Both the position numbers and the translations under genes were made by a program. This document shows positions 1 to 33,415 of a stretch of DNA of 33,415 nucleotides, one piece after another (position 1 is the first letter of the stretch; each line of letters begins with the position of its first letter). Origin of the DNA: Gluconacetobacter johannae (GTDB taxonomy: Bacteria; Pseudomonadota; Alphaproteobacteria; Acetobacterales; Acetobacteraceae). The notes under the pieces are model-generated. The model was given only the letters and a program-made list of their open reading frames with translations, was not told the origin of the DNA and searched no databases. The stretch lies in assembly GCF_014174305.1 (NCBI RefSeq), contig NZ_JABEQH010000030.1, positions 1-33,415 of the forward strand. The letters run 5' to 3'.

Positions 1-336
1 CAACCGGGCCAAAGACCTTAGCAAACCCAGACCCACCAGGCAAGTGCCTTTCGGCCCCGCCCCTGCGGTGAACAGCGATCTACACCCCACCCACATCACC
101 GTCAACAGCGGAGGGATGATCGTTTGGCAAAAAAATGGGATGCCAGTCGGCCCATCCGCCCGATACGGGAGAAAACCGGGAAATTTCAGACCAAAAAAAT
201 TCATGTAGCAGGCCTGCCCGATATCGGGCGCCCGCACCCCGCCGGCGCGATCCTTGATTCGGGGGGCCGCCCCTTTATCCTTCGGACATGGGGCGGCCGG
301 TCATCGGCGCCGTCGCCCGAAGGGAAACAGCACGGC
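1..336. other. Left-edge non-coding region upstream of the patatin gene
   Basis: I see no convincing gene in this stretch. It contains a 14-bp perfect palindrome at 216-229 (GCCCGATATCGGGC), A-runs at 129-135 and 192-198, and an SD-like AGGGAA at 321-326 that serves the following ATG. The downstream reading frame stays open back to a TTG at 124, but the amino acids from there do not resemble a patatin N-terminus. I therefore treat 124-336 as leader. The palindrome could be an operator or part of a terminator for a gene left of the window. Confidence 0.45.
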
Positions 337-1488
337 ATGGCCCCAGATACCTCCCAGCCTCCCCACACGCGCCCCGACGTCGCGCAGGGCAGCCGCATCG
401 GCCTGGTGCTGCAGGGCGGCGGCGCCCTGGGCGCCTACCAGGCGGGCGTCTACCAGGTCCTGCACGAGGCGGGGCTGGAGCCGGACTGGATTTCCGGCGT
501 GTCCATCGGCGGCATCAACGCCGCCCTGATCGCCGGCAACCCGCCCGAACTGCGCGTGCCGCGCCTGCGTCAGTTCTGGGAGCGCGTGACGTCACGCAAG
601 ATCTGGATCGGCGACACGCCGGCCGGCGATTCGATCCGCAAGATGCACAATGCCTGGTCGTCCTTCGTCACCAGCACATTCGGCCAACCGGGGTTCTTTC
701 GTCCGCGCCTGGCCAATCCCTGGCTTGCGGGGCGGGATATCCATGCCGCCACCAGCTATTACGACAGCGCGCCCCTGCGCGAGACCCTGCTGTCCCTGAT
801 CGATTTCGATCGGCTCAATACGTCCGGCATCCGGCTGGCCTGCGGGGCCGTCAGCGTCGGCAGCGGCAATTTCATCTATTTCGACACGGCCAGCACGCGC
901 CTGACCATCGACCATGTGATGGCCAGCGCCGCCCTGCCGCCGGCCCTGCCGATGGTGCGGATCGGGCAGGATTACTACTGGGACGGCGGCATGGTCTCGA
1001 ACACGCCGCTGCAGCACCTGCTGGACAACGCGGACCAGGACAGCATGCTGATCTTCCAGGTCGATCTGTTTTCCGCGCGGGGGCCGATCCCACGGGACAT
1101 GTTCGATGTCCAGGCCCGGACCAAGGACATCCAGTATTCATCCCGCACGCGCCTGATTACCGATCATTACCGCGCCCTGCATCGGCAGAAACTGGAAATC
1201 CGCGCCCTGCTGGACCGCATCCCCGAACAGGACCTGACGCCCAGGGACCGCGCCCTGCGCCAGCAGCTGTCGTCCCTGCCGGCCATCACCATCCTGCAAC
1301 TGATCTATCAGGAAGAAGCCTACGAGGGGCAGACGCGGGATTTCGAATTTTCAGCCGCCTCGATGGAGGAGCACTGGGACGCCGGCGCACGCGACACCCG
1401 CATGACCCTGTCCCACCAGGACTGGCTGCGCCCGTCGCCGGACGACGCCGGGCTGATCGTCCACGACGCCCATCGCCCCGATCGGTAA
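337..1488 (+). CDS. Patatin-like phospholipase with C-terminal DUF3734-type region
   Basis: This is a predicted 383-residue serine acyl hydrolase of the patatin family. It should hydrolyse acyl esters of lipids with a Ser-Asp dyad. Three signatures are visible: the oxyanion-hole glycines GGGALG at residues 27-32, the nucleophile elbow GVSIG at 54-58 with Ser56, and the DGG motif with Asp216. The region after about residue 250 (VDLFSARG onwards, with a DIQYSSR segment) looks like the DUF3734 extension found on many alphaproteobacterial patatins. No signal peptide or membrane helix is seen, so it is probably cytoplasmic or peripheral. I chose ATG 337 because AGGGAA lies about 10 nt upstream and the patatin core begins soon after. 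An in-frame TTG at 124 would add 71 unlikely residues. The gene stands alone and converges on the DUF192 gene. The physiological substrate is unknown. Confidence 0.88.
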   Translation: MAPDTSQPPHTRPDVAQGSRIGLVLQGGGALGAYQAGVYQVLHEAGLEPDWISGVSIGGINAALIAGNPPELRVPRLRQFWERVTSRKIWIGDTPAGDSIRKMHNAWSSFVTSTFGQPGFFRPRLANPWLAGRDIHAATSYYDSAPLRETLLSLIDFDRLNTSGIRLACGAVSVGSGNFIYFDTASTRLTIDHVMASAALPPALPMVRIGQDYYWDGGMVSNTPLQHLLDNADQDSMLIFQVDLFSARGPIPRDMFDVQARTKDIQYSSRTRLITDHYRALHRQKLEIRALLDRIPEQDLTPRDRALRQQLSSLPAITILQLIYQEEAYEGQTRDFEFSAASMEEHWDAGARDTRMTLSHQDWLRPSPDDAGLIVHDAHRPDR

Positions 1489-1545
1489 GGGAGCACCACG
1501 CTCTCATGCCAACTGTCCGAAAGACCGACGCATGAGATGCCCCCG

Positions 1546-1637
1546 CCAAAGGGCAGTCGCCCTTTGGAAACCCATTCGTTATCAAACGATCGGGGTGCAG
1601 GGCCTCAGGCCCTGCCGGGTCCAGGGCAGAGCCCTGG
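1546..1637. repeat. Hairpin-mosaic intergenic repeat, copy A
   Basis: Three short inverted repeats follow one another: 1546-1567 (CCAAAGGGC/GCCCTTTGG), 1597-1615 (GCAGGGCC/GGCCCTGC) and 1621-1637 (CCAGGGC/GCCCTGG). The text between them, from the 'CCATTCGTTAT' stretch to 'GATCGGGGT', matches the copies at 6656-6893 and 23641-23920. It sits between two convergent genes and ends at the stop codon of the DUF192 gene. It could terminate transcription in both directions. It has no coding potential. Confidence 0.75.
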
Positions 1638-1638
1638 T

Positions 1639-2145
1639 TCAGGTCGGGCTGGCGGCCAGCGCCTTGCTGTCGACCTTGTCGCCAACGACGATGCCCAGCT
1701 TTTCGGTCAGGCCGCCTTGCAGCTCCAGCGTGGCGCGGACCGCACCGTGGCTGCTGATCCGCGCCAGGCTCTGCGGCACCGCATTCTCGCTGATGGCCGA
1801 GATCCGGCCGTCGGCGCCGATGAACACGATATCCAGCGGCACCAGCGTGTTTTCCATCCACATGTCGCTTTGCTGCGGATAGGGCCAGACGAAGATCATG
1901 CCCCGATCGGCCGGCACCGCGGTGCGGAACATCTCGCCGACCTGCTGCTGGCGGGGCGTGAGGGCCAGTTCGACCGAGAAGACGTGCTTCGTTCCGTCAT
2001 GGCCGGTGATCGTCAGGCTTTCACGCGGCAGTTCCGGCTGCGCCTGGGTCGGCGTGCCGCCCGCGTCCTGCGCCCGGGCCGCTGTCCCGGCCACCAGCAT
2101 CAGCCCCAAGGCGCAGGCCCCGGCGATCTTGTGCATATCCATCAT
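1639..2145 (-). CDS. DUF192 family secreted protein
   Basis: This 168-residue protein has an N-terminal signal peptide (hydrophobic ACALGLMLVAGTAARA, likely cleaved after ARA near residue 25). A compact DUF192 domain follows at about residues 40-155. Recognisable parts are the LALTPRQQQVGEMFR segment, 'RGMIFVWP', and 'MWMENTLVPLDIVFIGADGRI'. The family's biochemical role is not established; it is a small beta-rich domain, here probably periplasmic. The start at 2145 is supported by an AGGAGAAGG Shine-Dalgarno at 2152-2160; a second ATG directly follows. It lies 32 nt downstream of the metallo-hydrolase gene on the same strand, so the two are probably co-transcribed. I am confident of the family and cannot state a function. 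Confidence 0.85.
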   Translation of the reverse strand: MMDMHKIAGACALGLMLVAGTAARAQDAGGTPTQAQPELPRESLTITGHDGTKHVFSVELALTPRQQQVGEMFRTAVPADRGMIFVWPYPQQSDMWMENTLVPLDIVFIGADGRISAISENAVPQSLARISSHGAVRATLELQGGLTEKLGIVVGDKVDSKALAASPT

Positions 2146-2177
2146 GTCTTCGCCTTCTCCTGTGCGCCCAATTCCGC

Positions 2178-2843
2178 TTACCGCAGAAACGGGTTGCTAT
2201 GACGTTCCGCCCCGATCGTCGAGGCCCCGCCATGACCGGGCAGGATCGTCACGTCGTCGCCCAGCGGCAGCAGACGGGTGGTGATGGCCTCGATCAACTG
2301 CGGGCCATTCCCATAGGGAAAATCGGTGCGCCCGACCGACCCGCGAAACAGCGTGTCGCCGACGAAGGCGAAGCGCGCCTCCGGGTCGTGGAACACGACA
2401 TGGCCGGGCGTATGGCCCGGCACATGCAGCACATGAAACGTCCGGCCCAGCACTGACAGCGTTTCGCCGTCCGTGACGTAGCGATCCACCGTCACGTTCC
2501 GCATGCCCTCCAGCCCGAAGCGCGCGGCCTGGGACGCGATATCGGACAGCAGGAACGCATCGCGCGCGTCCGGCCCGACCACCGGCACCGGCGCGCCCTG
2601 CCGCCGGGACAGTTCATCGCGCAGTTCGTCCGCCCCGCCGGCATGGTCCAGATGCCCATGCGTCAGCAGGATGCTGTCCACCGTCAGGTCGCGCACCGCC
2701 AGTTCGTGCAGCAGCCGGGGGACGTCGCCACCCGGATCGACCACCACGGCATGCCCGCTCGCCGGGTCCCGCAGGATCGAACAATTCTGTCCGAAAGCGG
2801 TCACCGGGATAATGTCCAGTTCCAGCGCGGGCGAAAACGGCAT
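2178..2843 (-). CDS. Metallo-beta-lactamase-fold hydrolase (glyoxalase II-like)
   Basis: This 221-residue cytoplasmic enzyme carries the full metal-binding signature of the MBL superfamily: THGHLDH at 61-67 (His62, His64, Asp66, His67), His144 in VPGHTPGH, Asp163 in VGDTLF, and His204 in LPGHG. Spacing and length fit the short YcbL/GloB-like thioesterase subgroup, which hydrolyses S-D-lactoylglutathione or related thioesters. It lacks the C-terminal helical domain of classical glyoxalase II. The start at 2843 is preceded by a strong AGGAGG. It is the first gene of a probable two-gene unit with the DUF192 protein. The substrate cannot be assigned from sequence; persulfide dioxygenase is less likely because the characteristic longer family pattern is not evident. 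Confidence 0.88.
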   Translation of the reverse strand: MPFSPALELDIIPVTAFGQNCSILRDPASGHAVVVDPGGDVPRLLHELAVRDLTVDSILLTHGHLDHAGGADELRDELSRRQGAPVPVVGPDARDAFLLSDIASQAARFGLEGMRNVTVDRYVTDGETLSVLGRTFHVLHVPGHTPGHVVFHDPEARFAFVGDTLFRGSVGRTDFPYGNGPQLIEAITTRLLPLGDDVTILPGHGGASTIGAERHSNPFLR

Positions 2844-2974
2844 CGGCGCCTCCTGAACCCGATCGCGACGGGTCAGAGATTGTTGCGAACAGGGCTGCCC
2901 GGCAGGCAGACCCCCGGACAGGTCACGGCACAGTTTCTAGGGGCAGGCCGCGCGCCCGGCAAGACCGCCCGCCG

Positions 2975-3337
2975 TCACCCCGGAACGGGGCGCGGCCAGC
3001 CGGTGGCGGGAATATCGAAATGCGACGGCAGGTCGTGGTCGGCAACCCCGGTCAGGTCGCGCGGCTGTTCGCTGACCACCAGGGCGCGCACGGCCGCCGA
3101 CAGATGGGTACGCAGCACATGCAACGTCCGGGGTGGCGCGGCCAGCGCCAGGCCCTCGATCTCGCCCCGTTCCCCCGCGTCGTTCAGATAGGTGGCGAGC
3201 GTGCGGGCAAACGCCTCCTCGCCCTCGTCGTTGGCCGTCAGATGCGCCAGCGGATGGAATGCGCCGCCGGCATGTTTCAGCACCCGCGCCCGCGCGCCGT
3301 CGGCCACCACGTACCAGGCGGAATCGAGATAAGTCAT
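2975..3337 (-). CDS. Host attachment family protein
   Basis: This 120-residue protein begins with WYVVADGARARVL, the hallmark of the 'protein required for attachment to host cells' family (Pfam Host_attach). The middle part, FARTLATYLNDA and PPRTLHVLRTHLSAAVRALVV, also fits. Despite the family name, which derives from an Agrobacterium mutant, the fold resembles translation release factor-like domains and the molecular role is unclear. I chose ATG 3337 because GGAGG lies about 7 nt upstream. An in-frame extension to 3424 would add 29 residues without family character. The protein is slightly short, and its C-terminus is proline-rich and poorly conserved. It is divergent from xdhC, with about 120 nt between the starts for both promoters. 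Confidence 0.8.
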   Translation of the reverse strand: MTYLDSAWYVVADGARARVLKHAGGAFHPLAHLTANDEGEEAFARTLATYLNDAGERGEIEGLALAAPPRTLHVLRTHLSAAVRALVVSEQPRDLTGVADHDLPSHFDIPATGWPRPVPG

Positions 3338-3456
3338 GCGCCACACCTCCTGCATCAGGGCGCGCCGATTCGGCCGCGCGCCTTTTCGACATGGGATCGC
3401 GAAGACGTCGCCGCAATCTGGCATGTCTATATCCCGCCTGATAGAGTGCCCTCGTC

Positions 3457-4533
3457 ATGACGCAGCACCCCCTCCCCCGCGATCCCCTCGACCTTGTCCT
3501 GGCATGGGCCGAGGCCGGACGCCCCGCCGCCCTGGCGACCGTGGTCGCGACATGGGGCAGTTCCCCGCGGCCGTCCGGCAGCATGATGGCGATCGACGCC
3601 ACCGGCCGGATCGAGGGATCGGTCAGCGGGGGTTGCGTCGAGGCGTCGGTCGTCGATGCCGCCGAATCGGTCATGCGGGGCGGCGTGCCCGAACTGCTGT
3701 CCTATGGCGTGACGTCCGAACAGGCCTGGGCGGTCGGCCTGGCCTGCGGCGGAGAGCTGGACGTCCTGGTGGAATCGGTCGGCCCCGAGGGAACGCTGGA
3801 CCCCGCCCTGCTGCGCCAGGCCACGGCCCTGCGGCGCGAACGGCGGCCGGCCCTGCTGGCCACCCGCCTGACCGACATGCACCATATCCTGGTGGAACGC
3901 ACCGCCGGAGGGCACGCGGTGGCCCACGGGGGCGCCGACCTGCCCGCCCATCTGCTGCCCACCCTGGACGCGGCGTTTCGCGGCGGTCGCAGCGCACGGC
4001 ACGAGGCCCCGGACGGCGAGGTGTGGTTCCTGCACCTGCTGACCCCGCCGCACCGGCTGCTGATCGTCGGCGCGGTCCATATCGCGCAGGTCCTCGCCCC
4101 CCTCGCGGCGGCCACGGGCTTCGCGGTGACGGTCATCGACCCGCGCACCCAGTTGGCGACCCCCGAGCGTTTTCCCGGCATTCCCCTGGTGACCGACTGG
4201 CCCGACGAGGCCCTGGCGGCGCTGGAGATCGACGACCACACCGCCATCGTCACCCTGACGCACGACGCGAAGCTGGACGACCCGACCCTGCGCGCGGCGC
4301 TCGACAGCCCGGCCTTCTATATCGGGGCGCTGGGCTCGCGAAAGACCCAGGCCTCGCGGCTGAACCGCCTGCGCGAAGCCGGATATGACGACGCCCGCGC
4401 GGCCCGGATCCACGGCCCCGTCGGCCTGGCGATCGGCGCGATCGGCGCGCCCGAGATCGCGCTGTCGATCCTGGCGCAAATCGTGGCCGTGCGGCGCGAC
4501 GCCCCGCTGGCGCGCCGTCCCGGCTGGACATGA
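3457..4533 (+). CDS. xdhC: XdhC/CoxI family molybdenum-cofactor maturation factor
   Basis: This 358-residue protein is related to XdhC, which binds sulfurated molybdenum cofactor and delivers it to xanthine dehydrogenase-family enzymes. The N-terminal XdhC_CoxI domain shows TVVATWGSSPRP near 28-39, GSVSGGCVE at 54-62 and GLACGGE at 94-100. A C-terminal Rossmann-type XdhC_C domain starts near residue 199 with LLIVGAVHIA and an acidic Asp228 at the end of the second strand. The usual GxGHxA glycine pattern reads GAVHIA. It overlaps the following NTP-transferase gene by 4 nt (ATGA at 4530-4533), indicating translational coupling and one pathway. No molybdoenzyme structural genes are in the window, so the client enzyme (xanthine or aldehyde dehydrogenase type) is elsewhere. 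Confidence 0.88.
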   Translation: MTQHPLPRDPLDLVLAWAEAGRPAALATVVATWGSSPRPSGSMMAIDATGRIEGSVSGGCVEASVVDAAESVMRGGVPELLSYGVTSEQAWAVGLACGGELDVLVESVGPEGTLDPALLRQATALRRERRPALLATRLTDMHHILVERTAGGHAVAHGGADLPAHLLPTLDAAFRGGRSARHEAPDGEVWFLHLLTPPHRLLIVGAVHIAQVLAPLAAATGFAVTVIDPRTQLATPERFPGIPLVTDWPDEALAALEIDDHTAIVTLTHDAKLDDPTLRAALDSPAFYIGALGSRKTQASRLNRLREAGYDDARAARIHGPVGLAIGAIGAPEIALSILAQIVAVRRDAPLARRPGWT

Positions 4534-5609
4534 CGGCAGGCCCACCCCCACACGTCCCGCCCCCCGTCGCCGCCCTGATCCTGGCCGCCGGACGGTCGTC
4601 GCGCACCGCGCCGCGCCACAAACTGCTGGCCCCCGACGCCGGCGGCGTGCCGATGATCGCCCGCATCGTCCGCGCCGCGTGCGCCAGCACCGCCGCCCCG
4701 GTCATCGTCGTGCTGGGCCACCGCGCGGCCGAGATCCGTGCGGCGATTCTCCGCCATGCCGACCATCCCGGCCTGGTCTTCACCCTCGCCGAGGACCACG
4801 CCCACGGCCTGTCGGCCAGCCTGCGGGCCGGGCTGGCGGCGGCCGGGCCGCACGCCCCGTCCGGCGTGCTGGTCTGCCTGGGCGACATGCCGCTGATCGA
4901 CACGCCGCTGATCGACCGCCTGGTCGCCCGGCACCGGCAGGATCGCGCGCCGGCGACCGTGCCGGTCCACGACGGGCGGATCGGCCATCCCGTCCTGTGG
5001 GACCGGTCGGTCTTTCCGGCCCTGATGGCGCTGGAGGGCGATGTCGGCGGCCGCGCGCTGATCCGTGCCCATGCCGGGCGACTGGCCACCGTCCCGGCCG
5101 ACGCCGCGATCCACGCCGATTTCGACACGCCGGACCGGCTGGACCGCTTTGGCGCGCTCGGCGCATCACAAGGCGACCGCCCTGTTGACCCGCCCCGCCC
5201 CGGTGTCGGAGAAGAGGGCGCGCGGCCCGGTCGGCCGCCATCACCAAGGACTGGCCCCATGAGCAAGATCATCCGCACCGAACCGAACGCGATCCTGTCG
5301 AAGGTCGTGGAATATCACGGCTTCCTCTTTACCCAGGGCTTCGTCGCGCGCGACCTGACCGGCGACGCCACCGCCCAGACCCGCGACATCCTGGCGCAGA
5401 TCGACGAGGCGCTGGAACTGCACGGCACCGACAAGACCCGCCTGCTGCAGGCCCAGATCTGGCTGAAGGACATCGCCGACCGCGACGCGCTGAACGGCGT
5501 GTGGTCGGCCTGGCTGCCGAAGGACGGCGCACCGGCGCGCGCCTGCGTCCAGGCCGTGCTGGCCAACCCGGCGATGCTGGTCGAAATCATGATTATCTGC
5601 ACGAAGTAA
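4530..5609 (+). CDS. MocA-like molybdenum cofactor nucleotidyltransferase, in frame with RidA
   Basis: The reading frame is open for 359 residues. Residues 1 to about 207 are a MobA/MocA-type NTP transferase: LILAAGRSSR at 16-25 with Lys31 in RHKLL forms the nucleotide-binding loop, and CLGDMPLID at 116-124 holds the metal-binding Asp. Paired with xdhC, the expected reaction is transfer of CMP or GMP onto Mo-molybdopterin. Residues 208-243 are a Gly/Pro/Arg-rich linker that looks like translated spacer. Residues 244-359 are a complete RidA domain. Either one bifunctional protein is made, or the stop of mocA has been lost and ridA is also started internally at 5259, where AAGGA lies 8 nt upstream. 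I cannot decide between these from sequence. The start ATG 4530 overlaps the xdhC stop. Confidence 0.8.
   Translation: MTAGPPPHVPPPVAALILAAGRSSRTAPRHKLLAPDAGGVPMIARIVRAACASTAAPVIVVLGHRAAEIRAAILRHADHPGLVFTLAEDHAHGLSASLRAGLAAAGPHAPSGVLVCLGDMPLIDTPLIDRLVARHRQDRAPATVPVHDGRIGHPVLWDRSVFPALMALEGDVGGRALIRAHAGRLATVPADAAIHADFDTPDRLDRFGALGASQGDRPVDPPRPGVGEEGARPGRPPSPRTGPMSKIIRTEPNAILSKVVEYHGFLFTQGFVARDLTGDATAQTRDILAQIDEALELHGTDKTRLLQAQIWLKDIADRDALNGVWSAWLPKDGAPARACVQAVLANPAMLVEIMIICTK
5259..5609 (+). CDS. ridA: RidA/YjgF-family enamine/imine deaminase (possible independent start)
   Basis: This is the 116-residue Rid domain read from the internal ATG 5259. Rid proteins hydrolyse reactive enamines and imines released by PLP enzymes such as threonine dehydratase, and form cytoplasmic trimers. 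FTQGFVARDL near 24-33, the arginine in PARACVQ (Arg94) and Glu109 in MLVEI match the conserved active-site arginine and glutamate. The length is near the usual 115-130. AAGGA at 5246-5250 gives a plausible separate ribosome site, so the protein may be made alone even though the frame is continuous with mocA upstream. Its sequence resembles the YoaB-like branch more than canonical E. coli RidA, so its substrate may differ. Confidence 0.7.
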   Translation: MSKIIRTEPNAILSKVVEYHGFLFTQGFVARDLTGDATAQTRDILAQIDEALELHGTDKTRLLQAQIWLKDIADRDALNGVWSAWLPKDGAPARACVQAVLANPAMLVEIMIICTK

Positions 5610-5619
5610 GGCACCTGCC

Positions 5620-5669
5620 CGGCATCCGGGGCCTGGCGACCACCTGTCGCATTTAGGTCACGGATGCCG
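5620..5669 (+). terminator. Nested stem-loop after ridA
   Basis: A 9-bp stem (CGGCATCCG at 5620-5628 with CGGATGCCG at 5661-5669) encloses a second 5-bp stem (GCGAC/GTCGC at 5636-5650), 10 nt past the ridA stop. There is no clear T-tract behind it. It could be a 3'-end structure, or a Rho-independent terminator helped by the hairpins that follow at 5726-5747 and 5763-5784. Confidence 0.45.
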
Positions 5670-5725
5670 ATTCCGATTCTGTCGCGTCCAATCCGCCGCC
5701 CTTTTACCGCCTTTTCCATGAAACC

Positions 5726-5747
5726 CGGTTTTTTCCTTCAAAAACCG
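5726..5747. terminator. Hairpin CGGTTTTT/AAAAACCG
   Basis: An 8-bp perfect stem with a 6-nt loop (TCCTTC) lies in the AT-rich spacer between ridA and the CHAP gene. It has terminator-like composition on either strand, although no long T-run follows. Confidence 0.4.
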
Positions 5748-5762
5748 CCATCTGCGAAAATG

Positions 5763-5784
5763 AAATAGGAATATATTCCTATTT
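5763..5784. promoter_or_regulatory. 22-bp perfect palindrome followed by a T-run
   Basis: The left half AAATAGGAATA is exactly mirrored by TATTCCTATTT, and six T residues cover 5782-5787. As RNA it would form a stem of about 9 bp and a U-tail, so it could end the mocA-ridA transcript. As DNA it is a symmetric site about 130 nt upstream of the CHAP gene start and could bind a dimeric regulator. The two readings cannot be separated from sequence alone. Confidence 0.5.
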
Positions 5785-5915
5785 TTTATCGGAAAGATGG
5801 CCGATTTGATGAAAATGATCCGGCCATCGCCCAGAATTGCTCCGGCGTCTTGTCAGGGTTGCAACCCCCTTGCTAACCCTGTTTCCGCAACGACAAGCGG
5901 GTGGGGTCTTCGGGG

Positions 5916-6650
5916 ATGCGGGCAGGCGGTTTGGGACGTTCGATCCTTCTTTCCATGGCAGCCGCTTCCCTCGGTTTCATGCTCCCCCACACCGCCCAGG
6001 CGCGGTCGGTGTCGCATCATGCCGTCCATTCCGGCCCCGTCGTTCACGGCCACCATATCAGCGCGCGGCGCGTCGCCCATTACCGCGACGCCGGCCATGT
6101 CATCCAGTGCGTGGCCTTCGCCAAGTCGGCGTCCGAGGTCATGCTGCACGGCAACGCCGTCAACTGGTGGTACAATGCCGCCGGGGTCTACGCCCGCGGG
6201 GCCGCGCCCGAGGCCGGCAGTGTGCTGAACTTCCGCGCCAACCGTCGCATGCCGCTGGGCCATGTCGCGGTCGTGACGGACATCGTCGACAGCCGCACGA
6301 TCATCATCGACCAGTCCCATTGGGCGCAGCGCGGCATCAGCCGCCATGTGTCGGTCATCGACGTGTCGCCCAACAACGACTGGTCGGCCGTGCGCGTCGC
6401 CCTGGCCCGCCCGGGCGCGTATGGCAGCATCTATCCCACCTACGGCTTCATCTACCCGCGTCCGGATTCGACGGGCCGCATCATGGTCGCCAGCAGCGAG
6501 CGGCCGGTACCGCACACGATCAACGCCGCACCCAGCGCCCTGCGTAGCCCGATGAGCTCGACCGAAGTGGCCGAAGCGCCCGAGAGCCTGCCGGTCGTGA
6601 CCTACGGCCACGCCTTCCGCGACGACGCGCCGAACCGCTCCATTCGCTGA
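5916..6650 (+). CDS. Secreted CHAP-domain protein (putative cell-wall amidase/peptidase)
   Basis: This 244-residue protein has an N-terminal signal peptide (hydrophobic SILLSMAAASLGFMLP, predicted cleavage after AQA at about residue 29). A CHAP (NlpC/P60-like Cys-His) domain follows. The putative nucleophile is Cys65 in HVIQCVAFAK, and the catalytic His is His116 in LGHVAVVTDI. Asp132 in IIDQSHW may orient it. CHAP enzymes cleave amide bonds in peptidoglycan or, less often, other peptides; the protein should act in the periplasm or outside. The region after about residue 185 is Ser/Pro-rich and low-complexity. I prefer ATG 5916 over the in-frame GTG at 5901; neither has a strong ribosome site. 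It is a single gene converging on rlmH. Confidence 0.8.
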   Translation: MRAGGLGRSILLSMAAASLGFMLPHTAQARSVSHHAVHSGPVVHGHHISARRVAHYRDAGHVIQCVAFAKSASEVMLHGNAVNWWYNAAGVYARGAAPEAGSVLNFRANRRMPLGHVAVVTDIVDSRTIIIDQSHWAQRGISRHVSVIDVSPNNDWSAVRVALARPGAYGSIYPTYGFIYPRPDSTGRIMVASSERPVPHTINAAPSALRSPMSSTEVAEAPESLPVVTYGHAFRDDAPNRSIR

Positions 6651-6655
6651 TCGTC

Positions 6656-6893
6656 GGCAAGGGCCAAGGCCCTTGCATCCCATACGTTTATAAAACCCTG
6701 GGTTTCCAAAGGGCTACGCCCTTTGGTGGTGGCATTTCGCAGGAAATCTCAGGGCGCTGCCCTGAAACCCGCCAATCCGTTATCCATGATCGGGGTCCAG
6801 GGCCTCAGGCCCTGGTGGGTTCGGGCAACGCCCGACTTCCCTCGCCCAGAGCGAAGGAAGAAACGTTACTTTCGCGCTTATGCGGCAACGCCC
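6656..6893. repeat. Hairpin-mosaic intergenic repeat, copy B
   Basis: About 240 bp closely matching 23641-23920. It contains successive short inverted repeats: CAAGGGCC/GGCCCTTG, CCAAAGGGC/GCCCTTTGG, CAGGGC/GCCCTG, CAGGGCC/GGCCCTG and TCGGGC/GCCCGA. A shared tail (CCTCGCCCA.AGCGAAGGAAGAA.CGTTACT.TCGCGCTTAT) follows. It fills the convergent gap between the CHAP gene and rlmH. No open frame in it looks coding. Confidence 0.85.
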
Positions 6894-6926
6894 TTGCCTT
6901 CGTGGGCATGCAACACCACAGGCCCG

Positions 6927-7385
6927 TCAGCCCGGCCGACCCGCCCGGTGATAAGGGTGGCCGGTTGCAATCGCCCTGGCACGATAGAGCTGTTCGGCCA
7001 GCAATCCCCGCACCAGCATATGCGGCCATGTCATCGGCCCCAGCGACAAGGTGTCGTCGGCACGGCTCAGCACCGGTCCGTCCAGCCCCTCGGCCCCGCC
7101 GATCAGGAAACAGAGCGGCCGCGACAGGCCAAGCCAGCGTTCCACGCGCTGGGCGAACGCCAGGCTGTCATGGCTGTGGCCCCCTTCGTCCATCGCCACG
7201 ACAAAGGCCCGGTCCGGCAGGGCCGCCAGCAGGGACTGACCTTCGCGCCGCTTGACCTCGGCCACCGCCCCCCGCCCTTCGGGCACCTCCACCAGGTCCA
7301 GACGCGGCGTCAGCCGCTCGGCATAGCGACGAAAGAGGTCGCGCTCGGCCCCATCCTTCATCCGCCCGACGGCAATCAGGCGCAT
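6927..7385 (-). CDS. rlmH: 23S rRNA (pseudouridine1915-N3)-methyltransferase RlmH
   Basis: This 152-residue SPOUT-class methyltransferase methylates N3 of pseudouridine 1915 in helix 69 of 23S rRNA in assembled 70S ribosomes, using SAM. The start [10 protein letters not shown], the SAM-binding knot FLIGGAEG (93-100) and the C-terminal [23 protein letters not shown] / GHPYHR block are all diagnostic, and the length is typical. ATG 7385 gives the canonical N-terminus; an upstream in-frame GTG (7403) would add six residues. It lies 64 nt downstream of rsfS on the same strand, the common rsfS-rlmH order of alphaproteobacteria, and is probably the last gene of the proA-nadD-rsfS-rlmH unit. Confidence 0.96.
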
Positions 7386-7449
7386 GGAGGCCTCGACGCA
7401 CAAGAAGACCGCGTCGGATCGCCGGCAACATACGTTGGCAAGCGGTCTC

Positions 7450-8004
7450 TCAGACCGTGCCGTCCGGCTCGCCGACCGGCAGGACGTCCAGATCCGCGCC
7501 CCACATCCGCTCCAGCCCGTACAGGGCGCGGGCCTCGGCCTTGAACAGATGCACGACGATATCGCCGGCGTCGATCAGCACCCAGTCCGACCCGTTCGCG
7601 CCTTCGATCAGCACACGCTTCAGCCCGGCCTCGCCCAGCTTGCGTTCGATATGCGTCGCCATCGCCGCGATCTGGCGATCGGCCACGCCGGTGGCGACCA
7701 CCATCCGGTCGGCGAACGCGGCGCGGCCGGTCAGGTCCAGCACCACGATGTCCTCACCCTTATCGTCGGCCAGGCTTTCGGTGATGATGGCCAGGTACTT
7801 GTCCAGCAGGGCGGTTTCGACGGGTTCGCGACGAACCGCCTTGCCGGGGCCGGCGACGGCCGCCTTCTTGCGCGGGGTGCCCGGCGCCTTCGCCGTGCCG
7901 GCAACCGTGCTGGCGGCAGCGGCGCGGCTGCCGGTCGTGGCTGACGTTTTCTTGGGTGCCGTGCGACGAGTGGTCCCCGTATCGGCCGGAGGCTTCCTGG
8001 CGAT
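7450..8004 (-). CDS. rsfS: Ribosomal silencing factor RsfS, without a standard start codon
   Basis: RsfS binds L14 on the 50S subunit and blocks subunit joining in starvation. The domain (from [11 protein letters not shown] to the end, about 120 residues) shows the family core [39 protein letters not shown] and YGLERMWG. It is preceded by a basic Ala/Lys/Thr-rich tail. I find no ATG, GTG or TTG in this frame between the end of the NadD domain and the RsfS core. A good Shine-Dalgarno GCAGGAG (8013-8019) precedes, with 8 nt spacing, an ATC codon at 8002-8004, exactly where an ATG would be expected (it would read [10 protein letters not shown]). RsfS may thus start at ATC, may be translated only as part of the NadD fusion, or the base may be a sequence error. 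The domain call is certain, the start is not. Confidence 0.6.
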
Positions 8005-8631
8005 GACTGTAACTCCTGCGGCAGGGTGATAAGGTGCGTTCGACGCACGTAATGCCGTTGCTGATATACCGGTCTGGGGGGCCGGAAGAAAGGCCCAAGC
8101 GCAGGGCGCGCGCGACGCAAGAATCGGGGCCTCGCGCGCCGGGCGGCGCCAGCGCGCCAGCGCCACCGCCGCCGGCCCGCGCAACGCCGCCGGGTTATAG
8201 GGCGGGCGGGGCAGAACCGCGAACGGCGCCAGCGAAACGATCCGCCGCCAGCGCCGCCAATGCGGCAGTTGGGCCAGCCCGTCCGCCCCCATCAGCCAGA
8301 CGAATTCCGCGCGGGGAAAGCGCCGGCGCAACCGCGCCAGCGTATCGACGGTATAGCGGGTGCCGATTCGCCGTTCGATGTCGGTGGCGATGATGCGCCG
8401 CCCGTCGGCACAGGCCGCGACCGCCGCCAGCCGTTCGTCGAACGGGGCCATGCCCAGCGCCGGCTTCAGCGGATTGCCCGGCGACACCATCAGCCAGACC
8501 TGGTCCAGCCGCAATTGCCGCAGGGCCCGCCGGGCGAGTTGCAGATGGCCGGCATGGACGGGATTGAACGACCCGCCCAACAGGCCGATCCGCACCCGCC
8601 GCCCGTCGCCCCACGCGGGAATCGACGCCAT
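7450..8631 (-). CDS. nadD: NadD nicotinate-nucleotide adenylyltransferase, in frame with RsfS
   Basis: One open frame of 393 residues. Residues 1 to about 197 are NadD, which makes nicotinic acid adenine dinucleotide from NaMN and ATP in NAD synthesis. The nucleotidyltransferase signature [15 protein letters not shown] (16-30) holds the HxGH motif. [14 protein letters not shown] lies at 112-125, and ISATALR (189-195) matches the usual C-terminal ISSTxIR. NadD would normally stop soon after. Here the frame continues through a Thr/Ala/Lys/Arg-rich stretch (about 211-270) into a complete RsfS domain (272-393) with no stop codon. ATG 8631 lies 2 nt after the proA stop, so the genes are coupled. 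The product is either a natural NadD-RsfS fusion or NadD with a long tail plus separately initiated RsfS. Confidence 0.82.
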
Positions 8632-8633
8632 GG

Positions 8634-9914
8634 TCAGGGACGCTGCTGCCCCGTCCCGATGACTTCGTACCGAAAGGTGGTCAGTTGCTCCAGCCCCACC
8701 GGGCCACGGGCATGGAAGCGGCCGGTGGCGATGCCGATTTCGGCGCCGAAACCGAATTCGCCCCCATCGCAGAACTGCGTCGAGGCATTCCACATCACCA
8801 CGGCGCTGTCCGTGCCGTTCAGGAACTGCGCGGCGATCTCCGCGTCCTCGGTCACGATCGCCTCGGTATGGGCGCTGCCATAGCGGGCGATGTGCGCCAG
8901 CGCGTCCTCGACCCCGTCCACCACGGCGATCGACAGGATCGCATCCAGCCATTCGGTGCCGAAATCGGCCTCGGTCGCCACAGGCAGGTCGGGCAGGATG
9001 GCGCGGGCGCGCCCATCGGCGCGGAAGGCGCAGCCGCGCGCGGCAAGGTCCGCCACGATGTCGGGCAGCAGGGCGGGCGCGACGGCGGCGTCGATCAGCA
9101 GCGTTTCGGTCGCGCCGCAGATGCCGGTGCGCCGCATCTTGGCATTGGCCACCAGCCCCCGGGCCATCGCCGGATCGGCCGCCGCGTGGACGTAGGTGTG
9201 GCACAGCCCCTCGGCATGCGCCAGCACGGGCACCCGGGCCTCGCGCTGCACCCGTTCGACCAACGACTTGCCGCCACGCGGAATAATCAGGTCGATCAGC
9301 CCCGACGCCGTCAGCATGTCCGCCACATGCCGGCGGTCGGTATCGGGCGCGATCTGCACCGCCGCCTCGGGCAGGCCGGCGGCGCGCAGGCCCGCCGCCA
9401 TCGCCGCATGGATCGCCCGCGCGCTGTGCAGGCTTTCCGACCCGCCGCGCAAAATCACCGCGTTGCCCGACTTGATGCACAGGCCCGCCGCGTCGGCGCC
9501 GACATTGGGGCGGCTTTCATAGATCATGCCGATGACGCCCACCGGCGTCGCCACGCGGCGGAACAGCAACCCGTTGGGCCGCGTCCATTCCGCCATGATC
9601 CGCCCGACCGGATCGGGCAGGCCCGCCACGTCCTCCAGCCCCCGGGCCATCGCCTCCACCCGCGCCGGGGTCAGGGTCAGCCGGTCGCGAAAGGACGCCG
9701 TGGCGGTCGAGGCCGCAAGATCGCGCGCATTCGCCGCCAGGATCTCATCCTGCCGTTCCCGCAGGGCAGCCGCCGCATGACGCAGGGCGGCATCGCGCGT
9801 CCCGGACGAACTCCGCGCCAGAAGCCGGGCGGCGGCACGGGCCCGCGCCGCCAGCTCCGGCATGGCCGGGACCCACTGGCCCTCTGCTTCCATGACGGAC
9901 GTGACTGCGTTCAT
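8634..9914 (-). CDS. proA: Gamma-glutamyl phosphate reductase ProA
   Basis: This 426-residue cytoplasmic enzyme is the second step of proline synthesis: NADPH-dependent reduction of gamma-glutamyl phosphate to glutamate-5-semialdehyde. It shows the aldehyde-dehydrogenase-like fold signatures VATPVGVIGMIYESRPNV (121-138), SGNAVILRGGSE (149-160), and the catalytic cysteine Cys266 in TGICGATE. Length is typical. ATG 9914 was chosen because AGGGAGG lies 6 nt upstream; an in-frame extension to 9995 lacks family similarity. The proB partner is not in the window, but proC is at 20207. The gene heads the proA-nadD-rsfS-rlmH cluster. Confidence 0.96.
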   Translation of the reverse strand: MNAVTSVMEAEGQWVPAMPELAARARAAARLLARSSSGTRDAALRHAAAALRERQDEILAANARDLAASTATASFRDRLTLTPARVEAMARGLEDVAGLPDPVGRIMAEWTRPNGLLFRRVATPVGVIGMIYESRPNVGADAAGLCIKSGNAVILRGGSESLHSARAIHAAMAAGLRAAGLPEAAVQIAPDTDRRHVADMLTASGLIDLIIPRGGKSLVERVQREARVPVLAHAEGLCHTYVHAAADPAMARGLVANAKMRRTGICGATETLLIDAAVAPALLPDIVADLAARGCAFRADGRARAILPDLPVATEADFGTEWLDAILSIAVVDGVEDALAHIARYGSAHTEAIVTEDAEIAAQFLNGTDSAVVMWNASTQFCDGGEFGFGAEIGIATGRFHARGPVGLEQLTTFRYEVIGTGQQRP

Positions 9915-10063
9915 AACCGGCCTCCCTGCCTCGATAACGGACCATTTTCGAACCGCGCGCCCCACGAGGGCAAGGGGAAAAATCCGGGCGGACATTCTCC
10001 GATCCGTCCAGGGGCTTTGTGCCGGGAACAGTCGATTCCCCTAAACGGATAAAAGTCTTTCTG

Positions 10064-10087
10064 CTTCTTTTTCTTCAGAAAAAGAAG
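10064..10087. terminator. Pyrimidine/purine hairpin downstream of ychF
   Basis: An inverted repeat, CTTCTTTTTCT then AGAAAAAGAAG, with a 2-nt centre, lies 25 nt past the ychF stop. On the minus strand it could act as the ychF terminator, although the stem is AT-rich. It lies between ychF and proA, suggesting the two are separate transcription units. Confidence 0.5.
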
Positions 10088-10111
10088 AAGACCTCCCCAA
10101 CCCGAAAACCC

Positions 10112-11206
10112 TCACACATTAAAGCGGAACAGCAGGACATCCCCATCCTGCACGACATAGTCGCGGCCTTCGATCCGCAGCTTCCCCGCCTCCTTGGCGC
10201 CCGCCTCGCCCTGGTAGCGGACGTAATCGTCATAGGCGACGGTCTCGCAGGCGATGAATCCGCGCTCGAAATCGTTATGGATCACCGCCGCCGCCTGGGG
10301 CGCGCGCGTGCCGGCCGTGATCGTCCAGGCACGGGTTTCCTTCGGCCCGACGGTGAAATAGGTCCGCAGGCCCAGCAGGCGATAGCCCGCCGCGATCACG
10401 CGATCCAGGCCGCTGTCGGCCAGACCCAGCCCGTCGAGGAATTCCTTGCGGTCGTCGGGGCCAAGCTGGCTGACCTCGGCCTCGATCGCCGCCGACACGA
10501 CGACGGAGACGGCGCCCTCGGCCTCGGCGCGGGCGCGCACGCGCTCGGACCACGCATTGCCGGTGGCGGCCGACGCCTCCTCGACATTGCAGACATACAG
10601 GACCGGCTTGCTGGTCATCAGCTGCAGGCGGCGCACGGCCTCCTCCTGCCCCGCCGGAATCGCCTGCCGGGCGGGCCGCCCCTCGCGCAGGACCTCGATC
10701 AGCGGCTCCATCAGCGCGACCTGGGCGGCGGCGTCGCGGTCGTTGCCCTTGGCCTTCTTCTGCAAGGCCACGATCCGCTTTTCCAGCGAGTCCAGGTCGG
10801 CCAGCATCAGTTCGGTCTCGATGATCTCCGCATCGCGGATCGGGTCGATCCCGCCCTCGACATGGGTGATGTCGTCATCCTCGAAGCAGCGCAGCACATG
10901 GATGATCGCATCGACCTCGCGGATGTTCGCCAGGAACTGGTTGCCCAGCCCCTCGCCGCGCGAGGCCCCGCGCACCAGCCCCGCGATATCGACGAATTCC
11001 AGGCTGGTCGGCAGGATCTTCTGCGACTTGCCGATCGCCGCCAGCGCCTCCAGCCGGGGATCGGGCACCGCGACCCGGCCCACGTTCGGCTCGATGGTGC
11101 AGAACGGATAGTTCGCAGCCTGGGCCGACGCGGTTTCGGTCAGGGCGTTGAACAGGGTCGACTTGCCGACATTCGGCAGGCCCACGATGCCGCAATTGAA
11201 CCCCAT
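10112..11206 (-). CDS. ychF: Redox-regulated ATPase / GTPase-fold YchF (Ola1)
   Basis: This 364-residue protein has the exact usual family length. It is an Obg-family P-loop NTPase that prefers ATP and associates with ribosomes and stress responses. The P-loop GLPNVGKST (9-17), the G3 DIAGL with EFVDIAGLVRGASRGEGLGNQFL, the modified G4 NVEE in VLYVCNVEEA, and a C-terminal TGS domain ending in RDYVVQDGDVLLFRFNV are all visible. Its ATG overlaps the pth stop (TGATG at 11204-11208), so it is translationally coupled to pth, a common pairing. It is followed by a hairpin at 10064-10087. Confidence 0.96.
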   Translation of the reverse strand: MGFNCGIVGLPNVGKSTLFNALTETASAQAANYPFCTIEPNVGRVAVPDPRLEALAAIGKSQKILPTSLEFVDIAGLVRGASRGEGLGNQFLANIREVDAIIHVLRCFEDDDITHVEGGIDPIRDAEIIETELMLADLDSLEKRIVALQKKAKGNDRDAAAQVALMEPLIEVLREGRPARQAIPAGQEEAVRRLQLMTSKPVLYVCNVEEASAATGNAWSERVRARAEAEGAVSVVVSAAIEAEVSQLGPDDRKEFLDGLGLADSGLDRVIAAGYRLLGLRTYFTVGPKETRAWTITAGTRAPQAAAVIHNDFERGFIACETVAYDDYVRYQGEAGAKEAGKLRIEGRDYVVQDGDVLLFRFNV

Positions 11207-11784
11207 CAGCCCTTCTCCCCGGCCAGCAAGGCCATTTTCGTCATGAACAGTTCGGGCTGCCCGTCCGCCAGGACCGGCGCCGTGTCGGACATGGCGTCGA
11301 GCATGCGCTCCAGCCAGTCCTGGTCGCTTTTCGCGAAATCGCCCAGCACATATCCCGTCACGCGGTCGCGCGCGCCGGGGTGGCCGATCCCGATGCGGAC
11401 GCGCCAGTAGTCCTGGCCCCCCAGCATCCGGTCCATCGAACGCAGGCCGTTATGGCCGGCGGCGCCCCCGCCCTGCTTCACCCGCACCCGGCCGGGCGCC
11501 AGATCAAGCTCGTCGTGGAAGGCGGTGATCGCGGCGATGGGAATCTTGTAGAAGGCGGCAGCCTGCTGAACGCTCTCGCCCGAGAGGTTCATGTAGGTCA
11601 GGGGCTTGAGCAGCAGCACCTTGTGCCGCCCCACCCGCCCTTCGGCCACCTCGCCCCGGAAGCGCTTCCGCCATGGCGCGAAGCCATGGCGGGCGGCGAT
11701 CCGGTCGACGGCCATGAAACCGACATTGTGCCGGTGCCGGCTCATCCCCGGCTCAGGATTTCCGAGCCCGGTCCAGAGCAGCAT
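11206..11784 (-). CDS. pth: Peptidyl-tRNA hydrolase
   Basis: This 192-residue cytoplasmic enzyme cleaves the ester bond of peptidyl-tRNAs released by stalled ribosomes. The family signature at the N-terminus (GLGNPEPGMSRHRHNVGF) carries the catalytic His19 and conserved Asn20. LLLKPLTYMNLSGESV and the FHDELDL Asp are also present, as is the tRNA-contacting GGGAAGHNGLRS region. The N-terminal residues MLLWTG are short but typical. It lies between rplY (39 nt upstream) and ychF (overlapping), the standard rplY-pth-ychF order. The three probably form one operon. Confidence 0.96.
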   Translation of the reverse strand: MLLWTGLGNPEPGMSRHRHNVGFMAVDRIAARHGFAPWRKRFRGEVAEGRVGRHKVLLLKPLTYMNLSGESVQQAAAFYKIPIAAITAFHDELDLAPGRVRVKQGGGAAGHNGLRSMDRMLGGQDYWRVRIGIGHPGARDRVTGYVLGDFAKSDQDWLERMLDAMSDTAPVLADGQPELFMTKMALLAGEKG

Positions 11785-11823
11785 GCCGTATTCCCTGTCG
11801 TATGGCCGTATCCGGTCCCCGGC

Positions 11824-12438
11824 TTACTTCTTCGCCGGCGCCGCGGCCGCGGGGGCCTCGGCCGCTTCATCGACGCTGGGCGCGGCGACGGTGGCGATCA
11901 CGAAGTTCGGGGTCTGCACGATCGGCGTCACGTTTTCCGTGCCCTGCAGATCGTTCCAGCGGACGTTGTCGTGAATGTCCAACTGCGACAGATCGACGGT
12001 GAAGGACGACGGCATGCTGGCCGGATCGGCGCTGACTTCCACCGTGTGGCGGACGATGTTCAGCACGCCGCCGCGCTTGATGCCGGGCGACTTGTCCTCA
12101 CCCGTGAAGACGATCTGCACTTCGACATGCATGCGCTCGCCGGCGGCAAGGCGCTGGAAATCGACATGGATCGGCTGGTCGGTAACCGGATGAAGCTGGA
12201 TCTCGCGCATCAGGGCGTGGGACGACGCACCATCGACGGTGATGTCGTACACGCGCGAACGCCAGCCGGCCTTGTGCATTTCGCGCACCACCAGGCGGGG
12301 GTCCAGCGCGATCAGGGTCGGTTCCTGCTTCGCACCATAGACGACGGCCGGTACCTGACCGCCACGCCTCGTCGCACGCGCTGCCCCCTTACCAGCCTTC
12401 GCGCGCGAAGAAGCCTCAAGTTTCGTGAATTGGGTCAC
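11824..12438 (-). CDS. rplY: 50S ribosomal protein L25/general stress protein Ctc
   Basis: This 204-residue protein is the long, two-domain L25 (Ctc type) that binds 5S rRNA. The N-terminal 5S-binding domain contains [20 protein letters not shown] (17-36). The C-terminal beta domain contains [20 protein letters not shown] and [20 protein letters not shown]. An Ala/Pro/Lys-rich tail ends the protein, as often seen in alphaproteobacteria. I prefer the GTG at 12436-12438, with AGGAG 6 nt upstream, giving the start [10 protein letters not shown]. The next GTG upstream (12462) would add eight residues lying over the leader hairpin. First gene of rplY-pth-ychF. Confidence 0.93.
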
Positions 12439-12458
12439 TGTCTGCTCCTGAAAACCAA

Positions 12459-12490
12459 GCACGCGGGCCTCCAGGGGTGCCCGCGCGTGC
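12459..12490 (-). terminator. Hairpin just upstream of rplY
   Basis: A 10-bp GC-rich stem (GCACGCGGGC against GCCCGCGCGTGC with a 2-nt bulge) and 10-nt loop is followed on the minus strand by TTGGTTTT. It ends only about 13 nt before the rplY Shine-Dalgarno. It may terminate the upstream phosphatase transcript. Because it is so close to rplY it may instead be an attenuator or L25 binding site in the leader. Confidence 0.5.
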
Positions 12491-12560
12491 GGGGGCCTTT
12501 AATGGAAAACCGGTTCCGACGCAAATTTTTCGCCCGTCCGGCAGGCCGGGCCTGCGGGAC

Positions 12561-13169
12561 TCAGCCCAGCGGGGACAGGCCCCAGTCCGTCCGGCTGCCG
12601 TTCAGTTCCTCGGCACGCGGCGCCACCCACAGCGGCACCGCGTTGGGCAGGCGCACGTTCGGCGGCAGCCCCATGGCCGCGCGCAGGGCGCGGAACATCG
12701 CGCCATGGCAGACGATCAGCACCACGCCATGTCCGTCCAGGGCGCGGTTGACGGCGGCGACGGCGCGCGCGCGCAGTTCCGCGAACGGCTCGGCCCCCTT
12801 GGGCGTGTATTCCCCGGCGATCCAGCTATCGTACCAATGGCCCATCGGCTGGCCTTCCTGCTCCCCGAAGCAGACCTCCTGCAACCCGTCGTCCACGGCC
12901 ACCGGCAGCGGCGCGTCGCCGGGGGCGGCCATCGCCCCGGCGACGATCTGCGCGGTACGCAGCGCCCGGACCAGCGGCGAGGACACGATGCGGGCCACCG
13001 GCATGTGGTCGTCCTCGTGCCGGGACAGCAGGGCGCCGGCGGCCTCGGCCTGCGCGATGCCGCGCGCGTTCAGCGGAATGTCCGACCGCCCCTGCGATCG
13101 CCCCTCGGCATTCCAGTCCGTCTCGCCATGGCGCAGGTACCAGTACGGGCGGGCGATCAGGTCGGTCAT
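12561..13169 (-). CDS. Histidine phosphatase (phosphoglycerate mutase-like)
   Basis: This 202-residue protein is a branch-1 histidine phosphatase. YLRHGETDWN (11-20) holds the catalytic RHG with His14. IVSSPLVRALRTAQI supplies the phosphate-binding arginines, and LIVCHGAMFRAL supplies the second catalytic histidine. The family includes GpmB-like phosphatases, alpha-ribazole phosphatase and cofactor-dependent mutases, and the sequence alone does not choose between them. The length is typical of small phosphatases rather than of glycolytic mutase. ATG 13169 has AGGAG upstream. It lies about 80 nt downstream of prs in the same direction and may be co-transcribed with it. Confidence 0.88.
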   Translation of the reverse strand: MTDLIARPYWYLRHGETDWNAEGRSQGRSDIPLNARGIAQAEAAGALLSRHEDDHMPVARIVSSPLVRALRTAQIVAGAMAAPGDAPLPVAVDDGLQEVCFGEQEGQPMGHWYDSWIAGEYTPKGAEPFAELRARAVAAVNRALDGHGVVLIVCHGAMFRALRAAMGLPPNVRLPNAVPLWVAPRAEELNGSRTDWGLSPLG

Positions 13170-13250
13170 GGGGGCGGCTCCTTTTCCGGTTCGCCTGAAG
13201 GAAACCGCTTTTGCGCCGGTTTGAAAAGCCGCCTCGGGTCCCGCGCGTGG

Positions 13251-14231
13251 TCAGTCGAACAGCGAGGAGACCGAACTTTCGTCCGAAACCGCGCGCATCG
13301 CCCGCGACAGCAGGTTCGCGGTGCTGATCTGGCGGATATTGGCGGCCCTGGCCACGGCATCGGTCGCGGCGATGCTGTCGGTCAGCGTCAGCATGCCGAT
13401 CGGCGAATCGGCAATCCGCTGCACGGCGCCCCCGGTCAGCACGCCATGGGTGACATAGGCCTCGACCGCCGAGGCCCCTTCCTTCATCAGCGCCGCCGCC
13501 GCATTGCACAGCGACCCGCCGCTGTCGACGATATCGTCGACCATGACGCAATAGCGGCCACGCACGTCGCCGATGACGTTCATGACCTCGGACACGCCCG
13601 CGCGCTCGCGCCGCTTGTCGATGATCGCCAGATCCACGTTCAGCCGCTGCGCCAGCTGGCGGGCGCGCACCACGCCCCCCACGTCGGGCGAGACGATCAT
13701 CAGGTTCTGCTCCCCGCCGCGAATCGCCATCGGCGGCGCGGCGTACGACAGCCCACCCTGGCCCATGCGCCCCTTGATATCGCGGGTGAACAGCGGCGCG
13801 GCATAGAGGTTGTCGACCGGAATGTCGAAGAAGCCCTGGATCTGCATCGCATGCAGGTCCATCGTCAGGATGCGGTTCGCCCCGGCCTCGACCAGCAGGT
13901 TGGCGACCAGCTTGGCGCTGATGGGCGTGCGGGGGCCGGATTTGCGATCCTGCCGCGCGTAGCCGAAATAGGGCATCACCGCCGTGACGCGCCGTGCCGA
14001 ACCGCGCCGCAGCGCGTCCAGCATAATCAGCAGCTCCATCAGGTTGTCGTTGGTGGGCGCGCAGGTGCTCTGGATCACGAACACGTCCTCGCCGCGGACA
14101 TTTTCGTGGATTTCGACGAAGACCTCCATATCGGCGAAACGCCGAACCGAAACGTTGCACAACGGCATCCGCAACTCCCCCGCAACTCTTTCGGCAAGGG
14201 GCAGATTACTGTTACAGGCGACGATCTTCAT
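13251..14231 (-). CDS. prs: Ribose-phosphate pyrophosphokinase
   Basis: This 326-residue cytoplasmic enzyme makes PRPP from ribose 5-phosphate and ATP for purine, pyrimidine, His, Trp and NAD synthesis. Family blocks are clear: [32 protein letters not shown] (87-108), the metal/ATP-binding [20 protein letters not shown] (125-144), and the PRPP-binding loop [10 protein letters not shown] (231-240). It is slightly longer than the usual 310-315 residues, with an insert at about 152-172 ([20 protein letters not shown]). ATG 14231 is preceded by GGGAG. The neighbourhood upstream of rplY is typical. Confidence 0.95.
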
Positions 14232-14356
14232 GTGGCAACGCTCCCGGGGCGGCGTCTCGTGGCAGGCGCGCGGGTTCTAGCAACCGCGCCGGGCCGTGTC
14301 ATCCGTCTCCCGCATCGGTCACGCATGCCGGCCATGCCGCCAACGCCGCGCGTCGC

Positions 14357-15301
14357 CTAACGTTGCGCGTGCGCCACAACAGGCGGCGGCAGCGGCACGT
14401 TGTCGCGCCCCGAATACCGCGCGACCACCTGCCGCACGCCGCCCGCCGCCTCCTGCGCGGCGGCCACGGCGACATCGCCCCAGTGCCCGTCCAGCGCATG
14501 GGCGTCGATGTCATGCAACTGCGTCGCCGCCCCGGCCTCCTTGCCCGCCGCGTCCACCACCCGCCAGACAAGCTGGAGATGCTGCTGCGGATGGCCGGTC
14601 GTCCCCGGCGGCCCGTCCGTCACCGTCACCTTGCAGGCCACGGAAAAATCGGCGTCGCGCGGCACGTTCTGCACGGCGTCCTCGGCATCGCGCAACGAGG
14701 CCGCGAAGGCCCGCGCCAGCGCCACGTCGCCGTCGCCCGGCGCGCCGGCCACCCCGGCGAAAAAGATCCGCGCCGCCCGGTGCTTCAGGCTGTGCGGGTC
14801 GTGGTCCATCTGGTCAGCCTGGATGCCGGTCAGCGCGCCGGCGATGCCCGGCGCCGCCTGTCCCGCCGCAGCCTTCAGCATCGCCGGGTCGCCGGCGGCC
14901 CAGGTCGCGGCCGGCACGCCCATGCCCTCGTCCGTGCTGCGGACCACCCCGGCGGGCGTGATGACGCTGTAGGTCGGCACCACCTGGCCGCCCCGGCTCA
15001 CCGCCCCCAGCCGCAGCCACCAGTCGCCCTTGCGCGCCGGCTGGGCCACGGCGGGCACGGACTGCTCCAGCAGGGCGGCGACGACGTCGCGGCTCCATTC
15101 CCCGGCGGCGGCGTCGCCCAGCAGGGCCGCTGACGGCGCCGGCACCGCCAGGCGCGACGGCGGCGGATTCAGGGCCAGCGACCGCCCCTCCCGCCCCGGA
15201 TCGCGAAAGGGATGCGGCACGTCGAGACAGCCGGACAGAAGGGACAGGCCGGCCGCGCCGATCAGGCCGGCCGCACGACGGACGAAAAGCGCGCGTTTCA
15301 T
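14357..15301 (-). CDS. Putative lipoprotein of unknown function
   Basis: This 314-residue protein has a lipoprotein signal peptide: a basic start (MKRALFVRRA), a hydrophobic stretch, and lipobox LLSGC with the lipid-modified Cys25. It should be anchored in the inner or outer membrane. The mature part is Ala/Gly-rich without a domain I recognise. WWLRLGAVSRGGQVVPTYSVI and HLQLVWRVVDAAGKEAG look like beta strands of a secreted fold. Its ATG overlaps the pgeF stop by 4 nt (ATGA at 15298-15301), so it is the last gene of the lgt-midA-pgeF operon. The context with Lgt, the enzyme that lipidates prolipoproteins, is suggestive but may be coincidental. Confidence 0.75.
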   Translation of the reverse strand: MKRALFVRRAAGLIGAAGLSLLSGCLDVPHPFRDPGREGRSLALNPPPSRLAVPAPSAALLGDAAAGEWSRDVVAALLEQSVPAVAQPARKGDWWLRLGAVSRGGQVVPTYSVITPAGVVRSTDEGMGVPAATWAAGDPAMLKAAAGQAAPGIAGALTGIQADQMDHDPHSLKHRAARIFFAGVAGAPGDGDVALARAFAASLRDAEDAVQNVPRDADFSVACKVTVTDGPPGTTGHPQQHLQLVWRVVDAAGKEAGAATQLHDIDAHALDGHWGDVAVAAAQEAAGGVRQVVARYSGRDNVPLPPPVVAHAQR

Positions 15302-16110
15302 GCGCCGCTTGTAGCATCGGGCCGGGCGATGACCGAAATCTGGTGCCCGATCGGCCCGCCGCCCGCCAGGGTCCGCCGCCGATGGCTGAAGAACCGGTCG
15401 GGATCGGCCAGCGTATCGACGCCCAGCGCCACGGCCTGGCCCACCCCGGCCCGCCGCAACCGCGCGACGCAGTAGCCCGCCAGGTCGAACTGGAAATGCC
15501 CCACCCGCCGTCCCGGCGCAAAGAACGGCGCGGCCCCGGCGTCGGCGGCCAGCGCCTGGTCGCGCATGTCCGGCCCGACCTCGTAACCGGCCTGCCCGAT
15601 GCAGGGGCCGACCACGGCGCGGATGCCGGCGGCCTCGGCGCCCAGCGCCGCCATCGCCGCCACCGTGGCCTCCAGCACGCCGCCGACCGCCCCGCGCCAG
15701 CCGGCATGGGCCGCACCCACCACCCGGCCGCCCGGCCCCGCGAACAGCACAGGCCCGCAATCGGCCGTGATGACGCCCAGCGCCACATCCGCCCGATCGG
15801 TCACCAGCGCGTCGGCCGTGGGGCCGCCCCCCGGCATCCAGAGCGCGTCCCCCGCCCCCACGACGGCCACGCCGTCGCCATGGACCTGCGTCACACCCAG
15901 CAACCGCTCCGGCGCGACCCCCATCGCGGCGGCGACCCGCCGCCGGTTCTCGGCCAGCGCCCCGGCCGCGTCGCCCGAACGGGTCGAGCAGTTCAGGCTG
16001 GCATACGGCCCCTGCGACACGCCGCCCCGGCGGGTGAAAAACCCATGGCGCACGTCGCCCAGCAGGGCATGGCGCAGGATCGAATCGTCCGGAATCCCGT
16101 TATCGGTCAT
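15298..16110 (-). CDS. pgeF: Peptidoglycan editing factor PgeF (laccase-domain, YfiH family)
   Basis: This 270-residue protein belongs to the YfiH/DUF152 family. PgeF removes wrongly incorporated amino acids from peptidoglycan precursors; relatives act as purine nucleoside phosphorylases. The three metal/active-site residues of the family are present: His77 in VTQVHGDGV, Cys118 in TADCGPVL and His135 in AAHAGWRG. GHFQFDLAGYC is also typical. Length is normal. ATG 16110 has GGAGA upstream and overlaps the midA stop by 4 nt. It is part of the lgt-midA-pgeF-lipoprotein operon, an arrangement common in alphaproteobacteria. Confidence 0.93.
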   Translation of the reverse strand: MTDNGIPDDSILRHALLGDVRHGFFTRRGGVSQGPYASLNCSTRSGDAAGALAENRRRVAAAMGVAPERLLGVTQVHGDGVAVVGAGDALWMPGGGPTADALVTDRADVALGVITADCGPVLFAGPGGRVVGAAHAGWRGAVGGVLEATVAAMAALGAEAAGIRAVVGPCIGQAGYEVGPDMRDQALAADAGAAPFFAPGRRVGHFQFDLAGYCVARLRRAGVGQAVALGVDTLADPDRFFSHRRRTLAGGGPIGHQISVIARPDATSGA

Positions 16111-17150
16111 GGGATGTCTCCTGATGCGGGGGCCGCCGCGAAACCCGGCGGCGACGGCAGGCCGGGCGAGGCGACGGCCAGCGCCTTGAACAGCCGCCCC
16201 ATGCGATCGGGCGCGGCCAGGCGCTGCGCCGCATCGCGAATGGCGTGGGCCTCGGCCGGCGGGCGGCCGCGGGCCAGTTGCTCGGCCCGGGCGAACAGGC
16301 CCAGGCCCGCCAGCAGCGCGCCCTGCGTCACGCTGCCATGGACATCGGCCCCGGCGGTGCGCGCGGCGGCGGCGAAGGCGGCGAAATCGACATGCGCGGT
16401 CAGGTCGGCCTGGCCGGGGTCGGCCAGCGGCCAGGCCGGCTCGCGCTCGCGCAGGGCCTGCAACGTGTCGCCCCACAGCGCGCCGTCATAGCCGTAATCG
16501 ACGAACAGCGCGACGCCGGGCGCCCGGCGGAGGCGCGCCGCAATGGCGCGCGCCACCGCCAGGGCGTCGGCGCAGACCTCCAGCACCTCGCCCGGCGGCA
16601 CGGGGCGATCGAACGGGCCGCCCGCCGGCAGGTCGGCCGCCGGCCGGGTCACGAAGCCCATGCCCTGCACGAAGCGCTCGTCCCACCCGTCCACGCTCCG
16701 CACGAACTGGCGGATCGGCAGGGCGTCGAGAAATTCGTTGGCCAGCAGGATCATCGGCCCGTCCGGCACCGCCTCGATCCGCTCATGCCAGACGACGGGC
16801 CGCGCGGCCCGCCCCTCCAGCGCCCCGGCCTGGACGGCGCGCAGGCGCGGCGACGTTTCCACCAGATGGATCGCGGCGGCGGCATGGCACTCCGGCGCCA
16901 CGCGCGCCAGCAGGCGCAGCATGTCGGCCATCAGGGTGCCGCGCCCCGGCCCGGCCTCGACCAGCAGGAACGGGTCGGGCCGGCCCATCCCCTGCCAGGT
17001 GACGGCGACCCACGCACCCAGGATTTCGCCGAACATCTGCGAGATCTCGGGCGCGGTCGCGAAATCGGCGAACGGGTCGCGCCCGGCGTAATAGGCCGCA
17101 TTGGCCCGCGCCATGAAACGATCCAGACGTTCCTCCCCGCCCGCCGTCAC
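16107..17150 (-). CDS. MidA/NDUFAF7-family SAM-dependent protein methyltransferase
   Basis: This 347-residue class I methyltransferase belongs to the DUF185 (MidA) family, whose mitochondrial member NDUFAF7 dimethylates an arginine of complex I subunit NDUFS2. Family blocks are DFATAPEISQMFGEILGAW (29-47), the SAM motif LLVEAGPGRGTLMADML (62-78), LLANEFLDALPI, and LFVDYGYDG. The N-terminus is shorter than usual: most homologues carry about 20 more residues before the GYYxxRDP motif. I start at GTG 17150, which overlaps the lgt stop (GTGA); the ATG at 17114 is the alternative. Bacterial targets are not well defined; complex I assembly is the likely role. Confidence 0.88.
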   Translation of the reverse strand: MTAGGEERLDRFMARANAAYYAGRDPFADFATAPEISQMFGEILGAWVAVTWQGMGRPDPFLLVEAGPGRGTLMADMLRLLARVAPECHAAAAIHLVETSPRLRAVQAGALEGRAARPVVWHERIEAVPDGPMILLANEFLDALPIRQFVRSVDGWDERFVQGMGFVTRPAADLPAGGPFDRPVPPGEVLEVCADALAVARAIAARLRRAPGVALFVDYGYDGALWGDTLQALREREPAWPLADPGQADLTAHVDFAAFAAAARTAGADVHGSVTQGALLAGLGLFARAEQLARGRPPAEAHAIRDAAQRLAAPDRMGRLFKALAVASPGLPSPPGFAAAPASGDIP

Positions 17151-17992
17151 GCGGCATCGGCCCCGGCGTCGGCCGGCATCAGCACCGGGCGGGGCGGGCG
17201 CATCATCGCCTGCGCCATCAGCCCCATGCCCGCGATCGCCATGGGCACGCACAGCACCTGCCCCATCGTGGTGCCGAAGGGTAGGAAGCCGATGAAGGCG
17301 TCCGGCTCGCGGAAGAATTCGCAGATGCTCCGCGCCACGGCGTAGCCGAACAGGAACAGGCCCGACAGGAAGCCCGGCCGTTCGCGCACCGCCGCCCGGC
17401 GCGACACCACCCACATCACCGCGAACAGCACCGCCCCCTCCAGCAGCGCCTCGTACAGTTCGGACGGATGACGGGGTTCCGGCCCCGCCTGGGGAAAGAT
17501 CATCGCCCAGGGCAGGCTGGCCGGGGCCGGACGCCCCCACAGTTCGCCGTTGATGAAATTGGCCAGACGCCCCAGCCCCAGCCCCATCGGCACCACCACG
17601 GTCACCCGATCGGAAAAGCCGAGGAAACTGAGCCCGTTGCGCCAGCTGAACAATGCCAGGGCAATAACGACGCCCAGCGCCCCGCCATGGAACGACATGC
17701 CGCCATGCCAGACCTGCAAGGCCGCCAGCGGATGCGCCAGATAGACGCCCGGCTGGTAGAACAGGATGTAGCCCAGCCGCCCGCCCAGCACGACGCCCAG
17801 CGTCGCCCAGGTCAGGAAATCGTCGACCTGCAGGGCCGTCGCCGCCCGGGGCGCCAGCGCCACCAGGCGGCGCACCAGCCGCCAGCCGATCAGCAGGGCG
17901 GCGATATACGCCATGGCGTACCAGCGGATCGCCAGCGGCCCGACATGCACCATGACCGGATCGAATTGCGGGAATATCAGCACGGGCAGCAT
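17147..17992 (-). CDS. lgt: Prolipoprotein diacylglyceryl transferase Lgt
   Basis: This 281-residue polytopic inner-membrane enzyme transfers diacylglycerol from phosphatidylglycerol to the lipobox cysteine of prolipoproteins, the first step of lipoprotein maturation. The Lgt signature GRLANFINGELWGRP (141-155) and the conserved HGGMSFHGG (96-104) with catalytic-region histidine are present, along with about seven hydrophobic segments. The start at 17992 has only a weak purine-rich ribosome site (AGAAAGA). It heads the four-gene run lgt-midA-pgeF-lipoprotein, each overlapping by 4 nt. Confidence 0.96.
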   Translation of the reverse strand: MLPVLIFPQFDPVMVHVGPLAIRWYAMAYIAALLIGWRLVRRLVALAPRAATALQVDDFLTWATLGVVLGGRLGYILFYQPGVYLAHPLAALQVWHGGMSFHGGALGVVIALALFSWRNGLSFLGFSDRVTVVVPMGLGLGRLANFINGELWGRPAPASLPWAMIFPQAGPEPRHPSELYEALLEGAVLFAVMWVVSRRAAVRERPGFLSGLFLFGYAVARSICEFFREPDAFIGFLPFGTTMGQVLCVPMAIAGMGLMAQAMMRPPRPVLMPADAGADAA

Positions 17993-18040
17993 GCGGCGTC
18001 TTTCTGCTGGATCAGGTCGGGGAAAGATCGGTTGGGGGCG

Positions 18041-19021
18041 TCACAGGTACGGGTCGGCGGCGGCGAGGTAGTCCCGCACATAGCGGCCCACCCCGTCTTC
18101 CAGCGACGTGAACGGCCGGGCATAGCCCGCCGCGCGCAGGCGCGTCATGTCGGCGCGGGTATAGGACTGGTACTGGCCGCGCAGGGCGTCGGGCATGTCC
18201 ACGAATTCCACCCGGCGTGGCTGGCCGGCGGCGTCGCACACCGCATGCGCCAGGTCCAGATAGCTCCGCGCGACGCCGGTGCCGCAATTGAACAGGCCGC
18301 AGACCTCCGGCGCATCCAGCAGCCACAGCATCACGTTCACCACGTCGCCGACCCAGATGAAATCCCGCGCCTGCGCCCCGTCGGCCAGCCCCGCGACCTC
18401 CGAACGGAACAGCCGCGCCGGCAGCCCCTGGCGGACTTCGTCGTACTTCGCCTTCACCACCGAAGTCATCCGGCCCTTGTGATACTCGTTCGGCCCGTAG
18501 ACGTTGAAGAATTTCAGCCCCGCCCACTGCGGCGGCGCCACGTCCCCGCGCGCCAGGCGCGCCGCCACCTGCCGGTCGAACACATGCTTCGACCAGCCGT
18601 ACAGGTTCAGCGGGTGCAACGCGTCCAGCCCCGCCGGGTCGTCGGAAAACTGCTCCGGCCGGTCGGCCCCGCCGTAGGTCGCGGCCGACGAGGCATAGAT
18701 GAACCGCGCGCCGTTGCGCGCGCACCAGTCCCACAGCCGCATCGACAGTTCGACATTGGTCCGCCACACCAGGTCGCCGTCGCGGGCCGTCGTCTCGCTG
18801 ATCGCCCCCAGGTGGAAGACGGCGGTGACAGGGGGCCGGGTGGCCAGGAAATCGTCCAGCGCCTCGGGCGCCAGCAGCCGGTCGGGCGGGTGGCGGGCGA
18901 CGTTGCGCCACTTGTCGCCCACGCCCAGCCGGTCGACGACGATCGTTTCCTCGCCCCGCGCCCGAAGCGCCGCCTGCAGACACGAGCCGATGAACCCGGC
19001 CCCACCGGTGATGATAATCAT
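18041..19021 (-). CDS. hldD: ADP-L-glycero-D-manno-heptose 6-epimerase
   Basis: This 326-residue short-chain dehydrogenase/reductase epimerises ADP-D-glycero- to ADP-L-glycero-D-manno-heptose, the last step in making the heptose of the LPS inner core. The NAD(P)-binding GGAGFIGS (6-13), VGDKWRN (34-40), the Ser-Tyr-Lys triad residues (Ser111/112 in YASSAATYGG, Tyr141 and Lys145 in YGWSK) and FFNVYGPNEYHKGRM are typical of HldD rather than of UDP-glucose epimerase. Length is typical. ATG 19021 lacks a strong Shine-Dalgarno. It is divergent from ubiK, with about 160 nt between the two starts. Confidence 0.94.
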   Translation of the reverse strand: MIIITGGAGFIGSCLQAALRARGEETIVVDRLGVGDKWRNVARHPPDRLLAPEALDDFLATRPPVTAVFHLGAISETTARDGDLVWRTNVELSMRLWDWCARNGARFIYASSAATYGGADRPEQFSDDPAGLDALHPLNLYGWSKHVFDRQVAARLARGDVAPPQWAGLKFFNVYGPNEYHKGRMTSVVKAKYDEVRQGLPARLFRSEVAGLADGAQARDFIWVGDVVNVMLWLLDAPEVCGLFNCGTGVARSYLDLAHAVCDAAGQPRRVEFVDMPDALRGQYQSYTRADMTRLRAAGYARPFTSLEDGVGRYVRDYLAAADPYL

Positions 19022-19183
19022 GACCCCGGTTTATAGGGATGCGCCGCCCGTCCTCCAAGCGGGGACGAATGGCGGATGGCCTTGGCGGCATGGAATGTCT
19101 ATATCGTCGGCACCATATGCATCCGGCCCGCCGCCTTCCGCGCGGCGGGCCGGCAGAACCGCCCTGGAACAGGAGGCCCCGCG

Positions 19184-19501
19184 ATGACCGACAGGCCACG
19201 CTTTTTCGATGATCTCGCCGGTGTCGCCGGCGGCGCGTTTTCCGCCCTGGCCGGCGTGCGCGAGGAAATCGGCGCCATCGTCCGCGCCCGCGTGGACGAG
19301 GCCCTGGCGTCGCTGAACCTGGTCCGCCGGGACGAGTTCGAGGTCGTGCGCGAACTGGCCGGCCGCGCCCGCGCCGGGCAGGAAGACGCCGAGGCGCGGC
19401 TGGCCGCCCTCGAATCGCGAATCGCGGCGCTGGAGGCCGACAGCGGCCGGTTCCAGCCCTACGCCCCGCCGCAGGATCCGGCGCCCTTCAATTCGTTCTG
19501 A
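19184..19501 (+). CDS. UbiK/YqiC-like BMFP-domain accessory factor
   Basis: This 105-residue protein has the BMFP (DUF526) pattern: an N-terminal amphipathic segment (FFDDLAGVAGGAFSALAGV) and a C-terminal coiled coil, LVRRDEFEVVRELAGRARAG followed by a leucine heptad run to about residue 87. UbiK in gammaproteobacteria is a trimer that helps the Ubi complex make ubiquinone under aerobic growth. The family identity is good; the exact role in this organism is inferred. ATG 19184 has AGGAGG 7 nt upstream. It is a single gene, divergent from hldD, with a large hairpin downstream. Confidence 0.82.
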   Translation: MTDRPRFFDDLAGVAGGAFSALAGVREEIGAIVRARVDEALASLNLVRRDEFEVVRELAGRARAGQEDAEARLAALESRIAALEADSGRFQPYAPPQDPAPFNSF

Positions 19502-19597
19502 AATCGAACGAGGCGGCCGAAAAAATCCGCGCCGGACAGGCGTCGCCCGCGCGCGACGCTTGCCAGCCTGCCCGCACCGCCCATAGGGTTAACGGGT

Positions 19598-19638
19598 GGC
19601 CGTGTCTCGCCCCCCCAGGGCGGGACAGCGACACGGCC
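19598..19638. other. Long two-step hairpin between the UbiK-like and YbjN genes
   Basis: A 9-bp stem (GGCCGTGTC at 19598-19606 with GACACGGCC at 19630-19638) encloses a CGCCC/GGGCG inner stem. No T-tract follows. It may be a terminator for the UbiK-like gene or a structured 5' leader of the YbjN gene, whose start is about 70 nt further on. Confidence 0.5.
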
Positions 19639-19706
19639 CGGTTCGCAGACGTTCGGGGTCCGGCGCGCGACGCCGGCCTCCCTCCACGGCTTTCGGGGAG
19701 TCCCAC

Positions 19707-20210
19707 ATGCCTGCCCTTACGCTCTCCTCACCCTCCCAGGACTCCAACCCCCTCGATCTCATGGAACAGATCGTCGGCGGATACGAATGGGCGTTCGAAC
19801 GCCGCAACGATTCCGAGATGGCCGCCGAGGCCCCCGGAAAATGGTGCGATTACGGCCTGTACTTCTCCTGGTCGCGCGAAGTCAGCGCGATGCATTTCAC
19901 CTGCACGTTCGACCTGAAGGTTCCGCCCCAGCAACGCCGCGCCCTGTTCGAACTGGTCGCCCTGGCGAACGAACGCCTGTGGATCGGCCATTTCGGCATG
20001 GATCTGGAAAGCGGCATGCCGCTGTTCCGCCACGCGGTCCTGCTGCGCGGCGCGCCGGGGGCGTCGATGGAAAGCCTGGAAGACATGATCGACATCGCAA
20101 TCACCGAATGCGAACGTTTCTATCCCGCATTCCAGTTCGTCCTGTGGGGCGGCAAGACCCCCGCCGAGGCCCTGGAGGCCGCGATGCTCGACTGCGCGGG
20201 CGAAGCATGA
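19707..20210 (+). CDS. YbjN-family protein
   Basis: This 167-residue protein belongs to the YbjN domain family ('bacterial sensory transduction regulator'), with a typical alphaproteobacterial version: NPLDLMEQIVGGYEWAFERR, WCDYGLYFSWSREVSAMHFTCTFDL, NERLWIGHFGMD and ECERFYPAFQFVLWGG. The fold resembles type III secretion chaperones. Its molecular function is unknown, though YbjN affects stress tolerance and motility in E. coli. ATG 19707 has GGGGAG upstream. Its stop overlaps the proC start (ATGA), a conserved pairing that couples the two. Confidence 0.85.
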   Translation: MPALTLSSPSQDSNPLDLMEQIVGGYEWAFERRNDSEMAAEAPGKWCDYGLYFSWSREVSAMHFTCTFDLKVPPQQRRALFELVALANERLWIGHFGMDLESGMPLFRHAVLLRGAPGASMESLEDMIDIAITECERFYPAFQFVLWGGKTPAEALEAAMLDCAGEA

Positions 20211-21040
20211 GCCACGGCGCCGGAACCCCGCGCGATCCCATCCCGCCGCTGCTGCTGGTCGGCTGCGGGCAGATGGGCGGCGCCATGCTGGCCGGCTGGC
20301 TGGCCGAAGGGCTGGCCCCTTCGGTCATTCTCGACCGGCATCGCGACACGGTTCCGGCGCCGCACCGCGTCGTGCCCCTGGCGGCCGACCTGCCGGCCGA
20401 TTTCGTCCCGTCGCTGATCGTGCTGGCCACCAAGCCGCAGAAGGCCGCCGCCGTCATCCCCGACCTGGCGCGCTTCGCACGGCACGCCCCGGTCCTGTCG
20501 GTCATGGCCGGCAAGACGGTCGGCGGCCTGGCCGACGCCTTCGCGGCGGCGGGGGCGCCGGGCGCGGTCGTTATCCGGGCGATGCCCAACACGCCCTCGG
20601 CCATCGGGCAGGGCATGACGGTATGCTACGCCCCGCCGCCGGCCACCCCCGCCCAGCGCGCCCTGTGCGAACGCGTGCTGTCGGCCATCGGCGACACCGC
20701 CTGGGTCGAGGCCGAGGACCAGATGGACGCCGTCACGGCGGTGTCCGGCAGCGGCCCCGCCTATGTCTTCCTGCTGGCCGAGCTGATGGAACGCGCCGGC
20801 ATCGCCCAGGGCCTGCCCCCCGCGCTGGCGCGGCGCATCGCCCGGCGCACGGTGTCGGGCGCCGGCGCGCTGATGGAACGGACCGACGTGGACGCCGCCG
20901 AACTGCGCCGCCGCGTGACCAGCCCCGGCGGCACCACGCAGCAGGCCCTGTCGGTGCTGATGGCGGCGGACGCCTGGCCCGCCACCCTGGACGCCGCCAT
21001 CCACGCCGCGGCCCTGCGCGCGCGCGAACTGGCGTCCTGA
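20207..21040 (+). CDS. proC: Pyrroline-5-carboxylate reductase
   Basis: This 277-residue enzyme catalyses the last step of proline synthesis, NAD(P)H-dependent reduction of pyrroline-5-carboxylate. The Rossmann motif LLVGCGQMGGAML (17-29), VLATKPQ, VIRAMPNTPSAIGQGMTV, and the C-terminal signature AVSGSGPAYVFLLAELMERAG ... RRRVTSPGGTTQQAL are all present. Length is typical. Its start overlaps the YbjN-family stop by 4 nt. Together with proA in the other block, two of three proline-synthesis genes lie in this window. Confidence 0.95.
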   Translation: MSHGAGTPRDPIPPLLLVGCGQMGGAMLAGWLAEGLAPSVILDRHRDTVPAPHRVVPLAADLPADFVPSLIVLATKPQKAAAVIPDLARFARHAPVLSVMAGKTVGGLADAFAAAGAPGAVVIRAMPNTPSAIGQGMTVCYAPPPATPAQRALCERVLSAIGDTAWVEAEDQMDAVTAVSGSGPAYVFLLAELMERAGIAQGLPPALARRIARRTVSGAGALMERTDVDAAELRRRVTSPGGTTQQALSVLMAADAWPATLDAAIHAAALRARELAS

Positions 21041-21204
21041 CCCGCACGGGGCCTTCCGCGCACATTTCGAAGACCGGACGCATCTCACCCCGGCGTCCGG
21101 CGAACTTGCGCCCCGCCCCACCGTAATTTAACCGCAATACGGACCGAGCCTGTCCGGATCGGCCGGACCGCAGGCATAGACCCGAAGATACGTCAGAAGA
21201 CCTC

Positions 21205-21861
21205 ATGGACAACGACCAGTTCGACGATGCCCTGCTCCGCTCCGCGATGGAACGCACCGCGCTCTACGGATGGCGGCGGCTGACGATCGTCGACGCCGCG
21301 CGCGACGCGGGCATCCCGCTGGACGACGCCCGCCGGCGCTTCCCGCTGAAACCCTGCGTCCTGCTGAAGCTGGGACGCCTGGCCGACGAATCCGCCCTGG
21401 TCGACGACGGCAGCACCGGCACCCCGCGCGAAAAGCTGTTCGACCTGCTGATGCGGCGGTTCGACGTGCTGCAGCAATATCGCGCCGGCGTGCGCGCGGT
21501 GCTGCGCGCCCTGCCCTTCGACCCGGCGCTGGCGCTGCTGCTGGGCGGCGCCACGCTCGAGAGCATGCGCTGGATGGCCAGCGCCGCCGGCCTGGACATC
21601 TCGGGCGTGGCGGGCGCCCTGCGGGTCAAGGGGCTGGTGGGCGTGTGGGCCTACGCCCTGCGGGCCTGGGACCGCGACGACAGCGAGGACCTGTCGCACA
21701 CCATGGCCGCCCTGGACCACGCGCTGGACCGCGCCGCCCGCCTGGGCAACCTGCTGGAACGCCGCTCGGCCTCGCCCACCGCCGACACGGCGATGACGGG
21801 CGCGACCGACATCGACCCGTCCGTGGACCTGCCGCTGGAGCCGTCGCCCGAACCGTTCTGA
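21205..21861 (+). CDS. TetR-like / COQ9-like protein
   Basis: This 218-residue protein starts with a TetR-type helix-turn-helix region (about 10-60: LLRSAMERTALYGWRRLTIVDAARDAGI). The rest is helical and ends with VWAYALRAWDRDDSEDLSHTMAALDHALDRAARLGNLL, a pattern that resembles the C-terminal part of COQ9, a lipid-binding ubiquinone factor built on the TetR fold. It may therefore be a COQ9 homologue rather than a DNA-binding repressor. No regulated target is obvious. The Asp/Pro-rich C-terminal tail (from about 185) is probably disordered. The start ATG 21205 has no strong ribosome site. It is followed by a clear hairpin terminator at 21875-21896. Confidence 0.65.
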   Translation: MDNDQFDDALLRSAMERTALYGWRRLTIVDAARDAGIPLDDARRRFPLKPCVLLKLGRLADESALVDDGSTGTPREKLFDLLMRRFDVLQQYRAGVRAVLRALPFDPALALLLGGATLESMRWMASAAGLDISGVAGALRVKGLVGVWAYALRAWDRDDSEDLSHTMAALDHALDRAARLGNLLERRSASPTADTAMTGATDIDPSVDLPLEPSPEPF

Positions 21862-21874
21862 CCCCCATCCGGCC

Positions 21875-21896
21875 AAAGGGGGCATCTGCCCCCTTT
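21875..21896 (+). terminator. Terminator hairpin after the TetR/COQ9-like gene
   Basis: A perfect 10-bp stem, AAAGGGGGCA and TGCCCCCTTT, with a 2-nt centre begins 14 nt after the stop codon. The terminal TTT gives a short T-run on the plus strand. Confidence 0.75.
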
Positions 21897-21949
21897 ACGC
21901 CACCGGGAAGAACACATTAGAAGGGCGATGCCGAACGGACTCGGCATGT

Positions 21950-22024
21950 TGGGGCGTAGCCAAGCGGTAAGGCAGCGGATTTTGATTCCGCCATTCGGAG
22001 GTTCGATCCCTCCCGCCCCAGCCA
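21950..22024 (+). tRNA. tRNA-Gln (anticodon TTG)
   Basis: The cloverleaf is complete. The acceptor stem TGGGGCG pairs with CGCCCCA, the D arm is GCC..AGCGGTAA..GGC, and the anticodon stem GCGGA/TCCGC surrounds loop TTTTGAT with anticodon TTG at 21982-21984. The T arm is GGAGG-TTCGATC-CCTCC. The discriminator G and an encoded CCA (22022-22024) follow. It reads CAA (and by wobble CAG) glutamine codons. A 7-bp hairpin (ATGCCGA/TCGGCAT, 21928-21947) lies directly upstream, 2 nt before the mature 5' end. Confidence 0.97.
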
Positions 22025-22120
22025 GAGCCAACGCCAGAGCCCGGCACTCAGATCGAAAATCACGAAAATGCGCGATCAATACACGGATTGATCGTGACCC
22101 ATCCGGTCACCCCGGCCCCT

Positions 22121-22168
22121 GGCGGGCCGGTCCTGCTGCCCCACGGCGGGCCGGTCCTGCTGCCCCAC
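22121..22168. repeat. Two exact tandem copies of a 24-bp unit
   Basis: The unit GGCGGGCCGGTCCTGCTGCC plus CCAC occurs at 22121-22144 and again immediately at 22145-22168. It lies between the tRNA and the HU gene. The second copy runs into the hairpin at 22163-22190. Confidence 0.85.
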
Positions 22169-22190
22169 GGCCGGCAGGCCGGCCGTGGGG
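22163..22190. terminator. Strong hairpin downstream of the HU gene
   Basis: A perfect 12-bp GC-rich stem (CCCCACGGCCGG/CCGGCCGTGGGG) with a CAGG loop lies 27 nt past the HU stop codon. There is no T-run on either strand. It probably marks the 3' end of the HU transcript, and perhaps blocks read-through from the tRNA side too. Confidence 0.65.
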
Positions 22191-22217
22191 GGCGTCATAC
22201 GAACGCGGAAAAACGGC

Positions 22218-22487
22218 TCAGACCGCCTTCTTCAGGTTCGGGCTGGCCTTGAAACGCACTGTCTTGCCGGCCTTGACCTTCACCGGGTCGCCGGTACGGG
22301 GGTTAAGCGCCTTGCGCGCCTTGGTCTTCTTGACCGTGAACGTCCCGAACGACGGCAGCGTGAAGCCGCCTTCCTTCTTCAGTTCCTTGACGATGGCGGA
22401 AATCAGGTCGGATGCTGCCTGGTTGGCGGCGACGCCGGTGCAGTCGATCGAATCCTGGATAACCGCGGCGATGAAGGCCTTGCTCAT
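22218..22487 (-). CDS. HU-family nucleoid DNA-binding protein
   Basis: This 89-residue protein is a typical HU/IHF-fold dimeric DNA-binding and -bending protein that compacts the nucleoid. Recognisable parts are ELKKEGGFTLPSFGTFTV, the beta-arm region KARKALNPRTGDPVKVKAGKTVRFKAS, and the C-terminal LKKAV. The arm keeps NPRTGDPV, with the conserved proline at the DNA-intercalating position. I take ATG 22487 (MSKAFIAAV), as in relatives. The AGGAG is about 12 nt upstream, longer than ideal; a start further upstream would add residues without family similarity. Strong expression is expected. It is divergent from the RgpF-like gene. Confidence 0.93.
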   Translation of the reverse strand: MSKAFIAAVIQDSIDCTGVAANQAASDLISAIVKELKKEGGFTLPSFGTFTVKKTKARKALNPRTGDPVKVKAGKTVRFKASPNLKKAV

Positions 22488-22745
22488 TGAGACTGTCTGC
22501 TCCTTAGTCAAGTTACCACGGGACAACGCCGTGACCGGGCCAGCCGTTCACGACGTCTTGCGTCGAAGGTCGCGGCTTGTAGCGCGCACCTTCATCTTAT
22601 GCCAGAAAAATTTTCGACGCATGGACAATCTTGCTGACATGGACTGCAAAAGCCGTCTCCCTTGCCGAAAGGGCCGATTCCCACCGGCATCTGGCCAAGG
22701 CCATTTTCGTCATAACGATTGCGGACTATTCCGGGTCGCGCGTCC

Positions 22746-23636
22746 GTGAGCCGCACCGTCTGCCTGTTCGCCCAGTACGATCCGGCGGGCCGCCTGGCGC
22801 CGCATGTGCGCCATTACCTGGCCGAACTGGCCGCCTGCGGCATGACCATCCACCTGGCGCTGTCGGGTGCGGCCAAGACCGACGCCCAGACCGCGCAATT
22901 CTGCGCCCGCCACGGCATCACCGCCCATCCCCGCCCCAACGGCGGGCTGGATTTCGGCGCATGGCAGGACCTGCTGGCGGCCGGATGCGCCGCAGGGGCA
23001 GACCGGATCGTGCTGGCCAACGACAGCGTGTTCGGCCCGCTGCGCCCCCTGGCCCCCATCGTGCGCGCCATGATGGACCGGCCGGCCGACGTCTGGGGGC
23101 TGGTCGAATCCCACAGCGTCGCCTGGCACCTGCAATCGTGGTTCCTGTGCTTCACCGCACAGGCGCTGGACCATCCGGCCATCCGCCTAGTCCTTGCCCA
23201 GCCCTTCGCCCGGATGAACAAGCCGGAAATCGTCCTGCATGGCGAGGTCGGGCTGGGCCTGGCGATCCGCAGCGCCGGCCTGCGCGCTGCCGCCGCCTGG
23301 CCGGACCGCAGGGCCGGCCTGCGCCGGCTGGTGCCCACCAACCCCATGCACGCCGACTGGCTGTCGGTCGCACGGTCGGACACCGTGCCGTTCATCAAGG
23401 TGGAACTGCTGCGCGACAACCCATGCGGAATCTTCTGGACCGGCCAGTGGCGCGCCCTGGTGGCCCGCAGCCCGCAGTTCCAGGCCGACTGGATCGAGAC
23501 CTTCCTGCGCGACCAGCCCCGCCGGGGCGCGACCCCGCGCGCGGGGTGGAAGATGCGCCTGCTCTATCTCGTCCTCAGCCGCGACCGGGGCGTGGTTCTG
23601 ACCGCCCTGCTGTCGGGACGCGGCGGCCGGGGGTGA
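22746..23636 (+). CDS. Rhamnan synthesis protein F (RgpF)-like protein
   Basis: This 296-residue protein matches the RgpF family (Pfam PF05045), found in polysaccharide and LPS O-antigen loci with roles in rhamnan or mixed glycan assembly. Typical parts are the start TVCLFAQYDPAGRLAPHVRHYL, NGGLDFGAWQDLL, IVLANDSVFGPLRPL, VWGLVESHSVAWHLQSWFLCF and a late LHGEVGLGL. No membrane helix or signal peptide is seen. I take GTG 22746 as the start; a TTG at 22719 is the alternative, and neither has a strong ribosome site. It is a single plus-strand gene, convergent with the double glycosyltransferase, and opens the glycan-related accessory region. The reaction is not established for this family. Confidence 0.78.
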   Translation: MSRTVCLFAQYDPAGRLAPHVRHYLAELAACGMTIHLALSGAAKTDAQTAQFCARHGITAHPRPNGGLDFGAWQDLLAAGCAAGADRIVLANDSVFGPLRPLAPIVRAMMDRPADVWGLVESHSVAWHLQSWFLCFTAQALDHPAIRLVLAQPFARMNKPEIVLHGEVGLGLAIRSAGLRAAAAWPDRRAGLRRLVPTNPMHADWLSVARSDTVPFIKVELLRDNPCGIFWTGQWRALVARSPQFQADWIETFLRDQPRRGATPRAGWKMRLLYLVLSRDRGVVLTALLSGRGGRG

Positions 23637-23640
23637 GAAA

Positions 23641-23920
23641 GTCGGGCTCTGCCCGAACCCGGCAAGGGCCCAAGGCCCTTGCATCCCATTCGTTTTATAA
23701 AGTCCGGGGTTTCCAAAGGTTCTGTTGTCGTTAGGTGTTGGTGACGAATCTCAGGGCTCTGCCCTGAAACCCGCCAAAGGGCCGAGCCCTTTGGAAACCA
23801 ATCCGTTATCCATGATCGGGGTCCAGGGCCTCAGGCCCTGGTGGGTTCGGGCAACGCCCGACCTCCCTCGCCCACAGCGAAGGAAGAAGCGTTACTGTCG
23901 CGCTTATCGGGCAAAGCCCC
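23641..23920. repeat. Hairpin-mosaic intergenic repeat, copy C
   Basis: About 280 bp, the longest copy. It contains GTCGGGC/GCCCGAA-type, CAAGGGCC/GGCCCTTG, CAGGGC/GCCCTG, CCAAAGGGC/GCCCTTTGG, CAGGGCC/GGCCCTG and TCGGGC/GCCCGA hairpins in a row, then the tail shared with copy B. It fills the gap between the stop of the RgpF-like gene and the stop of the 876-residue glycosyltransferase. Its middle part (about 23720-23755) differs from copy B, so units seem to be exchanged between copies. Confidence 0.85.
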
Positions 23921-23923
23921 TTG

Positions 23924-26554
23924 TCAGGCCCCCGCCGCGACCACGCCGCGCAGCAGGTCCAGCAGGTCCCGGGCCTGGCCGTCCCACGTCGCCAGCCGGT
24001 CCTTGAACGGGTTGACGTAGCCGTCGAACCGGCCCCCATCCAGCAATGTGCCGACCACCGCTGCAAGATCCGCCGGCGTGGCGTCGAGCCCGACCAGCGT
24101 GCCGTTCACGCCATCGACGATATCCTCGGCCTGCCCGCCGGGGCCCGACGCCACTACCCAGACGTCGCGGGCCAGGGCCTCGCGCACCGTCAGGCCGTAG
24201 CTTTCCGGACAGCGCGAGGGAAACAGCAGCACGTCGATCGAGTCGAAGAACGCATCCATCGTCCCGCCATCGTAGGCCGGCACGACGTCCAGTCGCCCCC
24301 GCACCCGCCACCCCGCCATGTCGATCGAACGGAGGCCCAGGGTCAGCGTATTGTCCACCAGCCGCAGCACCCAGTCCGGCCGCTCCAGCCCCTCGAACGC
24401 CGCGCGGATCAGCGGAAAGCCCTTGACCACCTCGTTTCCGCCCACATAGCCGAAGCGCACCGGGCCGGGCGGGCGGGCGGGGCGCGGGCGGGCGGGCCAG
24501 CGAAAGCCGTTGCGGTTCACCACGATCCGCGCCGGATCGACCCCGTTCGCGACATGCAGCCCGCGATGCGCGGCGCTGGGGCTCAGCAGCAGCGCCGCGT
24601 CCCGCAATCCCCGGCCCAGCACCAGCGCCCGGTCGTCCAGATAGCGGGCCTCCGGGCAGCAGCGCCCGCACACGCGCGGGTCGATCCGCGCCTGCCCGCA
24701 GAACCGGCCGTCGGCGCGCACCATGAATTGCCGGGCGCACAGCCACCAGGCATCGTGCAGGGTCACGACATAGGGAATGCCGCGTTCGCGACAGACCCGC
24801 AGCAGGCCGGCCCCCAGCCCCTGCGGCGCATGGACATGCACGACATCGGGCCGGAAGGACGCCACGACATCGGCAAAGACCGCGGCCGCGGCAGGGTTGT
24901 CGAACGCGGCGATGGCATCGCCGTCCGGCGGCATGTCGATCGACAGGACCGGCACGCCCCCCTCCTGGTAGCGCAGGGCGGAAGGCGGCCGGCCGGCAAT
25001 CGCGGGGCGCGCGGTCAGGACCGCCACCTCCACCGCGCCGGTCGCATGCAGGCGCCGGACCATTTCCTCCGCCACCAGGGTCGCGCCGCCGAAACTCCGG
25101 GGCGCATAATAGACATTCACGCACAACACCCGCAGCCGCCCATCCGGCGGCGGGTCGGCGGGCCGGCCGAAAACCGGCGCGACCTGGTGCCGCGCCACCC
25201 GCTCGGGCGCGTAACGCGCCATGACCCCGGCGCGGGCGCGGGCGCCGATCCGGCGGCGCAGGCCGGCATCGTCCGCCAGACGCCGCAGCGCGCGCGCCCA
25301 GTCGTCGTCGGTGGCGGCCAGGCAGCCGTCCTGGCCGTCCGTCATCGCATCGGCGAACGCACGGCGGGGCGAACAGACCGACGGCAGGCCCAGGACCGCC
25401 GCCTCGATAAACTTGATGTTGCTCTTGGCGTCGTTGAAAACGCAGTCCTCCAGCGGGGCGATGGCGATATCCGCCCGCGCCAGCAGCGCCAGATAGTCGC
25501 GATAGGGGCGGCCGGGCAGCATCTCCACCCGGTCGCCGAACACGGCCAGTTCCCCCGGCGCCGCCAGGTCACCAACGATCTGCAGCCGCAGCCGCGCCTC
25601 CGCCGCCATCGCCGCGACCAGCCCCGGCACGGCCACGCGAAAATCGGCGTCATGCGTCCGTGTCCCCGACCCGTAGATCACCACCACCGGCCCGTCGTCA
25701 CCGCCCGGAGCCTCCCCGCCCCCCAACCCGGCGGCCCCCATTTCAGCGACAATGGCAAGGGTCTCGGCATCCAGCGCGTTCTCGATCACCGCAACGTCGC
25801 GCAGGCCGGCGGCGCGCATCGCCTCGGCCAGCACCGGGGTGGAGGCAATGCCCCGGTCGCAGGCCAGCATGCAATTCCGGAAAAGACCAACCCCAAACAG
25901 CAACTCCGTGCGTTCGGCGCCGGCCAGGGTGGCGAGGTTCCCGTTCCGCAGATACAGGTCGCGGTCGAAGATCAGGTCGTCCACCTCCCACCAGCACGGC
26001 AGCGACAGGCGTCGGGCCTCGGCCAGCAGGGTGTGCACCGATTCGAAGGCCGGCACGCGATAGAAGACGACCCGCGTGCAGAATTGCAGCGCCGTCAGCG
26101 CCGGCCCGGTGTCGCGCCAATCCACCACCCGGCACGTCCAGCCCAGATACCGAAGCTGATCCACCCTTTGCCAGACACGATATTTCGCGCATTGCCCCAG
26201 GCTGAGTTCCGCGACGATCAGGATAACGGGCGCCAGCCCTTCCGTCCCGACGGCCCGCGCGTAGGCGTCGGCAACGGCGGACAGGCCGCCATCCTCCACC
26301 GGCGGGGGACGCAGCACATGCCGTATCCGGCACGCCACGCGCCGGGCCGTCCGAATGGCCCCCTCCTGCCGCAGATGCCCGCGCAGCAGACGCAGCAGGC
26401 GGCCCGAAAGGGACCGCTCCTGCAGCCGGAACAGATGCGTCAGCCGGTCAAGATCGGCGCGCGCGGCGACGGCGCGCATATCCTGCAACCGCGCGCTGGC
26501 CCGGTAGAGGTCCAGCAGGTCGTCGCCCGGCCCAGGGGGTGGATGGGCCTCCAC
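23924..26554 (-). CDS. Double-domain glycosyltransferase (876 aa)
   Basis: Two glycosyltransferase domains lie in one chain, after an N-terminal helical part (1-100). Domain 1 (about 108-462) resembles GT4/GT-B enzymes: CWWEVDDLIFD at 187-197, YGSGTRTHDADF at 294-305, and the acceptor/nucleotide region IAIAPLEDCVFNDAKSNIKFIEAAVLG at 363-389. Domain 2 (about 475-870) is a GT4 with VYYAPRSFGGATLVAEEMV near 481-499, a cysteine cluster (CGQARIDPRVCGRCC), and ESYGLTVREAL at 784-794, which carries the E-x7-E-type motif. It probably adds two sugars to a surface glycan or protein in the cytoplasm. The start is GTG 26554, 8 nt after the RTX gene stop, so it is co-transcribed with that gene. Donor and acceptor are unknown. 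Confidence 0.82.
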   Translation of the reverse strand: MEAHPPPGPGDDLLDLYRASARLQDMRAVAARADLDRLTHLFRLQERSLSGRLLRLLRGHLRQEGAIRTARRVACRIRHVLRPPPVEDGGLSAVADAYARAVGTEGLAPVILIVAELSLGQCAKYRVWQRVDQLRYLGWTCRVVDWRDTGPALTALQFCTRVVFYRVPAFESVHTLLAEARRLSLPCWWEVDDLIFDRDLYLRNGNLATLAGAERTELLFGVGLFRNCMLACDRGIASTPVLAEAMRAAGLRDVAVIENALDAETLAIVAEMGAAGLGGGEAPGGDDGPVVVIYGSGTRTHDADFRVAVPGLVAAMAAEARLRLQIVGDLAAPGELAVFGDRVEMLPGRPYRDYLALLARADIAIAPLEDCVFNDAKSNIKFIEAAVLGLPSVCSPRRAFADAMTDGQDGCLAATDDDWARALRRLADDAGLRRRIGARARAGVMARYAPERVARHQVAPVFGRPADPPPDGRLRVLCVNVYYAPRSFGGATLVAEEMVRRLHATGAVEVAVLTARPAIAGRPPSALRYQEGGVPVLSIDMPPDGDAIAAFDNPAAAAVFADVVASFRPDVVHVHAPQGLGAGLLRVCRERGIPYVVTLHDAWWLCARQFMVRADGRFCGQARIDPRVCGRCCPEARYLDDRALVLGRGLRDAALLLSPSAAHRGLHVANGVDPARIVVNRNGFRWPARPRPARPPGPVRFGYVGGNEVVKGFPLIRAAFEGLERPDWVLRLVDNTLTLGLRSIDMAGWRVRGRLDVVPAYDGGTMDAFFDSIDVLLFPSRCPESYGLTVREALARDVWVVASGPGGQAEDIVDGVNGTLVGLDATPADLAAVVGTLLDGGRFDGYVNPFKDRLATWDGQARDLLDLLRGVVAAGA

Positions 26555-26562
26555 CCGCCGCC

Positions 26563-27915
26563 TCAGCTCAGGGTGAAGTCGCTGGCCTTCAGGTCGTTGA
26601 CGCCCAGGAACGTGATCTTCGTGCTGTCGGACAGCTGGATGGTCGTATTCCCCCCCGACACGGTGGCCGCGTCCAGAACCGACTGCAACCCGCCGCCGTT
26701 CTCGTAACCATATTGGTACAGCGCGGCGACATTGCCGGCCGACCTGCCGAAATCGGTAATGATATTGTCGCCGCCGCTGCTGGGTCCCTTGGTGAAGGCG
26801 AACAGATTGTCGCCCAGACCGCCCGTCATCGTGGTGCTGCCCGTCCCGCCGACCAGCGTATCGTTGCCGTTGCCGCCGATGAAGGTCGCCGTCCCGTTAT
26901 CGGCGAAGGCATGCAGCGGACTGCCCGACAGCGCCCCGTCCAGCGTCTGGTTGCCTTCATTGGCGACGAACAGCGTGTTGCCCGAACCGTTCACCGACAT
27001 GTCCAGCCCGGCCGCGCCGAAGATCGTGGACTGGCCGGCCGTCACGGTGGTCATGCCCGTGCCGTTCAGGAAGGTCAGGCTGCCCGTCACGCTGATGCTG
27101 TTGCCCACGCCCTGGCTGACGACCAGGTCGCCGGCGGCCGAAATCGTGTCGGACATCCCGCCGGCGATCGTGCCGGTGGTGCCGGTGAAGGACACGGTGT
27201 CGCGCGTTCCGCCGGACACCGTGCTGCCGTTCCCGACCGTCATCGTGCTGCCGGCGGCGGTGTCCTTGACCAGGGCGTCGGGCCCCAGCGAGATCGAGGA
27301 ATCGCCGCCATAGATCGTGACCGACTGGATGCCCCCCTCGCCGATGATCGTGTCCTGGCCCCACGACGCCACCGCGTTCGACCCGTCACCCAGATAGATC
27401 TGGTTGTCGCCCGCGCCGGCATTCACCGTGTCGTTGCCGCCGCCCGTATCGACGATATCGTTGCCCGATCCGGTATTGACCGTGAAATTTCCAGTCTCGC
27501 CAACAAAGACATCGTTCCCCGCCGTCGCCAGGAACGACCCCCCGCTGTCGCCCCCCAGGAAGGTGGTCCCGCCCAGCGTTCCGGAAATGACCTCGACGGG
27601 CGCGGTCACGCCGCGCGCGTTGATTTCCACCGGCGTCGTCAGCACGGGCGACGAGGCGGCATCCGTCGACAGCGCGCCGGCGACGATATTCACATACGCA
27701 CCGTCCAGCGCGTAGGCCCCGCCGACGGTGACGACCCCTACCGCATTGCCGGCGGTGGACATGTTGCCCCCGCTCCGCAGGGTGGAAAATGTCTTGCCGG
27801 CAGCCGTGTCCTGCAAGGTCCTGGCATAGGCCCTGGCCAACGACAGCGTGTCGCCGCCATCGACGGTCACATTCACCGTTGCGCCCGCGGCGCCCATTAC
27901 GGTTACAATCGCCAC
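26563..27915 (-). CDS. RTX-type calcium-binding secreted protein / adhesin-like
   Basis: This 450-residue protein is Gly/Thr/Asp/Asn-rich and lacks cysteine and an N-terminal signal peptide. Short beta-roll-like repeats occur throughout: TGSGNDIVDTGGGNDTVNAG at 148-167, and the clearest RTX nonapeptide run GGNGNDTLVGG at 347-357. The C-terminus (STKITFLGVNDLKASDFTLS) matches the uncleaved type I secretion signal of such proteins. It is thus probably exported by an ABC type I system, absent from this window, and folds outside with calcium. The start is GTG 27915 with GGGAG upstream. It is the first gene of a unit with the 876-residue glycosyltransferase, which could modify it. Its Ser/Thr-rich sequence would suit O-glycosylation, but that is inference. 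Confidence 0.82.
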   Translation of the reverse strand: MAIVTVMGAAGATVNVTVDGGDTLSLARAYARTLQDTAAGKTFSTLRSGGNMSTAGNAVGVVTVGGAYALDGAYVNIVAGALSTDAASSPVLTTPVEINARGVTAPVEVISGTLGGTTFLGGDSGGSFLATAGNDVFVGETGNFTVNTGSGNDIVDTGGGNDTVNAGAGDNQIYLGDGSNAVASWGQDTIIGEGGIQSVTIYGGDSSISLGPDALVKDTAAGSTMTVGNGSTVSGGTRDTVSFTGTTGTIAGGMSDTISAAGDLVVSQGVGNSISVTGSLTFLNGTGMTTVTAGQSTIFGAAGLDMSVNGSGNTLFVANEGNQTLDGALSGSPLHAFADNGTATFIGGNGNDTLVGGTGSTTMTGGLGDNLFAFTKGPSSGGDNIITDFGRSAGNVAALYQYGYENGGGLQSVLDAATVSGGNTTIQLSDSTKITFLGVNDLKASDFTLS

Positions 27916-28095
27916 CTGTCGTGCTCCCTACCCATGTTTCCCGGCCATGGACATTCGGGCGGCCGGCACGCATCGCCGGACACTTCCGTCCCCCGAACGA
28001 CAGGGACAGGAAACACTGCAGATATTCCCAAAATATTAACGTCTGGGCTGAAGGGATGAAGAAATCGCCCCTCTGGTTCCGGACGACGACATTCG
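27916..28095. promoter_or_regulatory. Divergent promoter region, RTX gene / 924-aa glycosyltransferase
   Basis: These 180 bases separate two divergent genes, so promoters for both must lie here. A short AT-rich patch at about 28020-28040 (CAAAATATTAACG) is the only place resembling a -10 region. I cannot fix start sites. Confidence 0.4.
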
Positions 28096-30870
28096 ATGGA
28101 CACCGACGAACGCCCCCCTTCGTTCCCGCCCCTGCGCGGCCACCCGCGCATGGCCGACCATCTGGCGCTGCTGGGCCGCGACGCCCTCGACCCGTTCTTC
28201 TGCGCGCCGCCGGTCCTCGACCCCGACCCGGCGACCTGCGCCATCCTGCCGTTCCTGGCCTGGGTGACGACGCTGGCCCGGCCACGCCGCATCGGCATCG
28301 GCGCGGGCGAACCCGCCGCGATCACGGCCTTGCTGCGCGACGTCGCGCGACGCCGGCGCCTGACCACCGGCATCCATGCCCTGCCGCCACACCCCGCCCC
28401 GCCGCATGACCCGTTCGACCTGCTGTACCTCGATGTCCGCAACGCCCCCATGGCCCATCCGGCATCACTGCTGACCGCGCGAGGGGCGGTCCTGCTCCAT
28501 GGGCGGCAGGCCGGATGGGCCTGGCCCGACGGTCCCTCCGTCTTCCTGCCGCTGGGCGACGGGCTGGTGCTGGCGACGCGAGGCCCCGGCCCCCTCGCCG
28601 CGCTGTGCGCGCTGCTGGCCGCGGACGATCCCGCGGACGATCACACTCCGGCCAATATCGTGCACCGCTTCGCCGCCATCGGCGCGCACTGGGCCGCCCG
28701 CCGCCATCTGGTCGAAGCGCGGGCCGACCTGGCCCTGGCCCGGCAGGACATCAGCCGCCTGCGCCTGGACGCCATGGAACTGCGGCTGGCCCTGAACCGG
28801 CAGGACACCCCACCGCCCGTCCCCGCCGCCCCTCCACCTGCACCACCGGCGGTCTCACCCGGCCCCCTGCGCCGGATCGCCGGCGCCCTCGCCCGCCGCC
28901 TGCGTCCCCCGGCGCCGGACGCACCGCCGGGGCGACGCCCCATCCGCCACGTCCTGTTCGTGTCGGGCGAACCCGAAACGCCCGGCACGCTGTATCGGGT
29001 AACGCGCAACGCCGCCGCCTGCCGCGCCGCCGGATTCGACGCCCGCTGCCGCGACTGCGCGGCCGTCGGGGCGGACGACGTGCACTGGGCCGACCTGATC
29101 GTGCTGTGGCGGGTCGAATTCAGCGGCCATGTGGACACGCTGATGGCGCTGGCGCGGGCACGCGGCACGGTGCTGGCCTTCGACGCCGACGACATCGTGT
29201 TCGAACCGTCCCTGGCCCGCGCCGACCTGATCGACGGCATCCGCACCACAGGCGCCCCGGTGGCGCAGGTCGAACGCCTGTTCTCGGACATGCAGCGCAC
29301 CCTGCGGGCCTGCGACCTGGGCGTGGCGCCCACCCCGACCCTGGCCGGGCGGATGCGCCCCTTCACGCCGCTGACGTTCGTCTGGCCCAACACCTACGAC
29401 GCCGAGACCCTGCGCCGGTCGCGTCACGCCCTGCGACGCCGTGCGGCCTGCGCGCCCGACGGGCTGGTGCGGATCGGCTACGCCACCGGTACGCGCACCC
29501 ACCAGCGCGACTTCCGCCAGGCGCTGGCGGGCCTGCTGCGCGTCATGGACCAGCGCCCCACGGTGCGGCTGGTCCTGTTCCGCGAGGCCGGGGGTGGCCG
29601 CCCCCTGCTGCTGACCGACGAATTTCCCGAACTGCGTCCCCACGCCGCGCGCATCGAATGGCGCGACATGGTGCCGCTGGCGGCCCTGCCCGACGAACTG
29701 GCGCGCCTGGATATCTCCATCGCCCCGCTGGAAGTCGGCAACCCGTTCTGCGAAGCCAAGAGCGAACTGAAATTCTTCGAGGCCGCGCTGGCCGGCGTGT
29801 GTTCCGTCGTCTCCCCCACCGCGCCGTTCCGCGACGCGGTGCGCCACGGCGTCACCGGCCTGCTGGCCGACGGCGCCACCGAATGGGCCGACGCCCTGCT
29901 GACGCTGGTGGACGACCCGGCCCTGCGCCGCCGCATGGCGCGCGATGCGTTCCACACCGTGCTGTGGGACTACGGGCCGCAGCGCCAGGCCGGCCTGCTG
30001 GCCCCGGCGATCGCCGGGCTGACCGGCGACACCCAGGCCGCGCGAGCGGGCGAAATCGCGCTGGCGCGCGGCGCGTGGCGCTGCCGCGACGTGCCCGCCA
30101 TTCCCGACAGCAACATCCTGTTCGCCCGCGACCAGTTGCGCGACGCCGCCGTAACGGTGGTCGTCACCGCCTATAATTACGCCGACCATGTCATCGAGGC
30201 GCTGGAGTCGGTGCGCGGCCAGACGCTGGACCCGCTGGACCTCATCGTGGTGGACGACGCCTCGTCCGACGACACGGCGGCGCTGCTGCTGTCGTGGGCC
30301 GAACGACATGCGGCGCGCTTCAACCGGCTGCTGATCCTGCGCGCGGTCCGCAATGCCGGGCTGGGCGGCGCGCGCAACATCGGCATGGCGGCGGCGGAAA
30401 CCCCCCATATCCTGCAACTGGACGCCGACAACCGGCTGCTGCCCGAGGCATGCGCCACGCTGCGGGCGGCCATCGGCGACGCCGGATACGCCTACCCCAT
30501 CATCCGCCGCTTCGGCCGCGCCCAGGGCCTGCTGGGCGACATCCCCTTCCACCCCGGCCGGCTGGTGGGCGGCAACCGCGTCGACGCCATGGCGCTGGTG
30601 GCAAAATGGGCCTGGGCCGCGGCCGGCGGCTACTACGTCCAACGCGACGCCATGGGGTGGGAGGACTACGACCTGTGGTGCACCCTGGCCGAACACGGCA
30701 TCCCCGGCACCCACGTGCCCGAAATCCTGGCCGAATACCGCGTCCACAACGCCGCCATGACCGACACCCTGACGGAACAGCCAACCCACAAACCCACCGT
30801 CGTCACCCTACTCCGCACCCGCCACCCCTGGCTCCACCTGACAGCCCCGGAAGTCCGGAACCGAAGCTGA
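28096..30870 (+). CDS. Three-part protein: methyltransferase-like, GT4-like and GT2 (924 aa)
   Basis: Residues about 15-180 resemble a class I SAM methyltransferase of the type fused to bacterial glycosyltransferases. GIGAGEP (67-73) keeps the glycine loop, and LLYLDV and ARGAVLLHG follow, but acidic SAM-ribose residues are not evident, so it may be inactive. A helical stretch (200-235) and a Pro/Ala linker follow. A GT-B/GT4-like domain at about 284-640 shows VLAFDADDIVF, GYATGTRTHQRDF and SIAPLEVGNPFCEAKSELKFFEAALAG. A GT2 domain at about 684-905 shows TVVVTAYNYADHV, LIVVDDASSDDTA, the metal-binding DAD at 776-778 and WEDYDLW at 855-861. It probably builds a surface glycan. It is divergent from the RTX operon and shares a homologous GT module with its 876-residue protein. 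Confidence 0.82.
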   Translation: MDTDERPPSFPPLRGHPRMADHLALLGRDALDPFFCAPPVLDPDPATCAILPFLAWVTTLARPRRIGIGAGEPAAITALLRDVARRRRLTTGIHALPPHPAPPHDPFDLLYLDVRNAPMAHPASLLTARGAVLLHGRQAGWAWPDGPSVFLPLGDGLVLATRGPGPLAALCALLAADDPADDHTPANIVHRFAAIGAHWAARRHLVEARADLALARQDISRLRLDAMELRLALNRQDTPPPVPAAPPPAPPAVSPGPLRRIAGALARRLRPPAPDAPPGRRPIRHVLFVSGEPETPGTLYRVTRNAAACRAAGFDARCRDCAAVGADDVHWADLIVLWRVEFSGHVDTLMALARARGTVLAFDADDIVFEPSLARADLIDGIRTTGAPVAQVERLFSDMQRTLRACDLGVAPTPTLAGRMRPFTPLTFVWPNTYDAETLRRSRHALRRRAACAPDGLVRIGYATGTRTHQRDFRQALAGLLRVMDQRPTVRLVLFREAGGGRPLLLTDEFPELRPHAARIEWRDMVPLAALPDELARLDISIAPLEVGNPFCEAKSELKFFEAALAGVCSVVSPTAPFRDAVRHGVTGLLADGATEWADALLTLVDDPALRRRMARDAFHTVLWDYGPQRQAGLLAPAIAGLTGDTQAARAGEIALARGAWRCRDVPAIPDSNILFARDQLRDAAVTVVVTAYNYADHVIEALESVRGQTLDPLDLIVVDDASSDDTAALLLSWAERHAARFNRLLILRAVRNAGLGGARNIGMAAAETPHILQLDADNRLLPEACATLRAAIGDAGYAYPIIRRFGRAQGLLGDIPFHPGRLVGGNRVDAMALVAKWAWAAAGGYYVQRDAMGWEDYDLWCTLAEHGIPGTHVPEILAEYRVHNAAMTDTLTEQPTHKPTVVTLLRTRHPWLHLTAPEVRNRS

Positions 30871-31250
30871 TTTCGGGCATCGCCCGAACCCACCAGGACC
30901 CGAGGCCCCGGACCCCGATTTTCATGACCGGATTCCAAAAATCACCAGTTTTGAAAACAATCCATTATCTATGGTCGAGCCTCAAAGGACGTCCCGGTAT
31001 GCGCCCGTCCCAGCCGTCCATGCGTTCAAATATAAATCCCATAAGCGGACATAGCCCAATTGCATTTGGACGGCTGATTGTGGGGGGAACCTGACGGGCC
31101 GCTTCCGGACATGAACACGTAAAAGCGGATGTCTCTCTCAACCGAGATTTGGTTCACATCCCCGCGGTTACACAATTTGCGCAGAGCACTCTCCGGCAAT
31201 GCTGGGGCGATTCAGGTGCAGGACATTCCTGTCGTCCAATTTCAGACGAA
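30871..31250. other. Gap between convergent glycosyltransferase genes; no gene recognised
   Basis: After the repeat at 30872-30943, the sequence becomes much less GC-rich and shows no recognisable gene. It contains short motifs of similar type (AAGCGGACATAGCC at about 31035, CTTCCGGACATG at about 31102, AAAGCGGATGTC at about 31123). A frame from about 31096 to 31262 is open but has no credible start and no similarity I know. It may be a remnant of a mobile or horizontally acquired segment. Confidence 0.5.
30872..30943. repeat. Hairpin-mosaic intergenic repeat, copy D (inverted, diverged)
   Basis: TTCGGGC-ATC-GCCCGAA at 30872-30888 and the following CCCACCAGGACCCGAGGCCCCGGACCCCGATT are the reverse complement, with some changes, of the end of copies B and C (ATCGGGGTCCAGGGCCTCAGGCCCTGGTGGGTTCGGGC). 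It begins directly after the stop of the 924-residue gene. Sequence beyond about 30943 no longer matches. Confidence 0.65.
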
Positions 31251-33415
31251 TTAATTCGTTGAACCAGCGGTCAATGCAGCCAACAATTTCTTTGCCTCAT
31301 TAAGCCAAGTTTTCTTGTCCGCCATAATATTGCGTATTTCTGCGGCCCGCCGGAAAGAAGCTTCGCGATCTGCGAGCACTCGTTCAATGGCATTTGCCCA
31401 GCGCTCGCACAGCTCATCGGGAGTACCATCCATTTTTACGACAAGCCGGGCTACTTGGTCGGGAGAAAGGTCCTCCCTGAGTAACTGAGCTAGGCCGCTG
31501 TCAGCGCTGACGAGGGCTGGTGCCCCAGCGACGATAGCTTCAACCCCGACCAAACCAAAACCCTCGGACCTCGACGGCATCAAGACAAGACTAGCGCTCT
31601 GCAAATCGGCCCTAAGTCTTTCATCCGATACGGTGAAAGCTCGTACGGAGAGTTCTAAACGGTTCGGGCCAGCTTTTTGCAGTAGTTCAGATCGCAGCTT
31701 GTCCATTCCGTCTGATTTTGCGCCGCGGATGACCAATTCGATGCGCGGGAGGACTGCTAGCCGTTCCCGTGCCACCTTAGCGACCGCCGATGCTGCAGTG
31801 TCCAGTCCCTTTAAGTGAACGTCCTCTGCGCGCGCCACAAGCAGGACTTGCCACGGGTCGCCTTCGGGCGGCTTCCGCTCTTGCGGCCTCTTGACGTCGA
31901 ACCCCGGGTCAAACCGTAATGGCGACTTAGTGTCGTCGTAGCCGGCGAGATAGGTCGCGAACCGACCATGCAAACGCGGCCCGACCGCGACAACGCATGT
32001 GGCGGTTCGAGCCAGATCTACCTCGAGCTCAGTGCGATCCTGCGCGCGCATCCCGGCTTGATCTTCCCTATCAAGCTTGTAGGGTTCAATCTCATCCGGT
32101 GCCATGTGGATAAAGTGCACGCGGCGCGCAGATTGATAGTGGTTTGCTTGTAACGAGGCTGCGACGGGACCGGTGATCCGGCCGTGACCAATCAGAAAAT
32201 CAGGGTTAAACTCGTTGAGGTCGAGAGGCTTGTTTATCAGTCTTTGTTCATCTGACAGGCCCGTTCCACGCGGTGCTTCGACGAGAGTCACTCCCAATTC
32301 TTTCGCCGCCACTATTTCTTGACTTGTGGCCTCTAGCACTATGCAGGCGACCTGCGCGCCAGCCTGGCTGAGCGCGACGCAAAGCTGCCGGTTAAACGTG
32401 CTCAGCCCGCCGCGACCCGACGACCATTCGGTGGCGACAGCTAAGAACGACGCGGTCCGCTTTTCGGCTTTTCGCTCCTGCTGAGTGTCCATGTCCAAAA
32501 TCTCCACTTTGTGGTGGCCGAAGGCACTTTCATTACCACCGCGATGGTTGAAATATTGGTGACGAATAAGGATGTGATCCAACCCACTGATTAAAATTGG
32601 AATGCGTGGAAAGTGGTAGGACAGAGACGACCCAAAATCCAGGCAGGAATCAATCCAATATACTAGGAGAGTTTCGAGCGAAATTTCTTCGTCAAGGTGA
32701 GTTCGGCCTGAGTAAACGTCAAGATATCGCTTCGCATTTCCAACATTTCCGCTCTTAATTTCGATCAACGCCGTCAGCCAAGCGACCGATGACCCTTTGG
32801 AGAAGTCTATTTCTCTGGCCTTTTTATCAAGAAATTCCCGCGCTTGATCCATACGGCCACATGCCACACTCGCGAAGGCTCCCTGTGTTGCCAGTGCAAA
32901 ATACTCTGGGAATTCTTCTACCCCTGATTTTGCAATGTTCGCAGCTGCGGCGAATTCGTCTTGCGAAATATGCGACACGATGTCGGCATAAAAGTTCTGC
33001 TGGGAACTCAATGTAAGACTATTGGCCAGATTACTCCGCCCGATATCGCTTGAAATAAGAATAACACTTTCGACCAATTTGTAACTATTTCGACCACCAC
33101 CACACTGATCGATCCCCTCGCGCAGCAGGATGACGGCTTCATCGGGCTTGCCGTCACGGGCGAGGGTCTCCGCCGCCGCCTGGTAAAGAGAGACCAGGCC
33201 CAAGGCTGGCGGAACCGCCTTGATCCCCTCGCGCAGCAGGATGACGGCTTCATCGGGCTTGCCGTCACGGGCGAGGATCTCCGCCGCCGCCTGGTAAAGA
33301 GAGACCAGGCCCAAGGCTGGCGGAACCGCCTTGATCCCCTCGCGCAGCAGGATGACGGCTTCATCGGGCTTGCCGTCACGGGCGAGGATCTCCGCCGCCG
33401 CCTGGTAAAGAGAGA
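31251..33415 (-). CDS. TPR-repeat glycosyltransferase (GT4), 5' end outside window
   Basis: At least 721 residues; the frame is still open at the right edge, so the true start lies beyond it. The visible N-terminal part has nearly identical 37-residue TPR-like repeats (VSLYQAAAEILARDGKPDEA core). A diverged helical region (about 100-290) follows, and then a GT4 domain. Signs of GT4 are GGLSTFNRQLCVALSQAGAQV, HLKGLDTAASAV, LVLMPSRSEGFGLVGVEAIVAGAPALVS (holding E-x7-E), and a helical C-terminus. The TPR part may bind a protein partner or acceptor, as in O-GlcNAc-type enzymes, but the catalytic domain is GT4, not GT41. Codon use and base composition are clearly more AT-rich than everywhere to the left, suggesting recent transfer. 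Confidence 0.8.
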   Translation of the reverse strand, partial: SLYQAAAEILARDGKPDEAVILLREGIKAVPPALGLVSLYQAAAEILARDGKPDEAVILLREGIKAVPPALGLVSLYQAAAETLARDGKPDEAVILLREGIDQCGGGRNSYKLVESVILISSDIGRSNLANSLTLSSQQNFYADIVSHISQDEFAAAANIAKSGVEEFPEYFALATQGAFASVACGRMDQAREFLDKKAREIDFSKGSSVAWLTALIEIKSGNVGNAKRYLDVYSGRTHLDEEISLETLLVYWIDSCLDFGSSLSYHFPRIPILISGLDHILIRHQYFNHRGGNESAFGHHKVEILDMDTQQERKAEKRTASFLAVATEWSSGRGGLSTFNRQLCVALSQAGAQVACIVLEATSQEIVAAKELGVTLVEAPRGTGLSDEQRLINKPLDLNEFNPDFLIGHGRITGPVAASLQANHYQSARRVHFIHMAPDEIEPYKLDREDQAGMRAQDRTELEVDLARTATCVVAVGPRLHGRFATYLAGYDDTKSPLRFDPGFDVKRPQERKPPEGDPWQVLLVARAEDVHLKGLDTAASAVAKVARERLAVLPRIELVIRGAKSDGMDKLRSELLQKAGPNRLELSVRAFTVSDERLRADLQSASLVLMPSRSEGFGLVGVEAIVAGAPALVSADSGLAQLLREDLSPDQVARLVVKMDGTPDELCERWANAIERVLADREASFRRAAEIRNIMADKKTWLNEAKKLLAALTAGSTN
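33111..33415. repeat. 111-bp tandem repeat encoding 37-residue TPR-like units
   Basis: Copies begin at 33111, 33222 and 33333 (GATCCCCTCGCGCAGCAGGA), exactly 111 bp apart, and continue past the window edge, so the total copy number is unknown. Units are almost identical; a visible difference is GAGGGTCTCC against GAGGATCTCC. The period is divisible by three, so gain or loss of units keeps the gene in frame. The repeats are more GC-rich than the rest of the gene. Confidence 0.93.

Follow-up and report, generated by a model that had tools for sequence, protein, structure and literature searches.

A conserved AUC or AUA codon behind a Shine-Dalgarno sequence is the probable start of rsfS in Acetobacteraceae and may parallel the start of infC

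The window analyzed here is the whole 33,415-nucleotide stretch of contig NZ_JABEQH010000030.1 from Gluconacetobacter johannae. Its minus strand carries the gene row proA, nadD, rsfS, and rlmH. A single open frame on this strand, read from 8634 to 7450 and closed by a TGA at 7452-7450, spans NadD, a linker, and RsfS, and it contains the following features.

8005 to 8631, minus strand: nadD, nicotinate-nucleotide adenylyltransferase, beginning with an ATG at 8631-8629; it lacks a stop codon of its own and its frame runs on into rsfS
8047 to 8067, minus strand: ISATALR, the C-terminal motif of NadD, read from NadD as ...GISATALR
8005 to 8046, minus strand: in-frame linker between NadD and RsfS, 14 codons
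8013 to 8016, minus strand: GGAG within the Shine-Dalgarno sequence GCAGGAG, with an 8-nt spacer to the ATC
8002 to 8004, minus strand: ATC, the proposed start codon of rsfS
7450 to 8004, minus strand: rsfS, ribosome silencing factor, 184 codons plus TGA
7846 to 7884, minus strand: conserved 13-residue motif in the basic N-terminal extension of RsfS
7501 to 7785, minus strand: RsfS domain PF02410

Both domains were recognized when the joint frame was compared with Pfam (CTP_transf_like, E 1.1e-18; RsfS, E 6.1e-28). The downstream part belongs to the RsfS/YbeB/iojap family by its scores against PF02410 (97.4 bits, cut-off 21.6) and TIGR00090 (102.1 bits, cut-off 56.9), and the upstream part is a NadD by its score against NF000843 (278.9 bits, cut-off 240). 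A long basic N-terminal extension with the conserved 13-residue motif is found in RsfS proteins of the Acetobacteraceae, and several small genomes lack this motif. Folding of the junction RNA was not in excess of that of shuffled sequences (z +1.45), and a promoter scan of positions 7300-8700 found none.

An earlier sequence-only reading of this DNA, which did not state the strand, had noted that no stop codon separates the end of NadD from the RsfS core, that no ATG, GTG, or TTG lies in frame between them, and that a GCAGGAG precedes the ATC at 8002-8004. Our reading of the frame and a codon scan bore out each of these observations for the minus strand, where the GCAGGAG ends at 8013. The only start-like codons in the 110 codons preceding the RsfS core are CTG, ATT, ATA, and ATC. 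The same reading had offered two explanations, a NadD-RsfS fusion that links NAD synthesis to ribosome silencing or an rsfS gene that starts at ATC, and had proposed a comparison of nadD-rsfS junctions in related Acetobacteraceae.

For this comparison, 275 of 299 Acetobacteraceae genomes were matched, and part of these were examined together with 80 named loci; 190 loci were fetched, and the 171 with distinct junctions were kept. In each locus the start was picked as the best Shine-Dalgarno (SD)-paired codon in the RsfS frame, with seven codon types allowed and the isoleucine motif not used. The codons picked were ATC in 86 loci, ATA in 69, and ATT in 7 (162 of 171 together), with ATG in 1, GTG in 1, TTG in 2, and none in 5. 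The junction has two properties of an infC-kind start: an AUH or CUG codon lies in frame at SD distance (GGAG, 8 nt, ATC), and this codon is conserved while AUG is avoided, the sole ATG pick among the 171 being that of locus L098. The avoidance of ATG is readable only from these 171 junctions, since the set of 162 used below was selected for ATC, ATA, or ATT.

Within the genus, 14 of 14 genomes searched retain the ATC with its SD, namely the window genome and 13 relatives; the named members are Gluconacetobacter species and Nguyenibacter vanlangensis, and the complete G. diazotrophicus PA1 5 record (NC_011365, L201) also has ATC. The codon is one base from ATG, and a sequencing error for an ATG at 8004-8002 had been raised as a condition under which the anomaly would disappear. 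Because all 14 genomes carry ATC, and because ATC, ATA, or ATT is found in 162 of 171 family junctions, we regard such an error as refuted.

An SD-paired candidate was present in the RsfS frame of 166 of the 171 loci; in the two remaining frames the counts were 41 and 19 of 171. The choice of candidates favors SD-bearing places by construction, and the picker also reaches AUH codons in other genes. Alongside this other-frame control, the same picker was applied to family nadD (n = 168; none 114, ATT 21, CTG 9, ATG 8, TTG 6, GTG 5, ATA 3, ATC 2) and family rlmH (n = 140; none 79, CTG 25, ATG 22). These two genes do not give a clean control for SD-based choice, because many of their starts (114 of 168 and 79 of 140, respectively) have no SD and the picker then takes other codons.

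The codons picked in rsfS do not have the composition of ordinary isoleucine codons. Of the 162 ATC, ATA, or ATT picks, 69 are ATA, whereas in the body of RsfS from these loci only 6 of 1215 isoleucine codons are (Fisher p 2e-63). Compared with isoleucine codons of the nadD frame, of which 159 of 878 are ATA, the contrast is weaker but holds (p 9e-11). In 41 of the 69 loci with ATA, the nadD stop overlaps the picked codon as ATAG or ATAA. On a protein tree of the 162 loci, the codon switched between ATC, ATA, and ATT at least 20 times. The protein sequence immediately after the start codon is conserved, mostly as I-A-R-K-P-P or I-T-R-x-P, and the arginine at codon 3 is encoded by AGA or AGG in 71 of 104 cases versus 66 of 2055 elsewhere in the gene.

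We also asked where a conventional start could lie. An in-frame stop is found within 10 codons upstream of the proposed start in 18 of the 162 loci, so fusion to nadD is ruled out in these. When canonical codons were counted over the whole frame, ATG, GTG, and TTG were absent upstream of the proposed start as far as the in-frame stop in 51 of 162 loci, from the stop through 20 codons past the AUH codon in 35, and from the stop to 12 codons before the domain anchor in 9. These last two counts bear on the proposal that translation of rsfS begins downstream, at a canonical codon, and that the ATC and its SD serve some other function. Many relatives do have GTG codons, about 42 or 19 codons before the anchor, from which such a protein could begin. 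Nevertheless, the 100 codons that precede the anchor contain no ATG, GTG, or TTG in the window genome or in a second genus genome (G009, L034), and a start downstream would remove the conserved 13-residue motif from the protein. We therefore consider a downstream start very improbable, slightly more so than the functional fusion discussed below.

A minority of loci do not follow the pattern. Nine of the 171 are misfits, with either no SD-paired candidate (L026, L036, L050, L055, and L056) or a canonical pick (L067, GTG; L097 and L103, TTG; L098, ATG); L026 is cut by a contig end, and the second choice in L097 is the expected ATC. In 25 loci, the proposed start has a canonical codon no more than 4 codons away. 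An ATG two codons upstream (L048, L076, L084, L114, L124, L250, and L256-L258) is too near the SD, and it could still conceivably be the start in those loci. An ATG 1-3 codons downstream (L049, L051, L061, and L062) may well be the true start. When the pattern GGAG-N5-9-ATH-GCC-AGR was searched in the window's own genome, 3 matches were obtained versus 2 in a reversed control, so the pattern alone is not diagnostic and yields no further genes; the third match, located inside another long reading frame, does not resemble a gene start.

Taken together, the family comparison strongly supports the proposal that the ATC in the window is a start codon and that this is a family-wide trait that is shared with other Alphaproteobacteria. 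From the sequence comparisons, we place the probability that rsfS starts at the AUC at 8004-8002 at about 0.85.

The frame shared by NadD and RsfS is itself real, and it is open through both domains in 13 of the 14 genus genomes. Outside the genus, a fused frame occurs in 4 loci among the 162: L085, L089, L205 (Acetobacter conturbans), and L251 (Acidomonas methanolica). L110, whose junction is similar to that of the fused L205, has a +1 overlap, and three further loci (L129, L144, and L157) have no nadD stop before rsfS. The fused state changed at least 5 times on the tree, and L085, L089, L205, and L251 each keep an AUH codon behind an SD.

If these frames encoded a functional fusion that couples NAD synthesis to ribosome silencing, the ATC would be an ordinary isoleucine codon of the linker. 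The open frame in 13 of 14 genus genomes, its recurrence in the four loci outside the genus, and a linker length difference of 27 bases that keeps the frame are what one would expect from such a protein. However, nadD is separate from rsfS in 145 of the 162 family loci, in which the AUH codon and SD are nonetheless present, and ATA in 69 of 162 would be hard to expect of an ordinary isoleucine codon. In addition, pN/pS in the linker was 0.82, compared with 0.27 in nadD and 0.47 at the beginning of rsfS, as calculated from the 11 of 13 fused loci that have the longer linker, of equal length in all (L001 and L034, with a shorter linker such as that in the window, were left out). Purifying selection on the linker as protein was thus not detected, although the 18 codons that give the value of 0.82 (1.26 and 1.01 in the shifted frames) are a short stretch in which weak selection is possible.

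The remaining genus genome, G012, provides a natural test of the fusion. Compared with near-identical G. diazotrophicus (L028 versus L027), it has a one-base deletion in the linker, and its nadD ends with a TAA directly after the GGAG. Conservation of the fusion therefore does not extend to all close relatives, yet G012 retains the ATC and SD even though its nadD and rsfS are separate. The same TAA is still present out of frame in 7 of the 13 fused genomes, and L070, L071, and L111, from other genera, end nadD at that TAA after GGAG. Because the TAA persists in this way and is used in these three loci, separate nadD and rsfS genes are probably the ancestral state.

Of the two explanations offered by the sequence-only reading, it is thus the ATC start that the family comparison favors; a fused frame exists, but with its near-neutral linker and the separate genes of G012 it gives no support to a selected coupling of NAD synthesis with ribosome silencing. 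The fusion has the appearance of a chance joining of frames that happened repeatedly, a local by-product that does not replace the rsfS start, and we judge a functional fusion with the ATC as a mere linker codon to be highly unlikely.

Ribosomes that translate nadD in this genus, meeting no stop, should also make some NadD-RsfS fusion protein of about 393 residues, which would then be present in the cell. This raises the alternative that two products matter, a fusion made by nadD ribosomes and a free RsfS made from the internal AUC, as in the two-product genes infB and clpB of E. coli. In 13 of the 14 genomes, any ribosome that completes nadD would necessarily produce the fusion, and the internal SD and ATC are found in all 14; the near-neutral linker and the separate genes of G012 argue against a selected role of the fused protein. 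We consider this alternative unlikely, though clearly less so than a fusion as the only functional product.

The preferred reading, initiation of rsfS at the AUC, has a counterpart in infC, the gene for IF3. In E. coli, the start codon of infC allows IF3 to control its own synthesis. An AUA start has been described for infC of Staphylococcus aureus in passages of PMC13009471. The infC start region of the window's own genome is GGAGCCGACCATAGCCAGA (G000:C7:65759-65777), and it reads CAGGAG-CCGACC-ATA-GCC-AGA-CCT-CCG. Among 30 Acetobacteraceae infC loci (L274-L303), of which 29 were parsed, the best SD-paired codon was ATA in 24, CTG in 4, and ATC in 1, and the family motif is AGGAG-N6-ATA-GCC-AGA. 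Many of these loci have an ATG about 5 codons later that lacks an SD (five have a weak GAGG).

In this family, infC and rsfS have in common the SD, the AUH codon, and often the GCC-AGR context. The rsfS junction resembles infC genes with AUU or AUA starts and IF3 autoregulation in that a conserved AUH codon stands behind a good SD, and the AUA-GCC-AGA context occurs in the same family. It differs in that rsfS uses AUC or AUA, often overlapping the upstream stop as AUAG or AUAA, and in that its product is RsfS and not IF3, so any control of rsfS by IF3 would act in trans and not as autoregulation.

To ask how far the rsfS start extends beyond the Acetobacteraceae, 82 loci (16 + 66) from other Alphaproteobacteria were analyzed, a part of those found (one search matched 145 genomes). 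The SD-based picks were ATA in 18, CTG in 18, ATC in 13, ATT in 5, ATG in 4, TTG in 3, GTG in 2, and none in 19. By a whole-frame count, ATG, GTG, and TTG are all missing in 17 of the 82 over the stretch that begins at the in-frame stop and ends 8 codons short of the anchor; among these 17, the SD-paired codon is ATA in 9, CTG in 3, ATC in 2, and ATT in 2, and L165 has no SD. In a further seven alphaproteobacterial loci, 3 of them from genomes already among the 82, CTG was picked in 6. A CTG behind an AAGGA-type SD is the best candidate in L130, L136, L176, L181, L316, L319, L326, and L328, some of which have AGGA only or AGGAGG. The evidence for CTG starts of rsfS in these bacteria is suggestive only, because several loci of this group have an ATG or GTG downstream.

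Outside the Alphaproteobacteria, 22 loci were examined from the 44 genomes so placed. The picks were ATG in 6, TTG in 2, ATC in 1, ATT in 1, and none in 12, and in 21 of the 22 loci an ATG, GTG, or TTG lies in frame 8 or more codons before the anchor. E. coli rsfS, which is annotated from TTG, resembles the gene in the window as a non-AUG start of the same gene, but UUG is one of the standard alternative starts, and IF3 does not discriminate against it as it does against AUH codons.

These observations suggest a mechanism by which the supply of IF3 could control ribosome silencing. According to PMC3400551, RsfS, which binds L14 on the 50S subunit, prevents the subunits from joining and reduces translation during stationary phase; according to PMC10158994, start codons with weak third-base pairs are excluded by IF3. 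In S. aureus, conserved AUA and AUU starts gave about 10% of the expression obtained with AUG, in poor medium (PMC13009471).

In the proposed mechanism, the GGAG 8 nt upstream would place the start of rsfS at the AUC, followed by the start-type context GCC AGR, and the first residue of RsfS would presumably be formylmethionine and not isoleucine. IF3 would destabilize initiation complexes with third-base mispairs, and such starts would serve well only when the cell has little free IF3 for its 30S subunits. Because IF3 excludes weak third-base pairs, a gene with an AUC or AUA start should be little translated when IF3 is plentiful and more when it is short.

Both IF3, on the 30S side, and RsfS, on the 50S side, hold the subunits apart. 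A shortage of free IF3 would thus raise the synthesis of IF3 and RsfS together and would tie silencing to the supply of IF3. By analogy with infC, we give roughly even odds to the idea that discrimination by IF3 is the reason the AUC start is kept. What the sequences show is the codon, its SD, their conservation, the absence of alternatives in part of the loci, and the likeness to infC; initiation at the AUC in the cell, its dependence on IF3, a physiological loop with a benefit to the cell, and the presence of the fusion protein are inferred. A wider proposal is that much of the Alphaproteobacteria keep rsfS on AUA, AUC, AUU, or CUG, that IF3 and RsfS are both made at rates set by how much free IF3 there is per 30S subunit, and that silencing is a trans arm of the infC loop; we offer it more tentatively, as an idea somewhat less likely to be right than wrong.

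To our knowledge, very few natural bacterial genes have a conserved AUH start, and the best known is infC, the textbook case of control by IF3. E. coli pcnB has an AUU start and is thus a natural AUH start like that of rsfS in an unrelated gene. The AUAG and AUAA junctions seen here resemble ATGA-type overlaps, in which the upstream stop overlaps the next start and translation is coupled, with the difference that AUA takes the place of AUG. The S. aureus genes ccpN (AUA) and cvfC1 (AUU) also combine a conserved weak start with an SD, and passages of PMC13009471 present these starts as thought to reduce and tune output and to be modulated by IF3; they are other genes in another phylum, for which profiling and reporter data are given there, whereas the present case is built from sequence.

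In the start-site mapping of Caulobacter, as given in passages of PMC4117421, 0.7% of starts were CTG, 0.25% were other near-cognate codons, and an SD preceded only 24.6% of starts; given so few near-cognate starts and SDs there, a conserved SD with an AUH codon is unusual. A term search found no rsfS in the main text of the Caulobacter (PMC4117421) and Zymomonas (PMC7566282) mapping papers. The titles and abstract openings among the matches listed contained no non-AUG start of rsfS, in a search that most subscription journals and supplements lay outside. A non-AUG start that IF3 discriminates against is of a known kind; its rsfS member, the conservation of that start throughout the family and in further families of the class, and its pairing with infC were not found among the matches listed.

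Because gene finders normally do not propose AUC or AUA as starts, rsfS may often be annotated in alphaproteobacterial genomes with a wrong start or as fused to nadD. If the proposed reading is true, rsfS would be a second translation factor gene with a start of the infC kind, with a matching function and in the same family, and it would join ribosome silencing to the supply of IF3.
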